From Flexibacter flexilis DSM 6793 (GTDB lineage: Bacteria > Bacteroidota > Bacteroidia > Cytophagales > Flexibacteraceae), in contig NZ_FOLE01000003.1 of NCBI RefSeq assembly GCF_900112255.1, positions 62,001 through 126,000 on the forward strand: a stretch of DNA of 64,000 nucleotides, written 5' to 3'. Both the position numbers and the translations under genes were made by a program. Shown piece by piece: positions 1 to 64,000 of this stretch (positions are counted from its first letter, which is position 1; each line of letters starts with the position of its first letter). The notes beneath the pieces are model-generated. The model was not told the origin of the DNA. It searched no databases and saw only the letters and a list, made by a program, of their open reading frames with translations.

Positions 1-2
1 AA

Positions 3-1643
3 AATGATTTGAAAGCCGAGCTTGTCATCGCACAATTTTACAAGACCTTGCGACTTTTTGGGGGTGGAGAACTGACAGAACAACAGGCTTATTCGGAATA
101 TCTGAATGGTTTTGAACAAATAAAATTCTTGGGAGTGGAAGCCTTTCGAGACTATAATCTGTTTGTGGTGTTGCATGAAATTGGGCGCAATTTTTATCAG
201 TTGGGCGACAATGAAAAGGCCTTGGAAACGCTGCTGTTGGCCGAAAAAGTAGCCAAAAAAGGTACTCATTTCCAGACGCTTATCCTAAATTTGATAGAGT
301 CTATTTATGCCGACAAAAAAGACTACCCCAATGCCATTATCTATGCCAAAAAAATCTATGCGTTGAATCTTACCAATAAATTTAGCTCAGTACAAGACCC
401 CAAAAACTGGTATCCGATTTTTTGGCAGGGGTTGGCCCTGCTGGATCTTGCGCAATATGAGTTTGCGTTGGGCAATTTTGCGGAAGGCGAAACGTATGCC
501 GATCAAGGTTATAAACGCTATCAAGCCCAAGAAGATGTAAATGACCAAGATAAAGTAATCGCGGCGTTTGATGCGTTGCAAGTTTTGATAAAAATAAAAT
601 TGAAGTTGGGGAAGTTGCGTGAGGTAGAGCCATTGCTCAAAAAAGTAGAATTTTTGAAGCAACACATCAATTTTTCGGAGGATATTAATTATTTCAAACC
701 GCTACGATTTTATCAAAATTATACGAGTTATTACGAAGCGAAAAAAGATTATACGAATGCGTACCGTTACATGAAATTGGCTTCGCAAATGGAAGATAGC
801 CTCAAAAGCCGCAACGACAAACGGACACTTTGGCAAACGGAAATGCGCGTGAAAGCCAGCCGCTACCAAGAGCAAATCAGGTCGGTGGAAGAGGATAGCC
901 GCGTACAACAGCAATTGCGTAATGTGGTAATTGCGGGTTTGGTTGTGTTGACTATTTTTGGTTTGGTGTTTTACTTACGCATCAGAAAAGATAACAAGAC
1001 GATTTCGGAACAAAAAACGATGCTAGAAAAGTCGTTGGTAGAAAAAGAAACGCTATTGAAAGAGATTCATCATCGCGTAAAAAATAACTTGCAAATTATC
1101 TCGGGGCTTTTTGACAAGCAAGCCCGCGTAGCCAAAGATGAAACGACCAAACGACTGATGCGTGAAGGCCAAGACCGCGTGTTTTCGATTGCGTTGGTTC
1201 ATCAAAACTTGTATCAGTCGGAGAATTTGGCCACCATCGAAATGAAGTCGTACTTGAAAACATTGGTCAAAAACATAGAGAAATCGCAAAAAAGCGAATA
1301 CCAGAACATTCGTGTCGTTTTGGAAATAGATGAAACCGTCGTGGATATTGATACGGCGATTCCTTTGGGGCTGATCTTGAATGAATTGATTACCAATTGC
1401 TACAAATACGCCTTCGCAGATCGAATGGAAGGCGAAATGAAAATCCAATTTAGCCAGCAAATCAATGAAATTACGTTTAGTGTGGCCGACGATGGGGTTG
1501 GATTGCCTGCGGATTTTGACATACAGAAAACACGTTCGTTGGGCATGAATTTGGTACGCGGTTTGGTGCGCCAGTTGGGCGGCAAACTAACTTTTACGAG
1601 TAGCGAATCGGGGACGATATTTACTATTTACTGTTTGAAGTAA
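3..1643 (+). CDS. TPR-containing sensor histidine kinase, 5' end cut by window edge
   Basis: Membrane sensor kinase of a two-component system. The reading frame is open to the window edge, so the true start lies upstream; the TTG at 9 should not be taken as the start. About 290 residues of helical TPR-like repeats (motifs such as LGDNEKALETLLLAEKVAKK) precede one membrane segment near residue 303-321, a short coiled coil, and an H-box EIHHRVKNNLQ (about 352-362), which is the HisKA_2 form. The HATPase domain shows the N-box NELITNCYKY and the G-box DDGVGLP. The response regulator gene starts 53 bases downstream, so the two probably form one system. No N-terminal signal peptide can be seen because the start is missing. 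Confidence 0.88.
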   Translation, partial: NDLKAELVIAQFYKTLRLFGGGELTEQQAYSEYLNGFEQIKFLGVEAFRDYNLFVVLHEIGRNFYQLGDNEKALETLLLAEKVAKKGTHFQTLILNLIESIYADKKDYPNAIIYAKKIYALNLTNKFSSVQDPKNWYPIFWQGLALLDLAQYEFALGNFAEGETYADQGYKRYQAQEDVNDQDKVIAAFDALQVLIKIKLKLGKLREVEPLLKKVEFLKQHINFSEDINYFKPLRFYQNYTSYYEAKKDYTNAYRYMKLASQMEDSLKSRNDKRTLWQTEMRVKASRYQEQIRSVEEDSRVQQQLRNVVIAGLVVLTIFGLVFYLRIRKDNKTISEQKTMLEKSLVEKETLLKEIHHRVKNNLQIISGLFDKQARVAKDETTKRLMREGQDRVFSIALVHQNLYQSENLATIEMKSYLKTLVKNIEKSQKSEYQNIRVVLEIDETVVDIDTAIPLGLILNELITNCYKYAFADRMEGEMKIQFSQQINEITFSVADDGVGLPADFDIQKTRSLGMNLVRGLVRQLGGKLTFTSSESGTIFTIYCLK

Positions 1644-1696
1644 TAATGTCTTTCATATACGATCTAATTAACTAACAAGCACTTTTTATATTTTTT

Positions 1697-2422
1697 ATGC
1701 GTAAAAATATCCGAATACTAATAGTAGAAGATGAGTTTGTAACGTTGGATTTGCTGCGTGATTATCTGGAAGAAAGCGGCTACGAAATTTCGGGCGATGC
1801 CATGAGTGCCGCCGAAGCCCTCGAAGTATTGGAGCAAGGGCAAACGGATTTTGCTATGCTGGACATCAATATTAAAGGCGATAAAGATGGGATTTGGCTG
1901 GCGGAACAAATTCAAGAAAAATACCATATTCCGTTTGTGTTCCTGACGGCTTTTAGCGACGCGCCGACGGTGAAAGCCGCTTCACGTACGCACCCTTACG
2001 GCTATTTGGTAAAGCCTTTCACCAAAGCCGATATTTTTACGACACTGGAAATTGCCTTGAGTAATTACAACAACCAGAAGCAAGACAAGACCCTGAACAA
2101 CGACGCGCCAGACACCATTTTTGTAAAAGAAAACCAAACTTATACGAAGGTTTGTATCAAAGAAATCCGATACGTACAGGCCTACAAGAATTATTTGGAG
2201 TTGCGGTTGGCCGACAATCGCCAAGTTATTCGCTCAACGCTTTCGGATTTTCAGAAGGCATTGCCAATGTCTCATTTTATCCAGACACATCGGTCTTACC
2301 TTGTCAATACGAATTTTATAGACAAGGTTGGCTCTGATTTTCTGACCATCGGTTCAGATGAAATTCCGTTGAGTAGAGGGTTTCGAGAAGAGGTCTTAAA
2401 GCGACTGAATTTTTACATTTAA
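1697..2422 (+). CDS. LytTR-family response regulator
   Basis: DNA-binding response regulator, probable partner of the kinase just upstream. The receiver domain (1-120) keeps the acidic pair near residue 11, the phospho-acceptor Asp56 in AMLDINIKG, Thr84 in FLTAF and Lys106 in YLVKPF. A LytTR DNA-binding domain follows (about 138-241), with ending features such as FIQTHRSYLVN typical of the family. The family usually binds pairs of short direct repeats about two helical turns apart; such a pair occurs just after this gene (2438-2467). The target genes are not shown by the sequence, but the secreted-protein genes immediately downstream are natural candidates (inference). Confidence 0.92.
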   Translation: MRKNIRILIVEDEFVTLDLLRDYLEESGYEISGDAMSAAEALEVLEQGQTDFAMLDINIKGDKDGIWLAEQIQEKYHIPFVFLTAFSDAPTVKAASRTHPYGYLVKPFTKADIFTTLEIALSNYNNQKQDKTLNNDAPDTIFVKENQTYTKVCIKEIRYVQAYKNYLELRLADNRQVIRSTLSDFQKALPMSHFIQTHRSYLVNTNFIDKVGSDFLTIGSDEIPLSRGFREEVLKRLNFYI

Positions 2423-2437
2423 GCACACTTTTTGCAT

Positions 2438-2467
2438 TTCGTCCCAGAATTCGAGCGATTCGTCCCA
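2438..2467. promoter_or_regulatory. Possible LytTR operator: two TTCGTCCCA repeats 21 bp apart
   Basis: The 9-mer TTCGTCCCA occurs at 2438-2446 and again at 2459-2467, a 21-bp period (two helical turns). LytTR regulators such as AgrA and AlgR bind paired direct repeats with this geometry, and the AlgR core contains TTCGTC. The pair lies between a LytTR regulator gene and the secreted-protein gene at 2598. A TAnnTTTG element (TAGGTTTG, about 2495-2502) follows it. Function is inferred. Confidence 0.35.
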
Positions 2468-2547
2468 CCAATTTTTAATAGTGGCTTCTGCTGCATAGGT
2501 TTGTAGTGTCATTAATAAGTAATAAAGTTTTCAAGAACATTTGCTTT

Positions 2548-2574
2548 AAATCCTGTGTGTATCATGCAGGATTT
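2548..2574. other. 8-bp hairpin in leader of the 2598 gene
   Basis: AAATCCTG (2548-2555) pairs with CAGGATTT (2567-2574) across an 11-base loop, 24 bases before the 2598 start codon. It has no long T-run, so it may be a weak terminator for the upstream operon or a leader structure. Confidence 0.25.
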
Positions 2575-2597
2575 ATTTCTTAAAATCTGAAACGAGG

Positions 2598-3011
2598 ATG
2601 AAGCAACTGATTAAACAATGGTGGGTTATTGGTATTAGCTTAGGCCTTTGGCTGTCTTTGCAAACCACAAAAGCTCAGACTACGACTACGATAAACACTT
2701 CTCAAACATTAGCAGGCACAACGTGGGACGTTACTGTGCCTGCTTTGTCTAATGCACCCTACAATTTTATTTTTAACGCAACCAGCAAAACAGGCAACGT
2801 ATTAAAACCCGATAATACCCTGACCGATTTTACGTGGAGCGAGGACGGAAAAGGTAATTGGTTTATTACGATAGAAGAAATGGTAGATGGCGTAAAACGA
2901 AGCGAAAACTTTTATGGTAAAATAACAGGCAATAAGGGCGTAGGCTTTTACACTTGTTCGACCAACCGTAAAGCTCAAAAAAACTTGACAATGGTTAAAG
3001 CACAATACTAA
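2598..3011 (+). CDS. Secreted protein of unknown function, 137 aa
   Basis: Small exported protein. A signal peptide covers about residues 1-26 (basic start MKQLIKQ, hydrophobic core, cleavage near TTKAQ). The mature part is about 110 residues, beta-rich in appearance, with patterns such as LAGTTWDVTVPAL and FTWSEDGKGNWFITIEE that recall lipocalin-like or other small beta-barrel proteins; this is only a resemblance. It has one cysteine near the C-terminus (FYTCSTN). It is the first of three codirectional secreted-protein genes (2598, 3086, 4550). I do not recognise the family. Confidence 0.7.
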   Translation: MKQLIKQWWVIGISLGLWLSLQTTKAQTTTTINTSQTLAGTTWDVTVPALSNAPYNFIFNATSKTGNVLKPDNTLTDFTWSEDGKGNWFITIEEMVDGVKRSENFYGKITGNKGVGFYTCSTNRKAQKNLTMVKAQY

Positions 3012-3085
3012 GTCGGTATTGAGCTGATTAATTCTCAAACATATATTTTTAGTTTTTCCATTACATATTAATGTTTAAATAGAAC

Positions 3086-4543
3086 ATGAAACAGAAATTT
3101 TTCGCGCTAATCTTCCTTTTAGGATTATTTACAACCACTAAAGCCAACAATTTAGTAATTGGTACGCCAGCCGTATCAGGTAGTAATCTGCAATTTACGA
3201 TAGCTTGGGACAATAGCTGGAACACCAACATCGGGCCTCAGAACTGGGACGCAGTTTGGGTTTTTGTGAAACGACAATCTTGTACGGATAACTTGTGGGT
3301 GCATGCCCCTGTAAGTACGAGTTCGGCGAGCCATGCGGTAACAGGTACAGAGTTGCAAGTCGATGCCGTAACCGACGGAATGGGCGTGTTCGTTAGACGT
3401 TCGTCTGTAGCCAACGGCAACATTAGCACTGCGACGGTTACACTTGCTTTGCAAACAGCCGCGAACGTTTCGGACAACTTCCAAGTATTTGGTATCGAAA
3501 TGGTAAATATTCCGCAAGGCGATTTTTACATCGGCGATAACACCAGCACCAGCTACAACTTTAGAACACTTCAAATTACTTCGGCCGTACAGTCGGCAGG
3601 ACTTGGGGCTGCTTCTGTATATCAATCAAGTAGCTACGGTTCTACGGCCAATCTTCCTGCGGCTTTTCCGCTTGGTTGGAATAATTTTTATTGCATGAAA
3701 TACGAAATCAGCCAAGAACAATACGCCTCGTTTCTGAATACACTTACTTTCGTACAACAAAATGCTCGTCAGGCCGTCTCTCCTGCCTCTGCGGTAGGTA
3801 CAACGGCGTTATACGGAAGTTCTCGCAACCGCATTGAGATTAGTACCAGTGGCGTGTCTGCCAACAATACACCTGCGGTTTTTTCTTGTGATTTGAATAA
3901 TAACAATGTTTTTAACGAAACGAACGATGGCCAAAACGTTGCTTGTAATTACCTTTCGTGGGCAGATATGATAGCCTATTTGGATTGGGCAGCACTCAGA
4001 CCCATGACCGAATTTGAGTTCGAAAAAGTGGGCAGAGGCCCTGCATCAGTAGTTACACCCAACGAATATTGCTGGGGTACAACCACTGCCACACAAGTAA
4101 CAGGTATTACCAATTCCGGAACTTCTTCTGAAGTAGCTTCTAATTCAGGTACTGGCCTGAGTTGCTATGGTAGCGTAACGGGAGGCCCTTTGCGTTGTGG
4201 CTATGCCGCCACTTCTGCTACCACTCGCGTGCAAGCAGGTGCTTCTTTTTATGGTGTAATGGAGTTATGTGGAAATGTAGAGGAACAATGTATCGGTGGT
4301 TACAACTACAATTACTCTGCATTTACCAATGCCAATGGCGACGGTACACTTGCTAACACTGGAGCCGCCAATACAGCCAACTGGCCTACTTCTGGCGGAG
4401 GAACTGGCGGCGGCATTGCTCGTGGCGGAGATTGGTCAAATGCAGCCAACCAAATGCAAGTAAGTATAAGAATATGGATGACAGACAACAGCAACGCGAA
4501 TAGAGATAGTCGTGTAGGAGGTAGAGGCGTAAGAAGTTTCTAA
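3086..4543 (+). CDS. Secreted SUMF1/FGE-fold protein
   Basis: Exported protein with a formylglycine-generating-enzyme-like (SUMF1/EgtB/PvdO) domain. A signal peptide spans about 1-20. Residues 21-130 form a separate beta-rich N-terminal region. The SUMF1 fold then starts at MVNIPQGDFYIGD and shows the family landmarks FYCMKYEISQEQYASFL, LRPMTEFEFEKVGRG, GVMELCGNVEE and, at the end, RGGDW...GGRGVRSF. True sulfatase-activating enzymes carry an active-site cysteine pair after the RGG motif; here the stretch after RGGDW has no cysteine, so a structural or adhesive role, as in GldJ/GldK-like proteins, is more likely than sulfatase activation (inference). Six bases separate it from the 4550 gene, so the two are probably cotranscribed. 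Confidence 0.82.
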   Translation: MKQKFFALIFLLGLFTTTKANNLVIGTPAVSGSNLQFTIAWDNSWNTNIGPQNWDAVWVFVKRQSCTDNLWVHAPVSTSSASHAVTGTELQVDAVTDGMGVFVRRSSVANGNISTATVTLALQTAANVSDNFQVFGIEMVNIPQGDFYIGDNTSTSYNFRTLQITSAVQSAGLGAASVYQSSSYGSTANLPAAFPLGWNNFYCMKYEISQEQYASFLNTLTFVQQNARQAVSPASAVGTTALYGSSRNRIEISTSGVSANNTPAVFSCDLNNNNVFNETNDGQNVACNYLSWADMIAYLDWAALRPMTEFEFEKVGRGPASVVTPNEYCWGTTTATQVTGITNSGTSSEVASNSGTGLSCYGSVTGGPLRCGYAATSATTRVQAGASFYGVMELCGNVEEQCIGGYNYNYSAFTNANGDGTLANTGAANTANWPTSGGGTGGGIARGGDWSNAANQMQVSIRIWMTDNSNANRDSRVGGRGVRSF

Positions 4544-4549
4544 GAAATT

Positions 4550-5527
4550 ATGAAGAAAATATCACTTATCATATTTTCTCTGTTGTCGGCTAACGTAGTT
4601 CACGCGCAATATACTGGCGGCAATAATGATGGGTTGGCTTATGCTATCCTTACGCAATCGGCGTGTGCGGTAGCAGACCCGACTTATGTTTATTTTGGGG
4701 GAAGTAATGACGGTTTTGCGAAAAATACGCTTACGCAATCGGCGTGTGCGGTAGCAGACCCGACTTACGTTTATTTTGGGGGAAGTAATGACGGTTTTGC
4801 GAAAAATACGCTTACGCAATCGGCGTGTGCCGTGCCAGACCCGACTTACGTTTATTTTGGGGGAAATAATGACGGTTTTGCGAAAAATACGCTTACGCAA
4901 TCGGCGTGTGCGGTAGCAGACCCGACTTACGTTTATTTTGGTGGAAGCAATGATGGCTTGGCGTATGGCACGCTGACCAATTGTTCTACTTTGCCTATTG
5001 AGTTGTTGCGCTGGGAAGCCAATTGCAAAGGCAACAAAATGGAGCTTTTGTGGGAAACGGCCTCCGAACTTAACAACGATTATTTTACTATCGAAAAAAG
5101 CAACGATGCGAAAACTTGGGCGGTGTTGGCTACCATACCCGCCGCAGGTAACAGCAGAGATTTGTTACGTTATACGTTTGCAGACCCCAACCCGTCTGAA
5201 AACACTACTTACTATCGCCTGAAACAAACAGATTTTGATGGCGCAAGTGTGTATTCGGCTACGGTGGCTGCTAATTGTAAAGATAACCGACAACTTAATT
5301 TAGCAACCGTTTACCCCAATCCAAGTACGGGAGTATTCATGCTAAAAGGTTTTGGTGTTCAGGCCAAAGTGTTAGTTTATAACGCGTTAGGTCAGTGTAT
5401 TTTGCAAAAAGTGATTACTAATGATTTGGCAGAAATTGATTTGAGTCAAGAACGAGCAGGTGTTTATCAGTTGCATATCGCCACGGAAAGCAATGTAACC
5501 ATCAACAAATTAGTAATCGAAAGGTAA
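4550..5527 (+). CDS. Repeat-containing secreted protein with type IX (type A) sorting domain
   Basis: Exported by Sec (signal peptide about 1-19, ending VHAQ) and then probably across the outer membrane by the type IX system. Residues 20-145 consist of a 27-residue repeat with the core SACAVADPTYVYFGG followed by a GG(S/N)NDG turn; each unit has one cysteine. Residues about 150-245 form an Ig-like or fibronectin-like part (LLRWEANCKGNKMELLWE). The C-terminus (about 255-325) is a type A sorting domain: YPNPSTGVFML, then VYNALGQ and LSQERAGVYQLHI. Similar GGxxDG repeats are seen next to sorting domains in many Bacteroidota proteins. A strong terminator follows at 5549. Confidence 0.88.
   Translation: MKKISLIIFSLLSANVVHAQYTGGNNDGLAYAILTQSACAVADPTYVYFGGSNDGFAKNTLTQSACAVADPTYVYFGGSNDGFAKNTLTQSACAVPDPTYVYFGGNNDGFAKNTLTQSACAVADPTYVYFGGSNDGLAYGTLTNCSTLPIELLRWEANCKGNKMELLWETASELNNDYFTIEKSNDAKTWAVLATIPAAGNSRDLLRYTFADPNPSENTTYYRLKQTDFDGASVYSATVAANCKDNRQLNLATVYPNPSTGVFMLKGFGVQAKVLVYNALGQCILQKVITNDLAEIDLSQERAGVYQLHIATESNVTINKLVIER
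4649..4972 (+). repeat. Four 81-bp in-frame tandem repeats
   Basis: Units begin at 4649, 4730, 4811 and 4892, each 81 bp (27 codons). The first three are nearly identical in nucleotides; unit 3 differs from its neighbours mainly where GCGGTAGCA became GCCGTGCCA (Ala-Val-Ala to Ala-Val-Pro) and in one Ser/Asn codon. The 4th unit diverges at its end. Low synonymous divergence points to recent amplification or ongoing homogenisation by slippage or recombination. Confidence 0.93.
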
Positions 5528-5548
5528 AAGTTGTATTTCTTATAGCCA

Positions 5549-5583
5549 AAAACCTCTACACGATGTATGTAGAGTTTTTTTTT
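5549..5583. terminator. Bidirectional rho-independent terminator
   Basis: CTCTACA (5554-5560) pairs with TGTAGAG (5568-5574), extended by AA/TT pairs, and is followed by nine T. It ends the 4550 gene and, read on the minus strand, can end the operon finishing at 5670. The same hairpin with the same loop occurs at 14669. Confidence 0.85.
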
Positions 5584-5603
5584 ATTACTAAAGCAATTAT
5601 CAC

Positions 5604-5655
5604 TTAATATACTTTTACGTGAAAGATGAAATATAGAATCTGGAGCAGTTGGGCG
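5604..5655 (-). pseudogene. Remnant of a trypsin-like protease gene 3' end
   Basis: Read on the minus strand this encodes AQLLQILYFIFHVKVY and a stop. The intact protease at 14723 ends AQLRKIQDFVFHVKVY. The last six codons and the stop are identical in nucleotides; the upstream codons are diverged. Nothing further of the protease is recognisable beyond 5655, where the downstream end of the 5670 gene begins 15 bases away. It is best read as a decayed duplicate of a gene end rather than a gene. Confidence 0.8.
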
Positions 5656-5669
5656 ATATCTTTTGTTTT

Positions 5670-6566
5670 CTATTTGGTTGATTGAGAGCTATTGGGCATA
5701 CCAAATGAAAGCGAAATATGCGCAAATAATTGTTTGCCGTCTATGCGTCGGATAGATTCGCTTTTTTGGCCGACAGGAAACGTAATAATTGTCCAAGCGT
5801 CAGGGTTTGGGTTTTGGTATAATTTGTAGGTTTGGCGCATATTTTTGCCAACGCCGCCACTGAGCAGCAGCCGTGCAGAGAGTTTATATTCCCATTTGGC
5901 GGAGGCTATCCATTGATTTTGTTGTAGAGAATAATTTTTGTTGGCGAGCCTGAAACTAGCCGCTTCGCCCGAAAGTTCTAGTCCTACCCTCCAGCGAGTA
6001 TTGATACGATACAACACTTTGGGTTTGATGGGGAACTGTCCCGTAATACTCCATCGGCTACCCATTGGCCGATAGTCTATTTCGATAAAAGGAACAATTT
6101 GGTGACCAAAGAACTGATGCCCATATCCAAGTCCCCAGCCTGTGGCAAAATGTGCGGAATGCTGAAATCGTAATCGAAACCCCGCCCCATACCGAAAATC
6201 GTCGGAACATATCGCACGGTTAGTTGGCAAGAAAAAACCAGCTTGCCCAAACACAACCAATGTTGTTCTGGCCGAAAGTGCCATTTGACCGAAAAGTGGC
6301 AGGCTTATTCCGTGCAGATTTTCTCCAAAAACAGAAGGCATCTTGTTTAATTTCAGATACTTATAACTAGCTCCAACAATCACGGCGTTTTTGTTCTTAT
6401 GCCACACAGGAAAGCGGATTTTTATATCTGTTTGGCGCGTGTTGGCGGTGGTATCATTGTATTTTAATGCAGAAAAACTATGTTGAATGCTCGCAAAATC
6501 ACGTTCTTGGGCACTGATATCAACGTATAATCCGACGAGCGAAAGACTTATGATTATTTTTTTCAT
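5670..6566 (-). CDS. Outer-membrane beta-barrel protein, DUF6268-like
   Basis: Predicted outer-membrane protein, last gene of the exporter operon. It has a signal peptide (about 1-19, ending DISAQ) and then alternating beta-strand patterns with many aromatic strand ends, for example RFPVWHKNKNAVIVGASYKYL and GWGLGYGHQFFGHQIVPFIEIDY, finishing with a strand-like C-terminus ISLSFGMP. This pattern resembles the DUF6268 family of Bacteroidota. Its start overlaps the stop of the upstream 6563 gene by four bases, so translation is probably coupled. Its role in the exporter is not known; a channel or surface component is possible. Confidence 0.65.
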   Translation of the reverse strand: MKKIIISLSLVGLYVDISAQERDFASIQHSFSALKYNDTTANTRQTDIKIRFPVWHKNKNAVIVGASYKYLKLNKMPSVFGENLHGISLPLFGQMALSARTTLVVFGQAGFFLPTNRAICSDDFRYGAGFRLRFQHSAHFATGWGLGYGHQFFGHQIVPFIEIDYRPMGSRWSITGQFPIKPKVLYRINTRWRVGLELSGEAASFRLANKNYSLQQNQWIASAKWEYKLSARLLLSGGVGKNMRQTYKLYQNPNPDAWTIITFPVGQKSESIRRIDGKQLFAHISLSFGMPNSSQSTK

Positions 6567-7816
6567 GGGCGTTTCTGAAAAATTGAAAAATTGAAAGCGA
6601 GCCCAACATTAATTGAGAAGCCAGTAAAAGCACGAACTGAACCCATCTCGGTGGGTAGAGGAGATAGGTAGTATTGGGTATTGCCGATTAGTCGGACTAG
6701 CGGACTGACTGCGTAGGCAGCAGTAATAGCACCCCCATAATAATATCCTCGTTGTTTTTTGGTGGTAATATTTTTGGTTTGGTTGCCTCCGCCCCCTAAT
6801 GTAATATCCGCTTGTCCGCCTCCTGCTACCGCATAAGTACGACCCGCCTCTATATCGGCATAAAGATTGAGCTCTTTTTGGGAGTAAACTACACCTCTTA
6901 GACCCAAGCCATAGCGCAACATTGCACCAGCATAGCCAGAGCCACTAATCGCCAACTTTCCTGTTGTACTATCTCGGCCTATTCGATTGATTTCTTTTTT
7001 CTTACCAGAATATATAAACCCAAAATGCGCCATTGCTCCAAGCCGAGAAGACATAAAATATCCCGTTTCTAATTGCCATAACATTCTGATTTTAGCGAAA
7101 TCAACCAGTGTTTCTTCGTCAAATTGACTACGAACTCCTTTGTTGATATGTTGATAACCTATCGTAAAATCTATAAATATTTGCCGCCGACACGGAAAAG
7201 AGTCAATTTCTCGGGTATGTAACTTTTCGTTCATCACTGATACCATGCTCGCTGCTTCGTATGCCCTGAGTGGGTTAATATAATTACGTGCTTGCCATGT
7301 GTGACGCGCAGAGATATAAGGCCGAATAAACGAATAATCACATTCTGTAATTTTATGGTCTGATTTATAGATACTTATATTTATAAACATATTCGCCACT
7401 CGCCCAATCGTATCACAGGCAATATCTTTGTCCGATTGCCATATTAAGCTGATATTATTTCTGTTAAAATTATCACGTTGATAATTGTAGTCGATGAAAT
7501 TAGACCAAAAACGCGTGAAATTCACATTATTGATAACCGTATCGCTGATATAATAAAAACACGTGTAATCTTTGATCCCTCGCACTTTTTGCAACCTTAG
7601 TGAGTCATTCAGATAAACATCATTCAGATTTGTTCCTTGCGCCGCTACTATAATAAAAACAGACATTCCATGAAATGTAAAACTGTTCGATATTCGATTA
7701 TTTTGCGCCAGAAATGAAATTTCTTTTCCATTATAGACAAATACCCTATTTACTTGCGCATTAGCGGTATTTAAAGAAATAATTATCAAGAAAATAAACA
7801 GATATTTAGTGCTCAT
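6563..7816 (-). CDS. Exported protein of unknown function, probable beta-barrel C-terminal half
   Basis: Signal peptide about 1-20 (LIIISLNTANAQ). Residues 21-200 have no motif I recognise. Residues about 210-417 show alternating strands typical of an outer-membrane barrel (IFIDFTIGYQHINKG, LGAMAHFGFIYSG, AFTGFSINVGLAFNF) and one glycine-rich loop (AVAGGGQADITLGGGGNQ). It lies two bases after the ABC ATPase gene and overlaps the 5670 gene, so it belongs to the same transcript as the exporter. The linkage suggests a dedicated outer-membrane or substrate-handling partner (inference). Family unknown. Confidence 0.62.
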   Translation of the reverse strand: MSTKYLFIFLIIISLNTANAQVNRVFVYNGKEISFLAQNNRISNSFTFHGMSVFIIVAAQGTNLNDVYLNDSLRLQKVRGIKDYTCFYYISDTVINNVNFTRFWSNFIDYNYQRDNFNRNNISLIWQSDKDIACDTIGRVANMFINISIYKSDHKITECDYSFIRPYISARHTWQARNYINPLRAYEAASMVSVMNEKLHTREIDSFPCRRQIFIDFTIGYQHINKGVRSQFDEETLVDFAKIRMLWQLETGYFMSSRLGAMAHFGFIYSGKKKEINRIGRDSTTGKLAISGSGYAGAMLRYGLGLRGVVYSQKELNLYADIEAGRTYAVAGGGQADITLGGGGNQTKNITTKKQRGYYYGGAITAAYAVSPLVRLIGNTQYYLSPLPTEMGSVRAFTGFSINVGLAFNFSIFQKRP

Positions 7817-7817
7817 T

Positions 7818-8498
7818 TTAGATTATTTTTCCGTCAGACATTTCTATAATTCTATCACTTTTATTGGCAAAATCATTATCGTGCGTTACGGTAATAATTG
7901 TTTTTTGAAATTCAGAGGAAAGTTGCTTGAAAATATCAAATACAATGGCTGTATTTTTGGTATCTAAATTCCCCGTTGGCTCATCGCCCATAATAATGGC
8001 TGGTTCATTAATTAATGCACGTGCAATGGCAACTCTTTGTTGTTGGCCACCCGAAATTCTTGAAGCGGATTTTAAAGCCTGCTCTTCCAAACCCAATATT
8101 TTTAATTTTTCATAGGCATTATATTCTATCTCTTCTCTTGTTTTTTTTTGTAAACGTAATGCTGGAATCATTACATTTTTTAGGCAAGTAAAATCGGGTA
8201 ATAAGTAATGAAATTGAAAAACAAAACCTAAATACTCGTTACGAAAAGCCGCTAATTTATTTTGACTATTCCCTGTTACTCGTTGTTCATTCAAATATAA
8301 AAACCCTTCATAATCAGTATCCATTGTAGAAAGTATATACAAAAGTGTTGATTTTCCACAACCAGACTTGCCAATAATCGAAGCAAACTCTCCTTTATTT
8401 ACCTGAAAAGAGACATCTTTTAATACTTGAAATTTTTCATTTTCTGTAGTAGAAAAATATTTGTTAATATTTTCTGCTTTTAGTGCAATACTGTTCAT
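7818..8498 (-). CDS. ABC transporter ATPase, MacB/LolD type
   Basis: Cytoplasmic ATPase powering the permease encoded just upstream. At 226 residues it has the length of LolD/FtsE-type ATPases. Walker A is GKSGCGKST (about 43-51), the Q-loop lies in GFVFQFHYLLP, the signature is ISGGQQQRVAIARAL, and Walker B with the D-loop is IIMGDEPTGNLD; the switch histidine is in TVTHD. Fifteen bases separate it from the permease stop. The family couples ATP hydrolysis to periplasmic movements in MacB exporters, lipoprotein release or antimicrobial-peptide efflux; with TolC and an HlyD adaptor in the operon, a MacAB-TolC-like exporter is most likely. Confidence 0.93.
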   Translation of the reverse strand: MNSIALKAENINKYFSTTENEKFQVLKDVSFQVNKGEFASIIGKSGCGKSTLLYILSTMDTDYEGFLYLNEQRVTGNSQNKLAAFRNEYLGFVFQFHYLLPDFTCLKNVMIPALRLQKKTREEIEYNAYEKLKILGLEEQALKSASRISGGQQQRVAIARALINEPAIIMGDEPTGNLDTKNTAIVFDIFKQLSSEFQKTIITVTHDNDFANKSDRIIEMSDGKII

Positions 8499-8512
8499 AA
8501 TTATGTATTTTA

Positions 8513-9757
8513 TTACCCTCTAATAATTTGAACTGGATCTATTTTTGAAGCACGAATAGCAGGAATATAACCCGCAAAAAAAGTAGTAAGTAAACCAAAA
8601 ATAATACCTTGTATGTAGTGTTTTATTAAAAAAGTAACGGGTAAGTATGTAATACTTCCTACTCCAATATATATTTTTGAAACCATAAAAGAAATAGTAT
8701 ATCCGAGTATTGCGCCCGAAAAAGAACCAATAAAACCAATCATAATGGCTTGTTTGATGAATATTTCTATTACATGATTACCCTGAAATCCTGTTGCTTT
8801 TAGAATGGCTATTTCTTTTATTTTTTCATAAATAACCATATTTAAAATATTATAAATTCCGAATCCTGCGACCAAAAGAATCGTAACAACAACGGCATTG
8901 GCAATAATATCCCGAATCATTTTTCCTGCTAATGATTGCTCGTTATTTTGCTGCCAAGTTTCTACATTATAGCCTGTATTTTGTTCAATTATTGAGGCAA
9001 TATAAGCCGTTTTTGTATGATTTTTGATATTAATAAAAATGTCGGTGATATAGGTGCGGTCGCGGCGCAGCAGTTGCTGAATCGTAGCGATATTGGTATA
9101 ACATTTGGCATTATCAACGGCCTTAATGGTTGTTTTGAAAATGCCTACAACTTCTAAGCGTTTGAATACGGAATTGCCAGCCGTTACGCCCAAATAATCA
9201 CCGACTTTTAGATTTAATTTTTCGGCCAAACCAATGCCAATAATCACGGCATTGGGATTGTTGGCCAAATCTTTGACTCTCCCTATTTGCATGGTAGAGC
9301 TAATGTCAAACATTTTGTCTTGCTCTAAGATATTGACACCTTGCAAATTCCCGTTTTCCGCCACATTTCCATGCGTATAAATAACATTGGCGAATACTTG
9401 CTTGCTGATGGCGATTACCTGCGGATTGGCTTTGAGATAAGATAGCAATTTGTCGGGATTTGTGATGCGATTATCAGAGTAAGCAAACTGCGGATTACTA
9501 ATAATATTGATGTGTTTTAGCCCCAAATACTGATTCATCATCTCATTGGTAACCAGTGAATTATCTTTGTGTATTCGCAAATGTGGTGTACTGTTCAACA
9601 TGATTTTTTCAGACCAGTTGTTAGTTCCCGTAATGAGCGAATTCATAAAAATATACATTCCAATCCCGAAGGTAACTCCCAAAGCCGCCACAATTGTCTG
9701 CTTGGGGCGTGCGATTAGATAAGTAAGCGCGATTTCTGTATTAATACTCCAGTTCAT
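8513..9757 (-). CDS. ABC transporter permease, MacB/FtsX/LolE type
   Basis: Inner-membrane permease with the MacB fold: one membrane segment near residues 20-45, a large periplasmic MacB_PCD-like domain (about 50-280, containing VIIGIGLAEKLNLKVGDYLGV), then three FtsX-family membrane segments (about 285-310, 340-370, 380-405) with the conserved EIAILKATGF loop. It ends with PAIRASKIDPVQIIRG, the standard tail of this family. Its ATG overlaps the adaptor stop in TAATG, indicating coupled translation. Partners are the ATPase at 7818, the adaptor at 9757 and TolC at 10862. Confidence 0.93.
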   Translation of the reverse strand: MNWSINTEIALTYLIARPKQTIVAALGVTFGIGMYIFMNSLITGTNNWSEKIMLNSTPHLRIHKDNSLVTNEMMNQYLGLKHINIISNPQFAYSDNRITNPDKLLSYLKANPQVIAISKQVFANVIYTHGNVAENGNLQGVNILEQDKMFDISSTMQIGRVKDLANNPNAVIIGIGLAEKLNLKVGDYLGVTAGNSVFKRLEVVGIFKTTIKAVDNAKCYTNIATIQQLLRRDRTYITDIFINIKNHTKTAYIASIIEQNTGYNVETWQQNNEQSLAGKMIRDIIANAVVVTILLVAGFGIYNILNMVIYEKIKEIAILKATGFQGNHVIEIFIKQAIMIGFIGSFSGAILGYTISFMVSKIYIGVGSITYLPVTFLIKHYIQGIIFGLLTTFFAGYIPAIRASKIDPVQIIRG

Positions 9758-10860
9758 TAGTAAATTTTGACTAATCTGTCCATAATATTAACTCCGCTCA
9801 ATACTTCTACCCATTCGGTCGAGACGATTCCCGTACGGATTTGGAGTGTGTCTTGTTCATTTCCATCCTTTGCAATTACTATTTTGCCGTTTGGTAGTAA
9901 GCAGGCTCTGGGAATGAGCAATGTAGAATCTTTCTCCGCAACGATAATGTTGGCTTGTAGCAGCGTGCCATTGATGAGTGTTTTGGGCAAAGAATCAAAG
10001 ATGGCCTCTACTTTATAGCTTTGCGTTGCTTGGTCAAAAAATGGATATATTTTAGAAATAGTGGCGGGATAAGCATTACCCTTTTCGGTATTTAATTCTA
10101 AAAGAACGATTTGTCTTTCTTGTATTTTTTTGATACTGGCTTCGTCCACATTCAATACAACCACAAACTCATCTACATTTCCTAAAATGGCCAATACTTC
10201 CCCTTTGCGAACAAACTCACCTTTTTCCTTTAATATACTATAAACCTTATAGTTACCTGTTGATTTTGTATAAAAATAATCAGACTTTGTGTCTGCAATT
10301 TGCTTTTGAGTTTGGCTATTTTGTAATGCTTGATTGAGCAATAGTTTTGTATTTTTTATATTGTTTTCAAGTTGTTGTAGGCTGCTAATGGCGTTATCGT
10401 AAGCAAGTTGCGCATTGTCCAAATCTAGTTTAGATACAGATTTTGTTACAAAAAGATTTTGAATTTTTTTGAGTTGTATCGAGTCCAACTCTTTTTTTTG
10501 TTGGGCAAAAGTTAATTGAGCTTTTAGTTGCAGTAGCGTTGCCGAGTTGCTTTGAGCTTGTGCGCGTGCTACGGTCAAATTATTTTGAGCAGTTTTTTGG
10601 TCGAGTGCAGCCAACGAATTGTCTTGCCAAAACAAAAGCTGACCAGTGTTTACTACTTGCCCCTCTTGCACTTCCGCGCCGAGCAAAATACCATCATTGA
10701 GTGCTGTTAATTGAAATTGGTTTTTGGCTTCCAAGTAGCCAGAAGCGAAAATCGCTTCTGTAATTGGTGCAAATGTCGGGGAAACAAGCTGTTGTTTTTT
10801 CTTGGAACAGGCCGTACTCAAGAGCAAAATAATGGGGAAGAACCAATATATAATTTTCAT
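9757..10860 (-). CDS. HlyD/MacA-type periplasmic adaptor lipoprotein
   Basis: Adaptor of a tripartite exporter, anchored to the inner membrane by lipid. The N-terminus is a lipoprotein signal ending LLSTAC. A lipoyl-like half motif (GYLEAKNQFQLTALNDGILL) is followed by a long coiled-coil hairpin (about 90-190) rich in Gln and Ala, the returning half (EKGEFVRKGEVLAILGN), and beta-barrel and membrane-proximal domains. I chose the ATG at 10860, in TAA-A-ATG directly after the TolC stop, over an in-frame TTG three codons earlier, because it places the basic residue before the hydrophobic core. It is cotranscribed with TolC and the permease. Confidence 0.9.
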   Translation of the reverse strand: MKIIYWFFPIILLLSTACSKKKQQLVSPTFAPITEAIFASGYLEAKNQFQLTALNDGILLGAEVQEGQVVNTGQLLFWQDNSLAALDQKTAQNNLTVARAQAQSNSATLLQLKAQLTFAQQKKELDSIQLKKIQNLFVTKSVSKLDLDNAQLAYDNAISSLQQLENNIKNTKLLLNQALQNSQTQKQIADTKSDYFYTKSTGNYKVYSILKEKGEFVRKGEVLAILGNVDEFVVVLNVDEASIKKIQERQIVLLELNTEKGNAYPATISKIYPFFDQATQSYKVEAIFDSLPKTLINGTLLQANIIVAEKDSTLLIPRACLLPNGKIVIAKDGNEQDTLQIRTGIVSTEWVEVLSGVNIMDRLVKIY

Positions 10861-10861
10861 T

Positions 10862-12208
10862 TTAGTCAAAATTTTGTTGTTGTATTTTTAAGTTAACTTC
10901 CTGTATAAGAAGGTTTTGTAGTGCTTCTATATAGTCGGCCTGATACAGAAGCAAATCATTGTAATATCGAAGACGCTCATCTAGCGCAATGATACCTTCC
11001 TGAAGTTTTTGCTGCGCGTGTGTATCATTTTTTTGCGCTAAAGCCATTATTTGCTGGCTACTTCTAAACGCCTGAATCGCACTACGATACGCAGCATAAT
11101 TACTTTTAAAATAAAGTTTTTGTTGTTTTTGGACGGCCTCATACATTTGCCATTTGCTTTGCTCCAACACTTTATTTTTTTGAATTTCATATCTGCGACT
11201 ATTGCCCTGAAAAACGGGAATAGACATTTTTATATTCCAGAATTGTTGTGGGATTTTGTTGGTATTACTAAACGCCAACAAATCATTTTCAACTATCTGA
11301 TTGGTATATTGATAATTGATAGATACTGTTGGATAAAATGCAGCCTTAGCACCTTGTAACTGTGTATGTTGCATCAAATATTGTTGCTCCGAAATTAGTT
11401 CTTCAGGCTGTGCTTTTGGGCTATATTGAGAAGTGCTATCAAGGCTGTAATGAAGAAATTGTAGCGGTATAATAATAGAATCTTCCGTATTGAGTAAGAC
11501 TTTCAAATTATGATAGTTTTCTATTTTTTGATATGATATTAAATTGAAACTATTTTCTATTTTTTGTTGCGTAATCAAAACATTATTAAGTGTAATTTCA
11601 CTTATAGTTCCTTGTGCATATTGGTTCTGGCTAATTTTGTATAACTCTTGATAGTTATACATATTTTGAATAAATATTTTACTCTTTTCTTCTAACATAA
11701 TAGCGGTAATATAACCAGAAGAAATTTGAGTATAAATATATTTTTTTTGTTGCTTTATATTCGTATTTCCAATATTTCTAGATATGGAAGCATATTTGAT
11801 ATTGTATAAATTATTAGCGTTAAATATCTCCCATTGTGCTGAAATATTTCCATTATAATTATACCTTTTACCAAATTTTACTTCTGTATAATTTTCAGGA
11901 TTAGCCGCCGAATTAAATAAAGTAGCAGGAACTAATGTAGGTTGAATAGTAATATTATCTGTCATACTACCACTCAGATAAATGCTAGGAAATAATTTAG
12001 AATATGCCTGTTTTTTTGTGTATTCAGCGGCATATTTTTCATTAAAAGCAGTTTTTATTTGTATGTTATTATCATTAGCATATTTCCACAAATCTTCTAC
12101 TGAAGATATGTTTTTTTGTGCCTTTGATGGTGATATAAGTACAAATATTGTTAATATACCACATATTGTAATATGCAAAGTACTGCGTATCATTAAAAAA
12201 CTAAACAT
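10862..12208 (-). CDS. TolC-family outer-membrane efflux protein
   Basis: Outer-membrane channel of the tripartite exporter. A signal peptide (about 1-31) is followed by two long helical stretches rich in Gln, Asn and Lys, the usual sign of the TolC tunnel, with strand segments such as SIYLSGSMTDNI and FYPTVSINYQYTNQ. Its 448 residues fit the family. The gene is very AT-rich, like the kinase/regulator pair upstream and unlike the protease region beyond 14.7 kb. A second ATG five codons in (MIRSTLH) is an equally plausible start. One base separates its stop from the adaptor start. Confidence 0.88.
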   Translation of the reverse strand: MFSFLMIRSTLHITICGILTIFVLISPSKAQKNISSVEDLWKYANDNNIQIKTAFNEKYAAEYTKKQAYSKLFPSIYLSGSMTDNITIQPTLVPATLFNSAANPENYTEVKFGKRYNYNGNISAQWEIFNANNLYNIKYASISRNIGNTNIKQQKKYIYTQISSGYITAIMLEEKSKIFIQNMYNYQELYKISQNQYAQGTISEITLNNVLITQQKIENSFNLISYQKIENYHNLKVLLNTEDSIIIPLQFLHYSLDSTSQYSPKAQPEELISEQQYLMQHTQLQGAKAAFYPTVSINYQYTNQIVENDLLAFSNTNKIPQQFWNIKMSIPVFQGNSRRYEIQKNKVLEQSKWQMYEAVQKQQKLYFKSNYAAYRSAIQAFRSSQQIMALAQKNDTHAQQKLQEGIIALDERLRYYNDLLLYQADYIEALQNLLIQEVNLKIQQQNFD

Positions 12209-12223
12209 ATATTTAATGTTATG

Positions 12224-12598
12224 TTATTGCACTTTGTGCCAAGTTTGAGACTTAGAGAAATAGTTGTTATTTGCAGTAATAACCAATATATTATCATTTA
12301 TTATTTTTGCGTAACAACTTACTTTTTTTTGTTTTTTGATAAGATATAATGTTCCATTATTATATTGGTTACCATCAAATACAAGGCCTGAAATTTGCTT
12401 TGCTCTAATTAGTTTTTTATCGGGAGCATCTACAATAAATGCGTCATAAGCAGTTTGATTTTTAGTAAATTCAATTATTCTTCCATCATCATTTTGCCAT
12501 TTGCCCAGTATCGTATCAGGGTTGGCCGTGGCAATGTGTGCATTGGCCGTAAACCAAAAGTTAACCATCAAAATGGTCATGTAAATTAATGTTTTCAT
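12224..12598 (-). CDS. DUF2147-like small exported protein
   Basis: Exported protein of 124 residues. Longer reading in this frame is possible but the ATG at 12598 begins a clear signal peptide (MKTLIYMTILMVNFW...ANA), so I use it. The mature part carries DUF2147 landmarks: GKWQNDDGRIIEF at the start, LVFDGNQYNNGTLYL in the middle and SKSQTWHKVQ at the end. The family is periplasmic and of unknown function. It is the first gene of the minus-strand run leading into TolC, 15 bases before that start, and is separated from the two-component genes by a strong terminator. Confidence 0.72.
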   Translation of the reverse strand: MKTLIYMTILMVNFWFTANAHIATANPDTILGKWQNDDGRIIEFTKNQTAYDAFIVDAPDKKLIRAKQISGLVFDGNQYNNGTLYLIKKQKKVSCYAKIINDNILVITANNNYFSKSQTWHKVQ

Positions 12599-12733
12599 TT
12601 TTTCTGAATTTGTTGAGTTAGTAATAATAATATGATACAAAGGTAGTTGTGTAAATATTTTAATTTTTAAAATGCTTACCGAAACGGGCATTATTGATAT
12701 TCAAACTGGCATTATAGTGCTTTAATGAAATAA

Positions 12734-12767
12734 AAAAAGCCATAACCTATTGAGATTATGGCTTTTT
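12734..12767 (-). terminator. Rho-independent terminator after the LytTR kinase/regulator pair
   Basis: AAAAAGCCATAA (12734-12745) pairs perfectly with TTATGGCTTTTT (12756-12767), a 12-bp stem with a 10-base loop and T-runs on both strands. Read on the minus strand it ends the transcript of 14556-12794. Confidence 0.88.
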
Positions 12768-12793
12768 GAATAAACAAATGAAATGTATATGCA

Positions 12794-13564
12794 CTATAAA
12801 GTATTGCCTTCTAACCATTCTAAAAACTCAGAAGATTTGGCCTTACTAATTACAACAGGTTCTGGTGTATTTACGATAAGTTTTATTACTAATTTCCGTG
12901 CAAAAAATCGCTCAATACTATTGATGTAATTCTTATTAATAATAAACTGTCTATTAGCCCGATAAAAAGTATCAGGCTCTAAAGATTTTTCTATCTCATC
13001 GAGTGTATTTGTTGTGAAAAATTTCTGATTAGTGTGCGTAACGATATGAATAATACTTCTATCCAAACAAAAAAAAGCTATTTCTTTGGTTGCTAATGGT
13101 ATAATTTTATCTTTTTGATTGATAAGAATTGTTTTTTTATAACTAGGCTTTATTTGATTTAATAAACCATATACTTTGGATTGGTACGTTTTTTTTTCAA
13201 AAGAAGATTGCAATTGCTTGAATTTATTGAGTGCTTTTAATAGCATATCCTCGCTCACTGGTTTTAATAAATAACTAATCGCATTTGTATCAAAAGCGTT
13301 CATCATATATTCATCAAAAGCCGTACAAAATACGATGGGACTATTGATAATTACTTTATCAAATATTTCGAATGATAGACCATCAGAGAGTTGAATATCC
13401 GAAAATATTAAATCGGGTGGCGGGTTATTGCCAAACCAATCTATTGCCGATTCTACCGAGTCAATTATTTTTAATATAATAATTTCGTCATCAATTTCTT
13501 GCAACATGTTTGCTACCTCACTTGCTGCATTTATTTCGTCTTCAATAATTAATATGTTTTTCAT
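12794..13564 (-). CDS. LytTR-family response regulator
   Basis: Receiver domain (1-120) with acidic residues Glu8/Asp9, phospho-acceptor Asp56 in LIFSDIQLSDG, Thr near FCTAF and Lys in YLLKPVSEDM. A LytTR domain follows at about 150-256 (IAFFCLDRSIIHIVTH, FYRANRQFIINKNYI). Its start overlaps the end of the kinase gene by four bases, so the two are cotranscribed and translationally coupled. Its likely targets are the adjacent DUF2147/TolC/ABC operon (inference from neighbourhood). The gene is AT-rich. Confidence 0.92.
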   Translation of the reverse strand: MKNILIIEDEINAASEVANMLQEIDDEIIILKIIDSVESAIDWFGNNPPPDLIFSDIQLSDGLSFEIFDKVIINSPIVFCTAFDEYMMNAFDTNAISYLLKPVSEDMLLKALNKFKQLQSSFEKKTYQSKVYGLLNQIKPSYKKTILINQKDKIIPLATKEIAFFCLDRSIIHIVTHTNQKFFTTNTLDEIEKSLEPDTFYRANRQFIINKNYINSIERFFARKLVIKLIVNTPEPVVISKAKSSEFLEWLEGNTL

Positions 13565-14556
13565 ATTATCGGTAATTTTACAATGAATTTATCTGATTTT
13601 TTAATGATTTCAATCTCTTTTTTGAAAAAGAATTGATAACGTTTCATTATATTGTCTAGCCCGATACCAGTGGAAGCATGAAGCGATTTTTTTGGTTGAA
13701 AATTATTTTCAATAACAAGGTATTTATTTTCTTCATTGAAAATATAAATGTGTAACTGCCTCTGGCTAGAGGCTATATTATGTTTTATGGAATTTTCTAC
13801 TAAAAGTTGCAGGCTGAACGGTAATATTTTGGTTTTTAATAAGTCTTTATCTATGGAAATATTAATTTGAATCGCGTCATGAAATCGCGCTTTGATGATA
13901 TAAAAATAAGAACGAATAAATTCAATTTCTTGCTCGATAGTTGCTACATCTTTTTCTTTATATTTAAGTACATACCGATACACATTGGATAGTTCTAATA
14001 CATAGTTTTTTACCTCTTTTTCTTTGGTCAGTATGCTTAATGTATTGAGTGTATTAAACAAAAAATGTGGGCTTAATTGCTCTTTTAGTGAAGAAATATT
14101 CGCTTCTAATTGAGCTTGCTTTAGTTCGGCTATTTCAAGTACATGACGCTGTTTTTCCTCCAAAATATATAAATAATAGAGAATAAAATAAGTAAATCCG
14201 CTAGATAAAAGACCTCTGAATAAGATAATTAGCTCTCTTTGCCACAAACTTATTTCACCTGATTGAATAACCACATTTACAAGGTCTTGCAACGCATAAT
14301 CGTATAAGAAAAATAATATAATTCCAACACCAACAGCCAGTATTCCTGTCAGAATATTGCTGTGTAGTCGGCGATGTAGCAAATATGTTTGTGCTAGCCA
14401 GCACGAAAAAGCCACAAGTAAATTAAACGTAACATGTTTGGCAATAAATTCGATATCAATCGACATCTTTCCTAAACGTATGATGTGTGGAAAGGCTGTG
14501 ATACAAGAAAGTCCAAATGAGATAAAGAAACCTAAAATGATATGCTGTTTTTTCAC
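13561..14556 (-). CDS. LytS/YehU-type sensor histidine kinase
   Basis: Membrane sensor kinase of the His_kinase (PF06580) class. Four hydrophobic segments lie in the first 130 residues (about 5-25, 40-60, 67-90, 107-130), followed by a coiled coil and the phospho-acceptor motif LSPHFLFNTLNTLS with His164. The ATPase part shows LQLLVENSIKHNI as the N-box and GIGLDNIMKRY as the G-box. The start is GTG at 14556; the residues that follow (KKQHIILGFF) lead straight into the first membrane segment. With little extracytoplasmic sequence, it may sense a membrane signal or the exporter substrate, as in BceS-like systems (inference). Confidence 0.9.
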   Translation of the reverse strand: MKKQHIILGFFISFGLSCITAFPHIIRLGKMSIDIEFIAKHVTFNLLVAFSCWLAQTYLLHRRLHSNILTGILAVGVGIILFFLYDYALQDLVNVVIQSGEISLWQRELIILFRGLLSSGFTYFILYYLYILEEKQRHVLEIAELKQAQLEANISSLKEQLSPHFLFNTLNTLSILTKEKEVKNYVLELSNVYRYVLKYKEKDVATIEQEIEFIRSYFYIIKARFHDAIQINISIDKDLLKTKILPFSLQLLVENSIKHNIASSQRQLHIYIFNEENKYLVIENNFQPKKSLHASTGIGLDNIMKRYQFFFKKEIEIIKKSDKFIVKLPII

Positions 14557-14664
14557 AGCACAAAAATAGCTATAAACAAAACCGCCTGCATCTTTTGACG
14601 ATACAAACGGGCAAAACGAATGCTAAAACAACCAAATTAATACTTGTGTTTGTTTCCATCAAAA

Positions 14665-14775
14665 GCAAAAAACCTCTACACGATGTATGTAGAGGTTTTT
14701 TTATTATCAAATCAATTATCACTTAATATACTTTTACGTGAAAGACAAAATCTTGGATCTTACGAAGTTGGGCGG
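14665..14775. repeat. Right copy of 111-bp direct repeat flanking the exporter block
   Basis: Contains the terminator and final 17 codons or so of the intact protease gene. It matches 5545-5655 in the same orientation. This copy is the functional original, because the protease reading frame is intact through it. Confidence 0.9.
14669..14702. terminator. Rho-independent terminator of the sigma/protease operon
   Basis: The hairpin CCTCTACA...TGTAGAGG (about 14673-14695) is flanked by A-runs and T-runs on both sides, so it can act in both directions. It ends the minus-strand protease gene. Its sequence and loop are the same as in the terminator at 5549. Confidence 0.85.
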
Positions 14776-15835
14776 TGCGGTCTAAATAACGCAATTTGTT
14801 ATTTTTAGCCAATACAATGCCATTTTTTTCGAGCGAGTCTTTCGGAATGGCTGCCAACATACGACGGATGTTTTCAGTTTTTTGAGCAAATGCCACGCCT
14901 TCCGCGTCGGTTTGTTTGCCCGAAATTACCCCGATTACATTTCCTTTTTTGTCGAATAACGGGCCGCCACTGTTACCAGGGTTTACGGGAACTGATACTT
15001 GATACGCATTTGTATCGCCTTCATAACCCGAATAAGCACTGATACTTCCTTCGCCGTACACCATTTCTTCGCGCGGATAGGCCAGCGTAAAAATGTCTTC
15101 GCCCAGTTCTGCGGACTTGCTGCCCAGCGTATAAGGCAACGTACCAAAGCCTTCAAACGAAGGGCTTATAATTTTCAGCAACGCCAAATCATGTTCTTTG
15201 TCGCCGTACACCATTTTGGCTTTAAAGCGTTTTTCTTGTTTGGCTTTTTGCTCAATAATGATGGAGTCGGCGCGGCTTACCAAATGGTAATTCGTTACTA
15301 CATAACCATCTGCACTAATGGCAAAACCCGTACCGCCGTATTTGAGCAAATTTTGGGTTGGTTTTGTGGCTGGCACATTGTTATTATTTTCCGAAACAAT
15401 ATCGTTGGCCAAAGCCTGTTGGCCTTGTTTGAGCCTGTCCACCTCGCGTTTGAGGTATTGGTAATGGCTCTGATGTTTGGTTTCTACCTTTTCGGTGTGC
15501 TGCATCGTGAAAATGGTACTAAATACCGTAATCAGCGCAACGGAAGCAGCTACGGCCATTGTCGGGTAATGTCTGTTTACCCAAGTTTGGAGTGAGTAGA
15601 TGCGGCGCAGACGTGGTACTTTGCCTTCGGCTTCCATTTCCGTATGAAATGTGTCGAGTTGCATTTTCAGTGCGCTGCGGCTTTTGAGCGTCCGAAAACC
15701 TTGCAAAAGTTTTTGGTGTTGAGCTACTCGCGCCGCAAAAAGAGGGTCGGTTTGAAGCTGTGCCTCAAACTGTTGCAAACTTTGCCCCTGCAAATTGCCT
15801 GCTAAGTAGTCTTCTATTTGTTCTATATCAACCAT
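14723..15835 (-). CDS. Membrane-anchored trypsin-like (S1C) protease with anti-sigma-like N-terminus
   Basis: 370-residue protein starting at the ATG at 15835 (MVDIEQIEDYL); the upstream in-frame residues look untranslated. Residues 1-90 form a helical cytoplasmic part beginning like anti-sigma factors (IEDYLAGNL...FEAQLQTDPLFAARV). One membrane segment lies at 93-111 and a short coiled coil at about 120-145. The extracytoplasmic S1 protease domain has its triad at His184 (VVTNYHLVS), Asp216 (EHDLALLKI) and Ser289 (NPGNSGGPLFD). There is no PDZ domain, unlike HtrA/DegS. The ECF sigma gene lies just upstream on the same strand, so a role in sigma control or envelope stress is likely. Its 3' end is duplicated at 5604. 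Confidence 0.87.
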   Translation of the reverse strand: MVDIEQIEDYLAGNLQGQSLQQFEAQLQTDPLFAARVAQHQKLLQGFRTLKSRSALKMQLDTFHTEMEAEGKVPRLRRIYSLQTWVNRHYPTMAVAASVALITVFSTIFTMQHTEKVETKHQSHYQYLKREVDRLKQGQQALANDIVSENNNNVPATKPTQNLLKYGGTGFAISADGYVVTNYHLVSRADSIIIEQKAKQEKRFKAKMVYGDKEHDLALLKIISPSFEGFGTLPYTLGSKSAELGEDIFTLAYPREEMVYGEGSISAYSGYEGDTNAYQVSVPVNPGNSGGPLFDKKGNVIGVISGKQTDAEGVAFAQKTENIRRMLAAIPKDSLEKNGIVLAKNNKLRYLDRTAQLRKIQDFVFHVKVY

Positions 15836-15952
15836 GTTACCAATCTGTTTTATATGAAGAAATAGCGGCAAACTATTTCCGTAATTTATAGACAAAACGG
15901 CCAAGCATTGGCCAAATTTTATTTCACAACAAAATTTATAAGTCTGTGTACC

Positions 15953-16528
15953 TTAGTCGTCTGAGGGCATCAGCGACTCGGCTATTTTGCGCAAGCGATT
16001 CAGGCACTTATATTTCTGATTCTTGGCATTTTCGGCATTGGTATAACCCATTTTTTGGGCTATCTGCTGCATATTTAGGCCATGAATGTAGAAATCTTCC
16101 AAAATCGTGCGACACGGCTCACCCAATTTTACCAGTGCCTTTTCCATTTGCCCGAACATTAGTTCTTGTTCGTCGGCGGTTTTGGTTTCGGCTTCGGGCA
16201 ATGCGATGTACGGCTCAAAATCCGTGAGGCGGCCTTCAAAGCGATTTTTGTAATACAAACGCTTGAGCCATAGCCTTCTGCACACCGAATACAAATACGT
16301 TTTTATCTGGCAATTGAGTTTGAAAGAACTATCGTTGAGGCTTTCGTATAGAATAATAAAGGCTTCCTGATAAATATCTTTCGCTTCCAGCTCTGTTCCG
16401 CTATTGCTCACCACGAAGTTGAGTATCATCGGATAATGCAACTTGTAAAGGCGGCTCATTACGGCACTGTCGTTGGTACGCAACCCAAAAAGAGCCTCTT
16501 CTTCTGAAAGTGTTTTTCCTTTGCTCAT
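15953..16528 (-). CDS. ECF-type RNA polymerase sigma factor
   Basis: 191-residue sigma-70 family protein. Region 2 spans about 20-90 (MSRLYKLHYPMILNFV, AKDIYQEAFIILYE, TYLYSVCRRLWLK), and region 4 about 125-185 (LGEPCRTILEDFYIHGLNMQQIAQKMGYTN in substance, a helix-turn-helix). No -35-specific extension or extra domain is visible. The membrane protease with an anti-sigma-like N-terminus follows 117 bases downstream on the same strand, the usual order for sigma and regulator. The promoter it recognises is not evident. Confidence 0.9.
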   Translation of the reverse strand: MSKGKTLSEEEALFGLRTNDSAVMSRLYKLHYPMILNFVVSNSGTELEAKDIYQEAFIILYESLNDSSFKLNCQIKTYLYSVCRRLWLKRLYYKNRFEGRLTDFEPYIALPEAETKTADEQELMFGQMEKALVKLGEPCRTILEDFYIHGLNMQQIAQKMGYTNAENAKNQKYKCLNRLRKIAESLMPSDD

Positions 16529-16550
16529 CGGACAGAATCTCGGTCTTAAT

Positions 16551-16577
16551 AAAAAAAGGGGGCAGTAGTAACCCCCT
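16551..16577 (-). terminator. Rho-independent terminator of the thioesterase operon
   Basis: On the minus strand GGGGG pairs with CCCCC across a nine-base loop and runs into seven T (16551-16557). It lies between the end of the thioesterase gene and the start of the sigma factor gene, so the sigma factor gene needs its own promoter. Confidence 0.8.
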
Positions 16578-16634
16578 CCATACTCAAAAAACTAATTTTT
16601 TTATTGGTAAGGCCAATATTACATCAATTAAAGC

Positions 16635-17081
16635 CTATTTTGTTTCGCCTTGCGGCGGAATGACTACCATTGTAGCAGAGGCTTTGGCCACCATTTTGCG
16701 TTCGCCATTATTGATGCACCAAACTTCTGCCTCGCAGAAGTGCATACGGCGGCCTTGCTTGAGTACCCAGCCAATCGCGTGCGCTTTTTGGCCGATACCG
16801 GGGTTAAGATACGAAATTTTTATTTCCCCCGTAACAACATGATAATTGGCTGGCACAAGCGTAGAAGCCGCAAAACCCGCCACGATGTCGGCCATCGTAG
16901 CCACCAAACCGCCATGCAAAAAGCCAATATTTTGTTGGTGGTTTTTGTTAATATCCAACCAACCTTCTGTACGCCCTTCTTCGATGGTGGTAAGTTTGAA
17001 GCCGAACAAGTGCATAAAATGTTGGCCTCCTAATTTGGCTTCTACCGCCGCCTTAAAGTCAGGGTTAAGTGCTTTTATCAT
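16635..17081 (-). CDS. PaaI-family hotdog thioesterase
   Basis: 148-residue single hotdog domain, expected to hydrolyse acyl-CoA thioesters in the cytoplasm. The landmark is IGFLHGGLVATMADIVAGFAA, the HGG motif of the 4HBT/PaaI group with the downstream acidic residue. The substrate cannot be told from sequence; PaaI relatives act on phenylacetyl-CoA or hydroxybenzoyl-CoA, but no such pathway genes are nearby. It sits 48 bases after cdsA on the same strand and may share its transcript. Confidence 0.85.
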   Translation of the reverse strand: MIKALNPDFKAAVEAKLGGQHFMHLFGFKLTTIEEGRTEGWLDINKNHQQNIGFLHGGLVATMADIVAGFAASTLVPANYHVVTGEIKISYLNPGIGQKAHAIGWVLKQGRRMHFCEAEVWCINNGERKMVAKASATMVVIPPQGETK

Positions 17082-17129
17082 CGCTTGTAAAGATTGTAAT
17101 TTATTGAAAATAAGATTTTTATAAAAAAT

Positions 17130-17963
17130 CTATTTAACTAAAGTCAAAAATGCTGCCACCACAGGCGCAGCCAATAGCAGGCCGTCGAAGCGGTCAAGGA
17201 AGCCGCCATGCCCAGGGATAATGTCACCCGAATCTTTGATGGCAATGCTGCGTTTGAGCATAGATTCCACCAAATCGCCATACGTTCCCACGCACACCAT
17301 CACGCAGGCAATAACGAGCCATTTCCAAAGCACCAAATCCGTAAAAAACAGCGAAAGCACATAAGCCACCACTAAGGCCAAAGCCATACCGCCCGCGAAG
17401 CCTTCCCACGATTTTTTGGGAGAAATGCGCTCGAAAAGGCGTGTTTTACCAAACTTGCTACCCGCAAAATAGGCACCCGAATCGCTCGACCACAGCAGTA
17501 ACATTGTTCCCATTACCACATGAAAACTATAGCCGTTGCCTTGCGAGAAAGCCGCCACATTCATCATAGAAAACGGCATTGCCACATAAATAATTCCCAT
17601 GAAAGTATAGGCCACATTGGTAAACGGCTTATTTTCAATGTGATATAGTTTAACTAAAAAAACTAAACCCAACAACACGGGTAGCAATACGAGCCATTGG
17701 GCAGGGATTAAATTTTTTTGCTGAAAGAACGTAAAGCCAAAAAGTAGCAAGCCAATCACGCCGCCCAAGTTGGTAAGTGGGGCGTGTCCGTCGCCAATGG
17801 AGAGTTTATAAAATTCTTTTTGGGCAAAAAATAATATTGCTCCGAAAAGCAAAAAGTATGTCCATTCGCTAAAACAAATGCCGCCGACCATTAGCGCACC
17901 GCCAATGATACCTGCCACGACACGCTGTCCCAGATTGGACATACGGCTTAGAGGAGATTGCAT
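17130..17963 (-). CDS. cdsA: Phosphatidate cytidylyltransferase
   Basis: Makes CDP-diacylglycerol from phosphatidic acid and CTP in the inner membrane, the branch point of phospholipid synthesis. The 277-residue protein has about eight hydrophobic segments and the CTP_transf_1 signature near its C-terminus: SSDSGAYFAGSKFGK, RISPKKSWEGFAGG and GDLVESMLKRSIAIKDSG followed by PGHGGFLDRFDGLL. All conserved acidic and basic residues of the signature are present. It starts 21 bases after the end of the NrnA-like gene, suggesting cotranscription. Confidence 0.95.
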   Translation of the reverse strand: MQSPLSRMSNLGQRVVAGIIGGALMVGGICFSEWTYFLLFGAILFFAQKEFYKLSIGDGHAPLTNLGGVIGLLLFGFTFFQQKNLIPAQWLVLLPVLLGLVFLVKLYHIENKPFTNVAYTFMGIIYVAMPFSMMNVAAFSQGNGYSFHVVMGTMLLLWSSDSGAYFAGSKFGKTRLFERISPKKSWEGFAGGMALALVVAYVLSLFFTDLVLWKWLVIACVMVCVGTYGDLVESMLKRSIAIKDSGDIIPGHGGFLDRFDGLLLAAPVVAAFLTLVK

Positions 17964-17984
17964 AAAATTCTGATAGATAAAAGG

Positions 17985-19013
17985 TTAATAGCTTGATTCG
18001 TTGTTGCAGGCCAGCAATTGCTCGCGGTACTGCGGCAACAAAGCTAAAAGTTTTTGTTCGGTTTCGTCCAAACTCAGGTGCGATTTGCCACCTGCGGCGT
18101 TTTTGTGGCCGCCACCGTCGAAATGTTCGCGGGCAAAAGCATTTACCGAAAAATCGCCCACCGACCTAAACGAAATTTTGACCATTTCGCTGCGGTCTAT
18201 CATCAGCACACCCATTACGATACCTTCGATGGAAAGCGCGTAATTTACAAGCCCTTCAGTATCACCAGTTTGCGAATCAAAACGTTTGAGTTCGTCTCTG
18301 GTAATGGCAAAATACGCCACGCCATATTCTGGTAAAACGCGTAGTTTTTCGGAAAGCGCGTAGCCCAAAAAGCGCAAACGCTGCTCGGTGTGATTATCGT
18401 AAATGAGTTTATGAATGCGCGAAGGCACAATACCCAATTCGATGAGTTCGGAAACCACTTCGTGTACTTTTTTGGTGGTGGACGAATGGCGGAACGAACC
18501 CGTATCGGTCATAATGCCAGCGTACAGACATTCGGCCATTGGTATGGTAATTAGTGCTTTGTCGCCCAACAACACGATTAAATCGTACACCAATTCGGCG
18601 GTTGCGGCGGCTTTGGTATCCCAAAAAACAAAATCGGCAAAATCTTCGGGCGAAAGATGATGGTCTATCAACAGCTTGCGGGCTTTGGAAGCTCTAACCA
18701 ACTCGCCCATTTCGTTGATGCGCGAAAGTGCCGAAAAATCAAGGCAACAAACCAAATCGGCATCGGCGATAAGTTGGGCAGATTGTGCCTCGTGACCTTC
18801 GTAATTGATTACGTCAGACTCGCCACTCATCCAGTTCAGAAAGCGCGGATAATCCGACGGCGTAATTACATTTACCTGATGGCCAAGTTGTTGCAAGTAG
18901 CCAGCCCAACCCAAAGACGAACCCAGCGCATCGGCATCGGGCTTGTGGTGCGTGGTAATCACTATCTTTTTTGGGGAGGCCAACAGGCTCTTAAATTCGT
19001 CGAGATTTTGCAT
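17985..19013 (-). CDS. DHH/DHHA1 phosphoesterase, NrnA-like
   Basis: 342-residue cytoplasmic phosphoesterase that in the NrnA family degrades nanoRNA and dephosphorylates pAp. The N-terminal DHH domain shows THHKPDADALGSSLG (motif I), CCLDFSAL (motif II) and LIDHHLSPEDF (DHH motif). The C-terminal DHHA1 domain ends in REHFDGGGHKNAAGG, the GGGH nucleotide-binding motif. Metal ligands are all present. It is the first gene of a minus-strand group with cdsA and the thioesterase; a TAnnTTTG element lies upstream at 19068-19075. Confidence 0.92.
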   Translation of the reverse strand: MQNLDEFKSLLASPKKIVITTHHKPDADALGSSLGWAGYLQQLGHQVNVITPSDYPRFLNWMSGESDVINYEGHEAQSAQLIADADLVCCLDFSALSRINEMGELVRASKARKLLIDHHLSPEDFADFVFWDTKAAATAELVYDLIVLLGDKALITIPMAECLYAGIMTDTGSFRHSSTTKKVHEVVSELIELGIVPSRIHKLIYDNHTEQRLRFLGYALSEKLRVLPEYGVAYFAITRDELKRFDSQTGDTEGLVNYALSIEGIVMGVLMIDRSEMVKISFRSVGDFSVNAFAREHFDGGGHKNAAGGKSHLSLDETEQKLLALLPQYREQLLACNNESSY

Positions 19014-19067
19014 GAATATTGTTGATTGATAAAATCTTTTTTGTTCGTTTTGAGGCGATTAAGCCAG

Positions 19068-19075
19068 CAAATTTA
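19068..19075 (-). promoter_or_regulatory. Possible -7 element for the NrnA/cdsA operon
   Basis: TAAATTTG on the minus strand matches the Bacteroidota TAnnTTTG element, 54 bases before the start codon at 19013. No clear TTG lies at the expected upstream distance. Confidence 0.3.
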
Positions 19076-19257
19076 ATACAAAAATAAACTTGTAGGTCTG
19101 AATGCGGTCAGCCTGTGATTTTTATAGTTGCTTTTTGAGAAATAATTTACTGAAAATTAAGTAGTTGTGTCGTTTTTAATAAAATTATTACACTCAAAAA
19201 ATGCTGTTAGGTTCAATCTTAGCAATGTGCGCACTGCCAAATCCCTGAAATTTTATA

Positions 19258-19265
19258 TAGCTTTG
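19258..19265 (+). promoter_or_regulatory. Possible -7 element for the YceI gene
   Basis: TAGCTTTG fits TAnnTTTG and lies 50 bases before the ATG. A CTG 21 bases upstream (19234-19236) could act as a weak -33 element. Confidence 0.38.
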
Positions 19266-19315
19266 CCCTCCGAATGGTCGTATTTTTATTTAATAATGGC
19301 CTGTAAATCAATAAA

Positions 19316-20014
19316 ATGAAAAAGCAAAACGTAATCAAATCATTCCTGACAGTCGGCGTGTTGGCTTGCTTGGCTGCTTGTTCGTCCAAAGAAAATGCCC
19401 CCGATGCTGTTACAGGTAAGGCGCAACCCGTTGCTAAGGCAGATACTTCCGCCGCCGAATATGGCATTGACACACTTAGTAGTGTAGTGGAATGGACGGG
19501 ACATAAAAAAGTTGGTGGGAGTCATTCGGGTACGTTTAGGCTCAAAGTGGGCAAGTTGGCCGTAGAACACGATAACGTAGTAGGCGGAACGTTTACAATA
19601 GATATTAACTCGTTGGCCATCAATAATATGGAGGGCGCGGAAGCCGACAAATTGCGCAAACATTTGCTTTCGGCGGATTTCTTCAATAGCACCAAACACC
19701 CGTTTGCAACGGTGGATATTGTATCGGTTGCGCCGTTTTCGGCTATTTCGCAATCCATGCACGAGAATGAGGCAATTACCGAAAATCCGACGCATAACAT
19801 GGTGTTGAATCTCACGCTCAACGATTCGGTAAAAGCGGTGAGTTTTCCAGTGAAATTGACCACTACCAAAAATTCGATGCAGGCCGAAGCGCGTTTTAAC
19901 ATGAATCGTATGCTTTGGGGCTTGCGCTATGGAACTGATAAGTCTTTGGGTGATAAAATGTTACGCGAAGATGTGCTCATTCATTTTGTAGTGAAAGGCC
20001 AGCGAAAAAACTAA
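19316..20014 (+). CDS. YceI-family lipoprotein
   Basis: Lipid-anchored YceI-like protein, a lipocalin-fold family that binds long isoprenoid or fatty chains. The signal ends in a lipobox LAAC with Cys22. The YceI domain (about 50-230) has the family opening YGIDTLSSVVEWTGHK and the strand patterns GGTFTIDINSLAINN, FFNSTKHPFATVDIVSV and FPVKLTTTKNSMQAEARFNMNRMLWGL. The ligand is unknown. The DUF3127 gene follows after 27 bases. Confidence 0.9.
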   Translation: MKKQNVIKSFLTVGVLACLAACSSKENAPDAVTGKAQPVAKADTSAAEYGIDTLSSVVEWTGHKKVGGSHSGTFRLKVGKLAVEHDNVVGGTFTIDINSLAINNMEGAEADKLRKHLLSADFFNSTKHPFATVDIVSVAPFSAISQSMHENEAITENPTHNMVLNLTLNDSVKAVSFPVKLTTTKNSMQAEARFNMNRMLWGLRYGTDKSLGDKMLREDVLIHFVVKGQRKN

Positions 20015-20041
20015 GATTATTTATTCTTTTAATATTTTTTT

Positions 20042-20416
20042 ATGTCTTTTAAAATCAAAGGAAAAATGTACGTGAAGCAAGACGTACAGCAAGTGAGCGA
20101 GAAATTTCGTAAGCGTGAATTTGTGTTGGAAATTACAGAAGGTAATTACTCGGAATATCCTAAATTTCAGTTAATTAACGATAAATGTGCGCTGATAGAT
20201 AGCGTATCCGTTGGCGAAGAAGTAGAAGTCTCGTTCAGCCTAAAAGGCAAGCCGTTTCAATCGAAAACAGGCGAAACTTTGTATTTCACGAACTTGGACG
20301 CGTGGCGCATTGAAAAACCTGCGGCACAAGGTTACGGAAATGCCAACACGCCACCCGATGCACCGTATTTCAACGAAATTCCTGACAATCTTCCAGACGA
20401 TAATTTGCCGTTCTAA
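20042..20416 (+). CDS. DUF3127 protein
   Basis: 124-residue cytoplasmic protein of the Bacteroidota family DUF3127. Visible landmarks are FKIKGKMYVKQDVQQVSEKFRKREFVLEI in the first strands and SFSLKGKPFQSKTGETLYFTNLDAWRIE later, an OB-fold-like pattern. The family has been suggested to resemble single-strand DNA-binding proteins but has no established function that I can name. The C-terminal 25 residues are acidic and proline-rich, as in SSB tails (PDAPYFNEIPDNLPDDNLPF). That similarity to an SSB-like acidic tail ending in Phe is notable but unproven. Confidence 0.88.
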   Translation: MSFKIKGKMYVKQDVQQVSEKFRKREFVLEITEGNYSEYPKFQLINDKCALIDSVSVGEEVEVSFSLKGKPFQSKTGETLYFTNLDAWRIEKPAAQGYGNANTPPDAPYFNEIPDNLPDDNLPF

Positions 20417-20430
20417 AACGCTTATTTTTT

Positions 20431-21354
20431 GTGCAGCACCACGAATTTGACATAAAATTTTATACCAGCGACCAACTCAATCGCACGGCTTGGAACGACT
20501 GTATTAGCAACTCGTCCCAGCGACTCATATACGCTTTTGATTGGTATCTGGACTGTGTTACCCAAAAAAAATGGGGAGCTTTTGTGTGTGAAATTGCACA
20601 AAAATATGTGGCGGTATTGCCTGTAGCTTTGGGTAAAAAATGGGGTATTAGTTATACTTATCAACCATTTTTTACCCAACAGTTGGGCGTTTTTGGCACA
20701 AATGAGGCCGCACAAAATTGGCTATTATCTCAAGCCCCCCAATTGTTGCGCCGCAAGTTTTGGCTGGTGCAATATTGCTTTAATCAAAAAAATGAGGTTG
20801 TCGGTAAAGAATTTACACGTATTGAAGAATGCGTAACATACCAAATAGACCTGAATGAGTCTTACGAGACTCTGCGAGCTGTGTACAACCAAAACCGCCG
20901 CCGCGATTTGCGGAAAGCAGAACGTTTGGAAGTTCGTGAAAGTATTGATATAGAATCTGTTATAGAGATTTTTATAAATGAAAAAGGCAAGCAAATAGAA
21001 GACGTAACATGGCGAGAATATGCGATGTTGGCTTCATTGTTTCGGCAGGCGCATGAACGGGGGCAAGCGATTTTGCTAGTTGCCCAAAATCCTAAACAAG
21101 AAGTATTGGCAGGTGCAGTATTTTGGATAGATAAGCCTTATGTTACACTCATTTTTTCGGGAGCTTCGGCGATGGCCAAAAATACAGGAGCAATCACCAA
21201 GATTATAGATACAGCACTACAACGCTTTGCAAATAAGCCGCATATTTTTGATTTTGAAGGGAGTATGATACCAAGTTTGGCACATTTTTATCAAACATTT
21301 GGCGGAAAATCATCTATTTATAGACTTTTTAAATATAAAATCTGGAATTTTTGA
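20431..21354 (+). CDS. FemAB/GNAT-like acyltransferase
   Basis: 307-residue protein with a GNAT-type C-terminal half (about 150-300): QNRRRDLRKAERLEV, GQAILLVAQNPKQEVLAGAVFWI and DFEGSMIPSLAHFYQTFGGK, the pattern of FemAB-like or BioF2-like acyltransferases. The start is GTG at 20431, 14 bases after the DUF3127 stop; no ATG fits the N-terminal domain. The substrate is unknown: relatives transfer amino acids to peptidoglycan precursors or act on small molecules. It overlaps no neighbour but is closely spaced with DUF3127 upstream. Confidence 0.75.
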   Translation: MQHHEFDIKFYTSDQLNRTAWNDCISNSSQRLIYAFDWYLDCVTQKKWGAFVCEIAQKYVAVLPVALGKKWGISYTYQPFFTQQLGVFGTNEAAQNWLLSQAPQLLRRKFWLVQYCFNQKNEVVGKEFTRIEECVTYQIDLNESYETLRAVYNQNRRRDLRKAERLEVRESIDIESVIEIFINEKGKQIEDVTWREYAMLASLFRQAHERGQAILLVAQNPKQEVLAGAVFWIDKPYVTLIFSGASAMAKNTGAITKIIDTALQRFANKPHIFDFEGSMIPSLAHFYQTFGGKSSIYRLFKYKIWNF

Positions 21355-21497
21355 AGAACAGCATAGTCTATTTGAAACTGAAAAATGCCCATTTCAAAAT
21401 AAAAATAGGCGTAAAACGTTTCACAGATGCCATAGCGTTGTATATTTGGCCAGAAACACAGCACTTTGTTTTGTTACATTTTACACACAAACTATAT

Positions 21498-22178
21498 ATG
21501 AATCTGATTTTTAAGCATATAACTTTTTTTTGTGGCTTATTTTTGCTTGTTGGTGGCTATGCCATAGCGCAGCCAAAAACAGCAACGGGGCAGCCCCAAC
21601 CTGCCAAACGCATCGTACAAGTGTCTGGTTTGGTGGTAACTGGTGAAAATTCGGTGGGTTTGCCAGGAGTTCACTTTTACATTCCCAAAGCGGGCAGAGG
21701 CGTAAGTACGAATGCTTACGGTTATTTTTCTATTCCGACGTTGGCGGGCGATAGTGCCGTAATTAGCTCCGTAGGCTTCAAAAGACAATGGTATGTAGTG
21801 CCAAACGACGAACGTCAAAGCGTTTCGGTGGTGATTTATATGCAAGCAGATACGACACAATTGCCTGTGGTAGAGGTATTTCCGTTTGCTACCGAAAAAG
21901 ATTTTAAAGATGCTTTTCTTTCGCTCAAGTTGCCCGAATCTGACATGGAACACATGCGCCGCAACTTAGACGAAAATACTTTAGCACGTATGCGTTACGA
22001 AATGCCAATGAATGGCGCGATGAACCATACTTATTTTATGAACCAACAAGTTAGTAAAATAGAGAATGCACGCTTTTCCCCAACCAACCAACTGCTTAAT
22101 CCATTTGCTTGGGCAAGATTCATAGAATCGGTGAAGCGGGGCGATCTCAAACGCAAAGAATGGAAAGACGACGAGTAA
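21498..22178 (+). CDS. Secreted protein with carboxypeptidase-regulatory-like domain
   Basis: 226-residue exported protein. I start it at the ATG at 21498 because this begins a signal peptide (MNLIFKHITFFCGLFLLVGGYAIAQ in outline); earlier in-frame residues overlap the upstream gene. A CarboxypepD_reg-like beta domain (about 45-125) shows VSGLVVTGENSVGLPGVHFYIPK, GVSTNAYGYFSIPTLAGD and SSVGFKRQWY. This domain begins many TonB-dependent receptors, but here no plug or barrel follows; the C-terminal 90 residues are charged and helical (MRRNLDENTLARMRYE). Function unknown. A strong terminator follows. Confidence 0.8.
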   Translation: MNLIFKHITFFCGLFLLVGGYAIAQPKTATGQPQPAKRIVQVSGLVVTGENSVGLPGVHFYIPKAGRGVSTNAYGYFSIPTLAGDSAVISSVGFKRQWYVVPNDERQSVSVVIYMQADTTQLPVVEVFPFATEKDFKDAFLSLKLPESDMEHMRRNLDENTLARMRYEMPMNGAMNHTYFMNQQVSKIENARFSPTNQLLNPFAWARFIESVKRGDLKRKEWKDDE

Positions 22179-22196
22179 TATTACGTTGCTCATAAT

Positions 22197-22241
22197 AAGT
22201 GATGTAAAGGCTAAAAAATGGCTTTTACATCACTTATTTTT
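22197..22241 (+). terminator. Rho-independent terminator
   Basis: AAGTGATGTAAA (22197-22208) pairs with TTTACATCACTT (22224-22235), followed by ATTTTTG. It ends the 21498 gene and separates it from kup. Confidence 0.85.
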
Positions 22242-22381
22242 GTTTAGATAGATATTTGGAATTTTTATTAACATTGCGACACACAAACTCTAACTAAATA
22301 TTCCTTTTATTTAAAATCAATCACACAACACATTTTTAACATAAAAGACTATTAATCAAATTCTTAGTCTTTAAAATTACG

Positions 22382-24319
22382 ATGGAAGATAAACACGAAA
22401 TACACGGAAAAGCCACGCCAATTGGTGTGCTTATAGCCTTAGGTATTATTTATGGAGATATTGGAACATCTCCTCTGTACGTAATGAACGCCATTATTGG
22501 CAAAGAAGCGATTAACGAAACCCTCGTTTATGGCGGATTATCTTGTATTTTCTGGACGCTGACACTACAAACGACCCTTAAATACGTTATTCTGACCTTA
22601 CAGGCCGACAACAACGGCGAAGGAGGGATCTTGTCTTTGTACGCGTTGGTGCGTCGCCATTTCAAATGGATGACGGCTTTTGCCATTATCGGTGGTAGTA
22701 CGCTATTGGCCGACGGAATTATTACGCCACCCATTTCGGTTTCTTCGGCTATTGAGGGCTTGCGGATTATTTATCCAGAAATAAATACTGTGCCGATTGT
22801 ATTGGCAATCCTTACGTTTTTGTTTGCCTTCCAAATCTTCGGGACGGGTGTAGTGGGCAGAACGTTTGGGCCGTTTATGTTTATATGGTTTTCGATGTTG
22901 GCTATTTTGGGTGGTTATAACATTGTGGATAATCCCAAAATTTTGGCCGCACTCAACCCATATTACGCTTACCAAATGCTGACCAGCTCTAATGGTGGTT
23001 TCTGGATTTTGGGTTCGGTATTCTTGTGTACGACGGGGGCAGAGGCTTTGTACTCGGACATGGGGCACTGTGGCCGCGACAACGTGCGTGTGAGTTGGAC
23101 TTTTGTAAAAACCTGTTTGTTAGTAAATTACTTCGGACAAGGTGCTTATTTGCTCAACCACGTAGGGCAACCTCTCGAAATCAATCCGTTTTATGGCGTA
23201 ATGCCCGATTGGTTCTTGATTGCAGGTATTGCTATCGCTACGATGGCGGCTATTATTGCCAGTCAAGCCTTGATTTCGGGTTCTTATACGCTGATTAGTG
23301 AGGCTGTTCGTTTGAATTTCTGGCCAAAAGTTCGTTTGGTTTATCCGTCTAATGTACGCGGACAACTTTACGTGCCAAGTATCAATATTTTGTTGTGGGT
23401 TGGCTGTATTTTGGTGGTTTGGTATTTCAAAGAATCTTCAGCCATGGAAGCGGCTTACGGCTTGGCCATTACGATTACCATGCTCATGACTACTATTTTG
23501 CTGGCGGCATATTTGTATATGCGTCGTGTGTCCAAATGGATTATTGCGGTGGTATTTGTGTTATATCTGAGCATTGAGCTTTCCTTCCTGACCGCTAATT
23601 TGGTGAAATTCATGCACGGCGGTTATGTGTCTTTGATGATTAGTGTGCTGCTGATTGCTATTATGTGGGTATGGAAAGAGGCCAACGAAATCAAGAGCCG
23701 ACTTACAGAATACAATAATCTTGACGAATATATTCCGCAAATCCGCGAGCTAAGCGTGGATACCAGTGTTCCCAAATACGCGACGCACTTGGTATATATG
23801 ACCAGTGCCAATAACCCGCGAGAAGTCGAATCCAAGATTATTTATTCGATATTCCGCCAACGCCCCAAACGAGCTGATATTTATTGGTTTATTCACGTGG
23901 ACATTACCGACGACCCATATACGATGGATTATAAAGTAGATGTGCTTTCGCCCGACGACGTGGTACGCATCAATTTTACCTTAGGTTTTAGGGTGGAACA
24001 ACGTATCGGGATGTTCTTCAAAAAAGTAATTGAAGACATGGTGAAAAACAAGGAAGTGGACATTATGAGTCGCTACGAGTCTTTGCGCGGCGGCAACGTA
24101 ATCGGTGATTTTAGATTTGTGGTACTCAACAAATTTTTATCTTACGAAAACGATTTGCCAGTGTACGAAAAAGCGATTATGGGGGTTTATTTCTTTATCA
24201 AACGCTTCACGACCACCGAACGCCAGTGGTTTGGACTTGATGCCAACGCCGTGAAAATCGAAAAAATGCCTTTGGTGATTAACCCAACGAATCGTTGCGA
24301 GTTGCGTCGTGTTCGTTAA
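22382..24319 (+). CDS. kup: KUP-family potassium transporter
   Basis: Potassium uptake protein, probably a K+/H+ symporter, of 645 residues. The N-terminus has the family hallmark GIIYGDIGTSPLYVMNAI, and about 12 membrane segments fill residues 15-450 (for example GGSTLLADGIITPPISVSSAIEGL, GAEALYSDMGHCGRDNVRVSW). A soluble C-terminal domain of about 190 residues follows. The gene stands alone with terminators on both sides. No clear promoter match was found in the 140 bases upstream. Confidence 0.96.
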   Translation: MEDKHEIHGKATPIGVLIALGIIYGDIGTSPLYVMNAIIGKEAINETLVYGGLSCIFWTLTLQTTLKYVILTLQADNNGEGGILSLYALVRRHFKWMTAFAIIGGSTLLADGIITPPISVSSAIEGLRIIYPEINTVPIVLAILTFLFAFQIFGTGVVGRTFGPFMFIWFSMLAILGGYNIVDNPKILAALNPYYAYQMLTSSNGGFWILGSVFLCTTGAEALYSDMGHCGRDNVRVSWTFVKTCLLVNYFGQGAYLLNHVGQPLEINPFYGVMPDWFLIAGIAIATMAAIIASQALISGSYTLISEAVRLNFWPKVRLVYPSNVRGQLYVPSINILLWVGCILVVWYFKESSAMEAAYGLAITITMLMTTILLAAYLYMRRVSKWIIAVVFVLYLSIELSFLTANLVKFMHGGYVSLMISVLLIAIMWVWKEANEIKSRLTEYNNLDEYIPQIRELSVDTSVPKYATHLVYMTSANNPREVESKIIYSIFRQRPKRADIYWFIHVDITDDPYTMDYKVDVLSPDDVVRINFTLGFRVEQRIGMFFKKVIEDMVKNKEVDIMSRYESLRGGNVIGDFRFVVLNKFLSYENDLPVYEKAIMGVYFFIKRFTTTERQWFGLDANAVKIEKMPLVINPTNRCELRRVR

Positions 24320-24348
24320 GGTTTTTTTCTTGTAAAATAAATTTACGT

Positions 24349-24378
24349 CCCAGTCTTCCGCCGAAGGCTGGGATTTTT
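24349..24378 (+). terminator. Rho-independent terminator of kup
   Basis: CCCAGTCTTC (24349-24358) pairs with GAAGGCTGGG (24363-24372), one G-T pair, with a four-base loop CGCC, followed by ATTTTTG. Confidence 0.88.
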
Positions 24379-24574
24379 GTTGCGCAATGTTTTGGGTTTT
24401 TGCTCAATGGATTCTTGTTTCTTTTCGGCTTATTCCCTTCACAATTTGTATATTTGTCAGATAAAACATATTCGACTATTTTTTGCGCGATTTTTGTTAG
24501 GCAATTGTAGCCGCGCGATTTGCGTTAGAGAACATAAACAAAGCGTGGCTGAGACAAAAACACAGATTGGAATT

Positions 24575-25858
24575 ATGAGAAAAACAAGCCAATGGATTCG
24601 GAATATTTTGTTGGGAATGCTGTGCGCGTTGGTGGTGCAGCCGACCGCGTGGGCTTCGTCTTTGCTTATCCCCATGGACGAGGCGCAAGCCAACCACCTC
24701 AAAGCCTATGGCATTACGTACTGGGTTTTGCAGAAAGGAGGAGAAGCCGATTGGTTGCTCAACTATCGTGGCGGAAGTTTTATGTTCAAACATTCGGTAT
24801 CTTACGAAAATGAATTGGTGGTGCGTGGCGTGAGTTACGAAGTGATTTCTGATGCACAAGCAGGACAAATTTTATCACAAATTGCTGCCCCAGATGCCAA
24901 CATGGACGTAATGCACTTGGAGAAAGCTCCCAAAGTGGCCGTTTATTCGCCCAAAAGCAAACAGCCTTGGGACGATGCCGTTACGCTGGTAATGACCTAC
25001 GCAGAAATCCCTTACGACGTGGTATTTGACGATGAACTAATGCAAGAAAAATTGCCTAAATACGATTGGTTGCACCTTCACCATGAGGATTTTACGGGAC
25101 AATATGGCAAGTTTTACGCGTCTTTTCACAATGCGCCTTGGTACAGAGAGCAAGTCCGCGAATACGAAGCCGTCGCCGCGCGTTATGGTTTCTCTAAAGT
25201 TTCGCAACTCAAATTGGCTGTCGTGAAAAAAATCCGTGATTTCTGTGCGGGTGGCGGATTTATGTTTGCGATGTGTTCGGCCACAGATACTTATGATATT
25301 GCCTTGGCTGCCGAAGGCGTGGACATTTGTGATGTGATGTTCGATGGCGACGGCCAAGACCCACGCGCCAACAGCAAACTGGATTATTCCAAAACATTTG
25401 CTTTCAAAGATTTTAAACTCGTAACCAATCCCTACACGTACGAATATTCGGACATCGACGACAATCCGATTGAGCGCGGTTTGGGCGAAAACAACGACTT
25501 TTTTACACTGTTTCAATTTTCGGCCAAATGGGATCCAATCCCGACCATGCTCACCCAAAATCACCTGACCACTATCAAAGGTTTTATGGGACAGACGACA
25601 GCGTTTAAAAATCGGATGATAAAATCGGACGTAGTGATAATGGGCGAAACCAAATCCATCAACGAAGTACGCTATATGCACGGCACGTATGGCAAAGGTA
25701 CTTGGACGTTTTACGGCGGCCACGACCCCGAAGACTACGAACACCGCGTGGGCGAAGAGCCAACCGACCTGAATTTGCACCCCAATTCGGCAGGTTATCG
25801 ACTTATTCTCAATAACATACTTTTCCCTGCTGCCAAAAAGAAAAAGCAAAAAACCTAA
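24575..25858 (+). CDS. Exported Bacteroidota protein usually labelled asparagine synthetase B
   Basis: 427-residue protein; the ATG at 24575 starts a signal peptide (MRKTSQWIRNILLGML...AWA), so I reject longer starts. The mature part is strongly conserved in Bacteroidota as I recall (SSLLIPMDEAQANHLKAYGI, GEADWLLNYRGGSF, YDWLHLHHEDFTGQYG, FCAGGGFMFAMCSATDTYDIA, TFYGGHDPEDYEH). The customary name is doubtful: the catalytic Cys2 of the glutaminase domain and the SGGLDS loop of asparagine synthetase are absent and the protein is exported. GGGFMFAMCSATD recalls the nucleophile elbow of class I amidotransferase-like folds. Function should be regarded as unknown. It ends in a lysine-rich tail. Confidence 0.8.
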   Translation: MRKTSQWIRNILLGMLCALVVQPTAWASSLLIPMDEAQANHLKAYGITYWVLQKGGEADWLLNYRGGSFMFKHSVSYENELVVRGVSYEVISDAQAGQILSQIAAPDANMDVMHLEKAPKVAVYSPKSKQPWDDAVTLVMTYAEIPYDVVFDDELMQEKLPKYDWLHLHHEDFTGQYGKFYASFHNAPWYREQVREYEAVAARYGFSKVSQLKLAVVKKIRDFCAGGGFMFAMCSATDTYDIALAAEGVDICDVMFDGDGQDPRANSKLDYSKTFAFKDFKLVTNPYTYEYSDIDDNPIERGLGENNDFFTLFQFSAKWDPIPTMLTQNHLTTIKGFMGQTTAFKNRMIKSDVVIMGETKSINEVRYMHGTYGKGTWTFYGGHDPEDYEHRVGEEPTDLNLHPNSAGYRLILNNILFPAAKKKKQKT

Positions 25859-25871
25859 GATTTGTAAATGC

Positions 25872-25912
25872 ACAAAAGCAAGCCCCAGCTCACAAGGCTT
25901 GCTTTTGTTTTT
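25872..25912 (+). terminator. Rho-independent terminator
   Basis: ACAAAAGCAAGCC (25872-25884) pairs with GGCTTGCTTTTGT (25896-25908), a perfect 13-bp stem, followed by four T. It ends the 24575 gene, convergent with uvrA. Confidence 0.87.
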
Positions 25913-25941
25913 AGGAGGAATAATAATCGTAACGGAAAAGA

Positions 25942-28791
25942 TTACGCCTCCAACTCCATTTTTAGGAACTTGGCCGTATAGCTGCGTTTGTTTTTGGCAA
26001 CTTGTTCGGGCGTGCCTTCGCAGACAATTTCGCCGCCACCTGCGCCACCTTCCAAACCAATGTCGATGATGTGGTCGGCCATTTTGATTACATCCAAATT
26101 ATGCTCGATAATTAGTACCGTGTTTCCTTTGTCGGTGAGCTTGTTGAGTACGTCAAGCAAATGCTGAATATCGGCAAAATGTAGGCCTGTGGTTGGTTCG
26201 TCGAGAATGTACAAGGTTTTGCCCGTATCTTTTTTGGAAAGTTCGGTAGCCAGTTTTACACGTTGCGCCTCGCCGCCGCTCAACGTCGTGGCGTGTTGGC
26301 CGATGGTGATATAATTCAGCCCCACATCGTTTAGCGTTTTGATTTTGCGCGTAATGGCGGGCTGGTATTCAAAAAACTCAACGGCTTGCTCAACGGTCAT
26401 GTCCAGCACATCAGCAATGGATTTGCCTTTGAAACGCACTTCGAGGGTTTCGCGGTTGTAGCGTTTGCCTTTGCAGGTTTCGCACGGAACGTGTACGTCG
26501 GGCAAAAACTCCATTTCAATCACGCGCATCCCGTTACCTTCGCAGGTTTCGCAACGTCCGCCCTTCACATTAAACGAAAAACGGCCAGGTTTGTAACCTC
26601 TGATTTTGGCTTCAGGCAATTGCGTAAACAGCGACCTGATTTCTGAGAAAACCCCCGTATAAGTAGCTGGATTAGAACGCGGTGTGCGGCCAATTGGCGA
26701 CTGGTCCACTTCAATTACTTTATCAATATGTTCCAGCCCTTCGATGGCCTCAAATGGCAACGGTTCTTTCTTGGCTCTAAAGAAATGTTTGTTCAGAATC
26801 GGGAATAACGTATTGTGAATCAGTGAGGATTTGCCGCTACCACTCACGCCCGTGATGCAAGTCATTTTACCCAAAGGAATGTTAAGCGTTACATTTTTGA
26901 GGTTGTTGCCTGTCGCGCCTTTGAGCGTAAGAAATTTGCCGTTTCCGTCGCGGCGTTTGTCGGGAACGGCGATGCGTGCCGTGCCTTTGAGGTATTGCGC
27001 CGTAAGACTGTTTTGTTCCAGAAAAGAAGCGGGATTGCCTTGCGCGACTACGTGGCCACCGTGTCGGCCTGCTCCCGGCCCGATGTCGAGGATAAAGTCA
27101 GATTCCAACATCATGTCTTTGTCGTGCTCCACCACCAAAACCGTGTTGCCGATGTCGCGCAATTGTTTGAGCGAAGCAATCAATTTTACGTTGTCGCGCT
27201 GATGTAGCCCGATGCTTGGCTCATCGAGAATATACAACACACCCACCAATTGCGTCCCGATTTGGGTAGCCAAACGAATGCGTTGCGCTTCACCGCCGCT
27301 AAGCGTCTGCATGGGGCGGTTCAGGTGCAAATAATCCAGTCCCACATCGAGCAGGAATTGAATACGCTTCCGAATCTCTTTGAGCACTTCGGCAGCAATG
27401 AGGCGTTGGCGGTCGTTGAGGCGGTCTTCCAAGTGCTCAAACCAAGTATATAATTGCTTGATGTCCAAGAAGGTAAGCTCCGCAATATTTTTATTATCTA
27501 TCTTAAAATGCAAGGATTCTTTTTTGAGGCGCAGGCCATTGCAGTCGGGGCAAGTGGTCGTCTGTACAAATTCATCCACCCATTCTTGCATTTTGTCTGA
27601 GCCGCTATCCTGAAAGTTTTTGAGATAATTAATAATACCTTCAAAACGTGTATTCCATTCTGTGCCAGGGTATTTGACCGAAGCCACTTCAATGGATTCT
27701 TCCGAACCATGCAAAATTATTTGGAGCACTTCTTGGCTCAATTTGTTGAGCGGCGTGCTTAGGCTTACTTTATGGCCTTTAAGAATGGCCTCCAGTTTCT
27801 TGAAAATCCAAACGTCGCGGTACTCGCCCAGTGGCGCGATGCCGCCTTGCGCGATGCTCAAACTCTTGTCGGGCATTACGCTTTCTTCGGTAATTTCCTG
27901 AATTACGCCCAAGCCTTTGCAGGTCGGGCAAGCTCCGTAAGGGGAATTGAAAGAAAAAGTATTGGGCGCGGGTTCGTCGTAGGCGATGCCCGACGTGGGA
28001 CACATGAGCGTTTGGGAAAACATTTGCGTTTGGCCATCAGCTCCCGCAACCATCATCAGGCCTTTGCCGTGTTTGAGGGCGGCATTTACGGACTGCGAAA
28101 GTCGATAACGGTCGGTGTCGCGAATCGGTAAGCGGTCTATCACGATTTCGATGTCGTGGGTTTTGTAGCGGTCGAGCTGCATTTTTGGTTCAATCTCAAC
28201 GATTTCGCCGTCCACGCGCACTTTATTGAAACCCATTTTGCGAATCTGTACAAAGTCTTCGCGGTAATGACCTTTGCGGCCTTTCACTACAGGCGCGAGC
28301 ACGGAAAGCGGCTTGCCATCGTATTTTTGCAGCAAAATATCTACGATTTGGTCGGCGGATTGCTTCTCCATTTTCTCGCCCGTCACGTAAGAAAAGGCTT
28401 CGGCGGTGCGTGCGTAGAGCAAACGCATGAAATCGTATATTTCGGTGGTAGTGCCGACGGTGGAACGCGGATTGCGGGACGTAGTTTTTTGTTCGATGGA
28501 AATGACAGGACTCAACCCATTGATTTTGTCCACGTCTGGCCGCTCCATTCCGCCAATGAAAGCCCGCGCATAAGCCGAAAAACTTTCCATGTAGCGGCGT
28601 TGGCCTTCGGCATAAATCGTGTCGAAAGTAAGGGAAGATTTGCCGCTACCACTCACGCCCGTAACTACAACTAATTGATTACGAGGAATATTGACACTTA
28701 TATTTTTGAGATTATGTTCGCGTGCGCCAAACACTTCGATTTGCTCAAAACCTGTGTTGTCGGTGTTGATAACGGAATTTTCTGCTGACAT
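25942..28791 (-). CDS. uvrA: UvrABC excinuclease subunit A
   Basis: DNA damage recognition ATPase of nucleotide excision repair, 949 residues. I start it at the ATG at 28791 (MSAENSV), just before the family opening GAREHNLKNISVNIPRNQL; upstream in-frame sequence is not UvrA-like. Both ABC modules are intact: Walker A GVSGSGKSS twice, signatures LSGGEAQRIRLA and LSGGEAQRVKLA, Walker B YILDEPSIGLH and YILDEPTTGLH. Zinc modules are present at FSFNSPYGACPTCKGLG and GGRCETCEGNG...CETCKGKRY. The length is normal. It is transcribed alone, divergent from the S41 protease gene. Confidence 0.97.
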   Translation of the reverse strand: MSAENSVINTDNTGFEQIEVFGAREHNLKNISVNIPRNQLVVVTGVSGSGKSSLTFDTIYAEGQRRYMESFSAYARAFIGGMERPDVDKINGLSPVISIEQKTTSRNPRSTVGTTTEIYDFMRLLYARTAEAFSYVTGEKMEKQSADQIVDILLQKYDGKPLSVLAPVVKGRKGHYREDFVQIRKMGFNKVRVDGEIVEIEPKMQLDRYKTHDIEIVIDRLPIRDTDRYRLSQSVNAALKHGKGLMMVAGADGQTQMFSQTLMCPTSGIAYDEPAPNTFSFNSPYGACPTCKGLGVIQEITEESVMPDKSLSIAQGGIAPLGEYRDVWIFKKLEAILKGHKVSLSTPLNKLSQEVLQIILHGSEESIEVASVKYPGTEWNTRFEGIINYLKNFQDSGSDKMQEWVDEFVQTTTCPDCNGLRLKKESLHFKIDNKNIAELTFLDIKQLYTWFEHLEDRLNDRQRLIAAEVLKEIRKRIQFLLDVGLDYLHLNRPMQTLSGGEAQRIRLATQIGTQLVGVLYILDEPSIGLHQRDNVKLIASLKQLRDIGNTVLVVEHDKDMMLESDFILDIGPGAGRHGGHVVAQGNPASFLEQNSLTAQYLKGTARIAVPDKRRDGNGKFLTLKGATGNNLKNVTLNIPLGKMTCITGVSGSGKSSLIHNTLFPILNKHFFRAKKEPLPFEAIEGLEHIDKVIEVDQSPIGRTPRSNPATYTGVFSEIRSLFTQLPEAKIRGYKPGRFSFNVKGGRCETCEGNGMRVIEMEFLPDVHVPCETCKGKRYNRETLEVRFKGKSIADVLDMTVEQAVEFFEYQPAITRKIKTLNDVGLNYITIGQHATTLSGGEAQRVKLATELSKKDTGKTLYILDEPTTGLHFADIQHLLDVLNKLTDKGNTVLIIEHNLDVIKMADHIIDIGLEGGAGGGEIVCEGTPEQVAKNKRSYTAKFLKMELEA

Positions 28792-28847
28792 GAAACGTAG
28801 ATTTTCGTTGTAAAATGAAAGTTGCCCAAAACCAAGACAACCAAAAA

Positions 28848-28855
28848 CAAAGATA
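28848..28855 (-). promoter_or_regulatory. Possible -7 element for uvrA
   Basis: TATCTTTG on the minus strand, 57 bases before the uvrA ATG, with a TTC 21 bases upstream in place of TTG. Confidence 0.37.
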
Positions 28856-29002
28856 AAGGGTTTCGGGCTGTGATTGGAAATGTATTTGGAAAAACAATTG
28901 CCCGCACACAACCTTTTTGCTTTCCCCGACGTTTTAGTACCATCATTAGAAACTTTGGCATGAGAAATAAGCCGTTTATATAGGTGTTTTTGCAAAATAA
29001 AT

Positions 29003-29010
29003 TATCTTTG
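29003..29010 (+). promoter_or_regulatory. Possible -7 element for the S41 protease gene
   Basis: TATCTTTG matches TAnnTTTG, 80 bases before the GTG start. No good -33 TTG at the usual spacing. Confidence 0.35.
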
Positions 29011-29079
29011 GCAACTTTGTGGATATACAATTTAGCCTTTTAGCAAAAACGTAAAGAAAAATTTTATTCTAAAATAATA

Positions 29080-29085
29080 AAGGAG
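29080..29085 (+). promoter_or_regulatory. Shine-Dalgarno AAGGAG that fixes a GTG start
   Basis: AAGGAG lies five bases before the GTG at 29091. Such strong sites are rare in this window, and it decides the start of the S41 protease gene. Confidence 0.7.
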
Positions 29086-29090
29086 ACGCA

Positions 29091-30785
29091 GTGGAAAAAA
29101 TCAGTAATTCAGGCTCGAATATCCGCATACCCGTTTTGTTGGGCGTAACGCTGGCAGGTGGTATTTTGGTGGGAGCTACACTCTTTGGCAGCAAAAACGC
29201 AGGCGATGATTTGGGCAAAGACATTAACAAACTCCGTGAGATTGTGACGCTCATAGACCGCGAATACGTGGACACGGTAAATATTGACCAAATCACCGAC
29301 TACGGCATTAACAAAATGCTCGAAAACCTAGACCCGCACTCGGCCTATATTCCCGCCAAAGAAGTGGAGTTGGCTAAAGCTCCTCTCGAAGGCGAGTTTG
29401 ACGGTATCGGTATCGAATTTTTTATTCTAAAAGATACAATTATGGTGGTTTCCCCAATTTCTGGCGGGCCATCGGAGGCGGTTGGTTTGCGTGCTGGCGA
29501 TAAAATCGTGGCCGTAGATGACAAAACCGTAGCAGGAACGCACCTTAGCAATCGCGATGTTTTTACCAAACTGCGTGGCAAAAAAGGAACGAAAGTAAAA
29601 CTTTCGGTTGCTCGTAAAGGCGAAAAGAAATTGCTTGATTTTGTGGTAACGCGTGATAAAATCCCGACGCATTCGGTGGACATTGGCTACATGATAGACG
29701 ACAAAACGGGTTATATCAAAGTGTCGCGTTTCTCGGCCAACACTTATAACGAGTTCAAAGAAGCCATGACCAAACTCGTAGCCAAAGGCATGAAACAATT
29801 GGTGTTGGATTTGCGCGACAACCCAGGCGGCTACATGGACAGAGCAACGAAAATGGCTGATGAGTTTTTGTCGGGCAATAAAATGATTGTTTACACCAAT
29901 GGCAAAGGCGAACGTTATGACCAACAAATTCGCGCGTATATGCCTGGTGATTTTGAAAAAGGTTCGGTAATTGTGCTTATCAACGAAGGTAGCGCGTCTG
30001 CTTCCGAAATCGTGTCGGGTGCGTTGCAAGACAACGACCGTGCGCTTATCGTTGGCCGCCGTTCGTTTGGTAAAGGTTTGGTACAAATGCCAATTCCGTT
30101 GTCGGACGGTTCGGAATTGCGCCTTACTATTTCGCGTTATTATACGCCAAGTGGCCGCAGCATTCAGAAGCCATACAGCAAAAACGAAGACGAATACAAC
30201 ATGGATTTGGCCAAACGTTTTGAAAATGGCGAATTTTTCCATGCCGACAGCATCAAGTTTGCCGACTCGTTGCGCTACAAAACCATTGGCGGACGTACTG
30301 TGTACGGTGGCGGCGGCATTATGCCAGACGTGTTTGTGCCATTCGATACGAGCATGAACAGCCGCTATTTGAACGGACTTTACAACAAAAATATCATTCG
30401 TGAGTTTTCGTTGGATTACGCCGATGCCAACAAACCAACGCTTTCGGCCATGAAGTTTGAAGACTACGCCGCTAACTTTAAGGTTACGCCGCAAATGCTT
30501 GAAAGCCTCAAGGAATTGGCTACCCAAAACGGTTTGGTGTACGACGAAAAGCAATTTACACGCTCTAAGCCATTGATTGAAAATGCCCTAAAAGCATTCA
30601 TCGCCCGCAACGTATGGAAAGACGAAGGTTTCTATCCTGTCATTGCCAAGCAAGACGATGTGTTGCAAAAAGCCCTAACGCTTTTCGGCAAGGCTTCGGA
30701 TTTGGAAGAAGGTAAGTTTGAAAAAGAAAAGCCTGTTTCTCCAAAAAGTAAAAACAAACCAGCACCAAGTAAAACAAAAAAATAA
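29091..30785 (+). CDS. S41-family C-terminal processing protease
   Basis: Periplasmic tail-specific serine protease of the CtpA/Prc group, 564 residues. It starts with GTG behind a good AAGGAG. One membrane anchor (about 12-30) precedes an N-terminal helical part, a PDZ domain (about 100-180, with GIGIEFFILKDTIMVVSPI and GLRAGDKIVAVDDK) and the S41 domain. The catalytic serine is in NEGSASASEIVSG and the lysine in RRSFGKGLVQ; DLRDNPGGYMDRA is the family motif. The C-terminal 150 residues end in a Lys/Pro/Ser-rich tail. It is followed by a terminator. Confidence 0.94.
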   Translation: MEKISNSGSNIRIPVLLGVTLAGGILVGATLFGSKNAGDDLGKDINKLREIVTLIDREYVDTVNIDQITDYGINKMLENLDPHSAYIPAKEVELAKAPLEGEFDGIGIEFFILKDTIMVVSPISGGPSEAVGLRAGDKIVAVDDKTVAGTHLSNRDVFTKLRGKKGTKVKLSVARKGEKKLLDFVVTRDKIPTHSVDIGYMIDDKTGYIKVSRFSANTYNEFKEAMTKLVAKGMKQLVLDLRDNPGGYMDRATKMADEFLSGNKMIVYTNGKGERYDQQIRAYMPGDFEKGSVIVLINEGSASASEIVSGALQDNDRALIVGRRSFGKGLVQMPIPLSDGSELRLTISRYYTPSGRSIQKPYSKNEDEYNMDLAKRFENGEFFHADSIKFADSLRYKTIGGRTVYGGGGIMPDVFVPFDTSMNSRYLNGLYNKNIIREFSLDYADANKPTLSAMKFEDYAANFKVTPQMLESLKELATQNGLVYDEKQFTRSKPLIENALKAFIARNVWKDEGFYPVIAKQDDVLQKALTLFGKASDLEEGKFEKEKPVSPKSKNKPAPSKTKK

Positions 30786-30821
30786 GGTGTTGATTTTTTT
30801 CTGATATTTGAATGAAAGAAG

Positions 30822-30851
30822 GGGGCAGCCCGCAAGCTGCTCCTTTTTTTT
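30822..30851 (+). terminator. Rho-independent terminator
   Basis: GGGGCAGC (30822-30829) pairs with GCTGCTCC (30836-30843) with one G-T pair, followed by eight T. It ends the S41 protease gene. Confidence 0.87.
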
Positions 30852-30899
30852 GGTTATAATGCACCTTGATTTATTGATGACTTAGTAAAAATAATACCA

Positions 30900-31616
30900 A
30901 TGCTCCACGACGATACTACTAATTATAATAACGAAGAACTTTTACCCGAACAAGAAGAGGCCACCGAATCAAACGAAATGGCGACTATGCGTGCCAAAGG
31001 CATTGGGGGTTGGGCGGCGATGGGGCTTTCTGTGCTTTTACATCCGCTTTTGCAACCAACTTTGCTGTTTGGCATTTTGTTTTACGGCGTGGAAGGACTG
31101 TTGCCCGTTGCACCAGATGTAAAAAAACAATTTCTATTGCTCATTACGCTTTTCACGTTTGGCGTGCCGATGCTGGGCATTTACTTGTTGCATTTGATTG
31201 GTTACGTGCGTGATTTGCACATGACCGACCGCCGCGACCGCATCATGCCAATGGTGCTGACGACCGCCGTTTATTTGGCTATTTCGTGGATGTTTTTCCA
31301 AAAAGGCGCAAGTTACATTGTGGCCATCGTAATGGGGACGATTAGCGTAGCTTTGTTATTGACAACCGTTATTTCTTTGGTTTGGAAAATCAGTGCGCAC
31401 GCTGTGGGAGCAGGTGGTGTGTTGGGCTGTGTACTGATGATAAGTTATGTTTTTTCGGCAAGTTACTTGCTGTACCCTGTGTTAGGGCTAAGTGTTTTGT
31501 TGGGCTTGTTGCTTTCGGCGCGTCTTTACCTCAATGCACATACACCCGCGCAAGTTTGGGCAGGCTTTGTCTTAGGCTTCGTAGTGGCCACTTTTAGCAC
31601 TTGGTATTTTTTATAA
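30900..31616 (+). CDS. PAP2-like integral membrane protein
   Basis: 238-residue membrane protein with an acidic N-terminal cytoplasmic tail (about 1-35) and six hydrophobic segments. Motifs RRDRIMPM, WKISAHAVGAGG and RLYLNAHTPAQVWAGFVLG lie where PAP2 phosphatases have KxxxxxxRP, PSGH and SRxxxxxHxxxD; the fit is loose (SAH for SGH, a Gln for the last Asp), so catalytic activity is uncertain. Bacteroidota carry many such PAP2-related proteins without proven substrate. It stands alone, 114 bases after the S41 gene. Confidence 0.72.
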   Translation: MLHDDTTNYNNEELLPEQEEATESNEMATMRAKGIGGWAAMGLSVLLHPLLQPTLLFGILFYGVEGLLPVAPDVKKQFLLLITLFTFGVPMLGIYLLHLIGYVRDLHMTDRRDRIMPMVLTTAVYLAISWMFFQKGASYIVAIVMGTISVALLLTTVISLVWKISAHAVGAGGVLGCVLMISYVFSASYLLYPVLGLSVLLGLLLSARLYLNAHTPAQVWAGFVLGFVVATFSTWYFL

Positions 31617-31743
31617 AATTCGTTTGAAGAAAGGTTTTAGCGGCTTCGGGGCGAATTGTATCGGCTATGGCGTTGGGGCGTTGCCGCCCGTTGATTGATT
31701 AATCAAATTTGTATAAAATTTAACTAATCAATCAATTACTCTT

Positions 31744-32055
31744 ATGGAAATGCAACAACAAGATTCGGAAACCTATTACAGAGAGGCTGGCAAAAAGGTA
31801 AAGAAAATCAAAGCTTTTTATACATCACTTGTCATTTATATTTTGGTCAATTCGGGGCTGGCCGCTATCAACATGATTAAAACGCCCAATCATATTTGGT
31901 TTATTTGGCCGCTTTTTGGCTGGGGAATTGGGCTTGTGATGCACGGGCTTTCCGCCTTCGATTTGTTTTTCTGCAAAGATTGGGAAGAACGCAAAACCCG
32001 CGAAATAGCTGCCCGAATGCAAGGTTATAAAAAAGTACACATCAAAAAGGATTAA
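31744..32055 (+). CDS. 2TM-domain protein
   Basis: 103-residue protein with the 2TM domain: two hydrophobic segments (about 24-44, FYTSLVIYILVNSGLAAINM, and about 50-72, IWFIWPLFGWGIGLVMHGLSAF) between charged ends, finishing with a basic cytoplasmic tail (WEERKTREIAARMQGYKKVHIKKD). The domain occurs alone or at the N-terminus of LytTR regulators and kinases in Bacteroidota. Function unknown. No neighbour is obviously linked. Confidence 0.85.
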   Translation: MEMQQQDSETYYREAGKKVKKIKAFYTSLVIYILVNSGLAAINMIKTPNHIWFIWPLFGWGIGLVMHGLSAFDLFFCKDWEERKTREIAARMQGYKKVHIKKD

Positions 32056-32149
32056 ATCATAAATTTTTAGCTGTATAATACCTGCTTCGCCGCGTCGTTT
32101 TGAATTAGATTATGTACTTTTGTGTCATTACTTCTAATTCAAAATACGC

Positions 32150-33184
32150 ATGAGCAAAATTTTAGTAACGGGCGGAGCAGGATTTATTGGCTCTCATACG
32201 GTCGTTCAACTTTTTGAAGCAGGTTACGAACCTGTCATTGTGGATAATTTCAGCAATTCTAATCCGCAAGCATTGGAAGGCATCGCCAAAATCATTGGCC
32301 AATCTTGTACGTTTTATGAAGGCGATTGCAACGACATAGCCTTTATGGACAAAGTATTTGCAACTGAAAAAAATATAGACGGTGTTATACATTTTGCAGC
32401 AAGCAAAGCCGTAGGCGAATCAGTCCAAAAGCCATTGCTTTACTACAAAAACAACTTGGGTTCGTTGATTGTGCTTATCGAAACGATGCACAAATACGGC
32501 GTTGAAAAGCTCGTATTTTCGTCATCGTGTACGGTATATGGCCAACCCGAAATGCTACCTGTAACCGAAAATTCGCCAATTTTGCCCGCCGAGTCGCCGT
32601 ATGGCAACACCAAGCAAATAGGCGAAGAGATGATAAAAGATGTAGTCGTTTCCAAAAACACGCCGTTGCGTGCTACGCTTTTGCGTTATTTCAACCCGAT
32701 TGGCGCACACCCAACTGCCCATATCGGTGAGTTTCCGACAGGAGTTCCCAACAATCTTATTCCATTTATCACCCAAACGGCGGCAGGCTTACGCCCCACT
32801 TTGTCGGTTTTTGGCGATGATTACAACACGCCTGATGGTACTTGCGTTCGCGACTATATTCATGTGTTGGATTTAGCCGAGGCGCACATCAAAGCTCTTG
32901 AGCTGTTGGATAAACAAACCGAAAAATATTTCTGGAACGTGTTTAACATTGGCGTAGGTCGTGGATTTTCGGTATTGGAAGTAATCAAAACATTTGAGTC
33001 GGTAAGTGGCCAACCACTTAACTATAAAATTGCGCCACGCCGTAGCGGAGACGTAGAGCAAGTATTTGCCAACGTGGAAAAAGCTACCAAAGAATTGGGC
33101 TGGCAAACAAAACTAACCTTAGCCGACGGGCTGAAAGATGCTTGGCGTTGGCAACAAAAATTATCACAAACAGCAGTTTCTTAA
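32150..33184 (+). CDS. galE: UDP-glucose 4-epimerase
   Basis: Interconverts UDP-glucose and UDP-galactose using bound NAD. The 344-residue extended SDR has the NAD motif TGGAGFIGSHTV at its start, the catalytic Ser/Tyr/Lys set in SSSCTVYG and SPYGNTKQIGE, and the family motifs RYFNPIGAHP and VRDYIHVLDLAEAH, which together identify GalE rather than a generic dehydratase. The dTDP-glucose dehydratase gene follows after 14 bases, so both probably serve surface polysaccharide synthesis on one transcript. A TACTTTTG element occurs at about 32115-32122. Confidence 0.95.
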   Translation: MSKILVTGGAGFIGSHTVVQLFEAGYEPVIVDNFSNSNPQALEGIAKIIGQSCTFYEGDCNDIAFMDKVFATEKNIDGVIHFAASKAVGESVQKPLLYYKNNLGSLIVLIETMHKYGVEKLVFSSSCTVYGQPEMLPVTENSPILPAESPYGNTKQIGEEMIKDVVVSKNTPLRATLLRYFNPIGAHPTAHIGEFPTGVPNNLIPFITQTAAGLRPTLSVFGDDYNTPDGTCVRDYIHVLDLAEAHIKALELLDKQTEKYFWNVFNIGVGRGFSVLEVIKTFESVSGQPLNYKIAPRRSGDVEQVFANVEKATKELGWQTKLTLADGLKDAWRWQQKLSQTAVS

Positions 33185-33198
33185 TTTTTTAAAATCAA

Positions 33199-34254
33199 AT
33201 GAAAAACATTCTCATTACTGGTGGTGCTGGTTTTATTGGTTCGCACGTAGTACGTCTTTTTGTTAATAAATATCCTGATTATCATATCTATAACTTAGAT
33301 GCACTGACGTATGCGGGCAATTTGGCCAACCTCGACGACATCAAAGACAAGTCAAATTATACGTTCGTAAAAGGCGATATTAATGACGCTGCTTTTCTGA
33401 CGGATTTGTTTGCGCAACATCGCTTTGACGGTGTCATTCACTTGGCCGCCGAGTCGCACGTGGACAGAAGCATTACCAACCCGTTGGCTTTCGTGATGAC
33501 CAACGTAATCGGGACGGTGAATTTGCTTAACGCCGCCAAACAACAATGGAAAGACGAGTTGGACAAACATCTTTTCTATCATGTTTCTACCGACGAAGTG
33601 TATGGCTCTTTGCACAATCCCGAAGACTTTTTCTTGGAAACAACGCCTTACGACCCGCAATCGCCGTACTCAGCTTCAAAGGCCAGTTCCGACCATTTTG
33701 TACGCGCCTACCGCAACACTTACAAAATGCGCACTGTGATTTCTAACTGTTCTAATAACTACGGCCCCAACCAATTTCCTGAAAAGTTGTTGCCGCTCAT
33801 GATTCATAACATTCAGAAAAACAAGCCGTTGCCAGTGTACGGAAAAGGTGAAAATGTCCGTGATTGGTTGTTTGTGATAGACCATGCCCGCGCGATTGAT
33901 ATGGTGTATCATGAAGGCAAAGACGGCGAAACCTACAATATTGGAGGCTTTAATGAATGGAAAAATATTGACATTGTGCATTTGCTTTGCCGCGTGATGG
34001 ACAAGAAATTAGGCCGCGCAGAAGGTGAATCTGCTAAGTTGATTACGTTTGTGAAAGACCGCGCTGGCCACGATTTGCGCTACGCCATCGACGCGACCAA
34101 AATCATGAACGAATTGGGCTGGAAACCATCGTTGCAGTTTGAAGAAGGCATGGAAAAAACAGTGGATTGGTATTTGAGTAATAACGATTGGCTCGAAAAT
34201 ATCACTTCGGGTGTTTACCAAAGCTATTACGAAAAACAATACGCCGAAAGATAG
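33199..34254 (+). CDS. rfbB: dTDP-glucose 4,6-dehydratase
   Basis: Second step of dTDP-rhamnose and other dTDP-6-deoxysugar pathways. The 351-residue SDR shows TGGAGFIGSHVVRLF, LAAESHVDRSI, the catalytic VSTDEVYGSL with SPYSASKASSDHFVRAY, and SNNYGPNQFPEKLLPLMI, all RmlB landmarks. No rmlA, rmlC or rmlD gene is present in the window; the gene is paired only with galE. A strong terminator follows at 34270. Confidence 0.94.
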   Translation: MKNILITGGAGFIGSHVVRLFVNKYPDYHIYNLDALTYAGNLANLDDIKDKSNYTFVKGDINDAAFLTDLFAQHRFDGVIHLAAESHVDRSITNPLAFVMTNVIGTVNLLNAAKQQWKDELDKHLFYHVSTDEVYGSLHNPEDFFLETTPYDPQSPYSASKASSDHFVRAYRNTYKMRTVISNCSNNYGPNQFPEKLLPLMIHNIQKNKPLPVYGKGENVRDWLFVIDHARAIDMVYHEGKDGETYNIGGFNEWKNIDIVHLLCRVMDKKLGRAEGESAKLITFVKDRAGHDLRYAIDATKIMNELGWKPSLQFEEGMEKTVDWYLSNNDWLENITSGVYQSYYEKQYAER

Positions 34255-34269
34255 TTTATTGACAAACCA

Positions 34270-34315
34270 AAAGAAGTCCGCACGGTGTCAGAACTGCGCG
34301 GACTTCTTTGTATTT
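34270..34315 (+). terminator. Rho-independent terminator of galE-rfbB
   Basis: AAAGAAGTCCGC (34270-34281) pairs with GCGGACTTCTTT (34298-34309), a 12-bp stem, followed by GTATTTT. Confidence 0.82.
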
Positions 34316-34352
34316 TAGACTGATAATCCGTATTTATTTAAACCATATTTTA

Positions 34353-35288
34353 ATGAAAAAACAAGTCTCTGCCATTGGCTTACTGCTTTTGTCGGGCGTG
34401 GCTTTTGCCCAAAACGCAAGCGTTATTAGCAAACAAATCATTGATTATCAGGATAAAAAAGGTGTTCCTTACGCCACCGTGAATGTAAAACATACCCAAA
34501 ATGCCACGTACAGCAACGAGCAAGGTATTTTTAGTATCAGTTGCCTGCCAACAGACACGCTGCATTTTTCGTCGGTGGGTTATGAGCCAACGGACATCGT
34601 AGCCAGCCAAGTGCTTAACCAACAAAATATTTTGCTCCGACAGGCCACTATTACGCTGCAAGAAGTGGTAATTACTAACCAGAAACCGCAAAAAACAAAA
34701 TCCGAATGGCTTGGCTACGCGAAACGAAAAGGGAATAGCGGCTACATTGGTTTTCAGGAAGCGGCGGTATGGATTGCCAATCCTTACAAACGGCCTTTGC
34801 CTATTACTTCGGTGCGTTGCATCATAGAAAAAAAACGTAATGGCTGGATAGCACCAAATAACCCAACAGAAAAAGGGAAAATGGTAAAATTAACCAACGA
34901 AAAACTTTTGGTGCGGCTGCGGTTTTATACCAAAGACGTAAACGGGTTTCCGATAGACGAAGATATTTTGAAACAAAACGAAGTGGCAGAAGTGCCAACA
35001 GACCAAGCTTTTATTGATTTTGATTTGCGCGATTTGAGTTTGGATTTGTCAAAATATGGTGCTTTTGTAGCTTTAGAGTATTTGGGAATTGTTCGGCAAA
35101 ATACCAATGAATTTGTGCCTTATGATAAATTAACTATGCTTGAAAAGCAACAGTTTCACCTGAAATTGGTGAAAGATAAAAAAATAAAAGATGACAGTTT
35201 TGCACGCGACTTTTGGGGAAAATGGGGCAAAGCCATTATACCTGGTAACTTTTGTTTTAGTATAGAATTAGAAATTCCAGAGGAGTAA
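34353..35288 (+). CDS. Exported protein with carboxypeptidase-regulatory-like domain
   Basis: 311-residue exported protein; the ATG at 34353 opens a signal peptide (MKKQVSAIGLLLLSGVAFAQ) and earlier in-frame residues overlap the terminator. A CarboxypepD_reg-like domain (about 28-105) shows IIDYQDKKGVPYATVNVKHT, TYSNEQGIFSISCLPTD and FSSVGYEPTDIV. The remaining 200 residues are a beta-rich domain with no motif I know (LPITSVRCIIEKKRNGW, RLRFYTKDVNGFPIDEDIL). Similar proteins occur in Bacteroidota without assigned role. It stands alone between two strong terminators. Confidence 0.82.
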   Translation: MKKQVSAIGLLLLSGVAFAQNASVISKQIIDYQDKKGVPYATVNVKHTQNATYSNEQGIFSISCLPTDTLHFSSVGYEPTDIVASQVLNQQNILLRQATITLQEVVITNQKPQKTKSEWLGYAKRKGNSGYIGFQEAAVWIANPYKRPLPITSVRCIIEKKRNGWIAPNNPTEKGKMVKLTNEKLLVRLRFYTKDVNGFPIDEDILKQNEVAEVPTDQAFIDFDLRDLSLDLSKYGAFVALEYLGIVRQNTNEFVPYDKLTMLEKQQFHLKLVKDKKIKDDSFARDFWGKWGKAIIPGNFCFSIELEIPEE

Positions 35289-35337
35289 AAAAAGCAAGAC
35301 CCCGCCTCGTACATCACGAGGCGGGGTGCTGCTTTTT
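35287..35337. terminator. Bidirectional rho-independent terminator
   Basis: CCCCGCCTCGT (35300-35310) pairs with ACGAGGCGGGG (35316-35326), flanked by an A-run and a T-run, so it can act for the convergent genes ending at 35288 and 35357. Confidence 0.9.
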
Positions 35338-35356
35338 ATTTATTCTAAAAGAAAAA

Positions 35357-36043
35357 TTAGTCGTTGCGGCGTGCGCCTAACAAAACTGCGATGTAATACA
35401 ACAGCGTAGCCAACGAACCCAAAGCCGAAACCACGTAAGTCATGGCAGCCCACCAAAGCGCGTCTTTGGCCATAGCGTGTTCTTGTGGCGTTACGATTTT
35501 GCGGCGGTCTATCCATGCCAAAGCGCGTGCGCTGGCATCAAATTCTACGGGCAAAGTAATGAAGCTAAACAAGGTCGTAAGCGAAAACAAGGCAATGCCA
35601 AGTTCGAGCGGAACAACGGAATAACGTAGGGCAAAAAAGCCTATTAGAATCAACCAAGGCATAAAGCGCGAAGAAACCGACAACACAGGCACCATTGCCG
35701 AGCGGAATTGCAAAAAGCTGTACGCGGTGGCGTGTTGTACGGCGTGGCCACATTCGTGCGCGGCAACGGCAGCGGCAGCGGCGTTACGACCGTAATACAC
35801 ATCGCGACTCAAATTAACGGTACGGTTGGCGGGGTTGTAGTGGTCGGTTAGTTCGCCTTCTACCGAATGCACCGTAACATTATAAATCCCGTGGTCGTTG
35901 AGCATGAGTTGTGCGATTTCCGCACCGCTCAAATTACTGCGCAAACCCGTTTGGGAATATTCCGCAAATTTGTTTTTGAGTCTTGCACTTACCGCCCAAC
36001 TAATCAAACCGAAAATGGCGGCAATTATATAACCGAACATCAT
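35357..36043 (-). CDS. YugP-family neutral zinc metallopeptidase
   Basis: 228-residue membrane metallopeptidase. An N-terminal hydrophobic segment (about 1-20) precedes the zinc motif AAHECGHAVQHA (about 94-105), the HExxH form HECGH typical of the family, and three more hydrophobic segments follow (about 118-160 and 195-225). The conserved strand YNPANRTVNLSRDVYYGRN stands before the motif. The substrate is not known. It is a single-gene transcript. Confidence 0.9.
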   Translation of the reverse strand: MMFGYIIAAIFGLISWAVSARLKNKFAEYSQTGLRSNLSGAEIAQLMLNDHGIYNVTVHSVEGELTDHYNPANRTVNLSRDVYYGRNAAAAAVAAHECGHAVQHATAYSFLQFRSAMVPVLSVSSRFMPWLILIGFFALRYSVVPLELGIALFSLTTLFSFITLPVEFDASARALAWIDRRKIVTPQEHAMAKDALWWAAMTYVVSALGSLATLLYYIAVLLGARRND

Positions 36044-36397
36044 AGTACTTAATATTTTGTTTTGTGTTTATAAAATCTGTTTTTGTTTTGAATGAAAGTC
36101 TTTGAAATAGAACTGTTTACCCGATTTATTCAAAGATGCCACGCCTACAGCGTTGAAATGATACCGAACCGAAACTTTTCTACAAATATTTCAATCCTTA
36201 CGGATTTTTGCGTGATTTAGATCAAGCCTTAGGCTTGGTATCTTTGTAGCGCGAGCCACATCATCTATTCACCGCAGCAGAACGCCGTAGGCGTGAAATC
36301 TTTGTGATAATCAGGTTCAATTGATACACTAAATGTCTAAACTTATCTCCGATGCTTTGGCTAATTATTTTAACCAATCAATCGCTTACTTAATATA
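36044..36397. other. 354-bp intergenic region with hairpin repeats
   Basis: Lies between two minus-strand genes. Apart from the cluster of small hairpin repeats at 36141-36310, I see no gene, tRNA or terminator. No coding sequence in it is credible. Confidence 0.6.
36141..36310. repeat. Cluster of four REP-like hairpin elements
   Basis: Each copy is a short palindrome followed by a tail resembling TGAAATATTTGTAGA. Copy A (plus): ACGC...GCGT at 36141-36153, tail to 36163. Copy B (minus): AATCC/GGATT at 36193-36206, with tail down to 36175. Copy D (plus): CAAGCC-TTA-GGCTTG at 36223-36237, tail to 36249. Copy C (plus): ACGCC-GTA-GGCGT at 36282-36294, tail to 36309. Stem bases differ between copies but stay complementary, while the tail is shared. 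Confidence 0.65.
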
Positions 36398-36880
36398 TTA
36401 ATAAGCTGCTTTGATTTTGTTGATAATATTGGTAGTTGAATAATTTTCGACCAAAGGCACGGTAAGCACCTGCCCGCCACGAGCCAATACAAAATCTGCA
36501 CCAACGATATTTTGAATCGTATAATCGTTGCCTTTTGTCAGAATGTCAGGTTCGATGGCCTCAATCAGTCGTAATGGCGTATCTTCCCCGAACAGCACCA
36601 CCAAATCCACGAAAGCCAACGAAGCCATTACACGCGCACGCGCGTACTCGCTGACTACAGGCCGCAACGAACCTTTCAGGCGGCTCACGGAAGCATCCGT
36701 GTTTAGCCCCAACACGAGTTTGTCCCCTAAGTTACGGGCTTTTTCCAAATAGTCCACGTGGCCTAAATGCAAAATATCAAAACAACCGTTCGTAAACACG
36801 ATTTTCTGTTGTTGGTTTTTCCAGTCTTGCACTTGCGCAATGGCTTGGTCAAGTGACTGGATCTTGTTGGCACAATTCAT
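36398..36880 (-). CDS. rfaE2: D-glycero-beta-D-manno-heptose 1-phosphate adenylyltransferase
   Basis: 160-residue cytidylyltransferase-fold enzyme that forms ADP-heptose for lipopolysaccharide core. The nucleotide motif is FTNGCFDILHLGHVDYL (HLGH), with GLNTDASVSRLKG, and later DILTKGNDYTIQNIVGAD. It is the free-standing C-terminal part of HldE; the kinase half (HldA-like) is not in the window. It stands 42 bases after recX on the same strand. Confidence 0.92.
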   Translation of the reverse strand: MNCANKIQSLDQAIAQVQDWKNQQQKIVFTNGCFDILHLGHVDYLEKARNLGDKLVLGLNTDASVSRLKGSLRPVVSEYARARVMASLAFVDLVVLFGEDTPLRLIEAIEPDILTKGNDYTIQNIVGADFVLARGGQVLTVPLVENYSTTNIINKIKAAY

Positions 36881-36922
36881 ATTTACGTTAATTTAAAACC
36901 AGATGGTTTAGATGATTAAAAT

Positions 36923-37405
36923 TTAAACTTCTTCGCGCATTATCTGCTCAATGTACTGTCTGATAAGGTCGGACTCATAGCCTTTGGAAGCCGCAAAGAA
37001 ATACAATTTTCCGCGTTTTTGCATTGGACTAAGCTCGGTTTTGAGGCTTTGGTATTTCTTCAACAAAAGTGCGTACAAAGTTTGTTCGTATTGGTCTTGG
37101 TCTATTTCGTCCATGCCCATACTGGCCTCTGTGTCAGTGAGTCCGCTTTGGCGAAGGCCTTGCCGAATCTTGAGTTTTCCCCATTTTTTGAACCGAAATT
37201 TGCCGTTAGAATAAGATTGCGCGTAGCGTTCCACACTCAAAAATTTTTCGGAAATAAGCCATTGAATCACCTCTTCCGTCTCGTCGGGTGTGGCTGCAAG
37301 TTGCTGCAATTTTTCGGTTACTTGCTTGGGTGTGCGTTCTTGGTAGGCGCAAAAAGCGGCAGCCTGTTGGCAAAATTGTACAAATCGCTTTTCTTCTTCT
37401 TGCAT
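36923..37405 (-). CDS. recX: RecX-family regulator of RecA
   Basis: 160-residue helical protein that modulates RecA filaments. The family three-helix repeats are visible: AFCAYQERTPKQVTEKLQQL, VIQWLISEKFLSVERYAQSYSNGKFRFKKWGKLKIRQGLRQSGL and LYFFAASKGYESDLIRQYIEQI. The Y-A-x-x-Y and W-G-x-x-K-I patterns match RecX well. No recA gene is adjacent. It is cotranscribed with rfaE2. Confidence 0.9.
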   Translation of the reverse strand: MQEEEKRFVQFCQQAAAFCAYQERTPKQVTEKLQQLAATPDETEEVIQWLISEKFLSVERYAQSYSNGKFRFKKWGKLKIRQGLRQSGLTDTEASMGMDEIDQDQYEQTLYALLLKKYQSLKTELSPMQKRGKLYFFAASKGYESDLIRQYIEQIMREEV

Positions 37406-37520
37406 AAAATAAACGAGTGTTTTTGTTATTATTATTCAAAAAATCTTACAAAGGATTGAATGTCAATATGAATTTTCATGTAATTTAGCCGTTTATTTAA
37501 CTTGCACTAATATTAAATTC

Positions 37521-39077
37521 GTGAATACGATATATAAACATTCTAAGCAAATTCTTTGGTGGGTATGCCTTTGTTCTTTTTGTTGGGGGCTGAGCAGCCA
37601 AGTAATGGCGCAAAATAAAACAAGTTTATCGACATGGACACTACACAATATTCATAACCAAGAAATAGGGAAATGGTCTTGCGATACGATTTTTCCGATT
37701 ACCAACAGCGTATTTGCTTATCAAATACAGCACCATTGGGGGCTGATGTGGTTACCTGCCAAAAAAGTAATTGAGCCTACGTTTGAGGGCATCGGGACGC
37801 AGTCGGTGAATAACAATGTTATTTTTAAAGCAAATGGCAAATATGGTTTGTTGAGTCTGAAAGGATATTCGGCACTGCCACCTGCTTTTGACTCTATTTA
37901 CATGACACTCAACCACATTTATACCAAAAATGAATTGGGCTGGCAAGTGTATTCGGGGCATAATTACAAACCTTTGTCGGCGGTTTTTGAGGCCATGCAG
38001 CCCGCCTCGCAAGGCTTGAGAGCCGTGAAACCCGATGGAGGTTGCTGGACGTACACCGACAGCGCAGGCCGCTATGTGTTGCCTGTGAGTTTTGACACGT
38101 TGGAGGCTTTTGTGAATAACAATGCCATTGCCAAGCGTGAAGGACTTTGGGGCGTGCTGGAAATTTCGGGCAATTGGCTTCAAAATCCTGTGTATAAAAA
38201 TCTGACGCGCCTGACGGACTCTACTTTTTTAGCCCAAACCGACAGCAATTTTGCGATGATAGACCTTTACGGCAATGCCATGCATGCCACCAAAGACACC
38301 TTGCGCCTTCGCGAAGATGGTTTTGTGTTGCAGAAACGCGCCGTAAAAGTTGGACTTTGGGATAGAAATGGTTGTAAAATTGTTCCAGTAGAGCTTGATT
38401 ATGAACAGATTAGCGACTTTAACCCCAAAGATAGTACGTTTATTCTTTCGCAAGATGTGTGTAGAGGTATGGCGCACGCGCGTTTGGGTGTAACGTTGCC
38501 CCCAAGTCCCAAATTTTCGCGCATTGAGCCGATGGCCGAAGGGTTGGCACGCGCCAAAATTGGCAAATATTACGGTTTTATTGACCTCAACGGGTTTGTG
38601 CGTATCGCGAATCGCTACGATTCGGTCGGCATTTTTTCCGAAGGTTTGACGGCTGTTATGCTCAAAAAACGCTGGGGTTATATCAACCGCAACGAAAACA
38701 TTATTATACAGCCACTTTACCAAAAGGCTCTTCCGTTTGGGCGTGGTGTGGCCATTATCAAGAAAAAAAATGAATTTGGGATAGTGAACGCCAACGGTCA
38801 AGAAGTACACGCGGCCGCGTTGGATAGTCTGTATCAGCTCGAATCAGGCTATTTTGTGAGTGTAAAAAACAAACATAAAGGTATATTGCAACCCACAGGC
38901 CAAGTGATTACTTACCCGAATTTTGATAACATAGAGCATTTGTATAATGGCTTGTTTTTAGTAGAACGAAATAACAAATTTGGAGTGTACAAAACCGATG
39001 GCGAACCGTTTATTCCGCTCACATACAGACGAATAAGCTACGAACATCGTTTCAAACTCTATTGCATAAAGCACTGA
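37521..39077 (+). CDS. Exported WG-repeat protein
   Basis: 518-residue exported protein with a signal peptide (about 1-30, ending QVMAQN) and GTG start at 37521. The rest is built of WG repeats, about 40 residues each, visible as GKYGLLSLKG, GCWTYTDSAGRYVLPVSFD, GLWGVLEISG, GLARAKIGKYYGFIDLNGFVRIAN, RWGYINRNENIIIQPLY, EFGIVNANGQEVHA and NKFGVYKTDGEPFIPLTY. The repeats are thought to form a beta-propeller-like scaffold; no function is established. Its 3' end lies just before the TPR lipoprotein gene at 39140. Confidence 0.9.
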   Translation: MNTIYKHSKQILWWVCLCSFCWGLSSQVMAQNKTSLSTWTLHNIHNQEIGKWSCDTIFPITNSVFAYQIQHHWGLMWLPAKKVIEPTFEGIGTQSVNNNVIFKANGKYGLLSLKGYSALPPAFDSIYMTLNHIYTKNELGWQVYSGHNYKPLSAVFEAMQPASQGLRAVKPDGGCWTYTDSAGRYVLPVSFDTLEAFVNNNAIAKREGLWGVLEISGNWLQNPVYKNLTRLTDSTFLAQTDSNFAMIDLYGNAMHATKDTLRLREDGFVLQKRAVKVGLWDRNGCKIVPVELDYEQISDFNPKDSTFILSQDVCRGMAHARLGVTLPPSPKFSRIEPMAEGLARAKIGKYYGFIDLNGFVRIANRYDSVGIFSEGLTAVMLKKRWGYINRNENIIIQPLYQKALPFGRGVAIIKKKNEFGIVNANGQEVHAAALDSLYQLESGYFVSVKNKHKGILQPTGQVITYPNFDNIEHLYNGLFLVERNNKFGVYKTDGEPFIPLTYRRISYEHRFKLYCIKH

Positions 39078-39139
39078 TGGGGCGTGTTTATTTGCACAGG
39101 CTTTGTATATTTGTTGCCCAAATCAAAACTCATAAGCCA

Positions 39140-40240
39140 ATGCGTAATTTAATTTTTGCGGGAATCTGTCTGTTAGGAAGTTTGGCGGCCTGTACGTCTA
39201 AGCAAGGTAATCCAGATCAAATCCGACAAGTTCCGACCGAAAACACATACAGCGAAAACACCAAAATCAATTCTATTACCAAAGCCATAGAGGAAAACCC
39301 CGACAACGCCAATAATTATTTTATTCGGGCCAAGTTGTACAGGGAAATGAAGAAAAATACACAGGCCATCGCCGACATCGAAACGGCTACGTCTCTGGAC
39401 AGTACCAATGGTTTGTTTTTCTTGGAAAAAGCAAAAATTTATCGTGTGGCTGGCGATGTATCGAAAGGTATGCAAGCGGCTCACCGTGCCGAAGCACTCA
39501 AGGTAGAATTACCTGAGCTATATATAACGATTGGCGAAATGCTCATCGTGGTCAAAGACTACCAAAATGCCATGGATTATCTGAACAAAGGCCTTCGTGT
39601 TGCGCCATTTTTTGCAGAAGCATATTTTTATAAAGGATTGATTTTCTGGGAGAAAGGGGATACGGCACTTGCGCTTTCCAACCTTCAGACTTCTATCGAG
39701 CAAGATCCAGAATATGTGGACGCTTACAACAAGTTAGCAGCTATTTATTTGGTAAAAAACAACTTGAAGTTAGCTTACCAATACTTGCAATCGGGTATGC
39801 GTTTCAACCCTGATGATGCTTACATCAACTACAATATGGGTTGTTATTATGAGGCCAGCAAGCAGCAAGATAGTGCGATTACATTCTTCAAAAAAGCTAT
39901 TTTCTTTGATCCAAGTTTGTATTCGGCGCACTACAATTTGGCTACATTGGCTTACCAACAGCGCAATTACACGGAAGCTGCCACACATTACGAAAACGTA
40001 AATCGTTATAACGACAATATGCCTGAATCACATTTTTATTTGGGCATTTGTTACGAAACGCAAGGTAAAAATGCGGAAGCTGTTACTCAATACGAAAAGG
40101 TACTACAACTCAATAATGGCTATACAGAACCGACCGTCAAAATGCTGGGAAGTCTGCGCAAACGTATGGAAGTGCAACGCCGACTAGAGGCCAAGCGCGA
40201 TTCGGCAGAAGCAGCCAATTCCATTGTAAAAGTTCCGTAA
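39140..40240 (+). CDS. TPR lipoprotein
   Basis: 366-residue lipoprotein; the ATG at 39140 starts a lipoprotein signal (MRNLIFAGICLLGSLAAC). The mature part is about nine tetratricopeptide repeats (for example NYFIRAKLYREMKKNTQAI, AEAYFYKGLIFWEKGDTALAL, DAYINYNMGCYYEASKQQDSAI, HFYLGICYETQGKNAEAVTQYEK). Such proteins act as assembly scaffolds in the periplasm. It follows the WG-repeat gene after 62 bases; a joint role is possible (inference). A terminator follows. Confidence 0.9.
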   Translation: MRNLIFAGICLLGSLAACTSKQGNPDQIRQVPTENTYSENTKINSITKAIEENPDNANNYFIRAKLYREMKKNTQAIADIETATSLDSTNGLFFLEKAKIYRVAGDVSKGMQAAHRAEALKVELPELYITIGEMLIVVKDYQNAMDYLNKGLRVAPFFAEAYFYKGLIFWEKGDTALALSNLQTSIEQDPEYVDAYNKLAAIYLVKNNLKLAYQYLQSGMRFNPDDAYINYNMGCYYEASKQQDSAITFFKKAIFFDPSLYSAHYNLATLAYQQRNYTEAATHYENVNRYNDNMPESHFYLGICYETQGKNAEAVTQYEKVLQLNNGYTEPTVKMLGSLRKRMEVQRRLEAKRDSAEAANSIVKVP

Positions 40241-40263
40241 GTATTGTTTTGTTCTTAAAATAT

Positions 40264-40309
40264 AGTCCTCATTGCTTGCTGTAAAGTATAGACAATGAGG
40301 ACTTTTTTA
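40264..40309 (+). terminator. Rho-independent terminator
   Basis: AGTCCTCATTG (40264-40274) pairs with CAATGAGGACT (40293-40303), followed by six T. Confidence 0.87.
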
Positions 40310-40370
40310 TACGTTGTGAAAGCCTTAGCCCTTTGCGGTTAGGGTTTTGTTTTTTAGGGCAAAAGCATGA

Positions 40371-40401
40371 TTTTTTGAAATAAAAACATTTGGTAGCTTT
40401 G
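40371..40401 (+). promoter_or_regulatory. Promoter-like TTT-N20-TAGCTTTG
   Basis: TAGCTTTG at 40394-40401 matches TAnnTTTG with a T-rich -33 (40371-40373) 20 bases upstream, 22 bases before the ATG at 40424. Confidence 0.42.
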
Positions 40402-40423
40402 GTAAAACTAAAACACTACGCAC

Positions 40424-41482
40424 ATGACATCATTCGAACAAACAGAAAAGCCATTGACAGATGCAGATTTACAACAACTTCGGAATACTCGTAATTCGGC
40501 TGTTTTAATCGGAGGATTGGTAATCGCGATTTTTGTGGCAATAAGTGCGGCCATTATAGTCTCCAGCGATGGCGGATTGGCGTGGTTTTCGGCGATTATG
40601 CCAGTATTGGGGATGGCTATTATCGGATATATGCTCTATAAATACAATCAAGACGTAGGCTATGGAAAAAAAGTTTGTATAAAAGGCACGATTACAGGCA
40701 AAAAACAACACACCACGCGCAACAACAGCAAATCTTCGAGTTCGAGCAGCAGCACGGCATACTATCTAATCATTGGCGAAAACCGAAGAGTAAGTGTCAA
40801 TGCGGACGTTTACCAAAAATACCATTTGGGCGAGGGCATCGAACTGGAAATGACCAAACACAGCGAAACGATTCTGGCACAAAAACATTTGGAAGGCAGC
40901 ATTAGAATAGAGGAACAAACGAAGAATCAGGAATTTAGACAAAAACAGGCGTATATTTCGCCAAGCTCGCTTTCTGACCTTACGCCCGACGACTGCCGCG
41001 CAATTCGCAAAGCCCGAACCCGTAGTATTTGGGGGTTTGTGGGTTGGCTCTTCATACTGGCATTCATTAGTATTTTTGTGGTAATTTTCGGTATGATATT
41101 CTTGGCTTTCGTAGTTTTCGAACATCTACCCAAACAATATTTGCCTTATGTGGGGCAGTTCTTGACGTATGGTGTGCCGGCAATTGTATTGGTGGCTTTG
41201 GGAAATTGGCTTATTTCGCGGCTGCTGCCATTTAATCGCGATTTAGCCGAAGGCCAAAAAGAAATTCAGACCATGTATATTACTGATAAATTTGCCAGCA
41301 ACGTACAAGTAACTTCGTCGGGCTGGCGCGTTACTTCCAGCAGCGGCCAGTATTATTATGCCGTCATCAATGGTCGAAATTATGATATAGATTACGCCCT
41401 TTATGAAAAAATAGACAATAGCCATCCCGTTCAGGTGCATTTGGCTCCACATAGTAAAGTTTTATTAAGAATTGATTTTTAA
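40424..41482 (+). CDS. Membrane protein with internally duplicated module
   Basis: 352-residue protein of unknown family made of two similar halves. Each half has an L(T)xxDxxxxR motif (LTDADLQQLRNTR; LTPDDCRAIRKAR), two hydrophobic segments (about 28-70; about 205-270), then a beta-rich cytoplasmic or periplasmic part. The beta parts align: YNQDVGYGKK...YYLIIGENRRVSVNADVYQKY with FNRDLAEGQK...YYYAVINGRNYDIDYALYEKI, and HSETILA with HSKVLL. The first half has a serine-rich linker. The next two genes are paralogues of its halves. No known domain is recognisable. Confidence 0.8.
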   Translation: MTSFEQTEKPLTDADLQQLRNTRNSAVLIGGLVIAIFVAISAAIIVSSDGGLAWFSAIMPVLGMAIIGYMLYKYNQDVGYGKKVCIKGTITGKKQHTTRNNSKSSSSSSSTAYYLIIGENRRVSVNADVYQKYHLGEGIELEMTKHSETILAQKHLEGSIRIEEQTKNQEFRQKQAYISPSSLSDLTPDDCRAIRKARTRSIWGFVGWLFILAFISIFVVIFGMIFLAFVVFEHLPKQYLPYVGQFLTYGVPAIVLVALGNWLISRLLPFNRDLAEGQKEIQTMYITDKFASNVQVTSSGWRVTSSSGQYYYAVINGRNYDIDYALYEKIDNSHPVQVHLAPHSKVLLRIDF

Positions 41483-41518
41483 TTTGGTTCAAAATTTCCT
41501 TTTCGCGATACATACAAC

Positions 41519-42037
41519 ATGATCGACTACCAAGAGAAAGAGGTCCCTTTTAGCCCAGCGGAATTACAAAAACTCAAGTCTGAACGCATTCTGGCGGTTG
41601 TTGTGGCGGCAATTATTTGGCTTGTATTTATGGCGGTAAGTATTTTTTTACTGATTAACAACGACAGCGGTTGGGCTTGGCTGTCTGTGTTACTGCCTGC
41701 CATTATTGGATTTACGTTTGTGTATATGCTCAATTCATTGAATAAAGACATTGCATATGGTAAAAAAATACAAGTGTCGGGCGTGCTTGCCGACAAAACA
41801 CAACGTACAACCACTTCCACCAGCGGAACAGGCAAATATGCTGCTGCCAAAAGCCGTACCGATTATTTTTTGGTGATTGGCCCGCGAAAAATACAAGTAG
41901 AGCTGCGGGTGTATGCCCAATATCATGTGGGTGAAAAACTCGAAATAGAACTAACCAAATACGATAATGCGATTCTTGCACACCGACTTGCTTCCACAGC
42001 CACAAGAGCCGATTTTTATAGAAAAATTAGACGATAG
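41519..42037 (+). CDS. First module of a split paralogue of the 40424 protein
   Basis: 172 residues, starting MIDYQEKEVPFSPAELQKL and aligned with the first half of the 40424 protein: two membrane segments (about 25-70), then LNKDIAYGKKIQVSGVLADK, YFLVIGPRKIQVELRVYAQYHVGEKLEIELTKYDNAILA. The alignment ends near ILAHR; the last residues (FYRKIRR) are out of frame relative to the paralogue. Its stop TAG (42035-42037) is one base before an ATG that begins the second module. It may be a frameshifted half of an ancestral two-module gene or an independent one-module protein; the sequence alone does not decide. Confidence 0.72.
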   Translation: MIDYQEKEVPFSPAELQKLKSERILAVVVAAIIWLVFMAVSIFLLINNDSGWAWLSVLLPAIIGFTFVYMLNSLNKDIAYGKKIQVSGVLADKTQRTTTSTSGTGKYAAAKSRTDYFLVIGPRKIQVELRVYAQYHVGEKLEIELTKYDNAILAHRLASTATRADFYRKIRR

Positions 42038-42038
42038 C

Positions 42039-42557
42039 ATGACACGTGCCGCACTTTCGCCCGACGAATGCGACCAAGTCCGTAAAGCTCGCCGCCGCCG
42101 CATTTGGGGATTTGTGGGTTGGTTTTTTCTATTTCTTTTTGTTGGTTTTTTTTTATGGGGAATGGTAGCAGCCTTGGTAGGAATGGCCGTTATGAAATTT
42201 ATTCCAGAAGAATATTTAATAACCATAAGTCAGTTTGCCATCGTGATAGTGCTGGGTTTGGTACTATGGGCTACGGTCAACAGATTATTGGCGCGGCTGC
42301 GGCCTTTTAACCGCGATTTAGCCGAAGGCCAAAAAGAAATAAAACGTATGCGTATCTCCGATAAGTTTGCTAGTAACGTGCAAGTTACCTCTTCGGGTTG
42401 GCGCGTTACTTCTCGCCGTGGGCAATATTACTATGTGGTAATCAATGATCGAAACTACGGTATTGACTACGAAATTTACCAAAAAATAAGTAAGACCCAG
42501 CCAGTAGCCATACATTTTGCCCCGCGCAGTAAGGTAGTTTTGAAGATAGAATTTTGA
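42039..42557 (+). CDS. Second module of the split paralogue
   Basis: 172 residues from the ATG at 42039 (MTRAALSPDECDQVRKAR), exactly as long as the first module. It matches the second half of the 40424 protein closely, including PFNRDLAEGQKEI, DKFASNVQVTSSGWRVTS and YYYVVINDRNYGIDYE. Two hydrophobic segments lie at about 25-90. The same frame extends upstream to an ATG at 41967, through sequence that bridges the modules (EPIFIEKLDDS); moving from the first frame to this one means skipping one base. A stop-C-ATG junction would allow translational reinitiation. Joined, the two parts would make 345 residues, close to the 352 of the paralogue. Confidence 0.72.
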   Translation: MTRAALSPDECDQVRKARRRRIWGFVGWFFLFLFVGFFLWGMVAALVGMAVMKFIPEEYLITISQFAIVIVLGLVLWATVNRLLARLRPFNRDLAEGQKEIKRMRISDKFASNVQVTSSGWRVTSRRGQYYYVVINDRNYGIDYEIYQKISKTQPVAIHFAPRSKVVLKIEF

Positions 42558-42582
42558 TAGAAATAGCTCAACGTTTTGCATC

Positions 42583-42622
42583 AAAAAAGCCTATAAGTGA
42601 AGTACAACTTATAGGCTTTTTT
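42583..42622. terminator. Bidirectional rho-independent terminator
   Basis: AAAAAAGCCTATAAG (42583-42597) pairs with CTTATAGGCTTTTTT (42608-42622), a perfect 15-bp stem with a 10-base loop, between convergent genes. Confidence 0.92.
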
Positions 42623-42644
42623 GATTGAAAATATATAGAGCAGA

Positions 42645-45600
42645 TTAGAAGCCGCCAGCGTCTTCTTCTTCCTTCTTCTTCTCTTCTGCTTTTTTCTTTT
42701 CCTCCTCCAAGCGTTTGCGTTCTGCCTCTTTTTTGGCTTCTTCAGCGGCTTTTTTCTCGTCCTCTTTGCGTTTCTTTTCTTCTTCCTTCTGCTTCTTTTC
42801 GACCTCTTTTTCAGCCTCTTTAGCAGCTTTTTCCGCTTCTTTTTCCGCTTTCTTCTTGGCTTTTTCGTCCTCTTCGGCAGAAGGCTCTTCAGCAGAATCA
42901 CCTTCTTTTTTCTCGGTTTCTTCTACCTTTTTCTCCTCGTCTTTTTTCTCTGGCTCTGCTGGCTTGGCGGCAGGTGTTGGCTTGGCTGGCTCATCAGAAC
43001 CGAAACCGTCATCTTCTTCCGCTGGTTTAGGTGCTACTTTTTGGGTAGAATCTGCTGCCGCAGGTGTATCAGTTACTGCTTTTTGAGTCGAATCCGTAGA
43101 AGTATTTGTACTGTCTTTGGCTGGCTCGTCGTCTGTTGAGCTACCAAATGGGTTGTCTTCTTCAGCTTGCTTCTTGGCTTCTTTCGCGCGTTCTTTTTCG
43201 AGCATTTCGAGCGTAATTTCTTTACCAAAATAATCTTTGTTAAAGTTTTTGATAAACATCACACGCTCAATTGGATCAGAAGGGGCAAAGGCATATTGGT
43301 TGGCTTTAGCGGCGGCGGCTTTGGACTTGCTGGCAACAGCATTGTTGTAGTCGTCATCGGAAGATGCCGTCATTAGTCGTTTGCTGGCATTATCGTACAT
43401 GAAATAATACCACGTATCAGGCGAAGCCTCCAGATACAAAGTAAATAAAGTAGCCGATGCGCCTTTCTTAATTTCCAAATAGCCGTCGATTTTGGCATTG
43501 ACGTTTTCGCGTATCACATTGGACACCCCGATTTTTCCTACGCTATACCAAGAACTATGCTCTTTCGACCATTTCAGGTTTACATTAGAAAGTACTAAGC
43601 CTTTGGCTAGCTTAGAAATCATGCTTGCAATTGGTGTAACTTGTGCTTGAGCCGCTTTGCTGTAATCTTGTGCGGCACGGTCGCCCGCAGCATCTGCAAT
43701 TTTATAGAGCAATGCGGTTTGGTCGTCGTTGGCCTCTGGTGCAGAAAGGTCGGAGGCCCGTGCGGCTAAAGCCTTGCCCATTTGTTTCCAAGCCGCAGAC
43801 GGCATATCAAACTCCGTTTGGATTAGCATATTCATGTCGTAATGATTACTATCCAAATGTACTTGTCCCGTACCCGTTGCTGTTACCCTAAAATCGCGGT
43901 CTTCTATCGGTGGTGTCATTAGGTCGTAGCGGCCTTCAAAATGTGCTAAATCCAAAGAGTCATTGTAAGTAAACACGTTACCTTCGTAACTTTTACCCGC
44001 AATTTTATCAGGAGTACCAACTTTAAATTCGCGTGTTTCTTCCTGAAACTTCAATAAACCATCTACGGCAAATACTTGCTTGTCGGTTGTGGATTTGCGC
44101 GGTGCGGCAAACGAGGTGTAAGCCTGCATTTCACCATCCTGAATGAACAAACCTGTTTTGAGGTCTGCACCAGACTCATCTTTTGCTCCTGATAGGTTCA
44201 AGGCAAAATCGCGACTTTCTTTATTGGCATACTTAAACCAAACGATATTGGAGTTATTTTTAATGTCCAAACGTACCTCCCCGTCAAAATCTAGGTTCGG
44301 TTTCCGTGCATCCATGTGTACTTTCCCTTTGTACAAAATACCTGGCGTGAGTTTGAGCGGTTTTTCTGCAAATACATCACCCCCCGAAGATGAATAATAT
44401 ACTGATTGCTTTTTGGTGCTAGCCTCTTCGTCTTTCAAGATTTTAAACTCATCAAAGTTGATGGCTAGTGTATCATTATCCGAGTTTACGTATTGATACA
44501 AAGCGTTTGCGGAATAATCGTTTCGTTTGAAAATGTGCACATTGGCTTTTACCAAGCGGTGGTATTTGTTGAGTGTATCTACAACCATAATGGCGTTATT
44601 CAATACCTCCATTGTCGCATTCTCAGATACTACAACTTTGCCGCTATCAGGCTCTATACGTGCATCGGCTATGTTGATAAACGGAACGCCTTTGATGTTG
44701 AGCTGGAATTTTTCAATATTATAAACCGCAGCCGTAGCATTAAAGTTGATGGAGTCTTGCTCTGGGTTGGTAGAATAGAAATAAGAGTTACTAATATCAA
44801 CATTTTCAGGCTTTTCCATTTCTACAACTTTTCTATCCAAATACCAAACCGCTCTCGGAATAGAGGTTTTGTAGCGGGTATAAGGAAACTCGTTACTGGC
44901 ATAACCTTCTTTTTCGGGGTTAAACTCCGCAAATTTTTCTTTGAGGTTAAAGTTGAATTTTACGTCACGGCACAATACGGCTGGCTTGAGGGCATTGGAT
45001 GACTGAATCTCGAAAATGGCTTCACGTCCCGAAAAATCAGTAATTCCAAATGTATAATTGGGTGATACGATTTGCGAACCACGCGTTTTGATTTTACCCG
45101 AACCATTTACGCCCGTAGTGGCCACAACCAAAGCTCCGTCCAACGTGGCGGTTTTTTCATAGAGTTTGAACAAACCAAAATCAGTTTTGTTGTAAAGCTT
45201 CTTATAGTCGGCAGCATACTTATCTTTTGCGTCTATATTACTGATTACCAAGCTATCTGTGGCAGGTGTCCATTTCATGTGGAAGGCCGTTATGGCTGCA
45301 TCAGGGTAATTTCCGTTTGCAATCGTTCCTTCTTTCATCACGAAAGTTGTACCATTGGTAACTACAGAATCTTGATAAAAAATAAAGTCGTCGGATTTAA
45401 TCAGAGATGTCAAATACTGAATTTCGCCTTTGCCCCTAATGCCTTTGTGGTCGAGTGTAACCACACCAAAAAATTTACCCGCACCGTTGTATAACTGATA
45501 ACCTTCATCAGGAACTTTGTGGATAAAACCCAATGATTTGTCAGGGCGAATTACCAAACGTTCTTTGAACGGCGGGAAGATTCGGTCTGGGATAAAAGTC

Positions 45601-47960
45601 CCGTCAAAGGATACGGAGTTAGGGTCGTTACTGGCCACCGAGTCCACATTAAATGGCGGTAGTTTGAAGCGTACTTTTTGGTCGTAGGCCTTATTCAATA
45701 CTTCTTTGGTATCAAAATACACGAAAGAGTTAGACATTACGTCAAAAATCGGGTATTTGGGTACTTTGCGCAAACCAGCTTTGTTGTTGGCTTCATTGAT
45801 ATACAGTGTTCCTTTGGTGGCCTTGATATTTTCGGCTTTTTCGCCTTCGGCCTCTTCTGCAATCCCTCTGTTTTCGAGTTTACCCGTCGATTTACTTTTC
45901 TTTTTACCAAAAGCCTTTTCTTTGGAGTCTAGCTGCAAAATTACGGAGTCAATTTTCTGCAAATCCACCGTAAAGTTGGTGTAGTCAAATTTGAAACTGG
46001 TGCCGTGTGCCAAAAAGCTACCCGCGTTCACTTTGCCGTCAAACATCATGTCGCGGTTTTTCAGGATTCTTACTTGACGATCAGTCGGGATGATATATAC
46101 CCCCAGCGAGTCACTCAAATAGAATTTATCCACACCTGAAACCAATAGTTCTTTGGTTTTCAAATCCAGTGTACCGTTGGCTTTGCGTGGCGCAATAGAC
46201 GGCACAGACATATAGTCATAATCTTTCTTTTGTTTGTGCGAGGTGTAATAGTGTTTGGCTTTGTCCAGTACCGTAATCGCCCCAGACTCTGTGTTGTAAC
46301 GGATAAAACCATTAGCCGCAATGGCAGCCAAACCACCTTTGAGCGATTGTAAATTTTGTCCGTATTTATTGGCCAAATCACCTGCATTAAACGTTTCTTT
46401 TTTAGAAGAATTGGCATAACCAATCACCATGAGTAGCGGATTATAACTGAAACCGCCTTGTAGGTTATCGAAATAATTATCTTTAAAGAAATCCAAAGAC
46501 TCAAAATAAGCGGCGTTGCGGTTGTTGGCGCGGAACATATAAAAGCCCACTTTCGCGCTATCCAAATCCCATTTTACGCCTTCGCAACTAATTTCAATTT
46601 TGTGGTACGTGTCCATGAACGGCGTAAACTTGTACTGGCCGCCGTCTTTGTGTATTTCTAAATGGCGTGTTTTGCGGTTGTAGAACATACGCGCCGCTGG
46701 GTGCGTAATCGAATCTGATTCTACATTGATGCGCAAACCCGCACTACGCGCCGAAATCACCGAATCGCCAATGTTAAACAGCGGCGATTTGGCAACAAAT
46801 ACTACCTCTCCTTGGTCTTTGATTTTGAGGGTAGAAAGCGAACCCGATGCACTGGCACTGCTGATATTGGCACCAGCCAACGAAAATCCGCCCCGAAACA
46901 TCACGTCATCGCCCAAATTACGAATTTCCATGCCCGATTTGTAGGACTTGAAACGCGGAAATTGTGCTTGTGAGGGCAGTTTGTAACGGCGGCTTTTAAA
47001 TTCAAAAATCCCCTCTAAGGTTTCGTCTAATTTAGATTTGTAATGAAGTGTTACGTCTTTGGCAGCAAATTCTGGTATCCTGACCATGAAAATATACTTT
47101 TTCAGGTCGCAATACACGTCCGAAGGATCAAGGCCAGCCATGCGCCAATCAAAACGACCGCCTTCGCCCACAAACAACGAATAAGTAACCATAAAGCTAC
47201 CCGAAGTTTGCTCGATGGTGCTGCTGTCGTAAGCCGTTTTAAAGGTCAAATCTGTTTTATCAAAGCTAATAATTGCTCCTTGTAACGTTACTTTTGGTTC
47301 TGTTGGGCGTACAATCATAGTCGGGTCTATGCCCGAAGCCGAATCTTTTTTGGCAATATCCGAATTGAGCGCATTATAAGCGGCATCTTCTTCTAAGTCC
47401 TTGAACTTGCTTGGTTGCGGTGCCGTGTAAGCCGCAATACTGGCTGTGTCGGTGGTTTCCATGTAATAGAAACCAATGTCGTTGGTATTGGAGGCTTTGA
47501 GCGTGTAATTGTTGCCTGTGTAAAGCGCGTCTTTTTCAAACAAGGTGCGACACGTTTCCAAAAAAACTTGGAGTTGTACGGGACGCTGCTTTTCGGCTAC
47601 TTTTCGGGCTACGTCCAAAAAATTAGTCATTTTAGTTTCGTCCAAATGCTTGATGTTCGCCGCCGCGTCGAGTGTGGCCACCAACGTCTCGAAATTGGGG
47701 CGAGGTTTCATGCGCTTTTGTCCCATTTGTTGCGCTAAGGCAATGATGGTTTTCTTTTGATTTTCGGAAAAAGAACCGCCATTCCACGCCGCTAAAAACG
47801 AATCGGAACGTTTGATCGTAGCGGGTGTTTTAAGAGAGTTCATCATCCCTTGAATGTTTTTGGCAAACTCATCAGGATTGTCCGAAAATTTAAACTGCGC
47901 TTGCACCTGTATCGCCAAGCCAAGCCACAACACCAACGAAAGTAGTACACGAAATTTCAT
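42645..47960 (-). CDS. 1771-residue secreted protein of unknown function
   Basis: Giant exported protein. I start it at the ATG at 47960, which opens a signal peptide (MKFRVLLSLVLWLGLAIQVQAQ); five earlier codons are not needed. Residues about 22-190 are helical (FSDNPDEFAKNIQGMMNSL, IIALAQQMGQKRMKPRPNFE). Residues about 220-1500 are long beta-rich sequence with repeated strand patterns (GKVNAGSFLAHGTSFKFDYT, GKIKTRGSQIVSPNYTFGI, GKVHMDARKPNLDFDGEVRLD), recalling a beta-solenoid or AsmA-like fold, though no known domain is clear. The last 200 residues are low complexity: Pro/Ala/Glu/Lys-rich with Ser-Thr stretches, then a Lys/Glu-rich coil ending EEEDAGGF. There is no sorting domain of type IX. 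The gene is monocistronic and apparently lineage-typical. Confidence 0.88.
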   Translation of the reverse strand: MKFRVLLSLVLWLGLAIQVQAQFKFSDNPDEFAKNIQGMMNSLKTPATIKRSDSFLAAWNGGSFSENQKKTIIALAQQMGQKRMKPRPNFETLVATLDAAANIKHLDETKMTNFLDVARKVAEKQRPVQLQVFLETCRTLFEKDALYTGNNYTLKASNTNDIGFYYMETTDTASIAAYTAPQPSKFKDLEEDAAYNALNSDIAKKDSASGIDPTMIVRPTEPKVTLQGAIISFDKTDLTFKTAYDSSTIEQTSGSFMVTYSLFVGEGGRFDWRMAGLDPSDVYCDLKKYIFMVRIPEFAAKDVTLHYKSKLDETLEGIFEFKSRRYKLPSQAQFPRFKSYKSGMEIRNLGDDVMFRGGFSLAGANISSASASGSLSTLKIKDQGEVVFVAKSPLFNIGDSVISARSAGLRINVESDSITHPAARMFYNRKTRHLEIHKDGGQYKFTPFMDTYHKIEISCEGVKWDLDSAKVGFYMFRANNRNAAYFESLDFFKDNYFDNLQGGFSYNPLLMVIGYANSSKKETFNAGDLANKYGQNLQSLKGGLAAIAANGFIRYNTESGAITVLDKAKHYYTSHKQKKDYDYMSVPSIAPRKANGTLDLKTKELLVSGVDKFYLSDSLGVYIIPTDRQVRILKNRDMMFDGKVNAGSFLAHGTSFKFDYTNFTVDLQKIDSVILQLDSKEKAFGKKKSKSTGKLENRGIAEEAEGEKAENIKATKGTLYINEANNKAGLRKVPKYPIFDVMSNSFVYFDTKEVLNKAYDQKVRFKLPPFNVDSVASNDPNSVSFDGTFIPDRIFPPFKERLVIRPDKSLGFIHKVPDEGYQLYNGAGKFFGVVTLDHKGIRGKGEIQYLTSLIKSDDFIFYQDSVVTNGTTFVMKEGTIANGNYPDAAITAFHMKWTPATDSLVISNIDAKDKYAADYKKLYNKTDFGLFKLYEKTATLDGALVVATTGVNGSGKIKTRGSQIVSPNYTFGITDFSGREAIFEIQSSNALKPAVLCRDVKFNFNLKEKFAEFNPEKEGYASNEFPYTRYKTSIPRAVWYLDRKVVEMEKPENVDISNSYFYSTNPEQDSINFNATAAVYNIEKFQLNIKGVPFINIADARIEPDSGKVVVSENATMEVLNNAIMVVDTLNKYHRLVKANVHIFKRNDYSANALYQYVNSDNDTLAINFDEFKILKDEEASTKKQSVYYSSSGGDVFAEKPLKLTPGILYKGKVHMDARKPNLDFDGEVRLDIKNNSNIVWFKYANKESRDFALNLSGAKDESGADLKTGLFIQDGEMQAYTSFAAPRKSTTDKQVFAVDGLLKFQEETREFKVGTPDKIAGKSYEGNVFTYNDSLDLAHFEGRYDLMTPPIEDRDFRVTATGTGQVHLDSNHYDMNMLIQTEFDMPSAAWKQMGKALAARASDLSAPEANDDQTALLYKIADAAGDRAAQDYSKAAQAQVTPIASMISKLAKGLVLSNVNLKWSKEHSSWYSVGKIGVSNVIRENVNAKIDGYLEIKKGASATLFTLYLEASPDTWYYFMYDNASKRLMTASSDDDYNNAVASKSKAAAAKANQYAFAPSDPIERVMFIKNFNKDYFGKEITLEMLEKERAKEAKKQAEEDNPFGSSTDDEPAKDSTNTSTDSTQKAVTDTPAAADSTQKVAPKPAEEDDGFGSDEPAKPTPAAKPAEPEKKDEEKKVEETEKKEGDSAEEPSAEEDEKAKKKAEKEAEKAAKEAEKEVEKKQKEEEKKRKEDEKKAAEEAKKEAERKRLEEEKKKAEEKKKEEEDAGGF

Positions 47961-48035
47961 ACACCTGTAATCCAAATAAAATGACTAAGAAAACCTGTTC
48001 GTATTTTTTAGGATAAAATCCTTATTTTCAATTTT

Positions 48036-48860
48036 TTAGGCAAACCAAACCGCCGACCATTGGTCTCTGATTTTACGGCTTTGTTCGGTGAGTCCCACGC
48101 TGGCCGCCACTGCCGCAATGTCTGCGATGTCGTGTTCATAAAAACCACTTAGCAATAACACGCCGCCTTTGGTCAAATGTTGCACATACGCAGGAATTTG
48201 GTCTAACAAAATATTGCGGTTGATATTGGCCAACACAATATCAAATTTGGCATCAGCCGCTACGCCGTTTATTTCGCCTTGCCAAACCGTAACTTTCTGG
48301 CAGCTATTGAGTTGTAAATTTTCGCGTGTATTTTCCACTGGCCATTCGTCTATGTCGAAAGCTTCTACAAAATCAGCTCCTAATTTTTCGGCCATAATCG
48401 CCAAAATGCCCGTACCCGTACCCGCATCCAAAACGCGTTTGCCTGCGTGCGGAATAGCCAACTGATGTTCTACCATCAGGGCAGTAGTAGCGTGGTGCCC
48501 AGTTCCAAACGACATTTTAGGGTTAATAATAATTTCGTGCTTAAATTCTGGGCGTGGTTCGTGAAAAGTAGCACGGATAAAACATTCATTTCCAACGGTT
48601 ACTGGTTCAAAATTGCGTTCCCATTCTTCGTTCCAATTTTGTTGGGCAATGCTTTGGGTCGTATAAGAAATGGGTGTTTGTTGGGCATAAGTCGCCAACA
48701 AATCGGCTACGGCTTGTGCGTCGTAATTTTTTTCTTCGGCATAAGCCTGTACACCGTTGTCGGTTTCGGTGAAAGTATCAAAACCCACTTGGCCTAGTTC
48801 GGCGATAAGCACGTCGGCAAAGTCTGGGGCAACTTCAATGTTAAGTTCGATGTAATTCAT
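48036..48860 (-). CDS. prmA: Ribosomal protein L11 methyltransferase
   Basis: SAM-dependent methyltransferase of ribosomal protein L11, 274 residues. The N-terminal substrate-recruiting domain (1-90) is followed by the methyltransferase domain with NPKMSFGTGHHATTALM, motif I VLDAGTGTGILAIMAEKLGA, FDIDEWPVENTRENL and ANINRNILLDQIP. All landmarks of PrmA are present and the length is typical. It precedes the DUF6150 gene's stop by 32 bases on the same strand as transcription proceeds leftwards. Confidence 0.94.
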   Translation of the reverse strand: MNYIELNIEVAPDFADVLIAELGQVGFDTFTETDNGVQAYAEEKNYDAQAVADLLATYAQQTPISYTTQSIAQQNWNEEWERNFEPVTVGNECFIRATFHEPRPEFKHEIIINPKMSFGTGHHATTALMVEHQLAIPHAGKRVLDAGTGTGILAIMAEKLGADFVEAFDIDEWPVENTRENLQLNSCQKVTVWQGEINGVAADAKFDIVLANINRNILLDQIPAYVQHLTKGGVLLLSGFYEHDIADIAAVAASVGLTEQSRKIRDQWSAVWFA

Positions 48861-48892
48861 CGTTTCTGATTTAATAAAAAATTGATATTGAG

Positions 48893-49228
48893 TTATTTAC
48901 AGCCTGCAAAAGATTCTGTTTCGGTATAAAAAACCGAAAAATCGGCCATCGCGCGATTGGGTTCAATATATACCGTAAAATCGGCTTGTACCTTCGTGTC
49001 TGTGAAGTGCCAAAGGCCAGCATCATCGGCAAACAGTTTGTTGGCGGTCTTAAAAACGGTCAGGTCGGCCATGCCTTCGGAGCTTTCCACAAAAATGCGA
49101 TAGTCGGCCATAAGCCTATTTTTTTCTATAAAAACACTTCCATACACTTTGCAAGGATTGGGGTTGTTTTGCGCCATGCAAGCTACTGAGCTAAGCAAAA
49201 ACAAACTAAAAGCCAAAAAATACTTCAT
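48893..49228 (-). CDS. DUF6150-like small exported protein
   Basis: 111-residue exported protein; the ATG at 49228 opens a signal peptide (MKYFLAFSLFLLSSVACMAQ). The mature part is short repeated strands: KVYGSVFIEKNRLMADYRIFVE, SSEGMADLTVFKT, VQADFTVYIEPNRAMADFSVFYTE, in which (M/Q)ADxxVF/Y recurs every 15-20 residues. Two cysteines lie near the ends (NPCKVYG, FAGCK), perhaps a disulphide. This matches DUF6150 proteins of Bacteroidota; function unknown. Confidence 0.8.
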   Translation of the reverse strand: MKYFLAFSLFLLSSVACMAQNNPNPCKVYGSVFIEKNRLMADYRIFVESSEGMADLTVFKTANKLFADDAGLWHFTDTKVQADFTVYIEPNRAMADFSVFYTETESFAGCK

Positions 49229-49328
49229 AACAAGCTGATTTTTTGCGTTAAAAATACTAAAAAACATTAGGCAAAGATAACAGATGCTTTGGTTATTACA
49301 ACCCCATTTGGGCAAACAAAAGCGCAGC

Positions 49329-49359
49329 AAAAAGCCCATATACGCGAATACATGGGCTT
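49329..49359 (-). terminator. Rho-independent terminator of the solute-binding protein gene
   Basis: On the minus strand AAGCCCAT (49359-49352) pairs with ATGGGCTT (49339-49332) and runs into TTTTTG. It ends the gene at 49383-50231. Confidence 0.72.
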
Positions 49360-49382
49360 AAAGAATGTGTTTTTATAGATAA

Positions 49383-50231
49383 TTATTTGGCCATATCCAT
49401 AATTTGTACGGCATCTGCTCCCAAATGCTCAATTAGAATTTTGCGATATTCAGGCGTTTGCATAAACTGTACCAAAAACTCGTTGAAAACGGGCTGCCAA
49501 TCCGACTGAGGAGGCATTACCAATCCGAAAGATTCGCCTGGGCGATCGGCCACCGAGTGGCGTTTTACAGGTTTTTTATCTTCTACGGCATCAAAATAAA
49601 TGACTAAATCTTGGTAGCAAAAGGCTTTAGGGTCTTTGAGTACCTGCGCTAAGGCTTCTTTGCTGGACGTCGTGTAACTAATGGGCATTTCTGGGTAAAA
49701 TTGCTTTTTAAGCGAATTCATAAATTTTTCGTGCGTCGTGCCTTTGGCCACATACGCTTTCATGCCCTTAAATTTGGTGGACATTTCGTTGAGGCGCGTA
49801 AGCGGAGGCGCAGACTTTTGTGTAACCAACAATGCCACGTTGGTCATAAAAGGAACGCTAAAAGAAACTTCTTTTTTTCTTTCCTCTGTAATAGTAATAT
49901 TTCCTAAGCCAAAAACAGCTCCAGACGAACCTTTCATATTATTGTAAAATTCCTTGAAATTAGTTTGTCCATCTCTGTATTTTAATGTTACATTTACTTT
50001 GCGCCTATCTTTCAAAAAAGTTACAAAATTTTGCATAATATCAGCGCAAACACCCTCGTATTTTCCCCCAACTTTTTCGATTAGATTAGGCGTATCATAA
50101 TAAGTAACATACAGATTACCAGAGCCTTTTTGTTTTACCTCAGTCCACGATTGGCCTTTGATTGTCTGTGCGTTAGCTATTGTTTGTAGCCAATTTGATA
50201 GCAATAATAATAAGATTATTTTTTTGTACAT
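49383..50231 (-). CDS. Exported solute-binding (SBP_bac_3-like) protein
   Basis: 282-residue periplasmic binding protein of the amino-acid-type group. A signal peptide (about 1-22) is followed by the bilobal fold: LYVTYYDTPNLIEKVGGKYEGVCADIMQNF, GAVFGLGNITITEERKKEVSFSVPFM (the family motif), MKAYVAKGTTHEKFM and DRPGESFGLVMPP. No transporter subunits are adjacent, so it could serve a distant importer or act as a sensor; the ligand is unknown. A TACATTTG element lies upstream at 50308-50315 (minus). Confidence 0.85.
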   Translation of the reverse strand: MYKKIILLLLLSNWLQTIANAQTIKGQSWTEVKQKGSGNLYVTYYDTPNLIEKVGGKYEGVCADIMQNFVTFLKDRRKVNVTLKYRDGQTNFKEFYNNMKGSSGAVFGLGNITITEERKKEVSFSVPFMTNVALLVTQKSAPPLTRLNEMSTKFKGMKAYVAKGTTHEKFMNSLKKQFYPEMPISYTTSSKEALAQVLKDPKAFCYQDLVIYFDAVEDKKPVKRHSVADRPGESFGLVMPPQSDWQPVFNEFLVQFMQTPEYRKILIEHLGADAVQIMDMAK

Positions 50232-50307
50232 TGTAATGAAGGTTACGGATAAAGGTTAATAAAAGTTTCTTTTTTATGAAGGATTTGATTTTACTTAAAT
50301 CAAACGA

Positions 50308-50315
50308 CAAATGTA
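50308..50315 (-). promoter_or_regulatory. Possible -7 element for the solute-binding protein gene
   Basis: TACATTTG on the minus strand, 76 bases before the ATG. No TTG at the usual distance. Confidence 0.3.
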
Positions 50316-50470
50316 CTAAAGTTATTGATTACGTGTGCGTAAAATTATAGTAATTATCCATTAAAAATCATTTAAAAAAAGAAATAAAATAGTTTTGTTA
50401 TGTGATTTTTTTTGATATTATTTACATAATAATATAATATTTTATAGGTGCGTCAGAAATGTTTATTTAC

Positions 50471-50501
50471 TTGACAAAACCAGCAATTCGCCTTAGATTT
50501 G
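50471..50501 (+). promoter_or_regulatory. Bacteroidota-type promoter TTG-N20-TAGATTTG
   Basis: TTG at 50471-50473 and TAGATTTG at 50494-50501, 20 bases apart, match the TTG / TAnnTTTG consensus exactly. Transcription should start near 50507, giving a leader of about 90 bases before the SlyD-like gene at 50598. Confidence 0.65.
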
Positions 50502-50597
50502 CAATCGTATTTATGTAAAAAATATTGTATATGAATCCGTATTTTTTAGTATAAAGACAAGCCAAAATATATCTCATCATTTCCCCCAACAAAAAAA

Positions 50598-51110
50598 ATG
50601 ACCGTACAACCCAACAAAGTGGTTTCTGTGGCATACCAATTGGAAATCAATAATTTAGATGGCGAGCGCGAAATCGTAGAAACTGTAAGTGCCGATGCCC
50701 CAATGGTATTGCTATATGGCATGAGCGGTTTGCCCGAAAAATTTGAAGAAGAACTTGCTGGCCTAAGCGTAGGCGATAATTTTTCTTTTAACCTCAGCCC
50801 AGAAGAAGGCTATGGCGATATTGACGAAGAAGCAGTCGTTACTATTCCTATCGAAACATTTTTGATTGATGGCAAACTCGACGAAGAAATGCTTCAGTTG
50901 GGCAACTATATTCCCATGACCGACAATTACGGCAACCAATTGCGCGGCTGCGTGGTTGGCCTAAGTGAAGAGTCTGTACAAATGGACTTCAATCATCCAT
51001 TAGCGGGCAAAACAATGTACTTCGTTGGTAGCATCATAGCAATTCGCGACGCGCAACCAGAAGAACTTGCACATGGTCACGTACACGGTGACGGCGGACA
51101 TCATCACTAA
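50598..51110 (+). CDS. SlyD-like FKBP peptidyl-prolyl isomerase
   Basis: 170-residue cytoplasmic FKBP with an inserted flap domain, as in SlyD. It has the family start VVSVAYQLEINNLDGE, LLYGMSGLPEKFEEELAGLSVGDNFSF, the flap NLSPEEGYGDIDEEAVV to YGNQLRGCVVGL, and the return VQMDFNHPLAGKTMYF. The C-terminus is histidine-rich (HGHVHGDGGHHH), the metal-binding tail known from SlyD. It is expected to catalyse prolyl isomerisation and chaperone folding, possibly with nickel binding. It has its own promoter and terminator. Confidence 0.92.
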   Translation: MTVQPNKVVSVAYQLEINNLDGEREIVETVSADAPMVLLYGMSGLPEKFEEELAGLSVGDNFSFNLSPEEGYGDIDEEAVVTIPIETFLIDGKLDEEMLQLGNYIPMTDNYGNQLRGCVVGLSEESVQMDFNHPLAGKTMYFVGSIIAIRDAQPEELAHGHVHGDGGHHH

Positions 51111-51139
51111 GATTTTTGCTTTATTGCCAAAATTTCAAG

Positions 51140-51170
51140 CCTCATACTCCCCAAGAGTGTGAGGTTTTTT
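51140..51170 (+). terminator. Rho-independent terminator
   Basis: CCTCATACTC (51140-51149) pairs with GAGTGTGAGG (51155-51164), one G-T pair, five-base loop, followed by six T. Confidence 0.85.
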
Positions 51171-51196
51171 ATGCAAATTAATTGGCCTAAAACAGC

Positions 51197-51227
51197 GCGG
51201 GGTCGGCTCTGAAAGAGCCGACCCCGC
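51197..51227. repeat. Perfect 14-bp GC-rich hairpin with GAA loop
   Basis: GCGGGGTCGGCTCT (51197-51210) pairs with AGAGCCGACCCCGC (51214-51227) around the loop GAA. It lies nine bases beyond the parB stop. On the minus strand the hairpin is followed by GCTGTTTTAGG, so it could end parB transcription, though the T-run is short. Confidence 0.75.
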
Positions 51228-51236
51228 CACAAGAAT

Positions 51237-52154
51237 TTATACAAAGTTCAAAAGTTCTAAAATTCGGTTCAAATCGTCTGCCGACGTAAACGGAATCTTG
51301 ATTTCGCCTTTGTTGTTGTCTGCCGATTTTACTTGCACTTTCGTACCGAAATGCGTAGCCAAACGCGACTGAATATTTTGTATTTCTACGCTGGCTTGCG
51401 TTTTGGGCGTTTGTTTTTTTTCGTCGCTTGGTAGCCCGAAAGTAGCCAAATCGCGCACAATTTCTTCTACTCTGCGCACCGATAGTTCATCAGCAATAAT
51501 GCTTTTGAAGATAGATAATTGCGTATCAATATTTTCCACATTCACGATAGCACGGGCATGCCCCATGCTAATATAATTATCGCGGATGGCGGCCTGAATT
51601 TCTGGTGGCAATTTGAGCAAACGTAAATAGTTGTTCACGGTACTGCGTTTTTTGCCTACGCGGTCGCCCAACTCTTCTTGCTTCAGGCTACATTCCGTAA
51701 TAAGTCGTTGGTAGCTCAAGGCAATTTCTATGGCGTTGAGGTTTTCGCGTTGAATATTCTCAATCAAGGCCATTTCGAGCATTTGCTGGTCGTTGGCCGT
51801 GCGTACATACGCAGGAATTGAGGCCAAGCCTGCCAGTTTGGAAGCCTGCAAACGGCGTTCCCCCGAAATAAGCTGGAATTTATTAGCACTCAACTGGCGC
51901 ACCGTAATCGGCTGAATGATCCCCTGTGTGCGGATAGATTCGGCCAACTCTTCAAGCGCATCTTGGTCAAAATGTGTGCGAGGTTGATAAGGGTTTGTCT
52001 CAATAGTATCTACACTAATTTCGTTCATAAGCCCCACGCTCGCCTGTTCGTTTTTATCCTGCGCCTGCGAACTGTCGGCGGGGTTTTCGAGCAAAGCACC
52101 TAAGCCACGCCCCAAACCACTTCGTTTTTTTATCGTCATCTTACTATCGCTCAT
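51237..52154 (-). CDS. parB: Chromosome-partitioning protein ParB
   Basis: 305-residue centromere-binding CTPase. The N-terminus carries [12 protein letters not shown], the ParA-activating type motif. The ParB/Sulfiredoxin domain shows [48 protein letters not shown] (the GERR CTP site) and [15 protein letters not shown], followed by a helix-turn-helix ([24 protein letters not shown]) and a C-terminal dimerisation part. It overlaps parA by 11 bases, so the pair is cotranscribed. No good parS site was found nearby. Confidence 0.96.
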
Positions 52155-52947
52155 CTCCCTTCAATTGTATTTTCGAGACATCAATGCCATTTTTTACTAA
52201 AATCTCGCGTGCCAAATTCAAATAGCTAATCGAACCTTTACTTTCGGCATCGTGCACGATGGCTGGTACGCCAAAGCTCGGCGACTCGCTCAAACGAATG
52301 TTACGCGGAATAATCGTGTCGAATACCATCGACATAAAGTGCATTTTTACTTCCTCCACCACTTGGTTGGAAAGGCGCAAACGCAAATCGTACATCGTCA
52401 GCAAAATGCCTTCGATTTCCAGCTCAGGGTTGAGTCTGGACTGAATTATCTTGATGGTATTCAATAATTTACCCAAACCCTCTAAGGCAAAATATTCGCA
52501 TTGTACGGGTACAATCAGCGAGTCAGAAGCCGTCAGGGCATTGATGGTAATAAGTCCCAGCGAAGGCGAACAATCTATCAGGATAAAATCGTAATTATCG
52601 CGGATAGGTTTGAGTGCCTGCTTCATTTTATCCTCACGATTTTCTAAATTTATCATCTCCACTTCCGCACCCACAAGGTCGATGTGCGAAGGTAGCAAAT
52701 CCAAATAAGTAATATCCGATTTGAGGATAAGGCTTTGTGCATCAATGCCATCTACCATACATTCGTAAATGCTGTTTTCGATGGTTTTGGGATTAAACCC
52801 TAATCCCGAAGTGGAGTTCGCCTGAGGGTCTGCATCAACGAGGAGGGTCTTAAATTCCAAAGCTGCCAAGCTGGCTGCCAAGTTAATAGCTGTTGTTGTT
52901 TTGCCTACGCCACCTTTTTGGTTGGCTATTGCGATAATCTTACCCAT
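52144..52947 (-). CDS. parA: Chromosome-partitioning ATPase ParA/Soj
   Basis: 267-residue P-loop ATPase that positions the chromosome with ParB. The deviant Walker A is [14 protein letters not shown] at the start, Walker A' is [16 protein letters not shown], and Walker B is [18 protein letters not shown]. The signature lysine is present. The protein lacks the N-terminal DNA-binding domain of plasmid type Ia ParA, so it is of the chromosomal type. Its location may mark the origin-proximal part of the chromosome (inference). Confidence 0.97.
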
Positions 52948-53000
52948 TGTGATAAATATTCGGGGTTAGGGTTTGCGTTTTTGTCAAGTAATCAAAATAT

Positions 53001-53684
53001 TTATTTGATTGTCAAGGTTTTGCCTATCGGAATAAAGAATAGCTCCTTTTTGGCATGTGCCGCACGAAGTTTGGCTTCTTGGTGATCTATCTGAATGTAC
53101 GGGAACGTGTCGTAGTGCATCGCAATTACGCGGTTTGTTCCTGCCCAGCCTGCTGCAATCATGGCATCGCCTACGCCCATCGTAAAGTTGTCGCCGATTG
53201 GCAAGAATGCAAAATCTATTTTGAAAAGCTCTCCGAGCAACTTCATGTCCGAGAACAAAGCCGTATCGCCACTATAATAAAACGTATGGTCTGCCGTATT
53301 TACGATAAAACCCGCCGCTTCGCCTGCATACGTGCCATCTGGCAAGCTGCTCGAGTGCACGGCCTGAAACATACGCACCGAACCAAATTCGAAAGGCCAT
53401 TTACCACCAATATTCATGGGATGTACTTTCTCTACGCCTTTTGCCTTAAACCATTCCGTAATTTCAAAGCTCGAAATAATGGTAGCTCCTGTGCGCTTGG
53501 CAATAGCTTCTGCGTCTGCCATGTGGTCCCAATGCCCGTGAGAAATAAGAATATAGTCTGCCTCTATTGTGTTTATATCAATATTTTTAGCCAATTCGTT
53601 TGGCGTAATGAAGGGGTCAAACAAAATTTGGTAACCGCCAATATTTACACCAAAACAAGAATGTCCGTAATATGTAATATCCAT
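53001..53684 (-). CDS. UPF0173-type metallo-beta-lactamase-fold hydrolase
   Basis: 227-residue metal-dependent hydrolase. The metal motif is ILISHGHWDHMADA (HxHxDH), preceded by ITYYGHSCFGVNIGGYQILFDPFI, the family opening, and followed by YSGDTALFSDMKLLGE and GVGDAMIAAGWAGTNRVIAMHYDTFP. Members were named UPF0173 and have no proven substrate; a role in RNA or sugar lactone metabolism cannot be read from the sequence. It stands 53 bases downstream of parA's start side, transcribed on the same strand ahead of parA. Confidence 0.93.
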   Translation of the reverse strand: MDITYYGHSCFGVNIGGYQILFDPFITPNELAKNIDINTIEADYILISHGHWDHMADAEAIAKRTGATIISSFEITEWFKAKGVEKVHPMNIGGKWPFEFGSVRMFQAVHSSSLPDGTYAGEAAGFIVNTADHTFYYSGDTALFSDMKLLGELFKIDFAFLPIGDNFTMGVGDAMIAAGWAGTNRVIAMHYDTFPYIQIDHQEAKLRAAHAKKELFFIPIGKTLTIK

Positions 53685-53921
53685 AAAATATTAGGTATGT
53701 TTTTCTGGGGCATAAAGGTACATCTTTCGCACCACAATAGGCAAATATCGTGAAAAAAAGTTACCCAAACACTTTATACTCGAAGTATTTTAATGTTTGA
53801 CCACCGTTTTTTTTACTAATCTCAATTACAGCGTTTAATGGTTATCTGATTTATTCCTATAAATTTGCGCATACCAAACAATCAATTTTTTAATCCCTTA
53901 CAAAACCAATTTAATAAAAAA

Positions 53922-55313
53922 ATGGCTGCACAATACGACGTTATTTTGATAGGAAGCGGGCCTGGTGGCTATGTTGCCGCTATTCGCGCCTCTCAACTGG
54001 GCATGAAAGTTGCCATCGTAGAACGTGAAAATCTTGGCGGTATCTGCCTTAACTGGGGCTGTATCCCGACCAAAGCTCTTCTAAAAAGCGCACAAGTTTT
54101 TGAATATATCAAACACGCCAAAGACTACGGCATCAATGTGGGCAGCGCAGAAGCGGACTTCGGCGCGGTTATCAAACGCAGCCGCGATGTGGCCAACGGC
54201 ATGAGCAAAGGTGTTAGTTTTTTGATGAAAAAAAATAAAATTGACATCATCGACGGCTTCGGCAAAGTGAAAGCAGGCAAAAAAGTAGAGGTAGAAAAAG
54301 ACGGTAAAAAAACCGAATATTCGGCCAAACACATCATTATTGCCACGGGCGGACGCGCACGCCAATTGCCTAATGTGCCTATCGACGGACAAAAAGTAAT
54401 TGATTATCGCAAAGCCATGACACTCGAAAAACAACCAAAATCTTTGTTGGTGATTGGTTCGGGTGCTATCGGCGTGGAGTTTGCCTACGTGTACGCCGCA
54501 ATGGGTACGAAAGTTACCATCGTGGAATTTATGCCAAATATCGTTCCCGTAGAAGACGAAGATATTTCTAAAGAATTGGCCAAACACTACAAAAAATTGG
54601 GCGTGGATATTCACACCAATTCGAGCGTAGAAAAAGTGGACACGTCGGGCAGCGTAGCCAAAGCCACCGTAAAAACACCAACAGGCGAAATCACCATCGA
54701 AGCGGAAGTAGTGCTTTCGGCGGCTGGCGTGGTAGCCAACATCGAAAATATCGGCTTGGAAGAGTTAGGTATTAAGGTAGAAAAAGGCAAAATCGTAACA
54801 GACGATTATTACCGCACCAACGTAGATGGCGTTTACGCTATCGGCGACGTAACAAAAGGTCAGGCATTGGCGCACGTGGCTTCTGCCGAAGGCATTTTGT
54901 GTGTGGAACATATCGCTGGCCTACACGTAGAGCCAATCAACTACAACAATATCCCAGGTTGTACGTACTGCTCGCCAGAAATCGCTTCGGTGGGCTATAC
55001 CGAAAAAGCAGCCAAAGAAGCAGGCTATGAAGTGAAAGTGGGTAAATTCCCGTTCTCGGCTTCAGGCAAAGCCAAAGCGGCTGGTCATTCGGACGGTTTC
55101 GTAAAAGTGATTTTTGATGCTAAATATGGCGAATGGCTTGGCGCACACCTTATCGGTGCCAACGTTACGGAAATGATTGCCGAAGTGGTAGTGGCGCGCA
55201 AACTCGAAACTACTGGCCACGAAATTATTAAATCTGTACACCCGCACCCAACCATGTCGGAAGCGATTATGGAAGCTGCTGCCGCTGCTTACGGTGAAGT
55301 AATACATTTATAA
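53922..55313 (+). CDS. lpdA: Dihydrolipoyl dehydrogenase
   Basis: E3 subunit of 2-oxoacid dehydrogenase complexes, 463 residues. I start at the ATG at 53922 (MAAQYDVILIGSGPGG), directly before the FAD motif. The redox disulphide is GGICLNWGCIPTKALL, the NAD motif VIGSGAIGVEFAYVYAAMG, the second FAD motif VYAIGDVTKGQALAHVAS and the catalytic HPHPTMSEAIMEA at the end. Length and motifs are normal. No E1 or E2 genes are adjacent. A TAAATTTG element lies at 53860-53867. Confidence 0.96.
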   Translation: MAAQYDVILIGSGPGGYVAAIRASQLGMKVAIVERENLGGICLNWGCIPTKALLKSAQVFEYIKHAKDYGINVGSAEADFGAVIKRSRDVANGMSKGVSFLMKKNKIDIIDGFGKVKAGKKVEVEKDGKKTEYSAKHIIIATGGRARQLPNVPIDGQKVIDYRKAMTLEKQPKSLLVIGSGAIGVEFAYVYAAMGTKVTIVEFMPNIVPVEDEDISKELAKHYKKLGVDIHTNSSVEKVDTSGSVAKATVKTPTGEITIEAEVVLSAAGVVANIENIGLEELGIKVEKGKIVTDDYYRTNVDGVYAIGDVTKGQALAHVASAEGILCVEHIAGLHVEPINYNNIPGCTYCSPEIASVGYTEKAAKEAGYEVKVGKFPFSASGKAKAAGHSDGFVKVIFDAKYGEWLGAHLIGANVTEMIAEVVVARKLETTGHEIIKSVHPHPTMSEAIMEAAAAAYGEVIHL

Positions 55314-55340
55314 TTTTCTGTATTTCAATAAAATACCAAA

Positions 55341-55387
55341 CGCACCGACAAGCCGCCGCAAGCTGTTTTGTCGGTGCGTTGCTTTTT
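55341..55387 (+). terminator. Rho-independent terminator of lpdA
   Basis: CGCACCGACAA (55341-55351) pairs with TTGTCGGTGCG (55368-55378), followed by TTGCTTTTTC. Confidence 0.78.
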
Positions 55388-55399
55388 CACTTATCTTTG
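55368..55399 (+). promoter_or_regulatory. Promoter-like TTG-N21-TATCTTTG before sufS
   Basis: TTG (55368-55370) and TATCTTTG (55392-55399) fit the Bacteroidota consensus. The -33 element lies inside the lpdA terminator stem. The leader to the sufS ATG would be about 120 bases and contains a small hairpin GGCAATTTTGCC (about 55502-55513). Confidence 0.52.
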
Positions 55400-55526
55400 C
55401 GCCGATAACCCCACAACCCGAAACCTTATGCGTTGGGTGCGTGTTGTTTCTTTGAGTAAAAAAACGCACTTCAAAACTAATTTGTAGCATTTATCCCGAA
55501 AAGGCAATTTTGCCGCCCTTACGATT

Positions 55527-56774
55527 ATGGCTATTTCCACCACAACACATACTGCCGCATTTGATGTAGCAAAAGTTCGCGAAGACTTCCCGATTTTGCA
55601 TCAAAGCCTCAACGGCAAACCGCTTGTTTATTTCGACAATGCGGCCACCACTCAAAAGCCGCGCACGGTCATCGACGCGATTTCGCATTATTATCAAAAC
55701 TATAATGCCAATATCCACAGAGGTATCCACACGTTGGCCGAAAAAGCAACCGCCGAATACGAGCGTACACGCCAAACGGTTCGCGCTTTTATTGGTGCGG
55801 CGCACGCGGAAGAAATTATTTTTACGCGCGGCACGACCGAAGGCATTAATTTGGTAGCTGCCACTTATGGCCGCCAAAACCTCAAGGCAGGCGATGAGGT
55901 AATCGTTTCGCACATGGAGCATCACTCCAACATTGTGCCTTGGCAAATGCTTTGCGAGGAAAAAGGCGCGACGTTGCGCGTAATTCCAATTACGGATAGC
56001 GGCGAATTGGTGTTGGAAGAATATGCTAAATTACTTTCCGAAAAAACCAAAATTGTGTCGGTGGTTTTTGCTTCTAATTCATTAGGGACAATCAACCCGA
56101 TAGCCGACATTATCCGTCAGGCGCACGCGGTCGGGGCTAAAGTTATGATAGATGGCGCACAAGCTACTTCGCACTTAGACGTTGATGTACAGGCCATTGA
56201 CTGTGATTTTTATGCGTTTTCGTCTCATAAACTCTACGGCCCAACAGGGATTGGGGTTTTGTATGGCAAAAAAGAATTGTTGGAAGCCATGCCACCGTAT
56301 CAGGGCGGCGGCGAAATGATTAGCGATGTGAGTTTTGCACGCACTACTTACAACGATTTGCCTTACAAATTTGAAGCAGGCACGCCTAACATTGCCGATA
56401 CTATCGCTTTGCGTGCGGCCATCGAATACATTAACCAATGGGGAAAACCTGTTATTGCGCAATACGAAGACAGTTTGTTGCAACACGCAACAACACGCCT
56501 ACAAAACATTGATGGCGTGCGACTTATCGGGACGGCCAAGCACAAAGTAAGTGTTAATTCGTTTGTGGTGGACGGTATTCACCCTTTCGATTTGGGTGTA
56601 ATGCTCGACGCGAAAGGCATTGCGGTTCGCACTGGCCAACACTGCACACAGCCACTCATGGAACGCCTGTGCATCGAAGGAACTTCTCGCGCCTCGTTTG
56701 CGCTGTATAACACCATCGAAGAAATTGATTATTTTGCCGATTGTTTGGAAGCCATCGTGCGCAAATACCGTTAG
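55527..56774 (+). CDS. sufS: Cysteine desulfurase SufS
   Basis: PLP enzyme that releases sulfur from cysteine for iron-sulfur cluster assembly, 415 residues. The PLP lysine is in YAFSSHKLYGPTGIGVLYG, the cofactor histidine in EHHSNIVPWQML, and the active-site cysteine in VRTGQHCTQPLMERL, the class II (SufS) form. VYFDNAATTQKP near the start is the family opening. No other suf genes are adjacent, so the sulfur acceptor partner lies elsewhere. The glycosyltransferase gene follows after 29 bases. Confidence 0.95.
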   Translation: MAISTTTHTAAFDVAKVREDFPILHQSLNGKPLVYFDNAATTQKPRTVIDAISHYYQNYNANIHRGIHTLAEKATAEYERTRQTVRAFIGAAHAEEIIFTRGTTEGINLVAATYGRQNLKAGDEVIVSHMEHHSNIVPWQMLCEEKGATLRVIPITDSGELVLEEYAKLLSEKTKIVSVVFASNSLGTINPIADIIRQAHAVGAKVMIDGAQATSHLDVDVQAIDCDFYAFSSHKLYGPTGIGVLYGKKELLEAMPPYQGGGEMISDVSFARTTYNDLPYKFEAGTPNIADTIALRAAIEYINQWGKPVIAQYEDSLLQHATTRLQNIDGVRLIGTAKHKVSVNSFVVDGIHPFDLGVMLDAKGIAVRTGQHCTQPLMERLCIEGTSRASFALYNTIEEIDYFADCLEAIVRKYR

Positions 56775-56803
56775 TTTTTTACTTTTTTACGAAATAAACA
56801 ACA

Positions 56804-57808
56804 ATGCAACACCGTTCTACGCCCAAAGTTTCGATATTGGTAGCCGCCCGTAACGAAGCACATTGCATAGAACGGTGTTTGTTGTATCTCTCGCGCCTCG
56901 ATTACCCAACCGACGCGCTGCAAATCCTTATCGGCAACGACGATTCCACAGACCAAACGGCGGAAATTATTGCCCGATTTATTCAAGACAAACCTCATTT
57001 TCAGTTAATTAATATTACCCAAAATATAGGCTTGGCCAAAGGTAAAGGCAACGTGTTGGCACAATTGGCACAGCAGGCTACAGGCGAATATTTTTTGTTT
57101 ACGGATGCCGATATTGCCGTACAGCCGCATTGGGTGCAAGCCATGCTTGCGGGCTTTGACACAGAAAAAGTAGGTGTAATCAATGGGCTTTCGACCATCA
57201 GCGGCACGCCACTGTTGGCGCGTATGCAGGCCATTGACTGGCTGGCTAACTTGCTGATTATTTGGCTTTTGTCTTTAATAAAAATCCCGATTACGTCGAT
57301 GGGCAACAACATGGCCACTACCGCCAAAGCCTATCGCGCTACGGGTGGTTACGAAAACCTGAAATTCTCCCTCACAGAAGATTATCGTTTGTTCAAAGCC
57401 ATTTTGGAACAAGGTTTTGAATTTCGGCAACTCATGTCGCCTAAATGTGTGGCTGTTTCCTTGCCCATTACGACCGTAAAAGGCTGGCTCGTGCAGCGCA
57501 ACCGCTGGATAACGGGAGCTTGCGAAGGCGGTTGGTATTATCAACTGTTGGTGTGTGGGTTGGCGGCACTTTACGTGGCGGTTTTTGCGTTATTTTGGTA
57601 CGCACCTGTGCCGATGTTTCTTTTTTGGGTAACTAAATATTTTATCCAAAATCTTGTCATTATTGGGCTGCTGGGGCGTTTGCGGCAAAAACATTTGTGG
57701 CGTTGGGTTTGGTTTTACGAAATCTACGCTTTTGTTTTTACAGGAATGCTTTTTGCCTATCATTTTGGCAACCGCAAGGGCGTAGAATGGAAATCTCGCC
57801 AATATTAA
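56804..57808 (+). CDS. GT2-family glycosyltransferase, membrane-associated
   Basis: 334-residue processive-type glycosyltransferase. The GT-A domain starts with VSILVAARNEAHCIERCLLYL, has LIGNDDSTDQTAE, the metal motif FTDADIAVQPHW, LTEDYRLFKAI and QRNRWITGACEGGW (the QxxRW motif of cellulose synthase-like enzymes). Three C-terminal hydrophobic segments (about 245-320) anchor it. The donor and acceptor are unknown. It may share a transcript with sufS, though the functions are not evidently related. Confidence 0.9.
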   Translation: MQHRSTPKVSILVAARNEAHCIERCLLYLSRLDYPTDALQILIGNDDSTDQTAEIIARFIQDKPHFQLINITQNIGLAKGKGNVLAQLAQQATGEYFLFTDADIAVQPHWVQAMLAGFDTEKVGVINGLSTISGTPLLARMQAIDWLANLLIIWLLSLIKIPITSMGNNMATTAKAYRATGGYENLKFSLTEDYRLFKAILEQGFEFRQLMSPKCVAVSLPITTVKGWLVQRNRWITGACEGGWYYQLLVCGLAALYVAVFALFWYAPVPMFLFWVTKYFIQNLVIIGLLGRLRQKHLWRWVWFYEIYAFVFTGMLFAYHFGNRKGVEWKSRQY

Positions 57809-58008
57809 CCTGCATAAATAACTGATTTTAAGGCTTATATCATACGAATTGTCCCGATGCCAGAGGCCGAATTTGAGCCGCCTTCATGGAGAAAAATAAC
57901 TAATTTTATGCGCTTTATTTCATAGAAAATATTGCTTAATTGATTTATATTCCGAACTTGCCCCAATAATTGGTATTATACTTTTTGTACTATTTTTTTA
58001 ATAAACCA

Positions 58009-61000
58009 ATGAAAATCAGACCTTTTATTTTGTATTTTGCGGTGGTTGTGGGCTTGCTGGCGGCTTGTTCGCGCAACACCATTGAGATTTCTAAGCGCAA
58101 TTTTGAGCAAGAAATCGAACAGCAACAAAATTTGGTTTTTACGTTTAACCAAGACGTAGCCAAAGACTCATTGTTTAACCTCTGGGACACGACGCAATAC
58201 GTGCATTTTGAGCCTGCCGTGCGTGGGCGTTTTCGCTGGACAGCCGCCAACGAACTAACTTTTTCTCCCGAAATTGGCTTTGCCGCTGGCACGGACTACA
58301 AGGCCACACTTACGCCGCTCATTAGCCAACTGACCACGTCCGAAGATGGCAAGTTGAGTGTAAGCAGTGAAACAATGGCATTTCATACGCCATATTTGAA
58401 CCTGACGGGAACAGATATTTTTTGGAATAAAGCCGACGATGGCAAAATCGAACTGCGCTTTAACCTGCATTTCAACTACAAAGTAAATCCTGTGGAGGTG
58501 ATGCGCCTTTTGAGCATCGAAATAGACGGTAAAAAGCTGGCCGCCACGCCCAAAAGTAGCGTAATTAGCGAAACGGTGGAGGTAGTCGTAAATCCCGCCA
58601 ACGCGCAGGACATCGACGAAAAAGCCATCAAAATTAGCGTAGAAAAAGGCCTGAAATGTATAGAAAGTGGCCACGTGAGCAACGAACCCATCACGCTGGA
58701 AACGACAGTGCCGTCGCGTGCCGACTTGAGCATTATGCAAGTAGAAGCTCAATACGAAGGTGAGCAAGGTTATTTGCATATCGTTGCCAATCAGGGACTT
58801 GACGTGCGAAACGCTGCCCAATATATTCAATTTGAGCCAGCCGTAAAATTCACAGTTGAGGCGTTGGAATATGGTTTTAATATCAAAGGCAATTTTAATT
58901 CGGCTATCAATTACGAACTTACCATTTCGGAAGGTTTGCGCGGAATTTTTGGCGGCACTTTGCGCAAAGAATTGCAACAAATGGTTGTGTTTGGTCAGCC
59001 CGAACCCGCCATTAATTTCACGGAAGCCAAAGCCATTTATTTGAGTTCGAAGGGCGAGAAAAATGTAGCTGTGAGCATTGTTAATGTTCCAAAAGTCAAT
59101 ATTCTTTTATACAAAATTTACGAAAATAACATTTTGCAGCACCTGCGCAACACGGGGCTTTTGTATGGCGGAACAGAATATTTTGATGGCTACGGTAGCT
59201 TTGAAGATTACGGCGATTTGGTGATGAGTCGCGAAGTGGCTACCAAATCCCTGAAAAAAGATGCAAACGGTCGTTATTTGGTGAACTTGGATTTTGCCGA
59301 CAACAACAATTTCAAAGGAATTTATGTGCTAAAAGTGCAAGACACCGAAAACCAATACAATGGCGCACAACGCACGATGGCCGTTTCGGACGTGGGTTTG
59401 ATTGCCCGCGAAACGGATAATCGCATTGTGGTTTTTGCAAATTCCTTGCTGACGGCCAAACCATTGAAAGAAGCTGAAATTACGCTTGTCAGCACCAACA
59501 ACCAACAAGTTTATAAGGTCAAAACCGACGAAAATGGTATGGCAGTGTTTGATAACATTCGCCGCAAGGCCGCAGGTTTCCGCACGCAAATGCTTACGGC
59601 GCGTTACGAAAACGAGTTCACGTACATGCACTTGCAACAAACGGCTACCGACAAATCGCGCTACGAAGTGGACGGAATGTACGAGAATGCTTCTGGTTAT
59701 CAAGCTTATATCTACGGCGACCGCGACATTTATCGCCCATCGGAAACCATGCACTTCAACGTGATTTTGAGAAATGAAAAATGGCTTGCGCCCGAAAAAT
59801 TGCCTGTGAAGTTTAAAGTAACCTTGCCCAATGGCCGCGAAATGCTCACGCAACGCGCCCAACTCAACGCGCAAGGCGCATTTACGGCAGACGTGAAATT
59901 GCCAGATGCCGCCGTAACGGGTACTTATAACGTGGAAGTGCTGACAGGCAACGACGTAATTCTTAACTCACAGGCTATCAGCGTGGAAGAGTTTATGCCC
60001 GACCGCATTCGCGTAAACGTGGTGGCCGACAAAGAAACGGTACGCCCCGCCGAAACTTTCAGTATTAAGGCCACAGCCGCCAATCTGTTCGGGACGAATG
60101 CCGCAGGCCGCAACTACCAAACGGAACTGACTTTTAGCCGCGAAAATTTTGCCCCAAAAGGCTACGAAGATTATAAATTTAACATCGAAGGGCTGGACAA
60201 CATGACTTTTGCGTCGCAATACCACGAAGGTAAAACCGACGACAATGGCGAGTTTGAACAGTCGTTCAGTGTACCAGCCGAATTTGAGGCCAGTGGCTTG
60301 CTCAAAGGTCGCATTTACACGACGGTTTTTGATGAAAATGGCCGCCCTGTAAATCGCATTACGCAAGTGTCCGTGCCGACGCAAAACGTTTTTGCTGGTA
60401 TCAAATATTTTGATAGCTACGTGGACGTAAACAAATCGTTGCTGGTGCCTATCGTTGCCCTGAACGAAAAAGGCAAAGGCGTAAGCACAACGCTCAACGT
60501 GGCCGTAATCAAATACGAATGGTATTCGGTGGCGCAAGAAAGTTATTCGGGTTCAGGCTTCCGCTACGTTTCGCAACGCAAAGAAAAAGTAATGTTATCG
60601 CGTAGCATGGCCGTAAATGGTGGCGGTAGCACGTCGTTTGCTTACGTTCCTGCCAGTTCGGGCGAATACGAAATTCGGGTGTACGCAGGCGACTGGAACA
60701 GATACGTGGCGCAGTCGTTTTATGCTTACGGCTTTGGCTACACCAGCAACACTTCTTTTGAGGTAAATAAAGAAGGTAACATTGATATTGCTTTTGATAA
60801 AGAAAGTTACAAAATCGGTGAAAAAGCAGACATTTTGTTCAAAACGCCATTTGCGGGCAAAATGTTAGTAACCGTAGAGCGCAACCAAATGTATGAGCAT
60901 TTTTGGTTGGAAACCGACAAAAAATCGGCTAAACTCTCGCTTCCTATCGAAGAAAAACATTTGCCAAATATCTATGTTACAGCGACTTTGTTCCGACCTG

Positions 61001-63444
61001 TGGACGATGGCTCTATGCCTATCACGGTAGGGCATGGCTTTAAGTCGGTGCGCGTAACCGACCCCGAAACGGAGTTGCCTGTGAGCATTGAGGCGGTGGC
61101 GCAAGCCAAATCGAACAGCCGCCAGAAAATTACGGTCAAAACCGAAAGCGGCGGCGAACCTGTGGAAGTAACTATCGCTGTGGTGGACGAAGGTATTTTG
61201 CAATTGAAAAATTATAAATCGCCGAATCCGCACGATTTCTTTTTCCGTAAACGCGCCTTGCAAGTAAACAGTTACGATATGTACGCGGTGGTTTTCCCTG
61301 AGCTAAAAGCGCACAAAAACAGCAAAGTGGGCGGCGACGGTTACGACCTTTCGCGCCGCGTAAACCCACTGACCAACAAGCGTGTAAAACTCATGGCTTA
61401 CTGGAGTGGCCAACTCAAAACCAATTCGGACGGCGAAGCCTCATACACGATAGACATACCGCATTTTTCGGGTGAGTTGCGTGTGATGGCCGTGGCGTAC
61501 AGAGGTAGAGCTTTTGGCGCAGCCGAAAAACCGATGAAAGTGGCCGACGATTTGGTATTGTCTTCGTCGTTGCCGCGTTTCTTGAGTCCAGCCGACGAAG
61601 CGGTAGTTCCCGTAACATTGAGCAACACCACCAAACGCAGCCTCAATGTGGCCGTGTCTTTGGCGGCCAGTGGCGCGGTGCAAGCCGACGGCGAAACCGC
61701 TCAAACCGTTGGTATTGAACCAAATAGCGAAAAGCAAGTTTTCTTTAAAGTAAAAGCAGCCAACCAAGTAGGCCAAGCCAACGTACAAGTAACGGCACGC
61801 GCCGCAGGTCAGACTTTTACCGAAAAAACAGATATTACGGTAAGGCCTTCGGCTTCGCTGAACAAAAAGAATTTTTCGGGTGTGTTGGCCGCAGGCAGCA
61901 ATGCTAATTTAGATTTTGGAACAGATTATTTGCCTAATTCGGGCGCGGGTTCGTTGCTGGTGAGTGCTTCGCCTTTGGTGCAATTCTCCGAAAACCTCAA
62001 CAGTTTGTTGCAATATCCGTATGGCTGTGCCGAACAAACCGTTTCGGCGGCGTTTCCGCAGATTTATTTCCAAGAAATAGCCAAGACTTTGTATAAGAAA
62101 AATCCGAAACAATACGCGGCCATGCCGAGCAGCAACCCGAACTACAACGTACAAGAAGCCATCAATAAACTGCAAAATATGCAGCTTTACGACGGCGGCA
62201 TTAGTTACTGGTCGGGTGGTGAGCAGTCGCAATGGTGGGCTTCGGCGTATGCGGCGCATTTCTTGATAGAAGCCCGAAACGCTGGTTTTGAGGTGAATAC
62301 AAGCACTTTAGACAAACTTTTGAGCTATTTGGGACAAAAAGCCAAAGCCAAAGAATTGGAGAAATACAGCTATTATACGGAAAGCAACCAACGCATTATC
62401 AAAAATATTGCGCCAAAAGAAATTGCGTACTCGCTGTACGTGTTGGCGTTGGCAGGCCGCCCCGACGTGCCGACCATGAACTATTACAAAGCCAACAAAG
62501 CACTTTTGGCCATCGACAGCAAATATTTGTTGGGCGCGGCTTACTTGCTGGCTTCCGACCAAATCTCTTACAAAACGGCCTTGCCTTCGGCTTTCGTGGG
62601 TGAACGTTCGGTGGCTGCCAACGGCGGAAGTTTCTACTCGTTTGTACGCGATGAAGCGATTTCGTTGAGCTGTTTGGTAGATGTGGACGCAAATAATCCG
62701 CAAATCCCGATGATGGCCAGACATTTGGCCGTCGAACTCAAACGCGACCCGTATTTGTCCACACAAGAAAATGCTTTCGCGTTGTTGGCCTTGGGCAAAT
62801 TGGCCAAAAAAGCCGCCAACAGCAAAGCAACCGCCAGCGTAAACGCCAACGGAAAAACCTTAGGTAATTTTGCGGGTTCGGATTTGTGGTTGGATAAAGG
62901 TGTTTTGGGTAAAATGCTTAATATCAGCACATCAGGCAAAGGGCAAGTGTATTATTTTGGAGAAATGTCGGGTATTCCTGCATCGGGACAAGTGAAAGAA
63001 GAAGACAGTTATTTGCGCGTGCGCCGCAGTTTTTACGACCGCAACGGCAATGTGCTTTCGGGCAATACTTTCCGCCAAAACGATTTGATTGTGGTAAAAA
63101 TCACGGTGAGTACTACGGATAGAAGTCGTGTAGAAAACATTGTATTGACGGATATGTTACCAGCAGGTTTTGAGGTAGAAAACTCGCGTTTGAGCACTTC
63201 TACGGAATTGGCTTGGGTAACAAATGCTTCTATTCCTGACCATCTGGACATCAGAGACGACCGCGTAAATATTTTCACGGATGCCTACGGCTCAGAACGC
63301 ACTTATTACTATGTGGTGCGTGCCGTTTCGCGTGGCAAATTTGCGCTGGGTGCGGTGAGTGCCGATGCCATGTATGACGGCGAATATCATTCGTACAATG
63401 GTGCGGGTACTATCGAGATTGTAGAACGCGAGGCGATGCCTTAA
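58009..63444 (+). CDS. Alpha-2-macroglobulin family lipoprotein
   Basis: 1811-residue bacterial alpha-2-macroglobulin; the ATG at 58009 opens a lipoprotein signal (LLAAC with the lipid cysteine near residue 19). Such proteins trap proteases in the periplasm. MG-type beta domains fill residues about 40-900 (for example the MG motif YRPSETMHFNVILR), then the A2M part (AYWSGQLKTNSDGEASYTI) and the thioester region with YPYGCAEQTVSAAFP, in which the CxEQ thioester is intact. The helical thioester domain (about 1330-1610) and the C-terminal receptor-like part (LTDMLPAGFEVENSR) follow. The usual partner gene pbpC is not visible here. Confidence 0.95.
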   Translation: MKIRPFILYFAVVVGLLAACSRNTIEISKRNFEQEIEQQQNLVFTFNQDVAKDSLFNLWDTTQYVHFEPAVRGRFRWTAANELTFSPEIGFAAGTDYKATLTPLISQLTTSEDGKLSVSSETMAFHTPYLNLTGTDIFWNKADDGKIELRFNLHFNYKVNPVEVMRLLSIEIDGKKLAATPKSSVISETVEVVVNPANAQDIDEKAIKISVEKGLKCIESGHVSNEPITLETTVPSRADLSIMQVEAQYEGEQGYLHIVANQGLDVRNAAQYIQFEPAVKFTVEALEYGFNIKGNFNSAINYELTISEGLRGIFGGTLRKELQQMVVFGQPEPAINFTEAKAIYLSSKGEKNVAVSIVNVPKVNILLYKIYENNILQHLRNTGLLYGGTEYFDGYGSFEDYGDLVMSREVATKSLKKDANGRYLVNLDFADNNNFKGIYVLKVQDTENQYNGAQRTMAVSDVGLIARETDNRIVVFANSLLTAKPLKEAEITLVSTNNQQVYKVKTDENGMAVFDNIRRKAAGFRTQMLTARYENEFTYMHLQQTATDKSRYEVDGMYENASGYQAYIYGDRDIYRPSETMHFNVILRNEKWLAPEKLPVKFKVTLPNGREMLTQRAQLNAQGAFTADVKLPDAAVTGTYNVEVLTGNDVILNSQAISVEEFMPDRIRVNVVADKETVRPAETFSIKATAANLFGTNAAGRNYQTELTFSRENFAPKGYEDYKFNIEGLDNMTFASQYHEGKTDDNGEFEQSFSVPAEFEASGLLKGRIYTTVFDENGRPVNRITQVSVPTQNVFAGIKYFDSYVDVNKSLLVPIVALNEKGKGVSTTLNVAVIKYEWYSVAQESYSGSGFRYVSQRKEKVMLSRSMAVNGGGSTSFAYVPASSGEYEIRVYAGDWNRYVAQSFYAYGFGYTSNTSFEVNKEGNIDIAFDKESYKIGEKADILFKTPFAGKMLVTVERNQMYEHFWLETDKKSAKLSLPIEEKHLPNIYVTATLFRPVDDGSMPITVGHGFKSVRVTDPETELPVSIEAVAQAKSNSRQKITVKTESGGEPVEVTIAVVDEGILQLKNYKSPNPHDFFFRKRALQVNSYDMYAVVFPELKAHKNSKVGGDGYDLSRRVNPLTNKRVKLMAYWSGQLKTNSDGEASYTIDIPHFSGELRVMAVAYRGRAFGAAEKPMKVADDLVLSSSLPRFLSPADEAVVPVTLSNTTKRSLNVAVSLAASGAVQADGETAQTVGIEPNSEKQVFFKVKAANQVGQANVQVTARAAGQTFTEKTDITVRPSASLNKKNFSGVLAAGSNANLDFGTDYLPNSGAGSLLVSASPLVQFSENLNSLLQYPYGCAEQTVSAAFPQIYFQEIAKTLYKKNPKQYAAMPSSNPNYNVQEAINKLQNMQLYDGGISYWSGGEQSQWWASAYAAHFLIEARNAGFEVNTSTLDKLLSYLGQKAKAKELEKYSYYTESNQRIIKNIAPKEIAYSLYVLALAGRPDVPTMNYYKANKALLAIDSKYLLGAAYLLASDQISYKTALPSAFVGERSVAANGGSFYSFVRDEAISLSCLVDVDANNPQIPMMARHLAVELKRDPYLSTQENAFALLALGKLAKKAANSKATASVNANGKTLGNFAGSDLWLDKGVLGKMLNISTSGKGQVYYFGEMSGIPASGQVKEEDSYLRVRRSFYDRNGNVLSGNTFRQNDLIVVKITVSTTDRSRVENIVLTDMLPAGFEVENSRLSTSTELAWVTNASIPDHLDIRDDRVNIFTDAYGSERTYYYVVRAVSRGKFALGAVSADAMYDGEYHSYNGAGTIEIVEREAMP

Positions 63445-63470
63445 CCAAAATATTTCGTTTGATAAATAAC

Positions 63471-63506
63471 AAAAAGCGTAGGTCGTTCGGAGGCCTACGC
63501 TTTTTT
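63471..63506. terminator. Bidirectional rho-independent terminator
   Basis: AAAAAGCGTAGG (63471-63482) pairs with CCTACGCTTTTT (63494-63505), 12 bp, between convergent genes. Confidence 0.9.
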
Positions 63507-63533
63507 GTTTGTATTAGAAAAATTGCCTAAAAC

Positions 63534-64000
63534 TTATTGGGCTTTACTTTTGGAGGCCAACCATTTTCGGACAGGAATATCATACAATTTTAGACAAGCG
63601 TAAGCAATTGTAATGGATGCCAATAGCACTAATATTCCCACTGGCCAAGCATCTTGAATCGACAATTTGTTGTCCACCACCCACGCCGAGAAAATATAAA
63701 TAAGTGGATAGTGGGTAATGTAAATAGGGTAAGAAATATCGCCTAAAAATTGAGAAATAGACCGTTGCCAACCACTTTCTATTGTGCCATTCGCTCCAAT
63801 GTAAATGATGAGTGGAAAAATAAAAATAATGACAAAAGCCTCGTACAGACCATTTTGCCAAACATTTTCTACTTGCCCGATTCTTGGCAGCGCAAGCACC
63901 AATAAAAGTAACACACCACTCCATACAAACGCGTTACGGATTTGGTGAGGTTTGAAATATCTTGAAAGAAGCAAGCCCGCAAAAAAAGGAAACAACAAAC
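63534..64000 (-). CDS. Acyltransferase 3 (OafA-like), N-terminal part cut by window edge
   Basis: C-terminal 155 residues of an integral membrane acyltransferase 3 protein that in this family adds acyl groups to surface sugars or peptidoglycan. The frame runs past the right edge, so the start is outside; a TTG at 63998 is internal. Visible features are PFFAGLLLSRY, about four hydrophobic segments, and the family tail SQFLGDISYPIYITHYPLIYI. The full protein should be about 350-400 residues. Confidence 0.85.
   Translation of the reverse strand, partial: LLFPFFAGLLLSRYFKPHQIRNAFVWSGVLLLLVLALPRIGQVENVWQNGLYEAFVIIFIFPLIIYIGANGTIESGWQRSISQFLGDISYPIYITHYPLIYIFSAWVVDNKLSIQDAWPVGILVLLASITIAYACLKLYDIPVRKWLASKSKAQ

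Follow-up and report, generated by a model that had tools for sequence, protein, structure and literature searches.

The exporter locus and its cargo

The window, i.e. the whole stretch of DNA analysed, comprises 64,000 nucleotides of a 330-kb contig (C3) from the 4.25-Mb genome of Flexibacter flexilis DSM 6793. In it, a gene for a secreted protein and a gene for an intact HtrA-like serine protease face each other across a block which is one operon of nine genes (Table 1). All nine recognised genes of the block are on the minus strand, as the initial annotation had it. A 102-aa plus-strand ORF within the TolC gene was taken as spurious. MacAB-TolC and LolCDE-type ABC exporters served as systems of comparison, and family matches were computed. 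By Pfam the MacAB-TolC gene set, ATPase, MacB_PCD/FtsX permease, HlyD adaptor and TolC, is complete and common to the block and these systems. The block differs by its separate ATPase and permease genes, its LytTR two-component system and its DUF6268 partner. In its anatomy it is a two-component-controlled exporter of the MacAB-TolC/LolCDE kind. The block proteins did not reach the NCBIfam cut-offs for LolD, LolC/E or MacB, and a fused MacB above the curated cut-off was absent (NF007826: 46.3 bits for the permease and 191.1 for the ATPase, cut-off 966). The 417-aa protein matched no family of Pfam, PHROGs, PADLOC or NCBIfam and had no counterpart in 395 genomes of the phylum besides its own. 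It weakly matched (25%) L091:11934-13142, a stretch of a Chitinophaga MAG which itself has a sub-threshold OMP_b-brl match.

Table 1. Coordinates of the exporter locus (window positions), of terminator pairs A to D and of a comparable prophage.
Feature	Position	Strand	Basis or content
Outer gene on the left; encodes a secreted protein that has a T9SS C-terminal sorting domain	4550..5527	+	PF18962
Direct repeat at the left end (attL-like), with a weakened bidirectional terminator and a decayed 51-bp protease gene end	5544..5655		alignment, hairpin energies
DUF6268 protein, last operon gene; outer-membrane beta-barrel is a guess; GC like host	5670..6566	-	family match, GC
417-aa protein, no known family	6563..7816	-	ORF, family scans
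ABC ATPase, LolD/MacB type	7818..8498	-	Pfam, NCBIfam
FtsX/MacB_PCD permease, LolC/E-like	8513..9757	-	Pfam, NCBIfam, tree
HlyD-type periplasmic adaptor	9757..10869	-	Pfam
TolC-type outer membrane efflux protein	10862..12208	-	Pfam
Small protein conserved in the operon, probably exported (by eye); true start probably further in	12224..12691	-	operon comparison
LytTR response regulator	12794..13564	-	Pfam
Sensor histidine kinase	13561..14556	-	PF06580
Direct repeat at the right end (attR-like), with the 3' end of the protease gene intact and a strong bidirectional terminator	14664..14774		alignment, hairpin energies
Intact HtrA-like serine protease	14723..15904	-	domain and orthologue comparison
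Gene upstream of protease; sigma-factor-like by eye	15953..16528	-	adjoins protease in 10 of 11 relative loci examined
Pair A (exporter block)	5544/14664 (window)		direct
Pair B, 41 bp, 98%	C2 148944/157718		between: AraC, two aldo-keto reductases, LamG protein, LytTR regulator, kinase
Pair C, 39 bp, 95%	C3 52816/55883		between: metallo-beta-lactamase fold protein, MFS, LysR
Pair D, weaker	C2 198.9k/203.1k		between: protein with PNKP ligase domain
Prophage in G048	C2 (of G048) 350959-389800		PF00589 integrase at one end, terminase, portal

The composition of the block, which the initial annotation had proposed to compute, deviates from that of the contig. GC in 2-kb windows fell to z = -3.8 (contig mean 0.425), and the block is a tetranucleotide outlier on the contig. 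AT-richness holds for most of the block, eight of nine genes having a GC of 0.29-0.39, but not for its left end, where the DUF6268 gene (0.436) is like its surroundings. As this gene is part of the operon in relatives, we regard it as cargo of differing composition.

The nearest relatives of the block genes were found in Chitinophagaceae and Flavobacterium. In 10 other genomes of the family, none of the same genus, the best full-length match to the permease had 39% identity (one 178-residue fragment reached 44%); a single genome, G005, passed E 1e-85, with 39%. In a tree the permease fell into a 12-row clade (SH-aLRT 100) of eight Chitinophagaceae, one Flavobacteriaceae and three ungrouped rows including the window. 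The 13 rows of the family to which the window belongs all lay elsewhere in the tree; the tree was built by a quick method, two own-family fragments below 300 aa were left out and the window's end branch was 0.5. A search of 291 genomes of the order, the own genome among them and at most six candidates being scored in each, gave a permease match above 45% solely in G048, which has two copies (59 and 58%). The 23 named loci distribute into 14 with 59-67% permease identity, six with 51-52%, two with 40% and one with 28%. The whole operon order, except for the 417-aa gene, recurs in eight other loci (L075, in G048, and L082, L083, L084, L086, L088, L090, L101). The permease matches and the tree support acquisition relative to these 10 family genomes. 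The initial annotation had named presence of the block at this site throughout the family as a refuting condition; the low permease identities in the 10 genomes bear on it indirectly. Thus, the exporter operon seems to have been acquired horizontally from distant relatives.

Direct repeats at the ends of the block

The block is bounded by a pair of direct repeats. Of 112 alignment columns 97 are identical (86.6%); the single-base gap and the two exact runs (27 and 33 columns) agree with the initial annotation. The right copy contains the terminal 51 bp of the protease gene, including the stop, followed by a bidirectional terminator that is strong on either strand (-17.1 and -15.0 kcal/mol). 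The left copy has the same stem, weakened to -11.5 and -8.8 kcal/mol, and starts 16 bp past the stop of the plus-strand gene 4550-5527. Bidirectional terminator with adjoining gene end is a better description of the repeat than gene end by itself. The gene ends, read off by hand, translate to AQLLQILYFIFHVKVY* at left and AQLRKIQDFVFHVKVY* at right, in agreement with the translations of the initial annotation; the left end has five changes in 16 amino acids. Orthologues of the protease keep an intact C-terminus, e.g. RTVQLKKIQDYVFQVKVY*. Because this C-terminus is conserved, it is the left copy that has decayed. This bears out the initial annotation, which had read the right copy as the intact protease end with its terminator and the left copy as a remnant. 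Mismatches are denser in the inner part of the repeat, affecting 8 of 28 columns there and 7 of 84 elsewhere (Fisher p = 0.011; the split was picked after viewing the data). This excess fits an element that imperfectly imitates the gene as well as a remnant decaying freely beside a selected terminator and does not decide between them.

The initial annotation had held that occurrence of the repeat at many unrelated gene ends would refute insertion. A search of the own genome returned the two copies only (second copy E 3.5e-31), followed by matches of about 20 bp; a dispersed repeat family was discarded on these grounds. On the contig this pair was the sole largely noncoding direct repeat found at a distance of 5-15 kb. 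In six other AT-rich stretches of the contig a single 21-bp match and no flanking terminator repeat was found.

The left copy abuts gene 4550 and holds the tail of the protease, hence the ancestral order would be gene 4550, terminator, protease. The simplest earlier state would thus be that gene 4550 and the protease converged across one terminator, and the insert would correspond to about 5656-14663. We infer that such an empty site existed and that the block was mobile in the past. In the 10 other family genomes, none of the same genus, no empty site was found; their matches to the protease are limited to the protease-domain part, so that an empty site is not demonstrable there. A circular form of the block was not seen.

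A decayed gene end would also be expected had a second protease once stood beside gene 4550, all but its 3' end being replaced by the operon. We consider such a tandem remnant improbable: the similarity ends after 51 coding bp and spans the terminator, and in each of the 10 relatives in which the protease has a strong match the gene is single, not duplicated in tandem. It would also leave the recurrence of the pattern elsewhere in the genome (below) unexplained. The initial annotation had further suggested that recombination between repeated gene ends may have produced the block, which we regard as possible.

Search for an integrase, a tRNA and repeats around related operons

In agreement with the initial annotation no integrase was recognised in the block, nor were a relaxase or transfer genes (Pfam, eight of nine proteins; PHROGs, six of nine; PADLOC and NCBIfam, all nine). 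The genome has eight PF00589 matches, seven of them over the cut-off. The sole match on the contig of the block is sub-threshold and 250 kb away. The 64-kb window contains no tRNA, and tRNA integration at this locus was rejected. A cassette could also be exchanged between conserved neighbours by homologous recombination, as in minimal mobile elements, the repeat then being incidental. The acquired cargo between two intact genes and the missing integrase would suit such an allelic exchange. By itself it does not yield an 87% direct repeat of the flank, and we give it very little credence.

Related operons were searched likewise. In the 2.5-kb flanks of 11 related copies no direct repeat was better than E 0.002 (the L084 flank was shortened); the best was a 30-bp match of 83% at L086 with no obvious hairpin. 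At L091 this test started inside the left hairpin and was consequently blind to the terminator pair there, which a later terminator scan added. The 11 copies do not support a mobile operon that always brings repeats along. Near the G048 operon copy lies a tRNA-Leu, a second 3' end of which was not found within the 19.5-kb locus. Of 13 named genomes that carry the operon and were searched for integrases, L093 was the one in which the matches could be placed relative to the operon; there, no integrase match occurred within 50 kb on C1, the assumed operon contig. A tblastn search with three integrases against the fetched operon loci, a weak test, gave no match.

Terminator pairs elsewhere in the genome

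In 1.53 Mb we surveyed 553 terminator-like hairpins (132 on C3, 282 on C1, 139 on C2) and compared all pairs. Among pairs 1-15 kb apart, 4 of 2702 scored at least 46, all of them direct, compared with 9 of 149741 control pairs (more than 15 kb apart or on different contigs). At scores of at least 60 there were three near pairs and two distant ones, both of the latter inverted matches. Similar terminators at this short distance, three pairs being near-identical and one weaker, are well above the long-range rate. The test was devised after A and C had been seen on C3; C1 and C2 were then used to test it. C2 yielded B (strong) and D (weak, score 47), and C1 (800 kb) none of at least 46. Excluded before counting were tandem or intragenic pairs less than 1 kb apart (C1 267k, C2 178k, C2 371k, C3 270k); C2 165k/167k, which lies by a pair of similar adjacent genes, and C1 296k/309k (74%) are not hairpin pairs and were left uncounted.

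In all four cases, A to D, the predicted genes on the outside are oriented towards the pair. A family scan of the genes of B and C and of the ligase part of D detected no integrase. The hairpins of A to D have no common sequence. Those of B and C have two close copies each in the genome; beyond these, block B contains a 21-bp partial copy, and C has weaker terminator look-alikes, the best of them matching at 85% over 36 bp. Integron cassettes were dismissed: an attC-like family repeated in the genome was not found and hairpins A, B and C are unrelated. Viral contigs contained no exact copy of the hairpins of A, B or the G048 prophage. Block C has a GC of 0.438 (flanks 0.461 and 0.392), i.e. 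no GC sign of foreign origin. Of its flanks, pdxJ was present in 11 of 11 family genomes and the second gene to the right (C3 56896) in none of 10 others. Synteny in the family genomes showed no empty site for block C, the neighbours not being conserved.

Proposed insertion at a terminator

The data support well that the block was acquired and inserted at a terminator, with duplication of the terminator and of a gene end. The nine-gene exporter operon would have entered the bidirectional terminator common to the convergent genes 4550 and protease and duplicated it together with the last 51 bp of the protease. Owing to this duplication both neighbours would be intact and a terminator would stand at each end of the block. 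The repeats would be old attL/attR-like sites, and the enzyme that produced them was probably a tyrosine recombinase for which the dyad symmetry of the hairpin served as core site; the prophage parallel (below) is the basis for assuming a recombinase and att sites. As no recombinase was found inside, the block may now be fixed or mobilisable only in trans. On balance we lean towards an old, integrase-less, att-flanked island at a terminator, similar to a cis-mobilizable element (CIME). The initial annotation had proposed an insertion with gene-end duplication and an old, immobilised island. The geometry, the phylogeny of the cargo, its composition and a prophage parallel (below) speak for this; the repeat is recast as terminator plus gene end.

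The main point against a recombinase is the absence of an integrase from block A and equally from B and C. With no integrase among the scanned genes of B and C and the hairpins unrelated, one site-specific integrase does not explain the pattern. Instead, a break or stalled fork at a terminator hairpin might be repaired with foreign DNA, duplicating 40-110 bp on both sides by overlapping ends or sister copying; the repeats would then be a repair scar. That no integrase turned up among the scanned genes of B and C (D was scanned in part), that hairpins without common sequence are nevertheless all terminators with direct duplication, and that the duplicated stretches of B and C (41 and 39 bp) extend little beyond the hairpin agree with such a capture. 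To our knowledge such repair duplications are not a recurrent outcome in bacteria, which counts against it, and a prophage with its own integrase has the same geometry, so that in one case at least a recombinase is sufficient. We regard integrase-free capture as possible, if rather doubtful.

On a wider view, and with a good deal of speculation, bidirectional terminators between convergent genes might be a general landing site in these bacteria. Integrase-less cargo would be inserted in trans by a machinery that reads hairpin shape and not sequence and duplicates the terminator, and locally identical pairs would mark acquired blocks genome-wide. We think this unlikely. If locally duplicated terminators do mark insertions, integrase-less acquired blocks and their exact ends could be read from one genome. 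This would explain how an insertion between genes can spare both neighbours, transcription ends included. For the exporter locus it would bound the acquisition of a two-component-controlled exporter.

Comparison with elements in other genomes and with known systems

G048, of the same order, contains a 38.7-kb prophage bounded by an 81-bp direct repeat (92.6%) with a terminator. Its GC is 0.347 (flanks 0.401 and 0.384). As with block A, the direct repeat includes a terminator and the outer genes converge. Unlike block A, it carries its own integrase and, by predicted ORFs, its repeat has no gene end. This indicates that an integrase-bearing element can have the geometry of block A. The pair first surfaced in the control set, its members being 38.8 kb apart; among near pairs (1-15 kb) in 400 kb of G048, 0 of 475 scored at least 46. 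A 400-kb sample of G001 had no pair of at least 46 among the near pairs listed.

At L091, the Chitinophaga MAG, a pair of similar terminators separated by 13.1 kb encloses an orthologous operon, and the right-hand terminator follows shortly after a tRNA-Arg. The pair is weak (score 50, gapped). In the 38 loci scanned (L095, of the same species as L094, was omitted), 254 pairs had a spacing of 1-15 kb, and no other of them reached 46; in the control 2 of 11039 pairs reached 46, both orthologous stretches of two near relatives. The left outer gene is not convergent, and no integrase was detected in the scanned non-core genes of the L091 block. Duplicated terminators at insertions appeared in no title or abstract among the literature matches listed, which is not proof of absence.

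According to the portions of PMC5704250 used here, a CIME has lost its integration and transfer genes and kept attL and attR. Similarly, the exporter block has direct repeats at both ends, one with an intact gene end, carries cargo only and has no integration or transfer genes inside; att function of the repeats is a candidate property. It differs from a CIME, as characterised there, in having no known parent element or related integrase, and in its target, the end of a protein gene plus a terminator. In the portions of PMC3146451 available to us, 15 Dehalococcoides islands at ssrA without integration modules are called possible CIMEs. There, the repeat is a 20-bp one of the tmRNA gene; here it has 112 bp and no recombinase is known. 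The sister islands, as outlined in the same portions, have a putative serine recombinase, unlike the block. As in the block, cargo of the ssrA islands described there lies between the 3' end of a gene and its direct repeat, and the bases beside the repeat, on its upstream side, align poorly with the gene.

A candidate peptide in relatives of the exporter operon

Some relatives of the exporter operon carry a short peptide ORF between the response regulator and small protein genes. The encoded peptide has a single hydrophobic segment, and Cys, Tyr and Trp are abundant in its tail; YYCYCCYGWYSCWYH is an example. This peptide of the relatives could be the exported substrate. A search of the window's own operon copy for an ORF of this kind gave none.

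Peptide ORFs at this position in related loci
Feature	Locus and coordinates	Strand
peptide ORF	L082:5835-6002	+
peptide ORF	L090:6851-7060	+
peptide ORF, weaker case	L086:6876-7037	
peptide ORF, weaker case	L084:2875-3045	

In the Flavobacterium notoginsengisoli operon copy the TolC gene is broken across two frames (L086:7618-8905), by either a frameshift or a sequencing error. The permease of locus L097 (51% identical) comes from a MAG labelled Fibrobacteres and has a long branch in the permease tree; a transfer or a mis-binned contig could account for it.

Repeats and AT-rich islands elsewhere

The contig containing the window has two further AT-rich islands, at 251-254 kb and 309-311 kb (G000:C3; z to -3.5 and -3.8). 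At E 0.05, neither terminator repeats nor direct repeats of any other kind were found to flank them. Within gene 4550, the left outer gene, window 4610-5014 holds several tandem repeats with 81 bp (27 aa) per unit, the units being of the GGSNDGFAKNTLTQSACAVADP type. The duplicated hairpin which bounds block B recurs exactly over 21 bp at G000:C2:151877-151897, inside the block's own aldo-keto reductase gene, where it codes for part of EKAVLDAIQ.
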